From Tubulanus polymorphus (taxonomy: Eukaryota; Nemertea; Palaeonemertea; Tubulaniformes; Tubulanidae), in assembly GCF_964204645.1 (NCBI RefSeq), contig NC_134035.1, forward strand, positions 4,094,501 to 4,158,500: a stretch of DNA of 64,000 nucleotides, in the 5' to 3' direction. The notes beneath the pieces are model-generated. The model worked only from the letters and a program-made list of their open reading frames with translations. It made no database searches and had not been told where the DNA came from. A program made the translations under genes and the position numbers. Every line of letters begins with the position of its first letter. The stretch's first letter is position 1. This document shows positions 1 to 64,000 of this stretch, piece after piece.

Positions 1-190
1 ATCTTTCCCTAGAGAGAAGTGATATTGGTATTATTACCACAAGCCTATAACTATAACCATTTATCAGTCATCTCTCCCTGGGGAGAAGTTACATCCGAAC
101 AGCTTCATCATCTATCCGACGATTAACGCTTAAACATTTTTATTTTTTTTAATCTATTTACACACATCGGATCGGTCTTTAAACGCTTAC

Positions 191-3100
191 TTTCGATTCG
201 ACGTGTTCTTGCAGTATTTCGAACCAGGATTTCTCTTTCGACGCGATGCCGTCGCTGAACGCTTCTTTCGGGCGCCACAGAATCTCGTGCGGTATCAGAC
301 CCGTGTTGTCGAACGCTTTTCTGATCAGGTATTTCTCGGTGCCCTCTCTGGGCTGCCTCATCTCCGACGGCAACGAGAGAACGTACGCGGTGAACTGGTG
401 GTCCAGAAACGGCACTCGAATCTCTAATCTGGAAATTTGCAAAATTTGAAGCTTTTTATTTCATGAGAAACTCAAAAACGGGATTTCAAATCGAAGATTC
501 GTCTTATATGCCCTTACAAAATTTCTGGTTTAAGCCTATTATGAAATGCTTGTCAGTCCAATGTGAAGGATTCTCTTTCAGTCACAATACTTGCAAAAGG
601 GGCTATTTTCCAAAATCTATGGGAGCATCCGCCGCCCCTCTTTGTACGGTCCAGGGTACGGTCAAAAGTTGGTTGAAGATAACCGGCGGATAAATACCAT
701 AAAAGCAATGAACCTTTAATTGTCACCTATCAACTATCCACTGGTTACCTCTAACCAACTTTTGAGCAACTGGCCCTTGCACATGAGACATTTCTTTATT
801 TCATTAAAAAAATGAAAGCCGTCAAAATTTGAGTAATTCGTCTTTTACCCGTTAGCGGCCGTCGTGCGATCTCCGCGCAGTACGTCGTACATGTAGAGAT
901 CTTTGAGCAGACGGCGAGATTCCTGGTCGGCAGACGACGCGTCCGGCGCCTGGTGGAAGTAGATGTATCCCTGTGCCAGTTCGTCGGCGCCTTCCCCGGA
1001 CAGCACGACGATCGTGTCCGTTTTGGTCGATATGTATTTACTGATCAAGTACATCCCTGAAATATAAAATGTTCGGAAAGTCGCATGTAGTTTGTGTAAT
1101 CAAATAGACAGGCCTTACGCGGGCTGGCAGTTTTTACGTCAATGCCAGCTTAGGAGGATTCTAATTTACTTGGAGGAATAATCTTGATGAAAAACTAAGT
1201 TGAAACGTTGAAAGTAAACTACAGCCCGAGGAAACATTTCGGACTCATTTTTCTTTACTGTATCGCGGGATTTTACCGCCGAATTACTACTGACATCATC
1301 ATAGATACAACGAGACGTGTTAGTACTATATTGGTTGACTAGTTTATTAGAAGCACGAGCTTTCGTTACTGTACCTTCTTCAGGTGAATGAAGCGACTCA
1401 TTCACCTGATTAAGCTACTATACATTTAGCTCGTGCGTCTAATTAACTATATGTACTATATGTCTTGTTGTATTTATTCTAGACACGGTACACGGCTCCT
1501 CTACGAATCTTGAGATCATCATAGGTCTTGTTACCGACATCAACTAAACAATCCGATCCACGGAATTTTCTAAAATTCCTGACGGTCCGATTGTAAAATG
1601 AGGGTTGTCGTTGACGCTCAGTACTCACCGACGGAAGCGCGGATTGTCGTGATATCGTACGATTCTAAATGCCATATAACATCGTTAAGAGCTTCGATTC
1701 CTTCTTCAGCAGTGAACGACACTTCATAGTGCTCGCTGCCTATGTGATCAGCTACCTATAAATGTATATACTAGGCTAATCATACCTTGGCACTTCTTTT
1801 TTAAACTGCAATGAAATTTGTAATCGGTTCATTTTCATAACTGCAAGGGCCCAGTTTCACAAAACGGTTCAACTCCTAAATCGGTTTAATATCTTCGTTA
1901 ATTCAGTTTACTTTAAATCGATTTAGGCCTTAATTCCATTTGTGAAACTGGGCCCAGGTTTGCTATTGTTAGTTTCATCGTCATTGAAAAAAGGAAGTAA
2001 TGTGCAGGGTAGATAGACGGCCGGCTGAGTCAACTTTTAAGCTCAGCAGAAAAGAGTAACTACGAATCCATTTTATCCCTTATAAATCTAATTTCAGACG
2101 CCTCATCGGGCCTGGCGTAACCCCAACACGCTGGGCTTCTAATCGCTTGATATATTATATCCTCGTGCAAATTTACCTTCTTGGCAGCGACTACATCGGG
2201 ACTTCCTTTCATACCGATTGAGAACGTCTGTAGCGGGTACTCGTGGCCCGATTCTTTCATGTGCTTCGCCGTCAAAGCCGACACCAAACTGGAGTCGAGT
2301 CCACCTGTCGGGAAGAAAATAATGATAATTTGTAGAGATGATTACGCCCGGCATTTGCGACAGTTTTCTGCCAGTTTCAGAAAAACGGTCAACGCTTAAA
2401 TCATCTAATTTCTCGATTATTTAAAAACAAATATTTTATTCATTAAAATTGAAATTAAAAGATACACGACGTTTCGGACTCCCTCAAGAGGCCATTGACA
2501 GAGCGGAAGAGTCCAAAACGTCGAGTCTTTAGATTCTAATTTTCCGAACGAAATTGGTTTTTAATCTTTAACAGTTTGTATATAGTGGGTTTTTCAACTC
2601 ATCATCTGTCATAGTACGGGCGATTCTACTTTCGTAAATTCAGTTTATCTTATTAAATCGATCGTGGAACTAAACCTGTTTGTCTATCCAGGAGACCACG
2701 CGTTACCTGATAACATGCAGCCGATTCGCCTGTCCGAGGCGAGTCGTTTCACAACAGCTGCTTCCAGTAAATTACGTACATTCGCGTGTACATCACCGTC
2801 TGAAACATCAATTCAACTCGTACATTATTATTCTATATGATAATATCTTCAGAACGAATCTATAAGGGAATTTTAGACGCCATAAGCATTTCTGAGCGTA
2901 GTGTCACTGTTTATAACAGCGATTCGACCTCAGCATGTGTTATATTTTTCATTTATTTTTTCTTTTGAGCGAAAACGTAATAATTTATGCTGCGAAACAG
3001 CACTTATGCAAGTATCGCATCACATCACCGTCTAGAAGAATATTTGGACAATTAAGAGTATAATGGCTTTCGTTTTTAGAGCCAATACCATATGATAAAG

Positions 3101-5375
3101 GGACTGGGTCATCGCTTGAAATAAAACAATTTTTTCTGATGGCTCACCGGTTGTCGTTACGAGCGTCTTGTAAACGGGAAACTGGCCGATATCGTGGAAC
3201 CTAAAACTACGTTTCAGTATAGCGTCGCCGATACCGTCCAGTTCGTATTCCTCCACGAAACCGGGCGGAAACGGCTCCACGTGAGATTCGTTCTCGGACA
3301 TCTTGTGACACAGGCTGATGAGTCCTGAAACGAAATCCGACATATTTGCAACAAAAAATAGACTGAAAAAATGAATATTCGCCTCGCGAGAAGCCGATTA
3401 ACTCCGATAACACGTTTTGACTAATGGTTTTTCAATATTTGCTATTGTTCACTAGGAATTCACAAAAATATAAGAGACATAGCTATATAAAAATAAGAGA
3501 CATAGCTGAACTAGTCGGAGAGCACCTGGGAGAACAACGGGGAAGAACAAACTCAAGAAACTAGGAACAAAAATTGTAAAAGGTGTCGATACTTAGAAAC
3601 CACTAGTCTTAATAAATAGTTGTGAGTATTTAGATAACAGTATATACACCTGAGTTGTTATTTATTTTTGGTCTCGGGTCAAAATTCAATTTGTGTCGTT
3701 GTGCGAAGCTGAGGAAGCATACGCTCTCCCACGATATTTCGGTTCCTTCTTCGGGCCGCATAACACAACAAAGATTGGCAGAGATTTCCAAGTAATGTTA
3801 TAATGATAATATTAGAGATATCGAAAAAATCCGATGACATTACAAATGTTGAAACATCTAAAATCTCTGATGATACTAATGTATCAATTTTTTCTTGTAA
3901 CTAGAGAAACGATACAATGTACGATAGAAATCTATGAATTCGGATTAAGGGATAATTAGGAACTACTAGGGATTACAGGGACTAGTAAGGATTACTACGG
4001 ACGGGCTACTAGGGACTACTACTGCATGGGATGATTACTATTGCCCACATATCTCCGAATAAGTAAAATCTGAATCACGAATAAAAGTTTACATGGTTCC
4101 AGATTAAGTGGACCAAATATTTCATCCGAATTAAATGAAAATCCGCATTGAAAAATCCGAATCAAGCCGGTTAGTTCTACTGTAAGTTATTACCTTTCGC
4201 TTCTGAGCACACGGCTAGAAAGTTATGAGGCGTGTGCAGGCGGAATGCCGGACGCACACCGAACGTGTCGCGACCGACGAACACTTTACGGGCGCGGGTG
4301 TCCATTAACACGAAGGCGAACACTCCGTCCAGGTGTTTGGCCACGAATTCGATGCCTCCTTTATCGTACAAGTGAATGATGACCTCTCCGTCGCAAACGG
4401 TCGCGAAATTGAAGCCGAATTCTTTGCCGAGCTGAAATCGAGGGAACACTGTTACAGTAATAGCCCTTATACTCCACAGATGTGGAGAATATTAGATTAG
4501 AATCCGCTCAACGTAAATTCAATGGATTAAATGCGAAATCTATATTTATCGAGAATTAAGATTAGAAAACACTAAATACACGACTTTTTGGACTCTCACT
4601 ACCAGATCATCGTCAGTTGTCCCGTTCGAATAGTGTCATTCGTCGGTCAGAGCAATGCTTAGCTCCGTTTATCTTCGGGAGGACCTCCATATTTGAATCC
4701 CCCAAAACGTGGCTTCTAACATATCGTCAGTAGCTATTATCGACTTATGTAGATATGGCTTATTGCGGCCAAAATTTGATTTTGAATTTGAGAAACACTT
4801 TCAAAACTGAGAGACCAGCTGGTTCGAATTTTGCTGGCTGCTTTGTGCAGGCAACACTTCGAAAGGCCGTGATCACGTCGTGAGGTTTAATGAACAATCT
4901 GATGAGAAAACAAGATCCAAACGACGTAAACTTAAAACAAGACGGGATACCTTTTTTTTCAAAAAATTTAATGGTTTCTCTGATGAAACCGCGGAACTGT
5001 CAGACATTAACTAACATTTCAATATCTACTGTGGGCTTTTGATTGTTAACTCTAAACTGAGATTAACATTAGACCAGTCAAACCGACAAGATTTTTAATG
5101 AGCGCGCACCGCGATCTGCTACTTACCAAGTGGTCGTTGTATATTTCGCCGTTGTACATCAACCAATAGTGCTCGAAATTCGGGAAATGCAGCGGCTGCA
5201 TTCCGTTCAGGTCGTCCCTGATCGCCAGCCGGTGAAAACCGAAACAGCAGTTTTTGAAGTGGTTGATGTCTTCGATGCGAAACGCGTCCGGGCCTCTGTG
5301 CCGGATGCTCATGCAACTGCTGCATTGCTTGGCCACGTCTTCTTGGCTGCCGAATATCGCCCAAATTCCGCACAT
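191..5375 (-). CDS. asns: Asparagine synthetase (glutamine-hydrolysing), 3' end off window
   Basis: Makes asparagine from aspartate, glutamine and ATP in the cytosol. Eight coding exons read on the minus strand: 5375-5127, 4431-4194, 3324-3148, 2799-2707, 2304-2177, 1755-1629, 1056-849, 428-191. All junctions are GT-AG and the phases join into 486 codons. The start is the ATG giving MCGIW, so Cys2 becomes the N-terminal glutaminase nucleophile; an ATG two codons upstream (5381) would bury it. Visible motifs: RHRGPDAF (~26-33), GFHRLA (~46-51), YNGEIYN (~74-80), the PPi-loop SGGLDSS (252-258), [10 protein letters not shown] (~275-284), SGEGADEL (357-364) and LEIRVPFLD (408-416). The small exon 2799-2707 (30 codons) carries the strand leading into the PPi-loop. 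The last exon ends ESK at a GTAAGC donor, so about 70 C-terminal residues of the usual ~560 lie left of position 1. No frameshift or lost catalytic residue was seen. Introns hold several MITEs. Confidence 0.97.
1310..1445. repeat. Dispersed repeat with hairpin core, ASNS intron 6
   Basis: Contains GCACGAGCTTTCG-type sequence, a small inverted repeat (CAGGTGAATGA facing TCATTCACCTG at about 1381-1411) and a closing AGCTCGTGCGTC. Related blocks occur at 29846-29910, 30141-30206 and 32539-32610. The arrangement (arms ending in GACGCACGAGCTTTCG, centre CACCTGATGAA) suggests a non-autonomous palindromic element. Confidence 0.6.
1783..2066. mobile_element. MITE family A copy 1, interrupted, ASNS intron 5
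   Basis: Shares GCAATGAAATTTGTAATC and GGGTAGATAGRCGGCYGGCTG blocks, ending in CTCAGCAGAAAgGAGaAAC-like sequence, with copies at 22091-22278 and, inverted, 26401-26574. The left half stops at about 1846, a separate 109-bp palindrome follows, and the family sequence resumes after 1955. The outer terminal repeats are decayed in this copy. Confidence 0.65.
1847..1955. mobile_element. Palindromic MITE (GGGCCCAGTTTCAC termini), nested
   Basis: A 109-bp element starts GGGCCCAGTTTCAC (1847-1860) and ends with its exact reverse complement GTGAAACTGGGCCC (1942-1955). It sits inside MITE family A in ASNS intron 5. Same structural type as 15742-15834, 44713-44827, 44866-44968 and 48195-48287. Confidence 0.75.
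2466..2520. repeat. Imperfect hairpin, ASNS intron 4
   Basis: CGACGTTTCGGACTC at the left faces GAGTCCAAAACGTCG at the right across about 25 bases. A decayed relative (CACGACTTTTTGGACTC to CCCCAAAACGTGGC) lies at about 4578-4712 in intron 1. Probably a dispersed palindromic repeat. Confidence 0.5.
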
Positions 5376-6048
5376 TTTCACAGTCCTCTCTCTCTCTCCC
5401 TTCTAACTCCCTAGATCAGATGTCGACGATGACGATTTGTTTACCTCGTATGACCGAGTTCTATTCAAACCTGTGAAGAGTATAAGGAAAATCCCGCATA
5501 GTTCATCATAACTATGCCTTCATTCTTTGCCCGGGTTGGTGAATGTACCTATATGCTTTTAGGTCGTTGATCTTTGACCCATTTTAATCGTCATTCACGG
5601 CAGCAGGAAACCCGTTCCTACTACGTTGTCAATATTATTAAGGTAATAATACATATGACAATATATCACATTATAATGTATATAGTTTGCGATGACACAC
5701 GTGGCACTTCGGGTATCAATCTCTCAATACTCTAGATTCATTTCTTTAATTCTTCCAAATCTAAATCGTGTCGTGAGATTCTTCTTAGCATGGATCAGCT
5801 GGCAGATCCGTTTCTCACTAATTCGTGTAGAATGTCGTAATTGAATTGCGTTAAATCTCGCAAATTATTAAAACCGCTATGAAAATATTTACAAAAGTCC
5901 AAGGTATATTGCTTCGGATGAAAAGCATAAATTGTCATTTATATCGATTCCAATAGGGTATGACGCAATGCCGGGTTATGCCTGGCTGTCTGCAGTACTA
6001 GAGACAGTACTGATCCATTCCACTCGATTAACAAGAGACATTTGGCGT

Positions 6049-6057
6049 ATTGCATCA
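6049..6057 (-). promoter_or_regulatory. C/EBP-ATF response element upstream of ASNS
   Basis: On the minus strand the sequence is TGATGCAAT, the composite C/EBP-ATF site bound by ATF4 in amino-acid-response genes. It lies about 670 bases upstream of the ASNS start codon in ASNS orientation. ASNS is a classical ATF4 target in vertebrates; use of this copy is inference. The transcription start is not known, so the distance to the promoter is not fixed. Confidence 0.4.
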
Positions 6058-8213
6058 TTCCATGTCGATTCTTTTTCACTCTAGCTGTTCGCCCAGGGTT
6101 CTACGCGAAATTTTTCAAACGGCGTCGGAATAAAATACATTGACACGTCGACAAGCTTCGTAAAATCGTATATACGATAAAAGCAGCTTACCTGAATGTG
6201 AGTGTGTACCGGTACTGTGAGCGTGGGAATCGTAGCTGGTGTGTATGCCTTCACTCCCGACCGACCGACACCTAGTGCCATCTATGTCTGCTAGCATCAA
6301 AACAGTTCGTGACGTACCATTGAATAAAACGAGAATGGAACATTGAATCTTTACCAGGCTCGTGCTGAGGGGTGGGAGGGGGGAGTACGGTAGTAGCGAA
6401 CGAACGAAAATCTTCGAAGCGCCCTACAAAAAGTCAGTGTCAAAAAAGTTAGGTCGAGAAATTTGGATACAATATTCATATTTTTTTGGAAAATGAAAAG
6501 TTCTCAAATGATTTATTCAGGTACTCGGGCCCTTTTTACGGTGCCATTTTTCTGGAAATAGAACTGCCCTTCAAAAGCTTGGCGCGGGCAACAAATATAT
6601 GATGTTATTAAACAAGGAACTTGTTTTTAGTTGGTTGATGTTTTGACCAATGCATACGAATACAATTATGAAGAAAAGAAAATTGAAAATGATAATATAC
6701 TGTTTGGATAATGAGAAGGATCGTAGCCTAAATGAATCATGTGATGTGATTCCACCTTCTATATATGGCTTTCCTAACACGGGATCGTTTTGATATACGG
6801 AGAATTTTGTCCCCTTTTTAGAAAATCTGATAAAGACGAACTCGTTTAAAAAAATAACATCATTGAATTAGAATGATTTGCAGATTTCGTTGTGAACGTG
6901 TCGTTATCACGCGACACACGTAATATACAAGCCTAAAACGCGCAAGAAAAAAAGTTCAGTCATAATGATATTTCTGAAGTGTTATTTGCATTAAGTCTAC
7001 TAAAACAGTGCTCGTATTCTGTTGATTATCATGTCGTATCGTATTGGAATGATTTCTATAACTCGGATCTATTGAGATTTGAACAGGTGCGGAACAACAG
7101 CAGCAGTTTTTGTATATATATCTATATATCTGATCGAGTGTCAAGCTGCAGCTAGTACAGGCTGCGTATACAATAGTCATAGATATACGATATAATACAC
7201 CCACTATTTTTTTTTTAGTCAAATGAAAATTTACTATCTAATATACATGAATCATCTAGAATTGTTTGTAGGTTTTACCCCTCATAGTGTTAGAACATCT
7301 GAATCCCGCCATCATTTTTTTATGATTTATGATTTGTTACGAAAATGCATGGTAGAAAAAGGAAATTGATGACTTCGGCCTGTGGAATAACTATAGACAT
7401 TCAGGGGCCTTGCAAAAATTGTATGAAACGTTTTCTAAGATTTCGGGAACTTGTTCAATATCACGTTTGCATTAAATACGTTGTATAATCGAAATTAATG
7501 GATTCCGCTTTACTCGTTAGTGTTACGACCTTAAATATCTCATCGAGTTGACCCGATGTAGACTCGATTGAGAATTGGGGAAAATTGTAAGTCTTACCAA
7601 ATGAATTGGAGTAAAATTCACCGATTTGACCAGTATCGCGTAATGAGTACTGCAATGGATGTTAATACGTGGCTTTACTTAGAGACCATTTTGATTTCGA
7701 TTATCATACGGTCTTTACGAATATTGGATTTGAAAGTTTTAACGCATTTTACCGGCCTAGATAGTGTCACAGCCTATTTTGTGGTCACCTCTATGGTTGG
7801 CTGCCCGATTATAGTTCGAGTCGAGCGAGCGCGCGAGGTACTGTAGCGGGCAGCGTTACTGGCGTATATCAGTACACCTGTACGTGGGCCCCTCCAGCCG
7901 CGACCATATGGCGCGAGTGCGCTAGCTACCGTTCGTTTTATTTATTTCCTACAGCGAGTAGTTCGATTTCCACGTTACGAATTTCCATAAGACGATTTTT
8001 CGTGCTGAAAAAAATTCGATAATCGCCTGGCGAGATGATGCCGGGTTTAACTACAGAGCCTACGTCACGCGCGTTATGGTAATATGCGGAGATTTGCGAG
8101 CGATTACGTATATGAATTCGTGATCGGATATAAACAGTAATTGACGCATCGTGTTGATTAAAACAGCTGCTGGTGAGTTTAACTGATCTTCTTCTCTCCG
8201 TTGTTACCCGGCG

Positions 8214-8304
8214 ACCGGTTTCATAGACTGGTATTACCTTTAACCCTATTCATTTTCAATTGACTGAGCCCCGGGGTTAAAGGTAATGCCGGTCTATAAA
8301 ACCG
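8214..8304. mobile_element. Palindromic element with TATAGACCGG arms
   Basis: ACCGGTTTCATAGACTGGTATTACC on the left faces the reverse complement of GGTAATGCCGGTCTATAAAACCGG on the right, with CTTTAACCC/GGGTTAAAG extending the arms; the loop is about 26 bases. It is another short foldback element, with termini unlike the GGGCCC family. Confidence 0.6.
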
Positions 8305-9319
8305 GGCCCGGGGGCATACACGCATCAATATCATTTCGCTAAAAACTGCGGCAGTCATTCCTAGAACCGCATTAGATGCAATTTTCCTGATAAGAAATGA
8401 CATTGTGACTGGGCCTTTTCGTATATATACATATGTGTATAGGCGTCTAATTTCTGGTATTTCGAAAATACGCTGAAGGGCCTTGTTCTATACCGTACTG
8501 CGCTGTTGTATTCAGACGTAAATAGGGTCCTATTTCGTCCAACAAACTGTGGAACAGGATCCCTCGTGTAAGCAAGTCCTTGCGGTTGTTCCCGCGGGGT
8601 GAAGTAAATAGTTCAGACTTCATTTTTAAACCCGACCCCCGTCCTAAAGCAAAGTACACAGTGTATGACATGATTAAGTACATGGCTGCTAATTAAAATG
8701 CCTCTTGCTCTACTCAATTATGTTAAACATATATGACAATAACCGTAATCGGTATACAGATGGCCTAATATTGACTTCTTTTTTCAAACGCGCAATTTGT
8801 TACCAATTGTTTTTTTTTCATCGAGCAGCATCGAATGCACACAGATCTCTATGGCCCAATTTATAAATTGTGTTTCAACGCTATTTTTCGATAGGTCTGC
8901 GCGACGGATATTCAAGGCTACTTCGTCGTCGTTTCCTTCCCCCAAATCAAACATTCTTGACCGAATAAATCGAATAACTGAATCCAATTCGAATATACGA
9001 AAACGGTATTTCAATGATAACGCGTGCTTTTTCTATTATTATTCAGCACTCATCGCGCGGATTTGACGCAGTTCGATATCTGGAAATAGAAACAAGGAGT
9101 TATATATTTTACTAAATCGAAAGGCGGCAGCTCGCCGAGAGTGTGCATATACACGAAACCAGTGCCTGGTCGTCGTTTAAAACATTAGACTCGGCTGGGG
9201 ATTTGTTAATTTACTCGATTCGAGAACAAACACTGGTGACATCTGCAGCTATATCGGCCTCCCCAGAGATTGACGATTAGCGATCAATTATAAACTACTA
9301 GCTTCCCTGTTCATGGAAC

Positions 9320-9400
9320 GGGCGGGCGGCGCGTCACGCGCGTGTGTGTGAGTTTACGTACTGAGCGCTCGTTTAAATAGTCTACATATATATTTTATAC
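9320..9400 (+). promoter_or_regulatory. Promoter-like region of the arrestin gene
   Basis: Two overlapping GC boxes (GGGCGG at 9320 and 9324), a GCGTCACGCG block and a TATATATTTTATAC stretch (9387-9400) precede the arrestin start codon by about 130-210 bases. This is motif reading only. Confidence 0.35.
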
Positions 9401-9527
9401 GCGCCCGACTTTTCTGTTACACATACGCTTCAAACTCCCGATGAAAGATTATCCGAGGATTATCGCGTGGAATTAACGACACGGTCGAGGATTATATCGC
9501 CGGCGTTCAGCGAGGTATCGCGCCGGA

Positions 9528-10624
9528 ATGGGCAAATTGTCGGATATACGATTCGCGTTCGAGCGGCCGAGCGCGTGTTACTATCCCGGAGATGAGGTTA
9601 CGGCGAGTCTGACTCTCGTGCCCGACGGACAGGTGAAAATTAAGTGTAAGTAGCTATCAACGTTTTCACATCTTTATTTTGAAAATATTCCACAAACCAG
9701 TCGGAGTATATAGGTATCAGAAGTTAATCCGTTTCAGGGGCAGATTTAGGTGGTGTTTACAGGGGTCTGGACCTCCGCCTTCCAAGTGAGGTTACCGCCC
9801 TTTTACTCGAGACAAAAATTATCAAACCTACAAATTTGACGAATTCTCTCGCATCTTTTCTGGTGGACTTAGCAAAAATATCTACCACCGAGAATGAACC
9901 CCACTCGCGGCCTCATATCAATCGAAGAACGGCCTTCCTTTTGTTTTAGACCCCTTCTTAGGCCTTCTTTGTTTTAGACCCCGTTTTAGGCCTTCGTTAA
10001 AGAAGATCCTCCCTAGGGCCGATTTTAAAGAAAGTCCTCCCTAGGGCCGGTTTTATAGAACTGGTACCGTATCTAGGTTAAAAGTAAACACTTGCTCCTA
10101 ACGACACCGTTCTCGTGCTCCAAAATCAATCTTCAAATCCTGAACGAAGTTAGATTTGAATCGATATTTGAAATGTGTGAAACATTTTCGAGGATGATTT
10201 TTTTTTCAGGAACTATATACGTGTTACCAGCATATATATGTAAATGTATATATGCGCGTGTATTAACTTGTCTGTTTTACTTCCCTCATGTTATCTGTTT
10301 AACTTGCATCACGGAAATAGATAAAATGATGATATGATATTGTGATGTGTATTTTTTCAATGCAGCCGTTACGGTCGAGTTTCGTGGATCCGCCGCCACC
10401 AGATGGCGATCTGGTTTACTAGGACGAGCCAGCGAACAGTTGTTATTTCACGACGTCCAGGAATTACCCGTCCGCTGCAGTAAGTGTAATCAGAAACATC
10501 GGCAATTAATCAGTAAATATCATGTACGAAAGTGTCCTTGGCATGTTAGAAAAATATCGGGATAGATTTCTCCTTCCCAAATTTATTTTCTATTTGTATC
10601 TTGAAAGTGATGAATTTCTCTATT

Positions 10625-10665
<41 letters not shown>

Positions 10666-13600
10666 TGATTGATTTAATTGATTGATTTAATTTAATTTGA
10701 TTTAATTTGATTCCTATATAGTTACTGGTTGTGTTCCTTACAAATGGCACCGGTCACACCTGTCGGGAACGTTACAGGGGTTGGATCTTGAAATCGAAAA
10801 TCTAATTTTCTTACCTTTTTCTGGCGAATCTTCTGCGAGTTTCTTCTTTGGTCTCCCACAAAATATATCGTATTCATCGGTAATAAATTGTAAAACGTGA
10901 TTTATGTAAAAAGTCTGTTACACTGACGTTTGGGATAAATTCACCTAAATGAAGTGAATGTCTAAAAACAGATATCCGAAACATCAGTGAAAAGGTTTTC
11001 TTAATCTATTGTTCGTTAAAACTGTAGATATTTTCAGCGGCTTAGTCTGATTATAAATTTCGACGTATACAATCTATTAACACTATTTCCAGGCAACCAC
11101 GAAGACGGCGACGAACACGAAACGTTGACCGAGAAATGCGAATACGACCGTAAAGTGTCGTTCTCGTTGCCGGTGTCTCTGCCTCCGTCGTTCGTCGACG
11201 TGCCGGCCGCCTGGTGCAGCTCGACACCGACCGCTCAGATCGATTACTGCGTCTACGTTAAAGTTCAGTATTTCGGCTTCAGTTTCTCGGACAGTCGCGA
11301 GTACAAGTTCAACGTTCACCCGGTGTTAGATCTGAACACTCAACCGCTTTCGAAGGTATCAGTTAGAAAGTCATTTGACCCATTCGTATATGACCTACAA
11401 ATTCAATCGTTTTAATGTTTTGAATCAAGTCTGTATTTGTTCAGACTCTACGGTAGATTCCGCAAAAACGTGACTGATTTCGGAGCCAGTTCCTACAGTT
11501 GGGATTTAGATTGTAACATTGGACGTAGCAAGAAGCTCTATCGACAACTAGGTTCTACATCTAACAACTTAAGGCCAGTCTAAGCTCATTTTGGTTCTAT
11601 AACTAATTGAACAACTTAAGACCAGTCTAAGATTATTTTGCTTCTATAATCAATCTAACAAGTTAAGTTCAGTCTCTGATCATCTTAGTTCTACAGCAAA
11701 ACTAACAACTGAAGATCAAAAATTTAAGGTCGAAGATCATTTTGCTTCTATATCCAAATCAACAACTTAAGACCATTTTTGGAATGAAGTCACGACTGTG
11801 GAAATGGCTCCTGTGGTTTCTGTTGCTTGTATCGTCAATTTTTCTTTGTGAAGCTTTCCGTGAATTCGTTGTGGTTGTCGAATATATTATGAAGCATTGT
11901 TTCGTTGCAGCAAAGAGCAATCGATGAAAGGGAACTAGTGCTGTGCGGCGTGTCCGGCTTCATCGAAATCACGGCTATACTGGAGAAACGCGGATACGTA
12001 CCCGGCGAACAAATCAAATTCCAGTTCACACTCGAAAATAAATCCGATACGAAAATCAAAAACCTCACAGTCAGATTGAAACAGGTACGGTGATATTTTT
12101 TCTTATATAATGTTTGCGCGTGTGCGCACATCTTTTTCAAAAACTGAAATCTAAATTTTAGAAAAACTTTTGACTTGATGTTATTGTGATATGTGGTTTG
12201 TATGACCTTTAGTTAAGAATCAAGCGCTGGGCCCAGTTTCAGAAAAAAGTTTACTCAAATTTTTGGTGTAATTGCTATTGGTTTGTTCATGTTTTGATGA
12301 GGACAACAATTCAAACTTAACGGTTTTCGGCTAACATTTGTTTTCTGAACAGATGATAATAACCATTGTGATAAAAAATCACACTTTCGGGCCTATATTT
12401 TTGGTAGATTTTGGGATTATATTGGGTGTTTCCCAGCGTCGCGTTCGTTGGCCTTAGCGTGAAAGTTATGAAATTATCATTAACCTTCCTTCGTCGATGA
12501 GATTTACAACGAGATTTTTTTGTAAGGGTTAGGATTTGAGTTAAGGGTTAGAGGGTTCCATAGGTTTAGAGGATAAACTATGCAATATCATTAACCATAA
12601 TTCCTCGATGAGATTTAAAACGAAATATATATTTCGTGTGTATTGTGTAGTTGAGGAGGTATTACGCCGACACGTGGTTCGACGAGGAGAAAGCCTGTCT
12701 AGAGCAAGAGGACAGCATACAGAGCGTCGATCGCGGCGGTATAGCCGCCGGTACGACCGATAGTTGGGACGGTTCTATCGACATTCCACAGGACACGATG
12801 CCCAGCATATTCCAACAGAAATGCTGGAACGTATTCATCGATTACTACGTGCAGGTTTGTGCTCGGAGTTACTCGGAACATTACCCGCGAGGTTTGCTCC
12901 GATGATTTTCTATTTTTCGACGCTGTAAAAACCGTTGATGCCTAGTGCAACCTCGTTACAGCGAACTTCACCGGACCAGAAAAGTCTTAAGTCTGAAATT
13001 TTATTATTTATTATGTAATAACCGATAGTTGTTTATATCCAGTTTGAAATTAATTAGATTTTCTTACTTTGGACGAAATTCTATTATTTATTATATCCGA
13101 TGAATCTTTGTATCCGAGTTCGTTGTAACGAGGTTCCGCTGTATGCGATATTCAAGGGGTTCTCTGTGAGTCGATGTGCACTATGTCATCAATATTGGCG
13201 TTTCAAAATATCGAGCCATACATGTGTTATTTTTCAAGGCGTCAAAAAACTTTCAAGCTAATTTTCGATTACTTTGTTTTTGTCTATGCAGCTAGGAATC
13301 GAGCTCGGCGGTGTCGGTGGATGGATGGCCGGTAGACAGGAACTCGGTGTGTGGATCCTGGTCGGCACAAACCCGTTAAAAATGGACACGACCGCGTCCG
13401 AATGTTGGTGAGTGATAACGATGTCCCGAAGAAATAAGTAGGCGATTCATATTAAGAATCTATTAGTCTATACAATTTTTGGTTGAAACGCTTCGAGATT
13501 TCGCTCGAAAAAATTCAACGAAACCGTTATGAAATCGATGCTTAGTTCTGAAGTTACGACCTACGTTTTAAAAAAGTATTTTCTTCATATTTTCCTTGTA

Positions 13601-13808
13601 GAAGATGGTAATAATATCGGGCGAGAAGTGTTCGATTGTGTTGTGATATGTGTGGAGCGACTTAAATGTATAATTGCTATAAGCGATATTGAGATTTGGT
13701 GCGCTTGTGTATTTTCGTTGCGAAATATCATCTTTTATTCTTTCGTCATTTTGCTTTGTAACGGTTCTTCACCTAACACGGTACTAACTTAATTTGTTTG
13801 TGAATAGA
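9528..13808 (+). CDS. Alpha-arrestin, arrestin domain-containing protein
   Basis: Alpha-arrestins are cytosolic adaptors that link membrane cargo to ubiquitin ligases and endosomal sorting. Coding exons: 9528-9645, 10366-10479, 11093-11355, 11911-12084, 12651-12854, 13292-13407, plus one base of the exon starting 13808. The N-terminal domain shows the family opening (FERPSACYYPGDEV...VKIKSVTVEFRG) and YxVKVQY. The C-terminal domain shows GFIEITAILEKRGYVPGE, LENKSDTKIKNLTVRL and a final WILVGTNPL, the counterpart of the family's I-V-I-G-T-x-P-L strand. As spliced, exon 6 ends TGT TG and the next exon begins with A, so UGA closes the protein at 329 residues, directly after the C-terminal arrestin domain, with no PPxY tail. 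The acceptor is strong, with a perfect TACTAAC branch site upstream. An in-frame 28-codon extension follows the stop. Complete unless the last junction is read wrongly. Confidence 0.92.
10627..10675. repeat. (GATT)n microsatellite
   Basis: About ten perfect GATT units followed by degenerate ATTTGATTTA sequence to about 10712, in arrestin intron 2. It abuts a dispersed repeat. Confidence 0.9.
10715..10810 (+). repeat. Dispersed repeat (TGTTCCTTACAAA type)
   Basis: The stretch with TCCTTACAAA, CACACCTG-C-GG-A, GG-T and GAAATCG-AAATCT matches 22935-23010 with many substitutions. In both places it follows a GATT- or GATTG-rich tract, suggesting the microsatellite is part of the element. Confidence 0.5.
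11482..11811. mobile_element. Palindromic element with internal ~60-bp minisatellite
   Basis: Termini GGAGCCAGTTCCTACAGT and ACTGTGGAAATGGCTCC are inverted repeats. The inside is built of units of about 60 bases reading roughly ACAACTTAAGACCAGTCTAAG...TTCTATA...CAATCTA. It fills much of arrestin intron 3. Relatives: 33719-34110, 40930-41069, 41071-41450 and 49311-49453. Confidence 0.75.
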
Positions 13809-13890
13809 TATATCAAGACTAATCGAGATACGGCCGGCGACACCGTTCGTTTCCAGATCAGCCGAATTGTTATACATGTTACTTATGGCC

Positions 13891-13916
13891 AATAAAAATA
13901 TTGATTTTCTAATAAA
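13891..13916 (+). terminator. Tandem polyadenylation signals of the arrestin gene
   Basis: AATAAA at 13891-13896 and again at 13911-13916, about 85 and 105 bases past the spliced stop codon. This gives a very short 3' UTR. Confidence 0.7.
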
Positions 13917-14228
13917 GAGTATCAGAATGGTTTTATTTTCGGATCGGTACGCTAGTACTCTTACTGGAATACCAAACAGCCTTCAAGTTTTTCTCTTTGA
14001 TTGAACTGGTCCGTCGGATAGAGCGGTTTATGATATTTTCTACGTACTATCCTAATGTACGCATTGTCTCGGCCGAATGATCCGTTCAGAATCGACAAGT
14101 ATTGCCGTTACGACAGCTATATCGCACCTACTATTATAACTATTAACCATTTTCAAATTTAACTCTGAAGATTGGTGGGAGGATTCCACCCGAAACGTAC
14201 GAAAAAAGAACCAAATACAGTTGTTTCG

Positions 14229-14568
14229 ATGATCCATTTTACAGTTATTAGCCGCCATTTTGTTAGGGTACTTTTGTCCTGTATTGTTGGGTCGTTTTTT
14301 CTCTTTTTTAGAAACAGTTTGTGACTTATTACATTTCACCTGTCCCTGGATGGATTTTGCATATTATATATTATATAATTGAAAACTAGAGATTCACGCA
14401 GTTTAAATGTTGTTTATGTTGTCAAAATCCAGGCAGGGACAAATGAAATATGATAAAACACGAATCGCAAATACATTGTAATTTTGAAAAAGAGAATAAA
14501 TGACCCAACAATACAGGACAAAAGTATGCTTACAAAAATGGCGGCTAGCAACTGTAAAATGGCTTATT
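14229..14568. mobile_element. Long foldback element
   Basis: An inverted repeat with arms of about 135-145 bases: left arm 14229-14362, right arm 14423-14568, loop about 60 bases. Shared arm blocks include CCATTTTACAGTTATTAGCC / GGCTAGCAACTGTAAAATGG and GTCCTGTATTGTTGGGTC / GACCCAACAATACAGGAC. Apparently autonomous-protein-free. It lies between the arrestin gene and the first secreted-peptide gene; its transcript would form a long imperfect hairpin. Confidence 0.8.
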
Positions 14569-14939
14569 GATATTGCGGGTTTACCTCAATCCATGAAAGT
14601 GCTACTGTTTCTAAGACGCGGCACTGCCCGTTCGCGATGCGTCCCGCTGGTATTATTATCAAATCACTTTAAGATATCATATTTGTAGTAGCGTTCATCG
14701 TGTCGCTCGTCGGTCTGAAGCAATCTAAAGATCGTGGCAGCCGCATTTCAGAGATTGACACTCGACGACGACTCGGTACCAGTTTATGATGTTTGATTAA
14801 CTAGAAAAAAACCACAAGTACCGGGTACAATAATAACCTATATATGTCGGAGCAGTTTGAGTTGCGTCGGCGATTCTAACGACCTGGATATATTTCTGCT
14901 TTCGCGAACAATCCTGGAATTTGGGTGAACTGTTCAGAA

Positions 14940-15436
14940 ATGGTTTCTCAGAGGAATAATCATGTCGGCTTTGCGGTCATCTTGATATTGTGCGCGATAA
15001 TTTCAACAAATGCTTCGGCCGAAGTTGACCTACGACGGCAGAACGGCCGCTTCTTCGTGAAAGGTAAAAAATTACGTGTGATTCAGTCTTCGCTTCGAGT
15101 ATTCGATCGGCCTTTGTTTCGAATGTAGAGATTTGATGAGAAGGACCGAAAAAGGATTTGAATTTTTCTAAAAAAAAAAAACTTTTTCTAGGAGCAAGTT
15201 CGGAAAAAATGAAGAGATTTAGTAACGCAATACGACCCGGCGAAAGATTAAGTGAGCAGCAAAATTTGTTTTCGTGATAATCATTCATAATCGAAAGTAA
15301 ATAACGAAATTAATATTTCAACGTTCGTCTTTTTATACGCTTTACAGGGCGCAGCGCCGGTGAAACAGTGATGACGTCATACGGCGGAAGTCGTTGCTGG
15401 TACGACGGTTTCAAATATATTTGCGTCGGAAAATAG
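14940..15436 (+). CDS. Small secreted protein with C-x8-C ring, copy 1
   Basis: Not a family I recognise. Three coding exons (14940-15063, 15192-15251, 15348-15436), both introns phase 1, give 90 residues. Exon 1 encodes a signal peptide (hydrophobic VGFAVILILCAII, likely cut after NASA). The start is the ATG at 14940; the upstream GTG is not used. A furin-type RLRR straddles the exon 2/3 junction. Cleavage there would release a 25-residue peptide (24-residue body plus final Val) ending SRCWYDGFKYICV, followed by Gly-Lys and stop: the layout of an amidated, disulphide-ringed peptide precursor. This copy has only the two ring cysteines after the signal peptide, unlike copies 2-4, which have four. 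Alternatives are a defence peptide or structural secreted protein. Confidence 0.82.
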
Positions 15437-15741
15437 TCGAACATCGAACGATGAATTGTCGAATATTTTACCTGTACCGCGTGTCGTGTGTACACCGATC
15501 AATACGTATTAAAACGCGATTACTTTATCGTATCGTGGGAAAAAATTTGAGATTTTCATTTATTTTTGAACACTCTCATCGAATTTGTGTCGAGTATCCA
15601 TAGTTCGGGATCGAAATAAATTTCGACTCATAAATAGCAGTGTCAATTCGATTTGATTCTGAATTTAGAAAATGCGACATCAAGGTGTATGTAATATCCA
15701 CCGTCCACTGACTAGGTATATACTAGTTCTATTGGTCTGCT

Positions 15742-15834
15742 GGGCCCAGTTCCACAGTTGTGAGTTAGAGTTAGTTCATTTTCAATGTTATTACTCTGAG
15801 CCAGATTTTAATTCACAACTGTAGAACTGGCTCC
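15742..15834. mobile_element. Palindromic MITE (GGGCCCAGTTCCACAG termini)
   Basis: GGGCCCAGTTCCACAGTTGTGAGTT on the left mirrors AATTCACAACTGTAGAACTGGCTCC on the right; 93 bases. Same family as 44713-44827, 44866-44968 and 48195-48287. Confidence 0.75.
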
Positions 15835-15910
15835 TGGTTAGCCCGCCTTCTTTGTATGTACGAGACCCAGGTTTGAACGCACCTAATTTCGTTGTCACTT
15901 AATCGTTACG

Positions 15911-16201
15911 ACGTCAGTCGAAAGTGAACTAACTACAAATTATCACTCCGATTCCCTACGGAATAAACGCAAAGGGTAACGAGGCCGGCCGTGGTTTGTT
16001 ATCGACGGTTGGATTTCACGAAGACCGCTAATCGGTGTTAAATGTTATATTATACCCACTTCATCGACGGATAAAATCAGTATTTATTCCAATCAAAATC
16101 CAATAGATCGGCCATCTGGACCTTGCACACGCCGATCAGTCACAGGTGCGTGGTGCAGAGTTTCTCCAAACGGCGAAGTGTTCGAGCCCGTTATTGAGAC
16201 G
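15911..16201 (+). promoter_or_regulatory. Upstream region of peptide copy 2, shared with copy 3
   Basis: From CGTCAGTCGAAA (15911) to the start codon this stretch aligns with 17131-17420. The best-kept block is ATAAAATCRGTATTYATTC with AAAATCCAATARATC, then CCATCTGGACC and CACACGCCGATCAG. It contains CCAAT and a TATA-like ATAAAAT. Its retention after duplication suggests both copies carry the promoter; it could also simply be young. Confidence 0.5.
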
Positions 16202-17005
16202 ATGCACGCAGTACCGTTTGGATTAGTGTTGGTATTATTCGCGACTATCTTAGCCGATAATGCGACATCAGCGACTCCTCCTAGAGGTCGACGCCATTCG
16301 GGTTTAGGTAGGTTTGAAATAGCGTTTCTTCCCTTAATAGGTATTCGAACACGTTTTAACTTTGAATTACTTGTACTTGTTAGTTTTAACGTTGAAGTCA
16401 CCGGGTGTTCGTTTGGGAAACAATATTGGAAACAATGAAATCAAAATACCAAAATTATCAGATATTATTTTTTGGAATTTAGTAATTTAATGATTTGAAG
16501 AAAGTAAGTCAGTAAAATTCGACAAACTTTATCGCTAATTGCTAATTTTCTTCTTATAGATGAACTTATAGAAGCCGGGAGCGGGATTTCGGGTGAAGAT
16601 GGTACAGAAACTGTAGGTAAAGGCAATGGCAATAATAAACCTACTGAAATAGTGTGCAACGGTACGACCATCCAGTTGGAAGGCCTTGTAGAAATTGGCG
16701 AACGTCAACACATACACGAACACTATCAGTTACAGAGCAGCGGCAGAATTGAGATGGACGGTCGCGTAAATAGTCAAGGGGGAATACGTCATAGAATTGG
16801 AGGAAAGAGAAGGCGCGGTAGAAGAGGCAATGGCAATGGCAATGGCAATGGCAATGGCAATGGCAATGGCAATGGCAATGGCAATGGCAATGGCAATGGC
16901 AATGGCGACGGTGAGGTAATCATAATAGACTGTAGCGGAGAAGAAAGTTTGAACGGTGGCTCCAGATGTTGGTGGAATGGTTATCAATACATTTGCTTTG
17001 GCTGA
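16202..17005 (+). CDS. Small secreted protein with C-x8-C ring and (GN)13 tract, copy 2
   Basis: Two coding exons (16202-16307, 16560-17005; phase-1 intron) give 183 residues of unrecognised family. Exon 1 is a signal peptide (likely cut after ATSA). Exon 2 holds an acidic stretch, then EIVCNGTTIQLEG, a His-rich ERQHIHEH, GRIEMDGRV, a strongly basic KRRRGRRG, thirteen Gly-Asn repeats, GDGEVIIIDC and finally GGSRCWWNGYQYICFG at the C-terminus. Four cysteines follow the signal peptide: one in IVCNG, one in IIDC, two in the ring. The basic cluster is a plausible proprotein-convertase site, and the terminal Gly before the stop would permit amidation. It differs from copy 3 mainly by the Gly-Asn expansion. 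Gene orientation, exon phases and the ring tie it to copies 1, 3 and 4. Confidence 0.85.
16826..16903 (+). repeat. In-frame (GGCAAT)13 hexanucleotide repeat
   Basis: Thirteen perfect GGCAAT units inside exon 2 of peptide copy 2, coding Gly-Asn. At the same place copy 3 has AKRV instead, so the array expanded after the duplication or was lost in copy 3. Confidence 0.95.
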
Positions 17006-17130
17006 TGGACTTTAACGAAACATATTTGATTGTAATTAAGAATACACGCATTAACAAACGTTCGTTTGTTTTTGTTTTTGTTTTCTTTTTCGTGGAGGTA
17101 AACAACGTAGTTTTCTCTCCAGAACTTGTT

Positions 17131-17420
17131 GCAACGTCAGTCGAAAATGCGATATAAACTTTCACTCCAATTTCGCAACAGGTGTGTAAACGCGTAGGGC
17201 TGTGTTTGACCGCGGTTTGTTATCGATGGGTTAGATTTCACCAAGGCTAATCGGTGTTGAATACTGCACAATAAGCGCTTCATCGACAGATAAAATCGGT
17301 ATTCATTCAATTAAAATCCAATAAATCTACCATCTGGACCTAGCACACGCCGATCAGTTACAGGAGCTCGGCGCAGAGTCTCTCCAAACGGGGAAAGTGT
17401 TCGAGCCTTTCATTGAGATG
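17131..17420 (+). promoter_or_regulatory. Upstream region of peptide copy 3
   Basis: Duplicate of 15911-16201 with scattered substitutions and small indels. It carries the same CAGATAAAATCGGTATTCATTC, CCATCTGGACC and CACACGCCGATCAG blocks ahead of the start codon. Confidence 0.5.
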
Positions 17421-18262
17421 ATGCACGCAGTAACGTTTGGATTAGTGTTGGTATTATTCGCGGCGATCTTAGCCGATAATGCGACATCAGCAAATCCTCC
17501 CGGAGGTCGACGCCATTCGGTTTTAGGTAGGTTCTAAATAGCCTTTCTTCCTTATCGAGTTTTTTGAACAACATTTAACTTTAATCGTGGAATTTCTAGC
17601 ATTTGAGGAGTTTTCGCGTTATCTACCTTTAAAGGTACCGGGCCCATTTTGGAAACTATGACACCAAAATATCAAACTTATTAGAGATGAGATAAATTTG
17701 GGAATTTAGAGAATGTTGTTCAGTAAGTCGTAAGTAAAGTTTGACAAACTAAAAGAGAGAAAACGCATTTCCTAAATAATTATTATGTATCACTTCGTAA
17801 ACGTGGACGAAGGAAAGGCCAATCATTACATCACGTCACAACTATCGAAGTTGTTATCGAGAATTTACTGACTTTCTTATAGATAAACTTGTAGAAGATG
17901 GGAGCGCGATTCCGTTCGAAGATGGTACAGAAACCGTAGGTAAAGGGAATGGCAATAATAAGCCTACTGAAATAGTGTGTAACGGTACCACGATCGGGCT
18001 GGAAGGCCTTGTCGAAATTGGCGAACGCGAAAACATTCACGAACACAACAATCAGCTACAGGGCAGCGGCAGAATAGAGTTGGACGGTCGCGTAGATAGT
18101 CACGGGGGAAGACGCGTCAAAGATGGACAAAATAGAAGGCGCGGTAGAAGAGCCAAAAGAGTTGGCGACGGTGAGGTTATAGTAATTGACTGTAACGGTG
18201 AAGATATGAACGGCGGCTCTAAATGTTGGTGGAATGGTTATGAATACATTTGCATCGGCTAA
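17421..18262 (+). CDS. Small secreted protein with C-x8-C ring, copy 3
   Basis: Tandem duplicate of copy 2: coding exons 17421-17526 and 17883-18262, phase-1 intron, 161 residues. An in-frame ATG at 17418 sits directly before the homologous start, so the N-terminus may carry one extra Met. The signal peptide (likely cut after ATSA) is followed by DKLVEDGSAIPFEDGTETVG, EIVCNGTTIGLEG, ERENIHEHNNQLQ, GRIELDGRVDSHGG, a basic run with RRRGRRAKR, GDGEVIVIDC and the ring GGSKCWWNGYEYICIG ending at the stop. RR and KR are candidate convertase sites; cleavage after KR would leave three cysteines in the product, so either the precursor is not cut there or it pairs with another chain. The His cluster IHEH is kept in both copies. 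Confidence 0.85.
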
Positions 18263-18582
18263 TTGACTTTAACGAAATATCTATTTGTAAACGGCAATTA
18301 TGAATGCATTATACATAGCATCATATACACGTTCGTTCGTTTTGTTTTTGTTTTGCCTATTCAACGCAGTCCGTTCAGGGCTCTGTCCGTGCGACACGCT
18401 TCTATTCTGCTATCCTTCTTTTCGGTGATATTTCAAGTTGCGAGATATCGAGCTCGTTTGTTCGTTTGTATCTGCGTCACTTGCTGACTTATACTACTGT
18501 TTCGCGGATAGTTCAGTTATTTTTTTATCAAACTACTTCTTTTGATGTCTGATTTACTCGCATAGTTGGTGACACTACTACA

Positions 18583-18970
18583 ATAAAGAGGATTCCAGTT
18601 TCTAGGCGCCATTTTGTGGCGGTCCCTCGAGGTCCCCATTGTTGCGATGATTTGCGCTCATCTTTAAAACATAAGTTTTGATTGAATATCATGTAGCTCT
18701 GCAGTCCCTTGCTCGATTAACTTCATTAATACACCATTTTAAAGGAATTGAAATGCAGGTATTTGCCGGTGATTCTTGGGATTTTCTGAACGCAACAATT
18801 AAGAGCAGTGACGATGTGAAATCACGGACCGCATATTTCAACCGCGCGTCAAAAAAACTGCGTTGAGTTTTATAGATTTTGAAATATCTAAGTGGTTATT
18901 AAAGCTATATTTCCCATGTCTCGAGACACCGCCACAAAATAGCGCCTAGAAACTGGAAACTTCTTTAATA
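18583..18970. mobile_element. MITE family B, full copy (~390 bp)
   Basis: Terminal inverted repeats of about 48 bases: the left arm (18583-18631) reads AAAGAGGATTCCAGTTTC then TAGGCGCCATTTTGTGGCGG, and the right arm (18920-18970) is its reverse complement with few changes. No long open frame inside. A second copy, truncated on the right, lies at 32665-32882. Confidence 0.85.
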
Positions 18971-20814
18971 GAGATACCAGGTAGTCAGGTCTGGTATCAA
19001 CGTATCTGTAGTACCTCCCTGAACAGATCCACCCATATTTTCAACCGTCCTCGCCGGACGACTGTTATGGCACTTGCCCGATGCATTAAAAGCTATCATA
19101 CGGAAACCTCCCACGTGAATATTCCATCGAGATACGGAAAACTAACCTATTCCGTCTCCGATGATAATTGTCATCGTAGTTTTAATTAAATAAGCTGTAG
19201 CGACGTGTGGGCATCATAGACGGATCAGTTGATATTTACACAGGTCGTAGGAGAATTAATGATAACTCTGAATCTGTGTTTGTTCTAGAAGAGTTCGTAA
19301 ACAAGCCCTTTGTAAATATCATTTTATCGAAGACTCCCCGGAAATCACTAAGCGGTGATTGGCTGCCAATTAGTCCGTTTGGAGTATTAGAGAATAGTTT
19401 AAAGGGTTGAATCGCTAGTTAATCCTAATTTATTACTCATGTATTCATTGCTAGTTTTCTCCATCTAATTCAAATATCTAGATTTGCTATTCCGCCAGGG
19501 CATGTTTGTTAAAAGCATAACCCCTTGGGGCCCCTTTTTGTGACTGGTAGACACCGATGTGACCTCGGTTGTTTTCGCAGTTGTCAAGCGAACCGACAAT
19601 TGTCGGTACATAAATTCATTCCAATGTTTCGAGGTTTTAACTAAACCTCTTCATCAGAGAACAAAACACCGAAAAAATGTTTGACCATTTTCTTTTCTAC
19701 ATTTCATAGCGTTGGCAAATATGTAACTCTTTTCGTATCTGTAGTTCTGATATCGTAAGTTACCTATAAGATACATTACTGTCACCTACGAATTTCTTCG
19801 TAGCATCTGTTGATTCCGAATTCTGGAATACCGTGTGACGCTTTTGAGTCATCAACGATCATTTTCTATCGATCAATTCCATCCAAATACCGGAACATCT
19901 TAAAAAGCTTAGGGCGACCGTCGAATCTCGTGATTTTGTGGTACATATTTTTCCCATTTAGATCATGAATGAATATAAACCGTAACGATTTATAATGTGC
20001 ACGCGCTGTGTACTAGAATCTACAAATAGATTTTAAAGTATTTCCACATGACTAAATTCCCGAGATAAGATAAAAACGAAACCGATGTCTTGAGTTGTCA
20101 ACCGCATACCAGTTTATGTGGTAATATTTGACGACGCTATAATCGGGAATTTCCACTATTGTAACTACTCGGTTGAATGCAAAGAAACATTGTGAAAAAT
20201 ATCAACGTCTTTGCAATGTATATGAGGGAAATACTAGCATTTAGTGCGCTCAATAGGATAGGGAATTTCTAGAATTGGCTGTCCAACCGCTTTAATTACT
20301 TAATAGAATGCTGAAAAATTATTATTTTTGTGATACTTTCAACTTTTTGGAATGTATTCATTCGTAATTCTAGCAGTTGGTGTCCGTAGAAATGTTCTTG
20401 TTTTGCGAACTGATCGTGCGAACACAGAAAAAGGCTTAACATAAAAACATCGCATTTCGGGTGGAAAAGGTATTGTTTAAATCGATTTTTCCAGACTATC
20501 TGTCGATTATTTCGATTCAACCATTCATTCATTCATTCATTCATTCATATCAAAAATTACAAAGTCCTCAACGGTAAATCGCGCAATGAAGCCATACCGG
20601 CTCGTTGATTGGTCAATAGTCTGGCAGGCGATCTTCTTGCCAAGTGCTGATCAAACAAAGTGCGCCGTCTTAAGGCGATAGTCTATTCGCGAGTTGGTTC
20701 ATAATACGGTCAACTTCGAGGAACGGAGCGGCGATAACGTTTTTTTCTTTGCCTCGTCGAACGGACAACATTTATAGAATCGCGTTGTTTCAAAACTCGG
20801 TTAGGAATCTCAAC
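18971..20814. other. Spacer between peptide copies 3 and 4
   Basis: No supported gene. Contains a CTAAACCTCTTCATCAGAGAA motif at about 19640 resembling other TTTCGA...CTTCATCAGA repeats in the window (49170-49260), and a (CATT)n tract at 20521-20547. Confidence 0.5.
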
Positions 20815-22480
20815 ATGATGATCTGCGATGGAAAGTATCTGGTCGTCGCGGTTTGCGTATCGTTCGTGACGGCGTCATTTCTGGTCGATGTCGCCTCCTC
20901 CAAACCGACCGTCAGAGACGTGTTATTAGGTAAGTTGAAAAATATTTACCATCCATACACACGTCTGGATGACTTATCCTCGCTGTATAAGCATTGAATC
21001 AGACATTTATGCCTAGAATTAGTGCCAAAATTAGAATATCGAAGTTCCAATCTGGCGAAAGAACACGTGATAGATAGATAGATATTTATTTTTCGGAAAA
21101 CACACTTACTATACAATTGATAATCGATACTAATTTTGAATACATGATGTTACATGGTTCCGAGTGATACGGTGCTAGCCAATAGGTTGTACTTAGGAAA
21201 TTAAGGCACCGAAACCCTGATTGAAGTCGCTGTCCGTTATTTTACTATTACAATATCCTGGACCCAGTTCAAAAGCTTTCGTTTGATTAGTCCATTGCAA
21301 GTGTTTTAAATCCGATTCTAACCGATATTACCGAGTCCAGTAAATCTGCCAACGTAGTATATTAGAACAATCGGCCCTTGACACAATATCTTACAGTTAT
21401 TTGTATTTTGGCCACAAACGACTGGTAAATATTTACTCAAACACGATTATATTCTATACCGGTAGCTATTGATAAGAAAATCATGAGGCATGTTGACATT
21501 TCCGATGAAAAAGCTCGCCTCGAAATGCACATTTTTTGTGATTTATTTCTATATAAATTTCATATCCATATCTATGAATATGTAGCTGCTGTTAAACACT
21601 ATTCCGGATATTAATGAATGGTTCAAAATGAAACGAAGGCCGTTGTGGAACGAACTTTGTACCTGATGACGAGGGAATTTCACGCCGTACTGCGTTCGAC
21701 AATGGCTCTCTCAGACCCGAGAGCTTTTATCGACGTAACCGATGACCTCGCTCGTTCCGTTGTGTAAAACCGCATTTCTTGTCTTTTTCACGTAGGTACG
21801 AAATCGAAAAATCCCGATTCGTCGAGGGAAAGAAGAGCGACCTCGATACCTGCGGGATATAACGAATGCATACTACTCGTCGATGGTCGGTTATTATGCG
21901 ACGGAGAAATAGTCGCTTACGACAGTAAGTTCGGCATTCCTTCGCGTTTACCAAAAAACGTATATATGGCGCCTCGTTCCAAAAAAAGCTCCGAATAATT
22001 AATTGACCTACGTGTATTACACGCTAGATAAAAATTCACGAGCGTTAGGCAGATATTAAGGAAATATCTCTTATAAGGCTAGACTAAAATGATCCATTGT
22101 TTCTCCTAATCGGCCGGGTCATTTTGTAGAATGCAATGAAATTTGTAATCAGTTCATATCTATATAACTCGTGTGTTATGGTTGAATTGATAATGATTTA
22201 GAAAAAGCAATGTATAGGGTAGATAGGCGGCTGGCTGGGTCCAATTCAAAGCTCAGCAGAAAGGAGAAACAATGTATCGATTTTTTAGCCTGAATATTAG
22301 TTTTTAAAGCAACGTTTTGAGTTTTTGCGGGTTTTACCGATATCATTCGCATTTTGCAAAGATTCCTATCACTTATCTCTTGTAGTTCGCCCGGATATAA
22401 ACCAAGGCAGCGGTGACGTCGACGGCAAGGGCGGCAGCAAATGCTGGTGGAACGGAATCACGTATATCTGTTTCGGTTGA
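20815..22480 (+). CDS. Small secreted protein with C-x8-C ring, copy 4
   Basis: Three coding exons (20815-20929, 21796-21924, 22386-22480), phase-1 introns, 112 residues, family not recognised. Two adjacent ATGs (20815, 20818) open a signal peptide (LVVAVCVSFVTASFLV, likely cut near ASS). Exon 2 has a convertase-like RERR and a two-cysteine segment C-ILLVDGRLL-C followed by DGEIVAYD, which resembles the DGEVIIID of copies 2 and 3. Exon 3 carries GGSKCWWNGITYICFG to the stop. If cut at RERR the product has four cysteines, enough for two disulphides, with a terminal Gly for amidation. Introns are longer than in the other copies; intron 2 holds a MITE. Confidence 0.85.
22091..22278. mobile_element. 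MITE family A copy 2
   Basis: About 188 bases with inverted termini GATCCATTGTTTCTCC and GGAGAAACAATGTATC, in intron 2 of peptide copy 4. It carries the family's GGGTAGATAGGCGGCTGGCT block. Confidence 0.75.
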
Positions 22481-22732
22481 TTCTCTGAATCTATCTAGAG
22501 TTTTCGTTCATACGCCGCACCGACACTCACAGGAGATAATAGACTAAATTGTATACCCGCTAAATACCAACTGATTCGAGTGCAACTGATTCGGGACCCG
22601 TTTACGATGTAAACTCGACAGAACTTAGTGGAAGCCTGTCGCCCTATCGCGGGTCTCTGGTGGCCGGTATCGCTCCGTCGTGATGGTACCAAATCTCGAT
22701 ATTTTCATCTTGAAAAAAAAAAGAAATCAAGA

Positions 22733-22751
22733 AATAAAACAAAGAAATAAA
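22733..22751 (+). terminator. Polyadenylation signals after peptide copy 4
   Basis: AATAAA at 22733-22738 and 22746-22751, about 260 bases past the stop codon. Confidence 0.55.
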
Positions 22752-22934
22752 GACCTCGTTCGTTTAAACTAGTCATTACATATATAGTAGTTTATCTTAT
22801 AGATAACTCGAACATCGTAATTGCTGTCAACATGTTTTTCATTGTGTGAACAAACATGGAGAGTTCTTGATCTTAAAATATTGTGATTGACCCTGTTATT
22901 TATTTGATTGGTAGATTGTGTTTAATTTTTTCGA

Positions 22935-23010
22935 TTGAGTGTCCCTTACAAACCCACCACACCTGCCGAGAGCGAAACAGCGGGTTTAATTTTTGAAATC
23001 GGAAATCTCG
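22935..23010 (+). repeat. Dispersed repeat (TCCCTTACAAA type), second copy
   Basis: Matches 10715-10810: CCTTACAAA, CACACCTGCCG, GCGGGTT and TTGAAATCGGAAATCT. It follows a GATTG-containing tract. Confidence 0.5.
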
Positions 23011-23191
23011 AAGTACGGATATAGTTGCGCGATCGGCGGTCAAATTTACAGAGATTTTTGTTTCAATCGAAATTTCGGAGCCGTGTTAACAAATGGTATC
23101 AGATTAAACGTATGAAAAAAAACTGGTTAGTCCTGTTTAGGTTCATCAGAAATCACGAGTTTTCGCTACTAGTGAATGATATTGTAGCATG

Positions 23192-23243
23192 ATCGGGTAA
23201 ATGAGTTACTTTAAGATAAGCGTGAAACTCATTTACCCGGGTG
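23192..23243. repeat. Perfect-arm hairpin (GGGTAAATGAGTT)
   Basis: CGGGTAAATGAGTT on the left mirrors AACTCATTTACCCG on the right with a loop of about 20 bases. Layout resembles the CAGGTGAATGA hairpin in the 1310-1445 repeat. Confidence 0.6.
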
Positions 23244-24142
23244 AAGCAACTATATGGAGTAGTTTAACGAAACCGCGTGATTTCCAATGAAGTCGGTTAA
23301 CTTAAAGCGGTACAATCTGTTTTCTCCTCCATTTGGGGACGATGAACAAGACGACCGAAAAGTTTATTTTCCTTCACTTCATTGCCGCGTTCACGCGAAG
23401 CTGTTGACAGGTGATTTTACTATAATCTGTAATCTGTATGTGCTACGTCGCAGTATCCGATATCGGCATTAAAACGACGGGTAGGGGAGAGCGCAAGGCA
23501 AGGGGTTAGTTTTTACTGAGCTGGGCGTCAAACCGCTCAGTGTTGTACCAGAGCAGATGATATTTTCCGGCAGTTTATTCCAATCAAATGTTGATTTGAC
23601 AAAAAAAACGAGTGTCCGTACTTTTCGGTGTTCGCGCTGGGAACGATTTTACCATCGGGCGAGCGACGGAGAAATCCTCCTCGCGATCGTGTCCACCGGA
23701 TTTAAAATAGTGGCACTATACACGAATTTTTTGCAATCGCCTGCACGACAGAAACAGCGGCGCGAAAATGCCTCGGTATTTCGAATTATCGCCCGAACGC
23801 CGCGTCGCTCGTCTTTCTATAATCAACATTCTATCGGTTCGCCTCGCTTTATTCGGTAGTAATTCGAGTAAAGTGCAAACATCTGCGCGTTTGTTATTGT
23901 TGTTGTCGTTGGAAGCTCGTTTTGGCAATAATTCTTAAACCGCGAGCGACACTCGAACATTTATCACCGACCCGAGCGGTCTTGTGATGCGCGATTTTGA
24001 GTACCTGCGCTCTCGATTTTATCATTTCTGATAATCGACATTTTATGAACGTTCAAACTCGGTCGATGAATAAATTTCGTTGTTATTGTACTCTCGTTCG
24101 GGGTGTCAAAAATAGCGGACGAATATCGTGCCAAGTGTTTGC

Positions 24143-24240
24143 ATGTATGTATGTATGTATGTATGTATGTATGTATGTATGTATGTATGTATGTATGTAT
24201 GTATGTATGTATGTATGTATGTATATATGTATGTATGTAT
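24143..24240. repeat. (TGTA)n microsatellite
   Basis: About 24 units of ATGT with one TATATA interruption near the right end. The Cys-Met-Tyr-Val and Ile-His-Thr-Tyr frames across it are artefacts of the repeat. Confidence 0.95.
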
Positions 24241-25050
24241 AGACCTATTAATTCACTCGCGTTGTTGTTGGAATGTGAAAAACTGAAATGATTGCGACGT
24301 GAGATCGTTGAAATAAAAATTTCATATTCATTTCTCGAAATAAATAGATTTTTGAAAGTATAAAAGAAGTATAAAGAAGTGTAAAGAAGTATAAAATATG
24401 GAGTTTTACGAGGAGGCGAACGTCTCAATCCCTGCGTCTGCGTTCACGCGTGAAACTCTGACGTAATGGACGTCCCTGTGTGGCTGGCGAGCGCGCCAAG
24501 TACTGCGCACAAATCCGTGACGTCACATCTATGCGATAACCCCAACTGTTTCAATTTGTTTCTAAATCACTTTCATCGTTTATTCCGGCCTCATCCTTTT
24601 TCATCGTCTTTTCTCGTTTTCCTATATTTTTTCTCACACGCGGAACTGCTTGCTGTAGCGGCCTTGTGGCTTTCATGCTTGGCCCTCCTCATAAGGAGGC
24701 TTTCTCGATTACATTTTTGTTTCGTTTTGCTAATGAATATTCTTAAAACACGCTTTCTCGTGAAATACTTCGGGGAGAATTTATCGGTCTCGCGAGATAT
24801 ACGAGGCAGACGGAGTCTGTATACCGTATTCTTATATCTTGTTTTATACAGAAAGTACAGTTAGCCAAATTAGAAAAAGTATTAGGAAATTTGTCGCGCG
24901 AGCACACGAGATGTGAAACAAAAAAGAAAACAAATCCCCCGACTCATCAGCGGCCGCATTAACGATGTAATTAACTTACTGAAATTGTTTAAACACGGCA
25001 ACTCGGAAATTCATTACAGTCGCGTTAAATTCCCTTGAAATCTGCCGCGT

Positions 25051-25053
<3 letters not shown>

Positions 25054-25081
<28 letters not shown>

Positions 25082-25098
25082 CCGCTGCCGCTGCCGCT

Positions 25099-25184
<86 letters not shown>

Positions 25185-25193
25185 TGCTGATGG
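25054..25193. repeat. Compound (CTG)n-(CCGCTG)n-(GCC)n repeat
   Basis: Seven or so CTG units, then alternating CCGCTG, then more than 25 GCC units, ending in GCTGCTG. No flanking sequence supports a coding role. Confidence 0.9.
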
Positions 25194-25488
25194 CGGTGAT
25201 CAGGAATATTGTCGTGTGTGTATATACGCTCATCAGCAGCGCCGAAGCTGTGTAAGTATTTATGACATACAGGTGTGTATGCTTAATGACAATGTTTCGG
25301 CTTAAGACGACAACCTTCGCCATACTCGATATGGATTACAAGATTGAATAGTTTTCGATCAAGGCTCCTGACGATTTGTGTAGATCGAAAATTATGTTCC
25401 TGCCGCAAATAATACGAAAATATGACTCGTCGTTATTGTCCGACATGTCGACGTCGATTCTTACCGACGGTTATTAGACAAGGGCGGC

Positions 25489-25640
25489 CACTGAGCTGGA
25501 CAACCATAAAGACTCGGGGAAATCTAGGAAAAAACCCGGGAAATCGCATGGGAATTTGGCTAATACAGACATACTATTGTGAGTTCAGGGAATTTGGATA
25601 TGCTATATTTGACCACGCGCTTCTGTATCAATGCGTCATT
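25489..25640 (+). repeat. Dispersed repeat, GGGAAA/GGGAATTTGGATATG family
   Basis: Contains GGGAAATC, GGGAATTTGGATATGC and GACCACGCG, matching 43372-43450 (GGAATTCGGATATGCCATTGACCACGCG). Larger relatives occupy 55132-55675. Confidence 0.55.
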
Positions 25641-26400
25641 CGTGAAAAATGAATAGATTCAAAAGGTTTAAGTCAAGAAAGTTCATAAATGCACGAAGAG
25701 TGGTCACCCGGTGTTACGGACTATTTTCGCAATTCGTTTCCTGAAATCTAAACGAACACTTTTCTCAAACTCGAAGGGAAAGTTCTAGGTGTACGGTATT
25801 TCTTCCAAGGACTCAGAGTCTTCCATAGTCAGGACTTCCATAGTCGTGAAACTTTCTGTTTCGCCACGTGATCACACAAAACCTTCCTTCTTCTCGGCCA
25901 TTGCGTATAAGAAATTCTTTTTCGCGGGGATCCAGAATATCCCCCATTCCCCCATTGCCAGAATGTCCCAAGTTCCCCCATTTTTGTCGGTTGACGTTCG
26001 GTGGCAAATTATTCTAAAAAAAACGGCAAAACATCTGCAGCATGAAACGGGAGAATCCTGTTTGATCCGACGTTGACGTTCTCTTGAATCAAAAAGAAAA
26101 AAATAGCAGAGAGACGCGGCTGACGTCGAGATTGAACGTGTAATATGAAAACTGTTTATTAGTGAAAATATTTTTGAGACACGGCTAGAAATGACGACAT
26201 CGATTTGACGATGATAAATCGACTGTAATACGAACTGTGTATAGAGAGCGAGTTAGCGTGGGTAACTGAAATAAAAACAAAATTAGAAATGTAGAAAAAA
26301 AAACTATGAGAGCGTTGCCGTGTGTTATGAATTCATCGATGGATATGATCGCGACGTTTTTCAGAATGAAAACTCAATACGTTTAGGCTGAAGAAAATTT

Positions 26401-26574
26401 ATACCTTGTTTGTCCGCTCTAGTGAGCTTAAAAGTTGATCCGGCCGGCCGGCCGCCTATCTACCCTGTACATAACTTATTTTAAAATTATGATCAATTTT
26501 ACCATAGCAGACTCGGCAGCTATAGAAATGAACTGATTACAAAATGAGCCGGCCGCTGCGGAGAAACAAGGTAT
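26401..26574 (-). mobile_element. MITE family A copy 3
   Basis: 174 bases, termini ATACCTTGTTTGTCCGC and GCGGAGAAACAAGGTAT (one mismatch). Inverted relative to copies 1 and 2: CCGGCCGCCTATCTACCCTG faces their CAGGGTAGATAG-CGGC. Confidence 0.8.
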
Positions 26575-28340
26575 CATTTTGGTTTAGCCTTGTATCGGGC
26601 TGATGTTTCTAACTCCTGGAGAAAAGATTTCAACGACATTTTCTGTTTTCCTTTTGGGAGCGTTCAAATAGTACGAGTACGTATGGCCAAACCAGCCGTA
26701 TTTGAAACCCCCTCCCTTTGTTGGTACTCATTTCTTTGACCACCCCTCCCCCTCCGAAGTACGATCTTGATACCCTTTCCGATCGGTTAAAAGATGTTAA
26801 CTTGGAGGATAATTCGATTTCAATTTTTCTTCTAAACCATATTTCCGAGAGAAAGAAACCTTTCTTCTAATAAACGAATCGAGAATCTAATCTATTCGGT
26901 GTATACGGGCTGTCATTTCGTTGTTTTTTTCTTTTAATGAATCTTTTTGATCGACGAATTCATCGACCACGATATCAAACCATGGATCGTCGGTAATGCA
27001 TCTACTGAACGAGCGGTCGAGCATTTTAATCCGCAAATTAGTTCTATTTATAGCCGTTGAACGAATCGACCATCAATCGGGTTTTAGTTGCGTGCGTTCG
27101 GCCCGAGGCGGTGACCGATGAGCGACCGTTCAGCTGGCTCGCCGCGGAAACGATATCGGCGCGTGTATCATCTTTTTTTGCGCTTCGAAATCCGCCCGTC
27201 GTCGGCAACCCACGCATTTCGTCATCCGGACGACCAGTTTCATCATTGATAGCGACCGCTATTTATTTCATATCTAATTCGATTTCGTTTTGCACTTGGT
27301 AAACGCAGAATCGGCGGCTCGTTGTATTGGTCATTGGTTTTACCGAGGCCTTTTTATTAACTACTTCGATTGCGGATTTTTTTTCCAAGAGAAAATGAAA
27401 GGACGAATGAAGAAAAAATTTAAAACGAATCTATCTATCAAGGGCGTTTAAGGTCGAAGGTACGAAGCCCCGCAGGTGACATGGGATAAAATGAAAATGT
27501 TTTTTTTTGTTCGAAGGAAATAATCTTTTCGTTCCCACGAAAACCGTTTCTTTCGATCGAGAGAAAAAAATATATCTATTTTTCACCATGTCACCCCCGG
27601 GGGATCCGCGCAACGAGAATGGAGAGAAAATCTAAATCCAATTATTTTGTTATCACCCCAGTATTTTCCGTACAAAATCTTGGACGTACTGTGAAAAAAA
27701 AGTTTAAAGAAAAGAGTTGAATTGAATTAAAATGATGATTGAAGAAACGAAAAGAACTAACCTTTTTTTTACAAATTATCAGAACGAAAATTAGTACCGA
27801 AAATTTAGAAAAGGAACGTTTTTTAGGAAATTTATGATGGAAAGACGCCGGAGGACTGATAGAAAATTCTTTATGATGTTTTTGGTAAAATTCTGGGCGC
27901 AGGATCCGTTCTGCAAGTAATAAGAGAAAATGCCTGATCGGGACTATATGATTTTATGTAGTAGTTATCGATGACGTACCGGGTGATGTTTCGAGTCGAC
28001 GCGTCTGCATTACGCGCGCTCCTCAATCTAAACCTTGACACGTCATTCGAACTCCATTGTGGTAGCACAGTAACGGCGCCTCTTCGTTATTGGCCGGCGC
28101 TGAAACTATATTCGAAATAAAAAAGAAAATCAACCATTTTCAAACAGGCGTATATCGCGACGGTTGCACATTTGCGGGGCGCCCCGTGTACGTAGCTGGG
28201 CGCATTTCTCAAAGATGCTTCTTTCAGAAAGGGGAATTTTTAAAAAGAAGCCTCTCTGCTTACTGAAAGGGATGTTGATGATTTTGTCCAATAGGGTGGC
28301 ACACACGCTACGAATTAACTAGGAAACCTCTTATCAATTC

Positions 28341-28441
28341 ACCCAGTCCTGGCACTGTCTCTACAGTGATCTCCGTCCCTCTACGATCAAACGGACCAAA
28401 GGACACTTTGGTACATCAGGCACAAAGGTTCTTGGTGAACT
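28341..28441 (+). repeat. Dispersed repeat (AAGGTTCTTGGTGAA) copy
   Basis: Reads AGTCCTGGCA..TG...CTCCGTCCCTCTACGATC and TACATCAGGCACAAAGGTTCTTGGTGAA. Close matches at 53945-54032 and, for the last third, 47618-47652. Confidence 0.6.
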
Positions 28442-29376
28442 TATCAATAGATTATTTAGTTCCATACTGGAATTAGCTATTCGGTTAGATTTGTGACCGC
28501 TTTAAGAATATACTGGCTATATAAGAGCCTGCACTGTGGAAGGAGTCAGATTTGAATCTAGCATCCATAATGATTGGTTATCGACTCTCTAAGTCTTAGC
28601 GTGCGATAGCGGCTAAGTTTTACTTGCTTCAGTAAAACGACTCGACGATGCTTCGGCCGCCATATTGCGGTAACCGGAAGCTATCTCGTATAGAACGGTT
28701 ACGACGCTCGAAAGTCGATTATTATCGCGCGTCGAAATACTACGATAATTACTTTAAAAACGAAATCGCGTCGTAATGAGAAGAATAGAATCGAAATTAG
28801 CGAGTAGAGACAGGTTTGATTAAACGGTGATGATGTATAGCAACGCCTGCGGTACAGTGTCATTACACCCTTCACGAGAAGGGACGCGTATTCATTCGAG
28901 ATAACATCGTGTCGGCTTCCCTCGCCTCAGATTTACGAGATGATAGCCGATGAGGCCTAAAGGCATATCTATCCTAATAAACTCGGTATAAACTCGAGTA
29001 AAACCCCCTTATATAATCTGTAAGAGATAACGTGGACCCTTTAATAAAAGTACGATGTAGCCAATGAGGTTAAGGGCATGTCATCTCGGTCGGAAAAATG
29101 TTGCTCTATCACTGTCTGTGGGCATTGTGGATGACCCCGTCTTGGAGAGTGAGTCATGCCAGTCCCATGGTTGTCGGGTGTTCATCAGACAGTTCGTAAT
29201 ATTTCCAATTATACAATTTCTAGACTTTGACCGAAGATATCTTAACGATTAGAAATAAAAACAGTGGGACGGGGCTGGGGGACGGGGTTTTCCATGTTTA
29301 CACTGTTCTTACTACGACCAAGTCACTCGATTATGACGAATGAAACTATCACTTGAACTTGTTATATAATACGTAC

Positions 29377-30243
29377 GCGGTACCGATCTAGGCGGTATTG
29401 TGCAGACGATTTTGCCGTCGGTGTTTCGTCGACAGTACGTCATCAGTAGATTGAACATCGTATCTTCTGAAAACAGATGAAAAAAACAGACAAAAATTCA
29501 CTATACGATATACGAAATTCGCCCGGCAAACGACTGGCTTTGAGTGGTATTCGACGTATCGTATTTTAATTTCTCGCCAGAACGAGGGAGTGATAGAAAA
29601 AATCGCACGCGGCGGTACTTCATAGCTAGAATGTTACGAGCTTGTTTGTTCGAACTTTAGATAATTGATTTGCAGGCGTTTTGATAACGGTTTAAGAGGC
29701 GAAATATCTCGACACGTACTCACGAGCCGAGTACTCGAGCTCGAGGGCTGCTGAAAACCCGATAGTAAAGGGTCGCACTACTTCACTCTGTGTAACACAA
29801 TGCTTTATCGAAAATATCAAACTATCATATATCAAATATATTCTAACGAGACGAGTAGTACTATTATAGGTTAAATAGTTTGTTGGACGCACGAGCTTTC
29901 GCTATTTCGGAAATTTTGAAAATGGAAACTTTCTAGATGCATTTCCGGCCAAATTGTAGTGAATATTTCATATGAAAATGAAAAAAATGTAATAAATCCT
30001 GGAAACATTTTCAGAATAAGTTTTTATTAGGTCTATTAATCCATAGATTAGGTCTATTAAATTTTCTTTGACAAAAAATAGCGGACTCGAGATTTTGCAA
30101 CGCACCCCCCTTCCCTGGGTACAGGCCTGTATAGTATGTTCATCAGGTCATCGTAGCTTCACCTGATGAAGTCACTCATTAGTAGCGAAAGCTCGTGCGT
30201 CAATATATGATATATATAATAACAAATTATTATTATATATTAC

Positions 30244-30294
<51 letters not shown>

Positions 30295-33200
30295 ATATGA
30301 AATCTTTATGGAATTCAAGTATACCGCGCGATAAAATATGATAGACAACCTTAACGTAAAACGTAGAATTCCCGAACGTGTAGGATCTGATGAAGTCGAG
30401 TCCAGTGGGAAATGAAAACTGGACGAGCCGATAATATCCCGCGCGGACAAACCATCGAGACCGATACGTAAATTAGACCCTGTCAGCTATTTAACCGTAT
30501 TACCACCGCGCTATGAAATAGATAACCATTCGTCTTTTTACCCGCAAGGCCGATGTATAGCATCGCTTCCAACTGTAAACATGGGCGGATCCAGAGGCCG
30601 ATGAACTTCGTGTATAAACGATTTCAGAGACGGATCGCTTCTCGTTTAAGATGCTGCAAAAGCGCACGCTAAGGCCATTAATCCTCGTTAAACAATAGAA
30701 GACCATTTATCTTCGGCGGGACTTAATTCCATCTACAAATAGGTTTAATTGCATTTCGGAGTGTTTTGGCGAAACGGCGCGCTGTTTGTCGTTGTGTCTG
30801 TGTGGCAACTTGACGACCACCAGCACCGCACTGAGACGAATTAAACCTCGCAGATTATAGGAATTAAGAAACCGCGGGCGACCCGCGCTGTTTGTCAATG
30901 TGTCTGGGTAGTAACTGGACCAGCACCACATTCGGCAACGAAACAAACCTACTATATCTATACCAGAAAGATTATGGGAACTAAAGTACCCCGTAGGCGT
31001 CGGTATGATAAAGCCGCCTTGTCAAAATCCAATCCACATGTTTCACACTCTAGACAGGGGATAGATTCTGTGGGTCTTCCCATAACCGGCTTCGCGTAGG
31101 CGCTTATAGATACTGAACGCATATCCGGCTTCGGCGATCCATGAGTATTTATTTTCTATGTTTTCGGTTTGTGCGATGTAAAACTCGAAAGCCCTCGAAA
31201 TATCGTACATCGATGTACATCATTTCAAATTTTTAATACCCCGTCTATTAGGTTTTACGGGACCCGCACTCTATCAAAGCCATCTATTAAACGAGCCGCG
31301 TGTGCCGCGCTGACGGAAATGGAGAATGTTGTCATAGATTATGGAACTTCCAGGCAGGAAGTTTCACCCGGGCGCGAGGAAGCTTCCTCGATCCGTCAAA
31401 TCGAACTGAACTCGTATCTATTCTCCTATAGCAGTCCGCGCTCGATTTATCTCGGCGAAAAACGAAATGATGATTCATTCTACAAATCGTAATTAATTTC
31501 AATCTAAATTTGATTAAATTCCTTGTTTGTGCGTTACAGTGATGTACGAGTCTAATTAATTGAATTAATTTTATTTTGCTAAGTTCACCCCCCCCCCGAC
31601 TCTACGGTAAAGTAAACTTCATTAACATCAAAACCGGCAAATCGTCTAACCTTATTAATGCGCTGGGCTTACGTCTTACTAAAATATACTAAACTCAGGA
31701 CCCTTTGGCCATAACGCCATCAAATACTCAAGATCTTTATGCCTACTATTCGTTAATAATTATCTCAATATTGAGTACATCGTTTCATACATGATGTTTA
31801 CAAATTTGAGTAAAATTGCGGTCTCCTTGCGGCGTGTGCGTTGAATTTTAGTAGGCTCTGGGCCCTCAGCTTAAATGAATTCATGGCTTAAATCTGACTA
31901 TAGATTCTTCGATACTGATGAGTCTTTAAACTAGTGAATATTAAAATTTGTTTTCAAATAAAGGTCGCATTCTACGGAATTTCTGAAAATTATTTCATTT
32001 GATGCGGCGACTGATATATCGGTCACCCGTTTCGTTGGTAAGTTCTAACGACTCGATTTAATTGACGCGGCGGCGACCTCTATCGGCCATTCGTTTCATT
32101 AAGTTCTAACGGCTCGATCGGAATTTAAATTTCGCGTGGGCGTCGCGCAAGTAGCCGGTGCCATTTCGACAACAAGAAGATAATTAAATCGTCTGATGAT
32201 TAAGCATCGCGGGAATCTTTTTTTTGTTTCGATAAATTAAAGCGGCTACTTAGATAAGTCTCGGGGTTTGTGTCGTTTTAATTGATGCGCTAATTTATAG
32301 GTTGAATGACAAAAACTAAAATATGTTTTCCGGGGTGGATTGTGGCATATTCCGGCAGTCGATATAGAGAATCCCGCGCTCTCTGAAAAGAAGATCCGAA
32401 TATCTGAAAAGAAGTCCGAATGTTGCCTTGAGTAAAGTTTATTCGACTATCTTCGCGGTTACATCCATCGTATGGTAAACGTCAAAATAGATTCGTAGAA
32501 GAGCCGTATTAACCGGGTGTAGAATAAATAGGCTTACACCGAGACGAGTATTACTATGTAGGTTAACTATTCTTTAAGACGCACAAGCTTTCGCTACTAA
32601 TGTGTAGAAGCTCTATCGGGTGAACGAGTCTCCAAAATAATGAGATATACGTGTACATGTCGCGTCAATAAAGAAGTTTCCAGTTTCTAGGCGCCTTTTT
32701 ATGGCGGTCCCTCGAGGTCCCCATTGTTGCGATGATTTGCGCTCATTTTTAAAACATAAGTTTAGATTGAATATCATATAGTTCTGCAGCCCCTTGCTCG
32801 ATGAACATAAGTTATACAGCATTTTAAAGAAAATGAAATGCAGATATTTGCTGGCGATTCTTGGAATTTTTGAACGAAACATTTTAGATATTCACAAGAA
32901 GGATAAGGTTATCTAAGGATAAACGAGTCCGAACTGTTTCTTTGAGCTAGTAGTTTATTCAACGTTTCGACTCATCTTCAGGAATTGATTAATGTTCATG
33001 ATTATTCATTCATTGCGTTGGATTTTCCATATATATCATTGTCACGGACAGGGTGCGTCGTTTGTCACAACACGAGCAGAGTGTTTCATCAATGCTTATT
33101 TTTGCATTAATGTTACACTGGGGCTAAAGCCAAGACAAAAACGACGACCTTAATTACGGAGGCTCTAACGAACCAAACGGCGTTCACTCCTTGCCACTAA

Positions 33201-34538
33201 TTAATCTAAAATACGCCGTAAACCAACACGCGAAAATCGGAGGTGAATGATAAAAAAAATCTTCGAAACGGCGGAAAATGCGTCGTATAGAAAACAAGTT
33301 TCGAAGAAAACATTGCCGCATTTTAATCGATATGCTGAGAGAATAAAGAAGCGCATTTTTAAATCGCTGGTAAACAGAGAATGGAAACGAAATTCTAGAC
33401 GTAAAATAATAAACGATGTCGTTGAATGAAGATTGATGATTCGATGATAAACCGGCGCGGAGTTCTTCTTCTTTTTTTTGGCGCTCGCAAGTTTTCATAA
33501 TGCGCAATTCTGTACCGTGTAGACACGAGTCAACATTGATCCAAAGCGGTCGATGTTCGTTCGCGATCAATCTAAGTAGCGGATCGAAACGGATATGTAC
33601 TCTCCGTGTCAATTGCACACGAAGCTCCATTAATGATTTTTCTTTTTCTAAATCTAACCGTTTCTCAAGGTCGTTGGAAAGGTTGTGATATACAGTATAT
33701 GGTACTTTGTTCTTTCAGAACTGGACCCAGTTGTAAGGTTGTGGTTTATGCCCACAATCGTTAGTCTTGAATCTTAACACTGGTCTTAAGTTGTTAGATT
33801 GGTTGTAGGACAAAAATGAGCTTAGACTGGCCTGAAGTTGATTGGTTATAGAACCAAAATGAGCTTAGACTGGCCTTAAGTTATTAGATTGGTTATAGAA
33901 TAAAAATGAGCATAGACTGGTCTTAGGTTGTTTGGTTATGGAGCAAACATGAACTTAGACTGGTCTTAAGTTGCTAGATTGGCTATGGAACAAACATGGC
34001 CTTAGACTAGTGTTAAGTTGTTTGATTGGTTTTAGAACCAAAATGAGCAAAGACTGGTCCTCAATTGTTGGATTGGCTAACCAAAATGTTCTTACTGTGG
34101 TCAAGTAACGCTTTTCACAAATACGTCAAATTGCCTTTACTTGTAATGACCTTTTTTCTAGGATTGCAGATATCCTGGCAGTGTAGACAGCTCTATTTTT
34201 GTCCTACACATGTATTTCGATAAAATGAAAATACTAGACTCAGTCATGTCACGTGTTTGTGGATTTATATCCACCGCGATATGAAATTTCGCAATTCCCA
34301 ACATGTTACGTGGCTGTATGACGGACGTTCGTCGCGTAACTCATTAACGGCAAAGATATTTTTCACGCCTGATGTTACAGACTGTCGTGTTTACATACGG
34401 GATGATGACACTAAAAAAGTACGTACCGTCAAATTTGGCAGATTGTTTTTTCTGTTTGTACGGTCGAGCCGAGGTGGTCAACGCAAACACGATCGTAGAC
34501 ATCGCGACAACCAGTAACGCCTTCGTGATACCGAACAT
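29377..34538 (-). CDS. Putative fifth secreted-peptide gene, incomplete
   Basis: Exon 34538-34427 follows a strong TTTTTTCAG acceptor (34541), starts CC-ATG and codes MFGITKALLVVAMSTIVFAL then TTSA, a clear signal peptide, before KQKKQSAKFD and a phase-1 GTACGT donor. An exon at 29466-29377 after acceptor CTGTTTTCAG joins in phase and codes EDTMFNLLMTYCRRNTDGKIVC then TIPP, again ending phase 1 at GTACGT. Its C-x4-DG[KR][IL][VL]-C spacing matches exon 2 of peptide copy 4 (C-ILLVDGRLL-C) exactly, as do the phases. I could not find a ring-motif last exon, so the assignment and the exon pairing across a ~5-kb intron are inference. The gene may be broken. Confidence 0.45.
29846..30206. repeat. 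Palindromic dispersed repeat, GACGCACGAGCTTTCG arms
   Basis: Left part (29846-29910) ends GACGCACGAGCTTTCGCTA; right part (30141-30206) reads CACCTGATGAAG...TAGCGAAAGCTCGTGCGTC. The arms are inverted copies with about 230 bases between. The layout is the same as at 1310-1445 and 32539-32610. Confidence 0.6.
30248..30292. repeat. (ATT)n microsatellite
   Basis: About 14 ATT units within a longer A/T-only stretch (30207-30298). Confidence 0.9.
30777..31000. repeat. Two-copy tandem repeat, ~110-bp unit
   Basis: CGCGCTGTTTGTC...TGTGTCTG.GT...AACT.GAC...CAGCACC recurs at 30777 and 30887, each followed by AAACCT and GATTATAGGAA/GATTATGGGAA. Units have diverged. Confidence 0.6.
32539..32610. repeat. 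Fragment of the GACGCACGAGCTTTCG repeat
   Basis: ACCGAGACGAGTATTACTAT, GGTTAACTATTC and GACGCACAAGCTTTCGCTAC match the left arm at 29846-29910. Confidence 0.55.
32665..32882. mobile_element. MITE family B, right-truncated copy
   Basis: Begins AATAAAGAAGTTTCCAGTTT and follows 18583-18800 closely (CTCGAGGTCCCCATTGTTGC, GATGATTTGCGCTCAT), then stops near GAACGAAACA with no right terminal repeat. Confidence 0.8.
33719..34110. repeat. ~60-bp minisatellite, CTTAGACTGGTCTTAAGTTG type
   Basis: About six degenerate units of AAAAATGAGCTTAGACTGG.CTTAAGTTGTTAGATTGGTTATAGA. It opens at GGACCCAGTTGTAAGGTTGT, like the palindromic elements with the same internal unit (in the opposite orientation) at 11482-11811 and 40930-41450. 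Confidence 0.7.
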
Positions 34539-37500
34539 GGCTGAAAAAAAAACCGGATTAGAAAAAGGCGGTTTCAATGCTTAATCTATCTCGACTTAAT
34601 CATTTCGGACCGAACTCGGTTCGTGAATATCCCGAATCAATCCGTCATATTTCATATAGATTTATGCATAGGTGGACCATCGATTCGGATAAGATAGAAA
34701 TTTAGATTGAACTTTTAAATCCCGAGAAAGCGGGTTTAATTTTTTAGGAAAAACACAACTTCGAAGTCACAACTTTTGACTAATCTATACTATCCGCGGT
34801 AAGTGGAGTCTGTTTATCAGAAAATTCGGAATTTGTTCCTATAGTAAACGTATAGGTTTTTATAGAAGCGCCCTTAGCCCTGGCGTTGCATATATTATTA
34901 TCAGAAATGTAAGTCTTACGTGAAAATGTTAGTCTTAGGTCTAAGATTTTTTTAAGTTTACGTGACATGTTAGCCTTAGGTCTAAAAACTATTATTCCTA
35001 CGTGAAATGTTAGTCTTGCATCTACGAATAATTAGTCTTTAAGTCTAGGAATAGTTTATGCGTTGGTACTTTGTCTGAAATGTTAGAAGTGATTTTTCTG
35101 AGGAATTAGTTTCATACCATGATGCAAGTTTTAATTAACAATCATTCCCGATGATCGATAAATATCCGAGCTCCATCAGTTCATCTTATAGTGTTTTAAC
35201 ACTTTATTAACGAATTAATTCACGATAAGAAGTAGCGAAGTGAATACAAAATACTGTGGAACAAAACGCTGGACAAACTGCTGAAGTTGAAACACCAACT
35301 TACGAACTAGAAGCCCACAAACTAGAAGCCCACTAACTAGATGCTCACACACTAGAAGCCCACACACTTGCATTGATGGACAAATACATTACGTTAAAAA
35401 GTAAACGATTATAAACCTTGTTTCACGATCGTTCACCCCTGTTGTGATTCATTGCTTTGGTTTTACGTAATACGAGAAAAAGATGTTGACCCAGCTACGC
35501 GATTTCTCCGGTAAACCGGTAAACACGATTATCCCCGAAAAAATACTGTACGGTTTTCTTCACGCGGAATTCCCTGTCGGCGGCGTAAAAGGTCGCGATG
35601 CGGACGACGATTCTCAGAAATTTAGTTGAGCTTAGGTCAACGTAAAAATCGGATGGCACATCGATTCAAGCCAGTCACGACAATAACAACAAAGTCACTG
35701 GACGTTTCAGAATTCTTCTATGCATCTTCAGAAATATTTTCGAAAAACTTTTTTTACTCGAAATGATGCTGTTTATTGGCGAGGAAACCCAGACAAATTC
35801 GCAACATTTTAATACATACATATCTCTTGTTCGCCGAAGAAACTTAAACGAAATACAATTTATTATTATATTATATATTAAATTACAATTTATTTATCAT
35901 TATTATATTTCTGGACATTTCATATAAATCTGTGGAGATGGATAGAAGCGTTCGACCCGAAATATCGGCGTTCTTTTCTCATCACGTCATTTTCCGTCAG
36001 ATCGTCAATATTGTAGATGTTTTTTTTATTCTATATAAAACCTCGCAAATATTTTCGTAACGAATTTCCTTCCCCCGCAGAAACTCAGTACAAAGTTTCG
36101 TCAGGTCAAACCGATTTTCGTGTCTAGGTTGTCGTCGTCGTCGTCGTCAACCGGCACGACTTTCGACGCGGTTAATAATCGTCGCTGTCAACATTTTCAC
36201 GAACGCGCGAAGCCGCGTGTTTCGCGTCAATCTAATTCGTCCAATTATCCGTACATTGTTATTTGTGAGGTTGATAGGTTGTGTATGTATGTATTTACGG
36301 GTGAAGGCTCCGGGCAGATTCGTGTTTTCTCCGGGGGTCCAAGGTCGGATATTCCAAACAGCACGACCGGAAACTCCCTACAGCCAATGTCACACGAATT
36401 AATAAGCCCATTACGCGTGCGGGTAATGCGATCGCGTACCTATTCGCATTTTGACACCCGCGTTCGTGACAGAGTTGTCCGTGATTTCTGAAGGTTTGTT
36501 TTCCTGATGGAAAAGGCGATTTTCCCATACGATTTTCCCTAACGAAGCGAGCATTATTGAACCATAAAAAAATGAAAAGGCGATTTTCAAACGATTTCTA
36601 AAATCAACGAAATAATCATTACGTAACCATGAAAAAATTGATAGCTATACAACGAGATCATTTCTGATGTGGGGGTCTAGGAAATTTGGACGAAGTTCAT
36701 CGAGATTTCATTTATACGGGCCAAAGCCTTGTGGACATTGAACTAGATCTTAAGTTGACGCCCGGTGAAACGCCAACTTTCCTGCAAGAACTAACCGTAA
36801 ACTGCGATAGAGTTGGAGGTCCCTTGTACGTCACACCGTGACGCAGCGGCGTTGGCGATGTCATAGAAGAAAGATTTATGCGGACTAAATTTCGACCCAA
36901 GTTGTAAGATAAGATAAGATAACATATAATATGATAACTGTATTTGTCTCCGCGACTAAAACGATAGGTGGTAATAACAATAGTGATGATAAATTCTTAA
37001 TCATACATGATATAAATTATCACTGTGTAATTTGCAGACGAGAGTCAATTTTGAATCATACGAATACGAATATTCATTACACTCCGACCATTCCCATGGT
37101 ATATGGAAGAAAAAACAGTATTTACAATTATTTACAAAAACAGTAGATAAAAACACTTTGAAACATAACAAACGTTATTTACAACATACTATAATTTACA
37201 CACTACCGGAGGGATCCATATACATCTAGACCTAATTTGATAGATTTAATCATCTACTGATGCGCGCGCGCCATCTATGGCTCGAGGTCCTCGTTGATTA
37301 GAACCACGTGTGTGAATATGATATTGCGATTACAGAATTGAAATCATTGAACAAAAAAAAATTCATTCAACGAACACAAAACTGTCCCCGACGCTTTGGG
37401 GCCGCGCATTCGAACACGTCTTTAAAACTGCAAAATGTAGTGAATATCTCGAAGCGAATGGCGTTGATTTCGCGACGGCGGAATATAATCACCGCGATAA

Positions 37501-39074
37501 CGTAATCGTACTGGTAATGAACGCCGTATCATCGTCGTCGTCCTAATAACAACGTTAGCCGATGATCGCAACTGACAGCGATGCCGGTTAATAGTCACTT
37601 CAAGTTTACGCGCGCGATCCTCTCTCCGTACGCACACCTCGCCCCGTTTCAATTTACAACCGACGCGCAAAACTTTTTGAATTATTAATCGATTTCCTCG
37701 GCAGCGATATCGCGTCCAATCTACGCCGCGTCGCTTGACTACGACCTGGACCAGATAAAACCAGAGTTTTTGTTAAAAAGGCTCGGCGCTTTTTGGTACG
37801 AAGAGGATAACGTATGGCAAAATGAAGTCGGGTTTAGGGATTCAACTACTGTTGACTATACCCACTTACGGATTTTTTGACGCCGATATAACCGTTAGAA
37901 TAATCTTTTTATACACTGATACCTGTATGGGTGGAGGGGGAGGGGGAAGGGGGTAGTTCTTGGTGACTTGGAACCTATAGAGTAGCAATAAAGGATATTT
38001 GATGAATATTTGATGATATTTGATGCTCGCGGAATCTGCGCAAAAATAATCGAATTTGAGATGTAAGTCGATATATCGCTCGATCTTGTGAAGAATAATC
38101 GTGCGATGTGAATACACATTTTTGCGGATTCTCTCTCAGTTTCCGCGCGCGATCTCGTATCTTACCGAGGAAACAAAACTCTGCCGGTGATTAGATGAAC
38201 TTATCATCGCTGGAGGTCGTCGACGACAAGGTCGTTAGAGTTGGTACGGTGCGGCCGTCACCGACTATAGTTAACACAACGCCGGCCAATCGTACCGAAG
38301 TAGACTGACGCCCTCTTTTTCAAAATTCTAATCTCATCTTTGATAAAGAAAGCATATTTCATATATGTAATTTCTTACTTGACCAGGCAGGTGGTAACAA
38401 TCACTTTTTATAGAAACACATCGTCGTGGTACGCTTTTATCTTACACCAGACGGTCGTAATAATAAACTTAACTGAAACAACCTGAATCGATATACCGAT
38501 TGATAAAATGTATTTATATCTACGTTTTTGTCATGCTATATACAGCATCCTATGACCTCCGCCCATTCCGGTGATATTTAATCGAATTAACGCTACGTGC
38601 TCGCGTCGTATTTTAACTGTATTACGAACCGGCGCTATTGTCGTACGCAAAAACAGCCTTTCATTCGTCGTCGCGGTGAGACCACAGGTGTTGGCTGGCT
38701 ATACGGCCAACGCCTATATCCGCCGTGGAAGCGAACGCGCGTGTTTTTTTTTGCGCGGTGATGACCTCTGCGTCGCGATACGGCCACAAAATACCTGGTG
38801 TCGTAGATCCGCTACTCATTTTCTTCTTCTGAAAAGGCACTTTATATTCCGCGCGGCGAACCATTAATTTCTTATACGGCCGGTGGACCTAGGCCGCCTT
38901 CTCTTCATCTAATGCCTAGCAAACATCTTGTTGATTGTTTTGTTTCCAGATCCATCATCTAAACCTCCGTGTCTTGATGCAATGTCTGTATGCAAGATGC
39001 TACTGACGAAAAAAAATCTTATTTTTGCGAAATTGTTTATCTACAGAATAATATGAAAGAACTGATCTAAACCA

Positions 39075-39165
39075 TGTTTAACTGACTGCTCTGAACCCCT
39101 GTTTGACTGATCTGAAGCCCGTTTGACTGATCTGAACCCTGTTTGACTGATCTGACCCCTGTTTG
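39075..39165. repeat. ~22-bp tandem repeat (CTGTTTGACTGATCTGAAC)
   Basis: Four to five units of CTGTTTGACTGATCTGA with small changes. Confidence 0.75.
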
Positions 39166-39550
39166 ATCGTCAATTATTTCAGACAAGTTAATTCACCATC
39201 AATTCATTACAAAAGCTTTTTACGAGTCATTGTTCACGGGGGTGGAAGTATTTACCCTTCTGATTGTTTGTTTGTTGTTGTTGTTTGGTTTTGTTTGATT
39301 TATCGACGCGACCTTAATTCGATTAATAATTCGTTCGCGACGGTAAAAGCAATACGCAAAAAAGACTTTTCCAGCAAGCGCAATTCAATGATGATAGATT
39401 AGTCGTTGTATTACGATATCATACACGGTATTTTCGTTCAAAACGAGCGTCCGATAAGATAAATTTTCTTTGTGAATGCGATTATTTTGTCCAGCGAAAA
39501 GTAAATCAATCAATTCGTACCGCGGTAAAACATCGAAACTATCTCAATCG

Positions 39551-39861
39551 GATTTAAAAATCTAAGGCTACGATATAGTTATTTATCAATTAACACGAAT
39601 TTCGGCATTAGTCAGCACCGAGTCTATGGGAAATTAATTCAAGATTTTTTACGTTTGAATCGAATACGCATCGTTTTTCGAAATTCGTTTCATTATTCGT
39701 ATAAGCAGCTACCACCAGTTCCATTCGATTTCGTTAAGTTTCAATGCGGGTTCTTTTTCGTGAACCCATACTATTGATTGACTCAGTACCGACTAATGCC
39801 GAAATTCGGTTTCTTTCGTAAGTGTTAATTGATAACTATCGTAGCTTTAAATTTTTAAATC
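39551..39861. mobile_element. Foldback/MITE with ~75-bp terminal inverted repeats
   Basis: The left arm 39551-39625 (GATTTAAAAATCTAAGGCTA, then TATCAATTAACAC, GAATTTCGGCATTAGTC) is mirrored by 39787-39861 (GACTAATGCCGAAATTC, GTGTTAATTGATAACTATCG, TTTTTAAATC). 311 bases, no open frame. No second copy found here. Confidence 0.8.
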
Positions 39862-40929
39862 TGTTTAAGCTAGTTTCTATTTCTAGTAGCTTTCTATTTC
39901 TGTTTGTTTTCATTCTTATAAGACTCGAATGAATGAATGAATAATTTCATTTCGCATTTCGAGTTACACACATAATATAATGAAATATACAAGCAACTTT
40001 GTTTTAACCAGTCTATGTTAACGGACCTTTAGATAGTATAGCGTAGTCAACTATTGAACTTTTTCTATTTAGAAATATGTTTAAGATGGTCGAGTTTTCT
40101 TATCCTTTCCACTAAGTTTCATTTTACTTGGATTTATCAGTAGATCACAACTATAATATATGTAAAATGCCACACGAATGTGGCAAAACAATCTTTTAGA
40201 ATATTAGATATATTTCTAGTGGTTCATCCTTCTTCAGTCTGAACATAAATGTAACGGGTATTAGAAATTTTGAAATCTGGCGCCTCAACTTTCATTCTAG
40301 TTTTTGTTTTGATGAGTCCATACAAAAATGTAACCGACGTTTCTGATGTCGTTTTAAGTCTTAAAAGTCATTGAAATTTTTGTTTTTACATCCGTTAAAA
40401 GCTGTTAACGTTAAACACATACATTTTGTGCAGACAACACTGACATATGAATATATTGATATGACTATACCGAGTAATTCTGTCGATTAGTCCTAATAGA
40501 AATTCCTTCTTCAATTTCTCTATCAAGTTGTGCTCTCTCCCTCTACGACGAAAGCTGCTCCAGACGGATAGATAGATGCGTGTGCTTATAATAGTCCTAT
40601 CGTTCTCCAAATGAGAAAACGCGCCTCCTCGCGCGCTGCTTTATAATAACTTCGATATAGACGCGTGATTGTGGAACTGAACACACGCGACGACCGGTTA
40701 AAAACGACGTGCGCTTCGCCGGGGAAAAATTGCATTTTTTGCCGGCATCTTGCGTAAAAAAGGCTATCAGCTCCGCCTTTCGCATGACTGGATGCGACTG
40801 GTCGATCAATAATTAATCAAACAGCCGTAAGTGATACATAAAAACTGTGGTCATCGCGCGGCGTTTTTCTAACTTACTCGGGGACAAGAAAATGGACATG
40901 TATATGTATATATAACTGGACTATCTTCA

Positions 40930-41069
40930 GGGGCCGGTTCCATAGTCAGGGCTTAGACTTAAGACCAGTCTAAGACCAAATTAGTTCTATAGCCAATCTA
41001 ACAACTTAGGTCCAGTCTTATGATTTAAGACCACTTTTGGACTTAAATCGTGACTGTATAACTGACCCC
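40930..41069. mobile_element. Palindromic element, GGGGCCGGTTCCATAGTC termini
   Basis: Opens GGGGCCGGTTCCATAGTCA and closes TGACTGTATAACTGACCCC, with two internal TTAAGACCAGTCTAAGACC-type units. Butts directly against the next element. Confidence 0.75.
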
Positions 41070-41070
41070 A

Positions 41071-41450
41071 GGGGCCGGTTTCGAAGTCATGGCCTAGACT
41101 TATAAGACCCGTCTAAGACCATCTTAGTTCTCTAGTTAATATGACTACTCGAGTCCAGTCTAAGGCCATCTTAGTTACATCTAATCTAACAGCTTTAGAC
41201 CAGTCCAAGATCAACTTAGTTCTTTAGCCAATCTAACAACTTAAGATCAGTCTAAGATCGCCTTAGTTACCTAACAACCAGTCTTTAGACCAGTCTTAGC
41301 TCATTTGGGTCTATAGCCAATCTAACAACTTAAGCACAGTCCAAGACCATCTTAGTTCCAAAGCTAATCTTGCAACTTAAGAACGGTCTAAGACCATCTT
41401 AGTTCTAGCTTAGTTATATAGCTAAACTTTGCAACTTAAGACCAGTCGTC
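41071..41450. mobile_element. Same palindromic family with expanded minisatellite
   Basis: Opens GGGGCCGGTTTCGAAGTCATGG, then about six units of AACTTAAGACCAGTCTAAGA..ATCTTAGTTCTATAGCCAATCT. The right terminus is lost or replaced. Confidence 0.65.
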
Positions 41451-43371
41451 AGATTTGCGAACTCAAGTCTCGACAGAAAACAGAAAACAAGAGAAGATCT
41501 TTGACATTTTTTTAAGCAATAGAAAACGTTTACTTTTTCCGAACGCATTTATTAGAATTAGTGCTTGTCTACGTTTTGTTTTCGAATCGCTGTCGTTTCA
41601 ATTAAACATCTGTCCAACACGATAAACGATTATGAAATACGAGATGACGAATAGTTTGATATCTGCGGTGACCTTTTCCTTTCGACGATATCGCACTCGA
41701 TCAACTGAGTTTTTATCTTTTTGTCAGTTATGAACCAGAGGCATGCGTCGTTAAATGCGCGTGGGCGCTGTGAGCACCGTTAAAATATATAGACCGCATC
41801 GTCGTCAATAGCGCACCGTGCTTTTATTCAATAAATCCGCGCCGGCGATGATTATCGCGTATGTCTCTCGATTTTGTTTAAAATTACGTCTAATGTTTTT
41901 ATTACTGACATTTTCCAACGGACGTTAAAACCATTTAGGCAAAGATTGATCGCGAAATTCAAGCATTCGGATGTATATATGATGTTTAAAGGCGAAGTTC
42001 GCAGAAAAACTAACATCGTGCATTTGATTATGCTGCCCTATTCCCCTGATCATAACGAAATGCAATGAGAAAAATCTCGAGCTGTCACCGTTCCAGGGGC
42101 GCGTCTAGTTATATCGGAAGGCCGGGTTCCAGAAGAAATGGCGAAGGCATTTCTCGGATAACGCAGCCTTGTAAAGCCCACTAGCGGTGTCCGACCCTCG
42201 GTGTCATGATATTTTTGAATAAATACGTACATCCTTAACGATGCAAATTCCGAGAGGATTGGCGTCAAAATATCTGCGTGGTTTAACTCTCTCTGTCTCG
42301 ATGAAATGGGCAACCTCAGCGCGGAGACAGGGTTCGGGGCCCCCGATATCATCCCCTAATTTTTTTTCCTTCTCATTTTCAGTATTTTCTTACTATTTCG
42401 ATTTTGACGTGTACAGAAATGCGAAATAGGTCACTGCCGGTCTGGCCTCAGATTAACAACTATATTGAACTTTATTTTCTGTTATATTTCGATGCAATGT
42501 TCCCTGAAGAAAAATTCAACTATAGTTATTGACAGCACCTATTGGCGGCTGGTAGCCGTGGAAAAGCAGCCATTTCGAATGAAAATAAATACTAAACGAA
42601 TGATACAAAAATAGGGCGGACATTATTATGCCGGTCTATTCCAGTTGAAAAATGCAGTTTTGACGTGTCCCCCGCTCGCGGTTAATCAGCCGCTATAAAA
42701 AACAACAAATCACCGCAATGTATTGAATCGCAATGAGCAGTATATATATATATATACGTGTATTGTAACCGCGGTCTGATGTCCGGTACCAATCAGCCAT
42801 TAGACGCACACGACTAATGGCTGTAATGGGCATTCTGTGAAACAGGTTTAGACGAGCAAATAAATACCTGGCCTACGAGACGCGAATAACGATGATGCGC
42901 CGATGATGAAGCGGCTTAATAAAAGATAATACGGCAACTTTGCGGCGAATTTATCGAGGCTTTTAGAAGAATGCCGACGATTTTGTATAGACTCATCCGC
43001 GCAGGCAATGATAATTCAATTCGTCCCGTTCTCGAGGACAAACCCACGTATAGAATTTGTATGTTTGTTTTGTTTTATATTAAATCCCGAGGCGTCGTTT
43101 CAGACGTCGTTTCAGACGTCGTTATTGTTTACTTTCAAAATAGCGGGTTTAATTCGAAGTCAAACAACATTATCGAAATTCGATCAACGTTGACTGTCTC
43201 TGCGACCCGGTCGAAGCATCTTGACCGAGTTCGGTCGCCGGGTTCTCGGGACGGTGTTAGCTAAGGGGACAATCTGAGAATTTATTGTTGTCTAGCAACG
43301 TACTCACCGGTCGAACCGGGTGCGGAAAAATCATCCTCATACAGGGTGGCGCCACTGACCTCGAAACCGGG

Positions 43372-43450
43372 GAAAACTCGAGGAATAGAAAAAGCCACAG
43401 AAATCAGGGAAAATTCATGGAATTCGGATATGCCATTGACCACGCGTTTC
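43372..43450 (+). repeat. GGGAAA/GGATATGCC dispersed repeat
   Basis: GGGGAAAACTCGAGGAATAG, CAGGGAAAATTCATGG and AATTCGGATATGCCATTGAC match 25489-25640. It immediately precedes the 36-bp array. Confidence 0.5.
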
Positions 43451-43493
43451 TTAATCGATTTATGGAAAAATTGATAAATAGTAACATTTTAAA

Positions 43494-43863
43494 TCGAGGA
43501 ATTTCTCCATTCACCTACAACAGAATCACTCGGGGAATTTCTCCATTTACCTGCGGCAGATTCACTCAGGGAATTTCTCCATTTACCTGCGGCAGATTCA
43601 CTCAGGGAATTTCTCCATTCCCTTCCTGTAGATTCACTCAGGGAATTTCTCCATTCCCTTCCTGCAGATTCACTCAGGGAATTTCTCCATTCCCTTCCTG
43701 CAGATTCACTCGGGGAATTCCTCCATTCCCTTCCTGTAGATTCACTCAGGGAATTTCTCCATTCCCTTCCTGTTGATTCACTCAGGGAATTTCTCCATTT
43801 ACCTGCAGCAGATTACTCAAGGAATTTCTTTATTAACGAGCAGCAAATTCACTTGGGGAATTT
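43494..43863 (+). repeat. 36-bp tandem array (~10 units)
   Basis: Units read AGATTCACTCAGGGAATTTC then TCCATTCCCTTCCTGC; the middle units are nearly identical and the ends decay. Because 36 is a multiple of three it stays open as a 12-residue repeat (GISPFPSCRFTQ), but nothing else supports translation. Confidence 0.9.
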
Positions 43864-44712
43864 TGTGCTTATCACATAGAAAGATGGGAGAAAATGCAGG
43901 AAATTTGTAAATGGGGGTAAAGTAACCACGCTTTTAAACAGTCGAATTTATGATAGCTATCAGCATTTTATCGCACAGGATAAACCCGTGTTGTTCGCCT
44001 AAGAACACGTTGATGATAACATTTCTTTTGATCGCATGCTCTTTACATGGAAATCTATATATATATATATATATATAAGTCGGTAGCTACCCCGCAGGAA
44101 AACTCGATCCAAAACCAATAGAACCCGCTGTTCGAATAATGTCGCCGATAAATATTGAATTCAACAAATCGCCAGGGCCGCGTAGAGATCTGATTAAACA
44201 GCTTAAAACAGCAGAAATACGAAGAAGCCACCGAATCAGACGGTCATATTTGACTAATGATTGGTCAATATTGTTTTTGCTATATTTGCGCCGTTGATTA
44301 CGGCGCGGTCACCGTTTACTAGGAGTCGGTGCCCATTGCTGGTTGGTGTCGGAAACTCGGAAACAAACTAAATACGGGTAATTCATCCATTTCATTTCGA
44401 TGTTGTTTTATGAATTTGTGGGCATCGTTTCTTTCTATGAAAAAGTGGCGTTAAATCAAAACACGGTATTCACGGCGGAAAGCAGTGACACCGCTGATCT
44501 CATTTTTGGGCCAATACTCGTTAATCTATAGCAATGTCTGTGTACGATTCTGGGGTCAGTCTCTCGAAATTCAGATCAAATCTAAATTCATGAATCAATC
44601 AATCAAATAGAAAAAATCCCTATATCAAGATAAAATTGGATATCTAATCGTCGGAGAATAACACGATGGAGAAAATGCAATTTCAATTGTCACTAAGGCG
44701 TTCATCAAACCA

Positions 44713-44827
44713 GGATCCAGTTCCACAGTGGTGTTAGTTGGAGTTAACTTTGAGTTAAAATTAGTTCATTTTCAATGAGTTAACCTTGAGTTAAATCTTA
44801 ACTCACAAACACTGTGGAACTGGATCC
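44713..44827. mobile_element. Palindromic MITE (GGATCCAGTTCCACAG termini)
   Basis: GGATCCAGTTCCACAGTGGT at the left and CACTGTGGAACTGGATCC at the right; the interior is itself palindromic (GAGTTAACTTTGAGTT). Confidence 0.8.
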
Positions 44828-44865
44828 AGGGGCTGCAGTTGTGCAATAGTTGTTGAAAGATAACC

Positions 44866-44968
44866 GGATCCAGTTCCACAGTTGTGAGTTAAGATTTGAC
44901 TCTGAGTTAACTCAATGAAAATTAACTAACTTCAACTCTGAGTTAACTCTAACCGTGGAACTGGGTCC
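44866..44968. mobile_element. Palindromic MITE, same family
   Basis: GGATCCAGTTCCACAGTTGT to AACCGTGGAACTGGGTCCC, 39 bases after the previous copy and about 220 bases upstream of the MS4A-like coding exon. Confidence 0.8.
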
Positions 44969-45184
44969 CCCGTTGGACGAATATCATAGTTACGACGAAC
45001 TTTTAATTTTCGACATGTCAACTATCCACTGGTTAATTCAACCAACTTTTGTGCGAACTCTAACCAACTTCTGATCAACTTTCTGACCGTGCCCTGCTTT
45101 TCAAATTCCTAAAAACGCCGTTCAAGTATTCTCTTTCTCGTAATTTCAGCCCCGGGTTTTTAAGTTACCGATTGAAACACGAAA

Positions 45185-45889
45185 ATGAAGGTGCACGCTA
45201 CCGGACCGCACTATCTGACTCCGACGACGATTCGGTCGACTAACAACGGTCGACCGGCTTCTCCGAACTATCGGTGCGTTACGCCGAACCGACATCAGCA
45301 TCACAGATCGGTGACTCCCACCACTTACCCGACCGCTTACTACATGAAACCGGCCGGATGCTGCGACCAGGCGGGATGCGGCGGCGAGGGCGGCGGATGC
45401 TGCGCCGCGAAAGGAGCGTGTTACCGCTGTTGTTGTTGCAAACGTTGCACAATCGGAGGCGGCACCGCGTCGATTATATTCGGGATTCTGATTATAGGAT
45501 TGGGCTGTTGCGTTATGGTTTTCGTGAACGGGTGCATCTCCTGGCCGATCAACATGCTTTGCGCCGTGTACTTACACTTCTGGGGCGGCGCTCTGGTCGT
45601 GGTCAGTGGTTCTTTAGGCGTTGCGGCTAGCAAGAAGAAAACTGTCTGCTTGTACGCCATGTCGCTGGTGATGGCCCTGTTCGCGATGGCGGTCGGCGCC
45701 ACGCTTTTGGTCCTGCCGACCTTCGTCATCGCCGACATGTTCAACAGCATCAATTTCGACCAGTACGTCGTCATGTTGACGCTGATACTCCTGCTTCAAG
45801 TGGTCGTATCAGCGGCCACGTGTTTAGCGTGCCTGTTCCAACTGATCGGTTGTTGTCGAGCGATCCACCACAAAACCAGCGCTAAATAA
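45185..45889 (+). CDS. CD20/MS4A-like four-transmembrane protein
   Basis: Single coding exon, 234 residues, preceded by a splice acceptor (TAATTTCAG ending about 45149), so the 5' UTR is split. The N-terminal 90 residues are polar then cysteine-rich (GCC, GGGCC, YRCCCCKRC), a likely palmitoylation region at the membrane face. Four hydrophobic segments at about 94-114, 123-146, 155-180 and 195-222. The stretch SIIFGILIIGLG...HFWGGALVVVSGSLGVAASKK matches the CD20-like (MS4A) pattern: IxxGxxxIxLG, a W in loop one, FWGGxxFxxSGSLxxA. A short basic tail follows. MS4A proteins act as membrane-organising or channel-associated subunits; the role here is unknown. Other tetraspanner families are less likely because of the FWGG-SGSL signature. 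Confidence 0.72.
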   Translation: MKVHATGPHYLTPTTIRSTNNGRPASPNYRCVTPNRHQHHRSVTPTTYPTAYYMKPAGCCDQAGCGGEGGGCCAAKGACYRCCCCKRCTIGGGTASIIFGILIIGLGCCVMVFVNGCISWPINMLCAVYLHFWGGALVVVSGSLGVAASKKKTVCLYAMSLVMALFAMAVGATLLVLPTFVIADMFNSINFDQYVVMLTLILLLQVVVSAATCLACLFQLIGCCRAIHHKTSAK

Positions 45890-45976
45890 ACCCTAAACCC
45901 GAATGTTTAGCATCTCCGGGAATACCGAAATTCTTGCAGGACGACCGACATTACGATCATTTTGTGTATGCCCTTC

Positions 45977-45982
45977 AATAAA
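45977..45982 (+). terminator. Polyadenylation signal of the MS4A-like gene
   Basis: AATAAA 88 bases after the stop codon. Confidence 0.7.
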
Positions 45983-46819
45983 GGCATCAGATAAAACTGT
46001 TCAAATCGCCTGTTGAAGTGACCTTTCTGCGCTAGTTTTCTCCCGATGTACGGTCGACTATTAGACTGTGTCGGTTTTGCTGGTGTTAGAAGAAAAGCTT
46101 CCGATGACTTGTCCTTGTAGTTGTAGGAATGTATAATCTCATTAGAAAAAATATTACCATTTTTTCTGTTGGAGATATTTCAAAATGGACTTCGCCATTA
46201 GATTCGCCATGCGAAGATACACTGTAAACGTAGCGTAAGTTTGAAATTTGATAGGAGGTGTAGCCGGGCCAACAATTTTACCGATGATAATTTTTTTTGG
46301 AAACGTATTTTTGGTCGACTGTGAAACAGCTGCGTCTAAAATATCAGGATCTGTAACATTCATGAAAAGTGACTAAATCGACTTGGTCCCGAATAGCTCT
46401 CAGAATACAGCCTTCAAAATGCAACCATTCATTTAAGACGCATTTCTCCGGAGAGACCGACGAGAAATAGGGGCGAATTTTCCCCCGGTTAACGCCTCGT
46501 GGCGTCAGATTTGGGCCGGGCCAACGTTGATAACTTGCATCCGCCAGCCCTGTGTGGGACGAAAGTAAAAAATGCCTCGTCTAAGAAAGAGTGGGGGAAA
46601 TCTTTAACCATTATCGATGCTGCGACTCGTTAACGCATTCTATTTAACGAGGCCTCCAATGGCTAACATGCGATATGTAAAAAAATAGTTCAGTAAAATC
46701 TATCTCGATTAATTACTCTTGTTTCTTGTATGTGTTAGAGTAAGTGACGGATGAATTATTCAATATAAAGACGCCGTTGAGGTCTTCGAAAGACTTTTCG
46801 CTATGCATATTATATACAT

Positions 46820-47158
46820 ATGGATATTTCTTTGTTTTCAAAGCGCCGATGGTCTAAACGCGCGCGCATCAATTCGACGGAAAGCGCCTTTTCACTAGAT
46901 ATCGCGACATCAAAACTGAACGAAACCAATAACGAAAGCGAGTTCTCGATGCGAAGAATCTTTTCAGGGGTCTTCGCTTTCTTCGAGGCGGATAATTACT
47001 TTCCGGCGGAGAGCTCGGCCCGATTCACTGTCGCGGCGGCGGCCACCGTCTTTATGTCGGGCTTTATGTACGAAACGTCGTTTAATATGATTAACAAGGC
47101 GGCAACAGTCGAGCCGATCGGGGAGGACTTTGTTATAAAGGACGGATTGGTACATTGA
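46820..47158 (+). CDS. Unrecognised 112-codon open frame
   Basis: An ATG-initiated frame with a fairly GC-rich third position, coding a basic start (SKRRWSKRARIN), then RRIFSGVFAFFEADNYF and a mildly hydrophobic AAAATVFMSGFMYETSFNMI. No domain, signal peptide or splice evidence that I recognise, and no polyadenylation signal close by. It could be a small gene, a first exon, or chance in a CpG-rich stretch. Confidence 0.25.
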   Translation: MDISLFSKRRWSKRARINSTESAFSLDIATSKLNETNNESEFSMRRIFSGVFAFFEADNYFPAESSARFTVAAAATVFMSGFMYETSFNMINKAATVEPIGEDFVIKDGLVH

Positions 47159-48194
47159 ATATATTCGAGTCGATGGCGACCGTCGTTAGATGTATTATCC
47201 GCATCGACAATGTCATATTGACAGTCATTATGACGAGCAATCAACTCAAGGTTGAGATGATTGCTCGTAGCTATGACTGGCTGTTTTCTCGGCTAGTCGC
47301 CTGTGTTTGTTTGACGAAGGACACACGGGGCGTCTCTTAAGGGGGTCGGAATTGCGAACTCCCCCTCCTATTTGAACCTTAGTGCCCATTTTTAAATAAC
47401 GAATAACAGTCCGATTCAATTTTTCGTGCACTAAAATCGAGCTGTACATTTTTTAACCAAGTGCCACTGGTTTTGGCCCTTTTTAAGAGAAATTTAACCC
47501 GCGGACAATACGATTTGCGTAACCTATATTGTCGTAACTTTCTCAGCATCGCAGATACTATGTTCCCCAGGTATAGAAGTAGTTGTATCCATTGTGATCC
47601 ACGATTTGTGGGTACCCAAGTAACATCAGACACTAAGGTTCTTGGCGAAATATTCAAGACGTGTTTGGCGCGGGATGCGACTTTTCCGCGCGATTTCGAT
47701 ATTGTAACTGTTTCGGATAATGCACGGTCGGTCTATAGCCGAAGCTTGATCGAACTATACGGATTTGAGCAGTGTCTGGCTGCCGCAATTTCATTTGACG
47801 TCAATGGTTTTCACAGATCCAACATCAAACACATCGTCGGAATTAAGAATGCATACAATGACGATGCCTCCTCCACACATAAATAAATGATGATAAGTCG
47901 AGTCAAATCATTAATGCCAAGCGAACATATATTTAACAAAAATAGTCTTCTAACATTTCTCATATATATATAATACATGTATGTAATAAATACAGGTTTA
48001 CAAATATACGTAAAATCAAAATTCGTGTAAAGATCAAATTATCATTAGTCAATTCGTGATTTAAACGTATTTAAAATAGGAAAAAAAATTACAACATTAA
48101 CGTTTCTTCACGGGGTGTTCTAGAAAGCTATGCGATGAAGGGCATCCGTACGAACGTTCGTTAAAACCCTGATGAATTATGAGGTTCTTATCCG

Positions 48195-48287
48195 GGATCC
48201 AGTTCTACTTTGGTGAATTAAATTCACTCATTCAAAATGAACTGATTTAAACTCAGAACTCTAACTCACAACTGTGGAACTGGATCC
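48195..48287. mobile_element. Palindromic MITE (GGATCCAGTTCTAC / ACTGTGGAACTGGATCC)
   Basis: 93 bases with inverted termini, same family as 44713-44827. Confidence 0.75.
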
Positions 48288-48828
48288 GGTATTCCGACAT
48301 CAAAACTGTTATTCAATGCTTTTTGTAATACACGGCAAAATACATATAACATTCATTGAGACAATGTTTCTAGAATTAAAGAAATTCACAATTTAATATT
48401 GATGAATTCAAACCCATAATGACTGATGAAGTTAACGTCTGACGCGCATAAATTTGTTCGCGAGTCACGCAAAGCGAGCTTTTGTAATTTCATTTTCATT
48501 TATTGCCTTTGATAATCGATAAGCAAATTAAATCAAAATAATCACCACCAGCCTGTTGAAAGAGTTACCGTTTTGCATTGGAAGCATTCATTTAGTACGT
48601 AACGCATGTCTGTAGCTCGGACTAATAAGTAAATAGTATATGATCAGCATTTTAACGTAAATTATGAATGATCTCGCATATACTAAAGCTTTCTCGGGGA
48701 TTTTTTGGGGATTTAGACTCCATTCGCCTCAGATCTCACAAGACCGATAAATTGTCTCCCTGAGGAACGCAAAGCCCCGAGAGTCGGAGCAGGGATAGGT
48801 CATTATCGCAAGGAACTGTATTTGTAAT

Positions 48829-49056
48829 ATAGTAGAATCCGTTTAATTCGGATCATTTGGGACCATCGAATTCATCCGGTTCACGGGAAATCCGCATTGG
48901 AGGCATTTTCTTATATATTAATGTCGAACAAATGGACTGCAAATATAGTCTCGATTAGACCAAAATCCGGATTAAGCCGATCTGTACATTGTCCATGGCA
49001 CATGATAATCCGAGGCAAATGACTCCGGCATAAATGCAGTCTACTGAATCAAAAGA
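48829..49056. mobile_element. Pogo/Tigger-like MITE, CAGTAGAATCCG type
   Basis: Left end TAGTAGAATCCGTTTAATTC faces right end GACTCCGGCATAAATGCAGTCTACTG; interior has several ATCCGGATTAAG-like blocks. A decayed relative lies at about 3920-4185 in ASNS intron 2 (ending GGTTAGTTCTACTGTA). Confidence 0.6.
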
Positions 49057-49169
49057 GGCTGGGGTGAATTCTAGCTAACAACTATGAGTAAGTATTCACG
49101 ATATTCCGCTTGTCGAACACTTCGGGTGACACGAACATTACCCGCAGTTCATGATTTCGAAATTCCTTC

Positions 49170-49262
49170 TCTGACAGTTTCGAAGTTTTGAGATGAGTCA
49201 GTGAACTTCATCATCAGAGAAATGAAAATGATGAAGCTCAGTCGAAACTTCGAAACTGTCAG
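49170..49262. repeat. Hairpin repeat, TTTCGAAGTTT...CTTCATCATCAGAGA
   Basis: CTGACAGTTTCGAAGTTTTGAG faces the reverse complement TCAGTCGAAACTTCGAAACTGTCAG; the loop includes GATGAAG/CTTCATC. Similar GTCGAAACGTT...CTGAAGAT palindromes occur at 32946-32982 and 60108-60198. Confidence 0.65.
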
Positions 49263-49310
49263 AAAATAAATTTCTAAATCATCAACTGTTGGTTTTGTTC
49301 ATTAACTTTA

Positions 49311-49453
49311 GGAGCCGGTTGCATAGTCATGGCTTTAGACTTAAGACCAATCTAAGACAAAACTTAGTTCTATAGCCAATCTAACAACTTAAGACCAGTC
49401 TTAAGATTTAAGACCACCTTTGGAATTAAGTCAGGACTGTGCAACTGGCCCCT
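49311..49453. mobile_element. Palindromic element, GGAGCCGGTTGCATAGTC termini
   Basis: Closes with GGACTGTGCAACTGGCCCC; two internal CTTAAGACCARTCTAAGA-type units. A 143-base short form of the minisatellite-bearing family, just downstream of the TMEM183 stop codon. Confidence 0.8.
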
Positions 49454-49547
49454 GGTTAAATGTACATTTTTGATATCGAAGAGTTAATGTCTACATCCAA
49501 TCAATCGGCGCAACGGTGTTAAAACATAGGAATCTCGTCGTCGGCGG

Positions 49548-52500
49548 TCAACAACTCTCAACCGTATTCTTAAATTTCGGATGCCACCATTTGAAGACTT
49601 TAGCGTCGACGACCGGGTCGAGCAGAACGTCGGTGCCGTCGCTCGGCTGCGCGTGCCGCGCACGAGCGTTCGAATACGACACGAACGACAAACGCAGTTT
49701 GTGATAACGCATTCCCTGACTGACGTTCAGGTAAACCTTACTCAAATACAGGCCCATAACCGTCGGCGGGAGCGAGATGAAGTTCAACGCGGTCACCTGT
49801 AACAGTCGACAGCCGTCTTCGGCGTTGTCGTGCAGATCGTATGCCGCGTCGAGCAGATCCTTCGAACGACGCGCCGGACTAGAATGGTTGCTGCCGCCGC
49901 CGTTTCCGTGGCGTCGGTGCGGCGCGCGTTTCGATTGGCGTATCGCGCACGCCGCGTGTTCGTGGTAGATTTTGAAATAGAAATGCCAGTAGTTGCGACG
50001 GTCCTTCGAGTGCCACATCAGCAAACACCGGCCGCCTTCGAGGCTGTGGATTTCGTCCTCGAACGGAATCGTCGGTTTCGCCGTGCGCTCGTGGAACAAT
50101 GCGTACATGATGTAGAGCGCGCGGATTACACGCGTGCGCAGGCCGTGCGCCATCATCATACTACAGGGCCGTAGTTCGAGAGGTAGATCGCGTTCGCACG
50201 ACAAAAACCTACAACGACAAATGCGAGACTAGCTGAATTTACCAGCAGAAAGAACATTCACTTCAATACAGTAGAACTTTCGTAAATGTTTGAGACTACA
50301 GTCAGCCCCCGATATACCGCCCACATCGGTGCAGAACGATTTTGATGGTATAGAGAGTATGTCCAGGCTGTTTTACTATGTATTTGTATAGAGATGTACA
50401 TCGAGAAAACCTGGCGGTAGGCGGGGGTGGCGGTATATGGGAGGGCAGAATATCGGGGGTTGACTGTATTTTCAGTCTTGATGAATACCATCAAGATAAA
50501 CCCACTATCAATTTAAACAACTGTTCTTATTTTCTTTTTTAATGTTCCAGGTGTCATCCTCCCACCCATCTTCTGAGCTCGTATGAAAATGGTTGTTTAA
50601 ATTGATATTGTGGCTTAACCTTAATGATATACAGTAGAACTTGGCCGACATATTACTGAAATTGTCCCTATAATTTTGGTCCAAATTTGTACATGCATTT
50701 TTTGCTTCGAAAGTTTAACACGATGATGGTCGTGGCTATGATAACTTAAGCCAGTTTCAGCGTAGTTCAGGAGATTCAGTCATCACAAAAAAATCCAAAT
50801 CCTAAAAAATCACACTTTGCACAGTAGACTGCATTCGCATAATTGTATAATTCGCCTCGGATTATCCCGTGCCCCAGACAATATAAATATTACAAATTTT
50901 CCTACTCCAATTCAGCGTTATAACGATCCCCCCGCTCCAACTGGACAGGGATTCGGCATACCTTCTCGAAGAGAATTCATTGGGGTACCGCCAGATCCGA
51001 GGCAAACGAACAGTCTACTGTACATAAAACATTGACGATAATTCTCGAAAACGAAAACACGTATTCATCATTACCTATTATAGAGTTTGCGCCAGAAATG
51101 CGTGGTGTGAACGACATAGTGGGAATGTTGACAGATTCGAGCGAATCGCCCGACGTCCTCGGGATAAACGTAATCGGCGAGCAAAAACCAGAAATCGACC
51201 GGGTAAACTCTTCTCGATGATTCCGAATTTTCTTTCTTCGCTCCGTTTTGATGACCGTTCGTGACAACACCAGCACCATCGCAATCACTATCTGTGCACA
51301 ATTAGATAATTCAACACAATTATAATCAAACATTTTTGTAACTGATCAAACTTAATCCTTTCACAGCTGACAGCTTCACTAAATCACATGACCTTAAGTT
51401 GTTAAAAATTTCACCTAAGTGTGGTGTATATACCGCTATATTTTGTCTACTCTGCAGAGCGGTGTATAATGAACATTCCACTATATTTTGTCTACTTTGC
51501 AGTGCGGTGTGTAATGGACATACCGCTATATCGTGTCTACTCCAAAGTGCGGTGTATCATTAGTACTAATATCTCTTAATGTTTTGAGAGGTACTGCCAT
51601 CTTTCAATGGTGATTTTAACTAATTGATAATAACCTGGTAAACCGCACCACCGGGTAGGCACAATAAAGAGCGGGTGGATTATACACCGCATATCGGTGC
51701 AATACTGACTCTCTCATACCTTCATCATCTTCCGATGAACTACAATCCTCATTTTCCTCTGTTCCGGAGATCGACAATTTCAGCAAATCAAAATCTTCGA
51801 TGTCTCGTTCGTACCACGCTAAACCTGGATTTACTTTATCGGCCGGCTGACCGCATAACTGCTTCACTAGAAAAAGTTTAAATGTTTTGACGGATTTTAA
51901 GGGTCAACGCACAGGATGTTAAAATAAGGCAATCACTGGTTTCTTAGACCCATGATTTCACAAGTTTTGAATTTGTTAGCTTCTTCATCGCCGGATTTTA
52001 ACACTACTTTTCTCAATAGTTTTCCCGCAAGAATAAAATCTTGGAACGGATGAAATTTTGTTATGAAGTTCACTGAAACAAGCTAAAAGCAAGGCTTATA
52101 TTCTCTATTACCAGTATCATGGCTTTCAATGACTTTTTATTTTTGCACCCAATTCCATCGAATTGTAAAAACTGTTAATTGCCTAAATACTGTCCATCAA
52201 TCAGGTCCAAGGACATATCCTCAACTGAACTTAAATTAACTAAAATAAGCAGCATTCCGCAATCCTATTTCGGGAGCCATTACTGGTTCCTTCATAACTT
52301 ACCCACCTTCTGAAAGAATTGACGCGCCTTTCTTCGCGCGATGTATCTTTCCGGCCTGGATTTCCGTCTTATCCAAATGAGCGAAATCGTAAACCGTCAC
52401 ATCTGAAATCAGCGATAATTAAAATCAGTCGGACAAAAGTGATTCATTTTGATTCTGTTCCTCAGCAGAAATGGAAATTTTTGAGAGGAAGGGGTATGAA

Positions 52501-52957
52501 AATGCAAGTGCCCAGCCAACAGTTCGATATCATTGATCATCCTGATCTAATCCACAGGGGCTTATATTTGAAGTTTGGGGATGAACTGTAGCTTAGAAAT
52601 ACAAAGAATTATAGGCCTAGTACCAGGGATACTGGATGATTTAAACAGTTCACCCCCCAAACTTCAAATACCAGACGAGCCCCTGTGATCTAACTAATCA
52701 GTTTCAACCTGTCTGTGGTTAAGACTTAAGTAAGTTTGAGTTGACAATCAGATATTTTCACAAACCACATAAGTTAGTCGGTGTAAAGCTAATTACCAAC
52801 GATTAGGATTAGGAAGGTTGTATAAGGTAGTTCAATGAAATAGGCCAGTCTGTCTTGTCTAGCACACAGAGTGACAGTTTCGTTTTTTACCGGTGTTTGA
52901 AGCGCTCGTTTGACCGCCGTTTCTTTTCTTCTTGTCCCGTTTGCCGGTTCTCGGCAT
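49548..52957 (-). CDS. TMEM183: TMEM183-like protein
   Basis: Complete gene in five coding exons on the minus strand: 52957-52891, 52402-52307, 51866-51720, 51291-51075, 50208-49548; all GT-AG, 395 residues (human form about 376). The start is the ATG giving MPRTGKRDKKKRN, which matches the basic family N-terminus. A longer open frame from 53007 is out of phase and is discarded. Next comes DVTVYDFAHLDKTEIQAGKI, an acidic EDCSSSEDDE (~94-103), then YPVDFWFLLADYVYPEDVGRFARICQHSHYVVHTTHFWRKLY (~133-174, F-box-like), LPLELRPCSM, ALYIMYALFHE, LLQVTALNFISLPPTVMGLYL (~312-330, the hydrophobic stretch behind the 'transmembrane' name) and a final DPVVDAKVFKWWHPKF. Compared with vertebrates there is an inserted Gly/Ser/His-rich stretch at about 268-291. 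The cellular role is poorly known. Confidence 0.95.
50299..50466. mobile_element. Tc1/pogo-like MITE, TA-flanked, TMEM183 intron 4
   Basis: CAGTCAGCCCCCGATATACC at the left and GATATTCTGCC...ATATCGGGGGTTGACTG at the right are inverted repeats; TA lies on both sides (50297-50298, 50467-50468). 168 bases, no coding capacity. Confidence 0.85.
50822..51020. mobile_element. MITE with CAGTAGACTG termini, TMEM183 intron 4
   Basis: CAGTAGACTGCATTCGCATAAT at one end and ATCCGAGGCAAACGAACAGTCTACTG at the other; the ATCCGAGGCAAA block also occurs in the element at 48829-49056, linking the two. Confidence 0.7.
51421..51558. repeat. ~62-bp minisatellite, three units, TMEM183 intron 3
   Basis: Three units of ACCGCTATATTTTGTCTACT then CTGCAGAGCGGTGTATAATG. 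CGCACTTTGC/GCAGAGCGG arms are partly palindromic; an odd fragment (TACACCGCATATCGG) recurs at 51682-51697. Confidence 0.8.
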
Positions 52958-53007
52958 GTTGACAGCTCTGATCCCCAAATCACACCCGGTTTGCGCCGGC
53001 TAGACAT

Positions 53008-53590
53008 CGTGATCGCTCGAGAAATTTGATAAATAATGGAAAAATATGGTTAGTTTCCTCCCGACGCCGGCAACGGTCGCCATGATGGTGACTTTGCGGG
53101 AAAACTAAAACGCGGGCTCGGATTCAAAGTAAAACGCGGGTTGGGACTCTGAAAAACGCGCAATTAGTCACACTTATTTATCTTAGATTGCACGGTGTTT
53201 CGTCGGTGCTATGACCACGTCCTATTTTACCAGGGATTATGAAACAATCCTAATAGAATATCCATTTAGTTTCTTGATATCATTATGATATCCTTTTGCC
53301 GTCCAAAATGATGACGCCTCGACCGGCCGGCCGTGCTCCAAGACGGGTTTAACTTGTCACTGTTGGGAGTGACATATACGCCGGAGGAATATAAGCGCTA
53401 GTGAACATCTTTATCGTCTTCGATCTAAAAGGCATGCTGTCAGAGTCAACAACGACCGGACACAAGGCGTGCCGGAGTAGCCCACCGACTAGTGCGACAA
53501 GACTCGGCGGTCCGTAAAAGGAATCTCCGAAAGATCGTAATACAAATTTCTTATCTGTTGTACTTGTCAGGCTTTTATCTGTTGACTAGT
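53008..53590. other. Upstream region of TMEM183
   Basis: CpG-containing sequence with GTCGCCATGATGG (53078-53090), a YY1-like site in TMEM183 orientation, and repeated AAAACGCGGGCT/AAAACGCGGGTT (53103-53140). Likely promoter of TMEM183; no gene seen. Confidence 0.4.
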
Positions 53591-53920
53591 TCACAGAGCG
53601 CTATTCGCCTGCACTGTAGACGGCTCCTCATCAATATCCATTTTCGTTTTATGAAATCCGGTGTTGACGATTCGACCACCCCGACGCCCGCTGCGGTCGC
53701 CGTGGCACGAGTCCAGCGTCGAACGGAAGGCGGTTCCCGGCCGGCAATTACTCCAGCGCTTGCGAGTGAGCGCGCAAACACCGGCGCAAACGCTCAACAC
53801 GATCGTCAGCGTCATAACTCCTAAAACAAACGCCGATAACGACAGTATGAAAATAGTCCTCACTGACCCGTGCGCGGAATCGTCGACAGCCGAGCTGGCG
53901 TTTGATGGCAACGAAGTCAT
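53591..53920 (-). CDS. Possible small single-pass membrane protein
   Basis: 109-residue open frame with coding-like base use. The first ATG in frame is 53920 (longer versions begin at GTG). A short N-terminus with an N-glycosylation sequon (NASS) leads to one long hydrophobic segment at about 21-46 (TIFILSLSAFVLGVMTLTIV), then a basic anchor TRKRW and a polar, Arg/Gly-rich tail ending VQANSAL. This fits a type I or III single-pass protein with a cytosolic tail, or the last exon of a longer gene. Upstream sequence is a dispersed repeat. Not recognised; head-to-head spacing with TMEM183 is not informative as both are on the minus strand. Confidence 0.4.
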   Translation of the reverse strand: MTSLPSNASSAVDDSAHGSVRTIFILSLSAFVLGVMTLTIVLSVCAGVCALTRKRWSNCRPGTAFRSTLDSCHGDRSGRRGGRIVNTGFHKTKMDIDEEPSTVQANSAL

Positions 53921-53944
53921 CGTCGTATCGTTCCTAATCTTCAC

Positions 53945-54032
53945 CCTGAGTCCTGGCAGTGGTTGTCTCCACGGATCTCCGTCGCTCTACGATCCTACAT
54001 CAGACACTGAGGTTCTTGGTGAAATCCTAATC
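53945..54032 (+). repeat. Dispersed repeat (GAGGTTCTTGGTGAA) copy
   Basis: CCTGAGTCCTGGCAGTGGTT, ATCTCCGTCGCTCTACGATC and CATCAGACACTGAGGTTCTT match 28341-28441. Probably a retroposon tail. Confidence 0.6.
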
Positions 54033-55131
54033 GTTCTAGCAATCCGCAGGAGGCTTATCTGAGCCTATAACTAAATTGCGTCGGTGTTTCGCTTGCGGCG
54101 GTACATTGCCAGCCGAAATAGGCGTTCAGAGTCCTGAAGCGAGTGCCTGTGAATTCTGTTGATAACTATAGCGGTTCACGCAGAGTTTGTTGAGCTAAAT
54201 AATTCTTAGCCGATATCCTTTCCACGCCCAATATTTGTCGAGACACAAGACTCCAAAATGTTCTATTCGCTGACTGCGCTTTGACTAAGAAGTTCTTCCT
54301 CAAATCCTGTCTCTATAGAAGATGAATAGCAGTCTACGTAATCCAAATACTCCGAATGTCCGTCGGGACCATCCGTAATCCGTTGTTTTTATCGGTGCTC
54401 GTTCTAAAATAGGTTGATAAATGCCATCGATACAAAGGCAGCTCAGGGTTGAATCAAACACAGTCTATATATAAGAGAACGCCGCGTGTTCGGTACAAAT
54501 TTATCATTATCCAAAGCAATTAATCGATATATATCGATTTTCATAATATTCCAATAATCGATGTTGTCGTTTTTTTTAATGAAAAAACATCCGAAAATCG
54601 AATTGCGTCGGAATCAAACGTTGAAATTCATTCGATGTCGGTGTTGAACGTGCACGCTTTGCCTTCGCCGCGTATCTGCACCAGACCGACGACAACAGCG
54701 CCGGCTCTGTCGAAGTCTCTCTCAGTTGAATTCGCCCGGACGCATTGAAAATAGCAAAGAAACAATGCGGTATCAAATGTAATAATAGACTTTCAGAGTC
54801 GACGATATTGGAACCATTGTACACGACGTGTGCCGCAGTTAATTAATGATGACACTTAACTCATTTTGATACTCACAGGGCAACGACTAATAATCGATAA
54901 CCGATTTTTTTAGGCGGCGTTTTTTATGTTTAGTTTCGATAATGCGTTCACTACGGAATTAGATTTTACACTCGCACCCGGAACTCAGCGCCGCAATTGA
55001 CGATACAGTCAACGCGGTATATTGTTCGATTCAGTAATGAATATACTGATATCTAGCCGGTATTGTTTATAGAAAACGCGCAATTTTAATAAACGATTTT
55101 TGCCAGTATTACGCGTGAATCCGTGAGGCCA

Positions 55132-55675
55132 CTTACCTGGAAATCAGCGAAAAGTCTGCCGATTTCCTTTTCTTTAAAAAAAGCAGGGAATAGTTAGGGA
55201 ATTTTGTTTAAAAAAAAGCTAAAAATCATGGAAAATTCGGGGAATTTATTAAGATTGCTAGATCGATCGTAAAATCAAACAGTCTATATGTCTTATATAT
55301 ATTGACTGTGTTAACTGGTTGGATTCTTAGCAAATTGAGTCTGAGAAAACAACGTGCATGCCAGGGAATAATCAGGGAGAAAAGCAAGTCAAATAATGAA
55401 TACTTGGAAATCAGGGAAAAGTCGGGGAATTTCCTTCACTTTCAAAAAGTAAGGGAATATAGTCAAGGAATTTGGCTAAAGAGCTAAAAATCAGCGATAA
55501 GTCAGGGAAATATATTGAGATTGCTACTTTGTGCGTAAAATCAAATAGTTTCCGTATATTTTTTACGTATTTGACTGTGTTAATTGAATGGATTCTTAGC
55601 AAATCAAGTCAAGGAAAACAACGTGCATGTCAGGGAATGATAGTCAGGGGGAAAAAGCAAGTGAAATAAAAGTGC
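55132..55675 (+). repeat. Two tandem units (~268 bp) of a GGGAA-rich repeat
   Basis: Each unit has TGGAAATCAG.GAAAAGTC, GGGAATTT..., AAATCA, ATATTTGACTGTGTTAA, GGATTCTTAGCAAAT and AACAACGTGCATG.CAGGGAAT. The second unit ends AGTGCCCACCCTG, the complement of CAGGGTGGCGCCACTGACC at 43343, suggesting a shared element end. Confidence 0.75.
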
Positions 55676-57599
55676 CCACCCTGAAAAATACATATTACAT
55701 CTTTATTCATCTTCTTTTGAACAAACAAGCATTTTAAATAGATAAGTATAATGGTTTATGAATAAAACTCCTCAATATTTTCACTATTAATTATGCGAAC
55801 AATCTGTTACACCGACATTTCAGATAGAATGCTGCTTTATTGTTAACAGGCAGCAGATGGAATAGTTCTTTTGTATATAATACGTATATACTGTGAATAA
55901 GTCTTAATTGATTTAAAGTATTCATATTTCCAGATTTGATTCTTCATAATTTTGTCGGTGGAATAAACCTTATAATACAATTAGTTTATTGCTCCGAAAA
56001 ACAAATTACATTTGCACGGAGCACAGAAACAGGCTCATATACTTAGTATTTGCGTTTACAGAATAGGTATAAGAGAAATACAAAAACACAACTTTAAGAA
56101 GAAACAGGGACGGAAACGGGTCTAAGAGCGGTTGCTCTGCTGGTCATCCCCCAGAAAACTTTTGAAAGATTCACCTAATTTTCACGCTTCCTGGGCATTT
56201 TAGGCACCGCTCGATCATCCCGTGTGTTTGAGATATAACAGCGCTTTGAAATTTAGCGTTGAAAATAAATAACACGAAGGAGGTGGTACTCCATCACCCC
56301 AAGTACCCTGTGCTCCAGAAATACCGATGTACTTTTGAAACGTTTTACCACGATTTATGAAAATGTGCAAACCGATCATTCATCAGTCCGGTACCACAGT
56401 TGATAGTTCATATTACAGTCTAGCTTTTAATGATTAATCATCAGCGGTGGAACTCTGAGTGACGTACAGCAGTCTCGCGTATCGATTCAACTATAGGGTG
56501 AGTCCCTAAATTATTGGGTGGCTGTTTAGTATCATTTGAAGTAGAAACCCACAAAATAAGGAAAATACTGCAATGAGCGTTTTACGTTTCGCCCAAAACA
56601 GTTTAAAAAAATGATCAACTGGGTCGAAACGTCAAATGCTCATCCAGTTTATTCTTAATATTGTGGGCTTTAACTGCAAAATACAGCTTGTATTCAATTT
56701 AAGATTAGGTCTTCGTGACTCCCGGGCCCTGGCCTGGCGGTGTTGGCCCTCGAGTCATCTCAGCGAATATGTTGCATTATGTTTGCCAACGCACTCCCCT
56801 CGAGGAATAACTAGTCTCAGAGAGACGTTGATTCGATATTTACGTGAATTGTCGATCTGTATTATACTAACCTGCATGCACTCCAATCGAAAAGCAGCCA
56901 CTACTCGTCAATATTTAAAAAACTGGTTAACTTACTAACGGAAATCCGTCAGTAGATAAAACACCAGGTTTCTACACTCAATTTTGTCGATTTCGAAAAT
57001 AATGCTCATTACGAAACAACGTTTAGAATATAGTAGAAAAGCGTTTGTATGCACTGAGACACGGAGAATCGATCGCACGATTTAAACCCACTCTATATTA
57101 TTCCAATTTAAAAGTTTAAAAACGAAAATTATTTCATCTAAGATTAAAATCTACGACATGACATCATCAAAGAGAACGCGCCCAAAAAGTCATAATTTTT
57201 AATTTTCTTCGCGTTTGAAATTTCAAAGTTCATTACATTTCGTTTTATTTTATTATCATACAAAGTACTGTATGCCAAATATCGTACATGTAATACAAAA
57301 TGTATATGATGACAATTCATAACATTGATACATGATGAAAAATGCAAGTTAAAAATTCTCGAAATTAACTTCACCCCGTCGTTTGGAAAGCGACGTGTTC
57401 TCTAATACTAGCACCTCGTGTAAACCTATATGAATGAAGGCGGTGTGAATGGTTTATTAATGATTTATCAATAGTAATGATCGATAATTCGGTATTTGTG
57501 GCGAGGTTCAAAAGCTGCTTCCAGGAATATGCATGGTTTGACCGGAGTATTGTTTGAGTTTAATTAAGAATTTACCTAGTTTCAGTTAAACAGAAAATG

Positions 57600-58502
57600 T
57601 GGTAACCATTGTGATCCAAATCCGCCGAATCAACAGCCGCGATCATACGAGCATTTTTGGCCTGTGCCAAATTTTGCCCAGAACAACTGTCCACACGGGT
57701 GCCAAATGGGCCCGTGCCTATTCCACTCGGGCCAATTTTTGGCCGACCAAATACGTTGGACCAGGCCTGAGCCAAATTTTGGCACGGTTAATCGCATCCG
57801 GAAGTGACTTATTTTACGCTTTGGTTGAGCATTGTTTAGTATCAAGCATGGGCGTATAAACTAGAAGAAAAATCTAGTTTGTACGTCCACGTTTCGTGAG
57901 TGGTTTTGCGTGTGAGCGCGGGCGAAATTTGGCTCGAGCCTGATCCGTGCAAATTTGACCCATCGTCTACGTTCGATCGCGGCTTATGACTAGGGGATCT
58001 ACTGATACGCCACCTACCCCGATAGTCGTACGAAACATTCACGTTACTTCGCAATTTACCGGAGAAAATTACGACGAGTTGAACGTTTCGTACGCCATCT
58101 ATTGGTCAAATACGGACGACGGGATTGGGTTTATGCCTTCTCGTCCTCCCATCGAAAGGTTCTCGAACTCTCCCGGGTCAATTCGCGACCGTCCGTCCGT
58201 CGTGGGATATTGCGCATTCGAGAATCGGGGAAAATAACGGCGTGCGTCGTCGACTCGACGCGATAATAATCTCTCGAGTCGATCCGATTATGACTGCGCG
58301 ATCTCGAGCTTATTTCGAAATAAATAACCATTAGATCTTTTTCTCCAAGGAGATGGGTGATACCTGCGTCAGTGATCAGAGCGTCACGTACACGACAGAC
58401 GAAGGCAGTTAGTTATACAGTGACAACACGCCGCTCTCTGGAGACCTACAGCGTTGACACGGCGTATACGTTTCCGTCCGCGACGTAACGTTACGTAGAA
58501 AG
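57600..58502 (+). promoter_or_regulatory. CpG-rich stretch with possible non-coding 5' exon
   Basis: Contains GCCAAATTTTGG-type short repeats (57660-57960), then CpG-rich DNA ending at a strong donor GAAAG|GTAAGTG (exon end 58502). It could be the first exon of a plus-strand gene whose coding exons lie right of the window. Open frames of about 85 codons here are not supported. Confidence 0.25.
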
Positions 58503-60900
58503 GTAAGTGCGAATTCTATTTTCTTCGTAGAATTATTTTCGAATTCCAGTAGACAAAATCCGATTTCTTTACGTTCGAGCGAGATTTCGATTTTCAATTC
58601 TCTCGATATCGTAGTCGATTTCTGCATAAATCGCAATTTTTCTTTTTCTATAAATGTCGAATTTCTAGAAGAAATTTCTTGGCAATCGTTTCATTTTTCA
58701 ATTCTCTTGATATCGTAGTTAAACTGTCATAAGTGAAAACCTAATATTGGTATTTCAGCGTTTATATTTTCTGGCAATTCGGAGTTTATCTAAACTCTGT
58801 CATCAGGCAAAAATATCTCCGAGACTGTCATAACAATAAACGTTCTAATCATCAACACTGTGGGTTTTCACTTGTTTACTCAGAATACTGATATTAATGC
58901 CAGTTTACCAGTTGGAGTTAACTTTGTAATATAATTGTTTTTCCAATACAAAACAAAAATCCTCTGTTGTACAGATTCGCGGGTTAAGACTGTGGAGATT
59001 TCAGTGACGAAATCAGATTTTAAATCAATCTTATTCTGATATGTATATATCATTTAATCATATCCTGCAAATACTATATAACTTATAAAAACAATGTTTT
59101 TACGGTACCGTGAATTCAACAGTTTATTCGAATTACGCATTCGGTTCTTACTGAAGTATTTCAATGGATTGGTTTTGAATGGAGAGGTTTGATGAATATT
59201 TGAAATGACGTATGGCCATCAGGTATCGGCTGGCGATGCGCGCCTGTCCGTTCAGTTTACTCCGACGAATACTAGACTACTATAGTCTTTATGAATTGTT
59301 CATATTAGAGACGTATATTATACCAAGTCGTCGCTATCAATGGCCGCATGTAGTAATAAAAGTTATGAAAGGTCTGAAATTGCCATAGAGACAACGTATA
59401 AATGGAGCATCGCTTCTTCTTATTGTCGAGACTCTGCATCAACACTCTGAAACCTGCTTTTAATTAAGAACTCCTGCCTGAAGTTATTAAAACATCGGTA
59501 ATCGGAAAGGCGATATCGCCTTATTGCAGCTATTTTATTTGTCGAAGCTTCTAAATTCTCCTATTAGAAATGCTTCGAAATTTAAGTAAATGACACTGGA
59601 ATATCGTTAAAAGGCGTGTAATCTAATAAGAATAATATGCTTCTTAGAGTAGGACAATGTCGTGTATTTGAATATCAAATCTTTCTTTTATAAGTCTTTC
59701 GATTTGTATAAAGTGCGTTTAAAATCGTGTACGCTTCTTAATATCATCATCGTCTATTTGTTATTCGAAATCTCAGCCCATCTGCTTTATACTAAGACCC
59801 GATATGCGGCCCTCAATTCGAGCGCGAATGATGAAGTATATGATTTCGATCGACCAATTCATTACGAACTGTCAAATCAATTTGTATTTGACATTGTTCG
59901 GCCCGAAAGCTCTCGGTAAAACCGCCGGATATTGCTCGGGTCCTACACCTGACGTAGCTAAGATACCGCGCGTTTTACCACAGATACAGAATCCAGGATG
60001 ATGAAACCTTGACGGAGAAAAACGTGATTTTTTTTCCTGTAAATATAGTTCAAACTGTGACGGAGATACTTTTTATGCGTGAATAAAAAGTTCCAAATGT
60101 TTATCTCGAACTATTGTAGTTTATCCAATGTTTCGACTATGTTAGTATGCCTGAAGATGGCCATGAAGATATAGTCGAAACGTTGAATAATCTGCGTGGT
60201 CGAGCTAGGTGGTTTCGGGCGCCCGGACTCTTGCCTTCCCATTGAGGTTGCCACTTTTGTCAAGTCGAACATCGTTAAAACTTACATATTTTACATTTTA
60301 TCATCCTCTCGGGCACCGTGCTTGATCTGAAAAACACCCTTGTCATTTCGTCTGGATCCCCGCATTTAAGATTTTTCTAGATTCGATTTTCTGTATACCC
60401 GTCACGAACACGGACAAAGATTTTCATTCTCGTGGAGTATCACGGCGTGTGATCTATTCGGAAATGTGGTTTCAAGCCACGAGCAAGAGAGATGATTGCT
60501 CGTTTATTTTTTCAAGCTAGCTACTTCCCGCGTGTATCGGCATTAATGTGAAAATTCTCCTGTATCCCAGATCTACATGGCGCACACTCGCATACATACC
60601 ACTAGTGTCGGCATGTTGTTGTGACCGGCGGTGAGACGACGGTGTTTACCTTTGCGACAATTTAAATATAACGGAATGATGGAACAAACAGCTCGTGTAT
60701 GGATTTCGGATCCGGAACGCGCGCATTTGAAGATCGCGTACATCGTCGATAGATGGGAAAATCCTATAGTCGTGAATCGAGTATTGAAGTTTAGCAGCTT
60801 GAACTCTCAATCAACAGCTTCAGTTAATAGTTTAACTAAACAATCTCAATTTCTTATTACAAGTCATTTTCGACGATAGAATAGTTAGAAGTATATATTC
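58503..60900. other. Region without a supported gene
   Basis: Holds a GTTTATCCAATGTTTCGAC / GTCGAAACGTTGAATAATC palindrome (60108-60198) of the CTGAAGATGGCCATGA type. A 67-codon open frame at 60676-60879 (starting MMEQTARVWISDPERAHLKI) has partly coding-like composition but no splice or homology support. Confidence 0.35.
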
Positions 60901-60984
60901 GAAGTACAGTAATAAGGCATTGTAGAATTCCACTCCGAGAATAAATATTTTCTTTATTTTCGATTTATTTAAGATTTTATATCA

Positions 60985-61455
60985 TCTTTACACCACGGAC
61001 TTAGATTGTTTCGTTAGTCAGTTATTGGTAGAGAAAGATTATTTATAGATATACGTTGAATGAATTGGAAGCTGAAGGAAGCATTTCAGACTTTTTATTC
61101 TTAGAGAGCCATTCTATATTATCTCTACAACACGGACTCGGAGTGTTTCATCAACGGTGTCTCCGAAGAGACATTCCAGGAGAAGAGTATTAGGATATAG
61201 ATGAAACGTCGAATGAATTAGAAGCCTAAGGAATCATTTCAAACGCTTTTTATTCTAAGTCATCTCTTCCTGGGGAGATAAAGTCGAAACGTTAGATCGA
61301 GAGGCAACGAGGATAAGCGTCTTGCCCGAGGACACTGCGGTTATGTACGGGGTTCCACGACCTAGCTGCCCGGAGTCGAACGCTGAAACCACTCGGCCAC
61401 ACCGCTACCCATCATCTCTACAACGCGGACTCAAGGGGCGTTCCATCAATGGTCA
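60985..61455. repeat. Nested repeats with ACACGGACTCGGAGTG motif
   Basis: CATCTCTACAACACGGACTC followed by GTTTC-TCAACGG occurs three times (about 60985, 61122, 61415). GAATGAATTGGAAGC..AAGGAA.CATTTCA-AC-TTTTTATTCT occurs twice (61058, 61212). A SINE fragment is embedded. Confidence 0.65.
61313..61410 (-). mobile_element. tRNA-derived SINE fragment
   Basis: On the minus strand GGTAGCGGTGTGGCCGAGTGG is a type-2 tRNA-like A box and GTTCGACTCC a B box, but they are only a few bases apart, so the middle of the tRNA is deleted. A CCTCGGGCAAGACGCTTATCC tail of the kind common to invertebrate SINEs follows. Not a functional tRNA. Confidence 0.7.
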
Positions 61456-63236
61456 TAGAAATCTGATGATTTCAAATTTATGCGTTACTATTAACCTTAA
61501 CGAACGTGCTTTTTGATCCGACCTCTCGAGTTCGTCTAAACAAGGTTACCTTAGAACAAAAACTCGATTTTCCCCGTTGCCCCTAAACATCGATGTCTAA
61601 CGAGGTTTTCGACCGTTATTGGAACACACTGAAAATATTGTTGCCGGCATCTCGCAATTCGGGTAATTAGCGCTTTTAAGCAATGCGACGTACACACGTC
61701 AGCCGGCTTGACTAACGAGCTTACGTTACCATTGTTCGCCCGCAAACTCGTCGTCGATTCAATAAGATTTATTCAGGTTTTTTAGAACTCGTTACTAATG
61801 CGACGTCAACTGCGCCGTAAACTGTGCACGTATTATATCAATTAAATCAGCTGCTGCTGCTGCGGCGGCCGTCGCGAGCTGGGAACGGCGTATTAAAACG
61901 CAATACCTGTATCAGTGCCGAGATGTCTTTAGTATTATCGTAATATTCATCAAATATTGTATATTCCGTGCCCCGTTATTAGTTTACAGAGCGATGAAAA
62001 CGGAGCTTTATTGCATGCATGCATGCTGCCTCTGTTTTATGGATTCGGTTACCCTTATATTTATGCGCTATATCGGTGATATTAATATTTTTAAAGTTGG
62101 TCTTTAAATGTATCTATTTACCCCAATATTATTCAAGCCAGTTAAATCCTTTTGTATTCAGTGTTTTAAATTACTTCAAATGTTATCATTGTAAACCGCT
62201 TTGAAACGCACGTGTAAGGCGGTATGGAAATAAACATTATTATCATTATTATATCATTATTACTGATAACTGTTAATATTACTATTATCATCATTATCTT
62301 TATTTTTATTATGAGAGACTAAACGCTGTATGATTTGCCTGCAATTAAATTCACAGGAGACTAATGTGTCGATACATTTAGGCGAACTCGGTGCGAAGAC
62401 TGATCCGCCCTAATAAATTCGCCGTATCAAAATATGTCTAAGAGAAAAAATGAAAATAAATGTAAAATCCCACATTGTTGAAAGACTAAAAAGTTTATTC
62501 GAAATACTAGAAGTATTTCGGGTGGCTACTACTGATCTTACTGATTCAATATGTCTTAGAAATATCGCTACCGCTGTTTACAGCTGTGTCTTAAAAAGGA
62601 GCAAAAAGTTGAAGCCCATAGTCTTTGGTTTTACAGCAATCGGATGTATTCAAACAAGTCTAAACTCATGTCTTTCAAAACATTATTGGCGTCGGCGGCG
62701 ACGGCTTATTGACCATATTCCAACTGTATCAAACTTTGAAATCAAATTTCCTAAATCGAAACGAAACGTTACGTCGTCGGTGGCTTTCTCGTGTCATTTC
62801 CACAATACGGCAATCACAGGTCGGTCCTATATACTGACGATGATGCCGCGCCAGATTTGCTGCGAATTTATCGAGAATTTACGAGGTTTCGTTTTGAGGA
62901 AACCGCCGGCTTCAGGTACACTGATGCCGCGGTGTTAGCGGTATAATAGAGCACGACTCGACGCCGACGCCGCTCGCGCGTCCATATGCTACGTTCTTTT
63001 GCGGTGGGTGGACACGCCGTAACGGCAGTCGTAGTAACGGTGATCGGTTGCTGTGGTCTGTTGTTACAGACACGAAATACGGCCGTTCGTCGTTCGGCTG
63101 AAACATTCACTCGACATTAAACGTATCATGCATTGATTCGGCGCATGTAATTTCTGTTTTATGGATTGAATAACACGTCACCGACAGGCGTAAAATAATT
63201 GCGAGTTGGCCGAGATATCTAGATATCTACAAGCGG
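61456..63236. other. Region without a supported gene
   Basis: Contains CTG/GCG-rich triplets at 61850-61870, an ATT/ATC-rich tract at 62230-62320, and a CpG-rich patch at 62930-63110. A 44-codon frame at 62986-63120 with a hydrophobic start and a 162-codon AT-rich frame at 62450-62938 lack support. Confidence 0.35.
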
Positions 63237-63640
63237 GACCGACCGACCGACCGACCGACCGACCGACCGACCGACCGACCGACCGACCGACCGACCGACC
63301 GACCGACCGACCGACCGACCGACCGACCGACCGACCGACCGACCGACCGACCGACCGACCGACCGACCGACCGACCGACCGACCGACCGACCGACCGACC
63401 GACCGACCGACCGACCGACCGACCGACCGACCGACCGACCGACCGACCGACCGACCGACCGACCGACCGACCGACCGACCGACCGACCGACCGACCGACC
63501 GACCGACCGACCGACCGACCGACCGACCGACCGACCGACCGACCGACCGACCGACCGACCGACCGACCGACCGACCGACCGACCGACCGACCGACCGACC
63601 GACCGACCGACCGACCGACCGACCGACCGACCGACCGACC
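63237..63640. repeat. Perfect (GACC)101 tetranucleotide array
   Basis: 404 uninterrupted bases, 101 exact GACC units. Immediately followed by a GGCTGC/TACTGCTGC triplet-rich stretch to about 63765. It is open as Pro-Thr-Asp-Arg because any tetranucleotide without a stop is open in all frames; not coding. Confidence 0.98.
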
Positions 63641-63765
63641 TGCGGCTGCGGCGGCTGCGGCGGCTACTGCTGCTGCTGCGGCGGCTACTGCTGCTGCTGC
63701 TGCGGCTACTGCTGCTGCTACCCCGCTGCTACTACAGCCCCCACCACCGCCGCCGCTGCTGCTGG
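63641..63765. repeat. GGC/TGC triplet-rich tract
   Basis: Mixed CGG, CTG and CTA triplets (TGCGGCTGCGGCGGCTGCGG onward) with no clear unit, adjoining the GACC array. Confidence 0.85.
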
Positions 63766-64000
63766 TTTTATCGAACTGCTAATTTCCAACCAAACGTGTT
63801 TCTTTTCAAATTAGTCGCCGTCTAAAACAATGAAAATATGATAAATCTTCCCGAGTCTAATATTAGACAAATAATATAAGCGATTGATCCTTTAAGTCTT
63901 GCCAGCTCGCGCGCTGCCATGACAACTTTTTGTTTACCTGCCCTCGGGTGTCTTCTCTGTTTCTCCCCTCTCACTACCGGGAGAGAGGTGTTATCCTCGC

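Follow-up and report, generated by a model that had tools for sequence, protein, structure and literature searches.

Elevenin, allatostatin C, MCH, and urotensin II each have one disulfide ring that holds aromatic or hydrophobic residues, and the rings of elevenin and MCH are of the C-x8-C type. Excitatory peptide (EP, GGNG)/CCHamide peptides likewise have an aromatic residue located between two cysteines. According to the description in PMC6617912, they occur in nemerteans, are usually amidated at the C terminus, and come as one copy per precursor, usually directly after the signal peptide (exceptions are named there), with Gly-Gly or Gly-Ala between the second cysteine and the amide. CCWamide/agatoxin-like peptides, as outlined in PMC8557429, are also amidated and have eight conserved C-terminal cysteines, an intron between bases two and three of a basic codon, and extra paralogues in nemerteans. 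Nemertide alpha-1 is presented in PMC6410017 as a cystine knot with three disulfides.

Here, we analyzed a 64,000-nucleotide stretch (the window) of the genome of Tubulanus polymorphus, a palaeonemertean ribbon worm, which carries an array of four plus-strand genes whose products share the C-terminal motif GGS[RK]CW[WY][ND]G[FYI]xYIC[VFI]G (Table 1). All six introns of the four genes are GT-AG introns in phase 1, and the gene 4 protein is identical, letter for letter, to LOC141912899 (NCBI name) of the same species. The array is present as the first-pass annotation had drawn it, with a phase-1 signal exon and a nearly fixed tail in each gene. What had been given there as spacer lengths (90, 183, 161, and 112 residues) proved to be the lengths of whole precursors, which comprise 90, 183, 162, and 112 residues in genes 1 to 4 (for gene 3, 162 counted from the first ATG and 161 from the next); the real spacers, which lie between signal exon and GGS, measure 32, 132, 110, and 58 residues. 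When the window was searched with a degenerate DNA pattern derived from the motif and covering GGS-CW, mismatch-free matches occurred at the four genes and nowhere else; in 100 shuffles searched with up to 2 mismatches, the mean number of matches was 0.18 and the maximum 1. The last exons of the four genes were also turned into a ring profile; scanned against the six-frame translation (2,811 pieces, each 15 residues or longer), it recovered the four genes with E values of 2.5e-16 to 4.7e-19, the next-best piece scoring an E value of 1.4. Genome-wide, the pattern search returned 12 matches, 8 of which lacked the ring continuation on translation, and the reversed control pattern returned 2; no fifth copy was found by the genome searches, whose sensitivity is limited.

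Table 1. Features of the four-gene array (positions are those of the window)
Feature	Position	Strand	Content and supporting signals
Gene 1	14940-15436	+	motif-bearing gene
Gene 1 exon 1	14940..15063	+	start codon, hydrophobic signal segment, phase-1 end; GT donor
Gene 1 exon 2	15192..15251	+	spacer with KR site, phase 1 to phase 1; AG/GT borders
Gene 1 exon 3	15348..15436	+	completes RR site at start, 16-residue ring tail, final Lys, stop
Ring DNA match in gene 1	15383-15403		
Gene 2	16202-17005	+	motif-bearing gene
Gene 2 exon 1	16202..16307	+	signal segment, phase-1 end; splice borders, hydropathy
Gene 2 exon 2	16560..17005	+	spacer with two cysteines, KRRR and RR sites, Gly-Asn run, ring tail, stop
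GGCAAT x13.5 microsatellite	16826..16906	+	in frame; encodes Gly-Asn run of gene 2
Ring DNA match in gene 2	16955-16975		
Gene 3	17418-18262	+	motif-bearing gene
Gene 3 exon 1	17418..17526	+	signal segment, phase-1 end; splice borders, hydropathy
Gene 3 exon 2	17883..18262	+	spacer with two cysteines, RR, RRR, RR, and KR sites, ring tail, stop
Gene 4	20815-22480	+	motif-bearing gene
Gene 4 exon 1	20815..20929	+	signal segment, phase-1 end; protein identical to LOC141912899
Gene 4 exon 2	21796..21924	+	RERR site, C-x9-C segment, phase 1 to phase 1; protein identical to LOC141912899
Gene 4 exon 3	22386..22480	+	ring tail, stop; protein identical to LOC141912899

The arrangement C-W-[WY]-...-Y-I-C, common to all four genes, recalls the two cysteines and intervening aromatic residue of the EP/CCHamide peptides. 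Unlike in these, however, the ring lies far C-terminal, separated from the signal exon by the whole spacer, and a single V, F, or I takes the place of Gly-Gly or Gly-Ala. This residue, which precedes the amidation Gly, is V in gene 1, F in genes 2 and 4, and I in gene 3; in CCWamide/agatoxin-like peptides, the amidated residue is aromatic. CCWamide/agatoxin-like peptides differ in their eight cysteines, against two in the ring and 2, 3, 3, and 4 after the last basic site in genes 1 to 4, and in the intron position, which is phase 1 throughout here. The same cysteine counts set the products apart from the cystine knot of nemertide alpha-1. The array is not known to share a sequence signature with elevenin, allatostatin C, MCH, or urotensin II. 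In the families compared, Pfam gave no credible match for the precursors, and neither the peptide position and C-terminal end of EP/CCHamide nor the cysteine number and intron position of CCWamide/agatoxin-like peptides fit them. The four genes probably represent a new peptide family of a known kind.

The hallmarks of peptide-hormone precursors can be read in the sequence of all four genes: a hydrophobic N terminus (judged by hydropathy and the -3,-1 rule only; the gene 1 segment peaks at 3.19 over residues 10 to 21), a basic site (RR or KR) ahead of the ring, and a C-terminal Cys-X-Gly, extended to Cys-X-Gly-Lys in gene 1, which is a classical amidation signal. Neither this signal nor the basic sites had been mentioned in the first-pass annotation; both point to a processed signaling peptide. 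The reading that we favor, and consider somewhat probable, is that of four paralogous precursors of one lineage-restricted family of secreted, disulfide-ringed, amidated signaling peptides acting on a receptor. The signal segment would direct the precursors to the secretory pathway. The basic sites upstream of the ring would be cleaved by a prohormone convertase, and a disulfide would close between the two ring cysteines. A carboxypeptidase would remove the terminal Lys of the gene 1 product, and an amidating enzyme would convert Cys-X-Gly to Cys-X-amide. The resulting cyclic peptide, with the core C-W-[W/Y]-[N/D]-G-x-x-Y-I-C-[V/F/I]-amide and probably folded as a beta-hairpin, would act through a receptor that is most likely a GPCR. 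Cleavage, disulfide, amidation, and hairpin are what we infer from the precursors; the signaling role and the receptor class are put forward more tentatively.

The stretches following the last basic site, with Gly and Lys removed, span 25, 58, 32, and 59 residues in genes 1 to 4 and are less uniform than expected for one hormone, which counts against the reading above. Given the number of cysteines that they hold, the ring disulfide is not the sole possible pairing; genes 2, 3, and 4 each have two extra cysteines outside the ring and the signal segment. In both of two structure models, a pair of strands flanks a loop of four residues at the ring, at low confidence and with no confident fold (mean pLDDT 35.4 and 35.9, very low). 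Such a hairpin, with its single conserved, aromatic-rich C-terminal cysteine pair, would also suit an antimicrobial peptide of the thanatin type, which has a single disulfide. Antimicrobials of the hairpin kind, however, are typically cationic, whereas the net charge in genes 1 to 4 is 0, -4, -5, and -4 after the last basic site and +1, +1, 0, and +1 in the 15-residue rings, and we regard an antimicrobial peptide as highly improbable.

The last 16 residues had been described as nearly fixed, and ring similarity indeed holds in all six gene pairs, with none of 500 shuffles reaching the observed score. Spacer similarity exceeded all 500 shuffles in one pair of six, genes 2 and 3, which are tandem duplicates with clearly similar spacers; among the spacers of genes 1, 4, and 2/3, this shuffle comparison detected no similarity. 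The earlier view that spacers differ strongly in sequence is therefore correct for the other pairs but not for this one. Synonymous sites of the ring are saturated in four pairs and nearly so in a fifth (dS 2.47), and dN across these five is 0.20 to 0.33, which together indicate old duplicates with a constrained C terminus. The ring is the part kept across deep paralogues. Genes 2 and 3 are under purifying selection, with a dN/dS of 0.415 (bootstrap 0.24 to 0.71; a fraction of 0.998 of bootstraps below 1), and are identical at 420/481 exon positions versus 172/233 in the intron (P 1.2e-5) and 296/378 in the flanks (P 6e-4). Their spacer alone gives a dN/dS of 0.44, and their tail a lower 0.17, which is based on three and three changes. 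Calculation of dN/dS along the copies, as the first-pass annotation had suggested, upholds a constrained ring and bears out only in part its inference that the ring is the selected part, since genes 2 and 3 show constraint in their spacer as well.

Constraint on this spacer, and extra cysteines that could link spacer to ring, would also be compatible with a protein that stays uncut, the tail then being a hairpin with a structural or binding role that terminates a larger secreted protein. The spacers without detectable similarity, the lack of a confident fold in the two models, and the basic sites in all four precursors argue against it, and we deem it very unlikely. The main rival to a signaling peptide is an effector secreted in the skin mucus or the proboscis and restricted to the lineage, toxin-like or deterrent, whose conserved hairpin would bind a prey or predator target. 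Tandem copies and amidation are also found in toxins. Moreover, nemerteans produce lineage-restricted, cysteine-containing secreted peptides, such as those reported for a palaeonemertean in PMC12846013, which have no match in UniProt and whose homologues are confined to a close relative. In the array, however, conservation between deep copies is highest in the putative mature part, whereas the title of PMC10674772 names positive selection for nemertean toxins; its account of Cytotoxin-A is mixed (none by two site tests, episodic selection by one). With only one conserved cysteine pair and no credible Pfam family besides, an effector seems rather unlikely.

Three database searches, each of limited reach, found no relatives outside T. 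polymorphus, so the family is possibly lineage-specific. Public RNA-seq from the anterior end of the species is listed in PMC9415933 as SRR1611583. Sequence-word searches for protein-database entries turned up gene 4 but none of genes 1 to 3, and the motif letters and LOC141912899 led to no relevant paper in openly licensed PubMed Central text. Peptide families confined to one lineage readily escape notice, since their precursors diverge and sequence searches depend heavily on the spacers. In PMC8557429, nemertean, brachiopod, and phoronid precursors are arranged in 72 groups, 69 of them in nemerteans, and lophotrochozoan receptors without a known ligand are listed. As a candidate ligand for such receptors, a short amidated ring that is easy to synthesize could be tested directly. 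A bolder and quite unlikely extension is a cyclic hormone that is specific to nemerteans and has a receptor of its own, its ring-coding tail preserved over such a long time that the remaining precursor has been replaced or can no longer be recognized; one ring would then sit on three unrelated-looking carriers under separate control, as a candidate ligand for an orphan lophotrochozoan receptor.

Several database matches were set aside. That of gene 2 to the Pfam family TrAA12 (E values of 3.1e-5 and 2.1e-5, both below the gathering score) was taken as a low-complexity artifact because it is located on the Gly-Asn run. Matches to SabA_adhesion in Pfam (E 0.43), to NCBIfam, a bacterial and archaeal library (E 0.07 to 0.42), and of the gene 1 tail to PDB (best E 0.61) were taken as chance; the ring profile hit nothing in PDB up to an E value of 10. 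Pfam gave no lectin match for gene 3 up to an E value of 10, a search in which HMMER filters drop most weak matches; exon 2 of this gene weakly matched curculin, a bulb-lectin relative (E 0.034 and 0.035), which may serve as a lead only.

The first-pass annotation had proposed an array of four secreted-peptide genes in the window, and this array proved real: there are four plus-strand models (genes 1 to 4), all six introns are GT-AG and in phase 1, and the gene 4 product is identical over 112 residues to LOC141912899 of Tubulanus polymorphus, a palaeonemertean ribbon worm. AATAAA or ATTAAA motifs occur within 500 bases 3′ of every stop codon; those of gene 2 sit ~100 bases upstream of the gene 3 start. 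Hydropathy peaks at 2.68 to 3.19 near the N-termini, versus at most 1.42 from residue 43 onward, consistent with predicted signal peptides in the four proteins.

Exon coordinates of the array genes and other features in the window
Feature	Position	Strand	Product or remark
Gene 1	14940-15063, 15192-15251, 15348-15436	+	90 aa
Gene 2	16202-16307, 16560-17005	+	183 aa
Gene 3	17418-17526, 17883-18262	+	162 aa
Gene 4	20815-20929, 21796-21924, 22386-22480	+	112 aa
GGCAAT microsatellite	16826-16906		perfect, 13.5 units, in frame within gene 2
Part of gene 3 exon 2	17885-18259		weak match to curculin (bulb-lectin relative), E 0.034
Inverted repeat 5′ of gene 1	14226-14570		arms 36-56 bases, 79-88% complementary
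Inverted repeat between genes 3 and 4	18584-18967		arms 48 bases, 90% complementary
Open frames	4177-5402	-	match glutamine amidotransferase domain
Open frame	45176-45889	+	matches CD20-like family, E 8.5e-10
Long microsatellite	63174-63825		three open frames on the plus strand read it as repeated Pro-Thr-Asp-Arg

The last 16 residues, which hold the C-x8-C ring, read GGSRCWYDGFKYICVG in gene 1 (final Lys left off), GGSRCWWNGYQYICFG in gene 2, GGSKCWWNGYEYICIG in gene 3, and GGSKCWWNGITYICFG in gene 4. As previously noted, this tail is nearly fixed: 10 of 16 positions are invariant, and the observed ring score was reached by none of 500 shuffles in each of the six gene pairs. The spacers between signal exon and ring, compared after removal of the Gly-Asn run of gene 2, had been described as strongly different, which holds for five pairs without detectable similarity (score reached by 93 to 389 of 500 shuffles) but not for genes 2 and 3 (0/500). 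The Gly-Asn run, encoded by the GGCAAT repeat, follows the basic cluster and precedes the ring; gene 3 lacks it. Signal exons are alike among genes 1 to 3: scores were reached by 1 and 0 of 500 shuffles for gene 1 against genes 2 and 3, respectively, and by none for gene 2 against gene 3, whereas that of gene 4 showed no excess similarity to the others (119 to 287 of 500).

Genes 2 and 3 form a tandem duplication, with sequence similarity that also takes in the intron and the flanks on both sides. Identity over aligned bases is 92.5% and 85.9% in the exons, 73.8% in the intron, and 78-79% in the flanks; with sites treated as independent, exon identity exceeds that of the intron (P 1.2e-5) and flanks (P 6e-4). 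For this pair, dN/dS is 0.415 overall, 0.58 in the signal exon, and 0.44 in the spacer. The 0.17 of the last 16 codons derives from three synonymous and three nonsynonymous changes, so this pair does not show stronger constraint on the tail than on the spacer. Tail dS is saturated in four of the six pairs and nearly so (2.47) in a fifth, and dN in these pairs is 0.20-0.33. The proposal that the ring is the selected part is sustained between the deep copies (pairs other than 2/3), where the contrast with the spacers lies; within genes 2/3, the spacer is constrained too.

An RR or KR site precedes the ring in all four precursors; in gene 1, the last intron splits the codon of the first Arg in the last RR. 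The Cys-X-Gly-stop and Cys-X-Gly-Lys-stop ends are a classical amidation signal. With final Gly and Lys removed, 25, 58, 32, and 59 residues follow the last basic site in genes 1 to 4, and additional cutting of this stretch is possible. In two low-confidence AlphaFold models, a strand lies to either side of the ring's N-G-x-x loop. We infer that the product of the array would be a cyclic, amidated hairpin acting as a ligand. In genes 2 and 3 alike, an extra cysteine stands on each side of the basic cluster, and in gene 4 a C-x9-C segment follows the RERR site, so other disulfide pairings, including two-chain products, are possible. This lower uniformity of the predicted products in cysteines and length slightly reduces our confidence in a lineage-restricted, disulfide-ringed, amidated signalling peptide family, the reading toward which we lean.

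Consistently with the claim of no recognised family, Pfam, NCBIfam, and PDB sequence searches returned no credible family. The array peptides share a general plan with EP/CCHamide (PMC6617912) and CCWamide/agatoxin-like peptides (PMC8557429) but lack defining features given in these sources, the latter of which names the WWS peptide as one nemertean group. One of the T. polymorphus precursors of PMC8557429 may be an array gene. An undescribed peptide family is plausible. Lineage-specific peptide families already reported in spiralians (PMC8557429) make the array less surprising, whereas a fixed tail on unrecognisable carriers and a testable candidate ligand make it more so.

Protein database searches recovered gene 4 as the sole array member. 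An alignment search, which scored just the 7,992 candidates with the largest number of words in common, a set perhaps swamped by the Gly-Asn run, found no relative; residues 60-162 of gene 3 drew 47 candidates, none at E ≤10, and gene 4 drew six, matching only itself. With candidates few or possibly swamped, absence of relatives elsewhere is weak evidence. Across the genome (267.8 Mb, 77 contigs), the ring DNA pattern had 12 matches, versus two for a reversed control; four were true rings, all inside the window, and eight gave no ring on translation. Protein queries from genes 1, 3, and 4 found no match outside the array. However, gene 1 recovered only itself and gene 3, and gene 4 failed to recover gene 1; sensitivity was therefore incomplete, and diverged additional copies could have escaped. 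Elsewhere in the window, the minus-strand amidotransferase-like frames possibly represent an asparagine-synthetase-like gene, and the two inverted repeats, separate and long, resemble short inverted-repeat elements.
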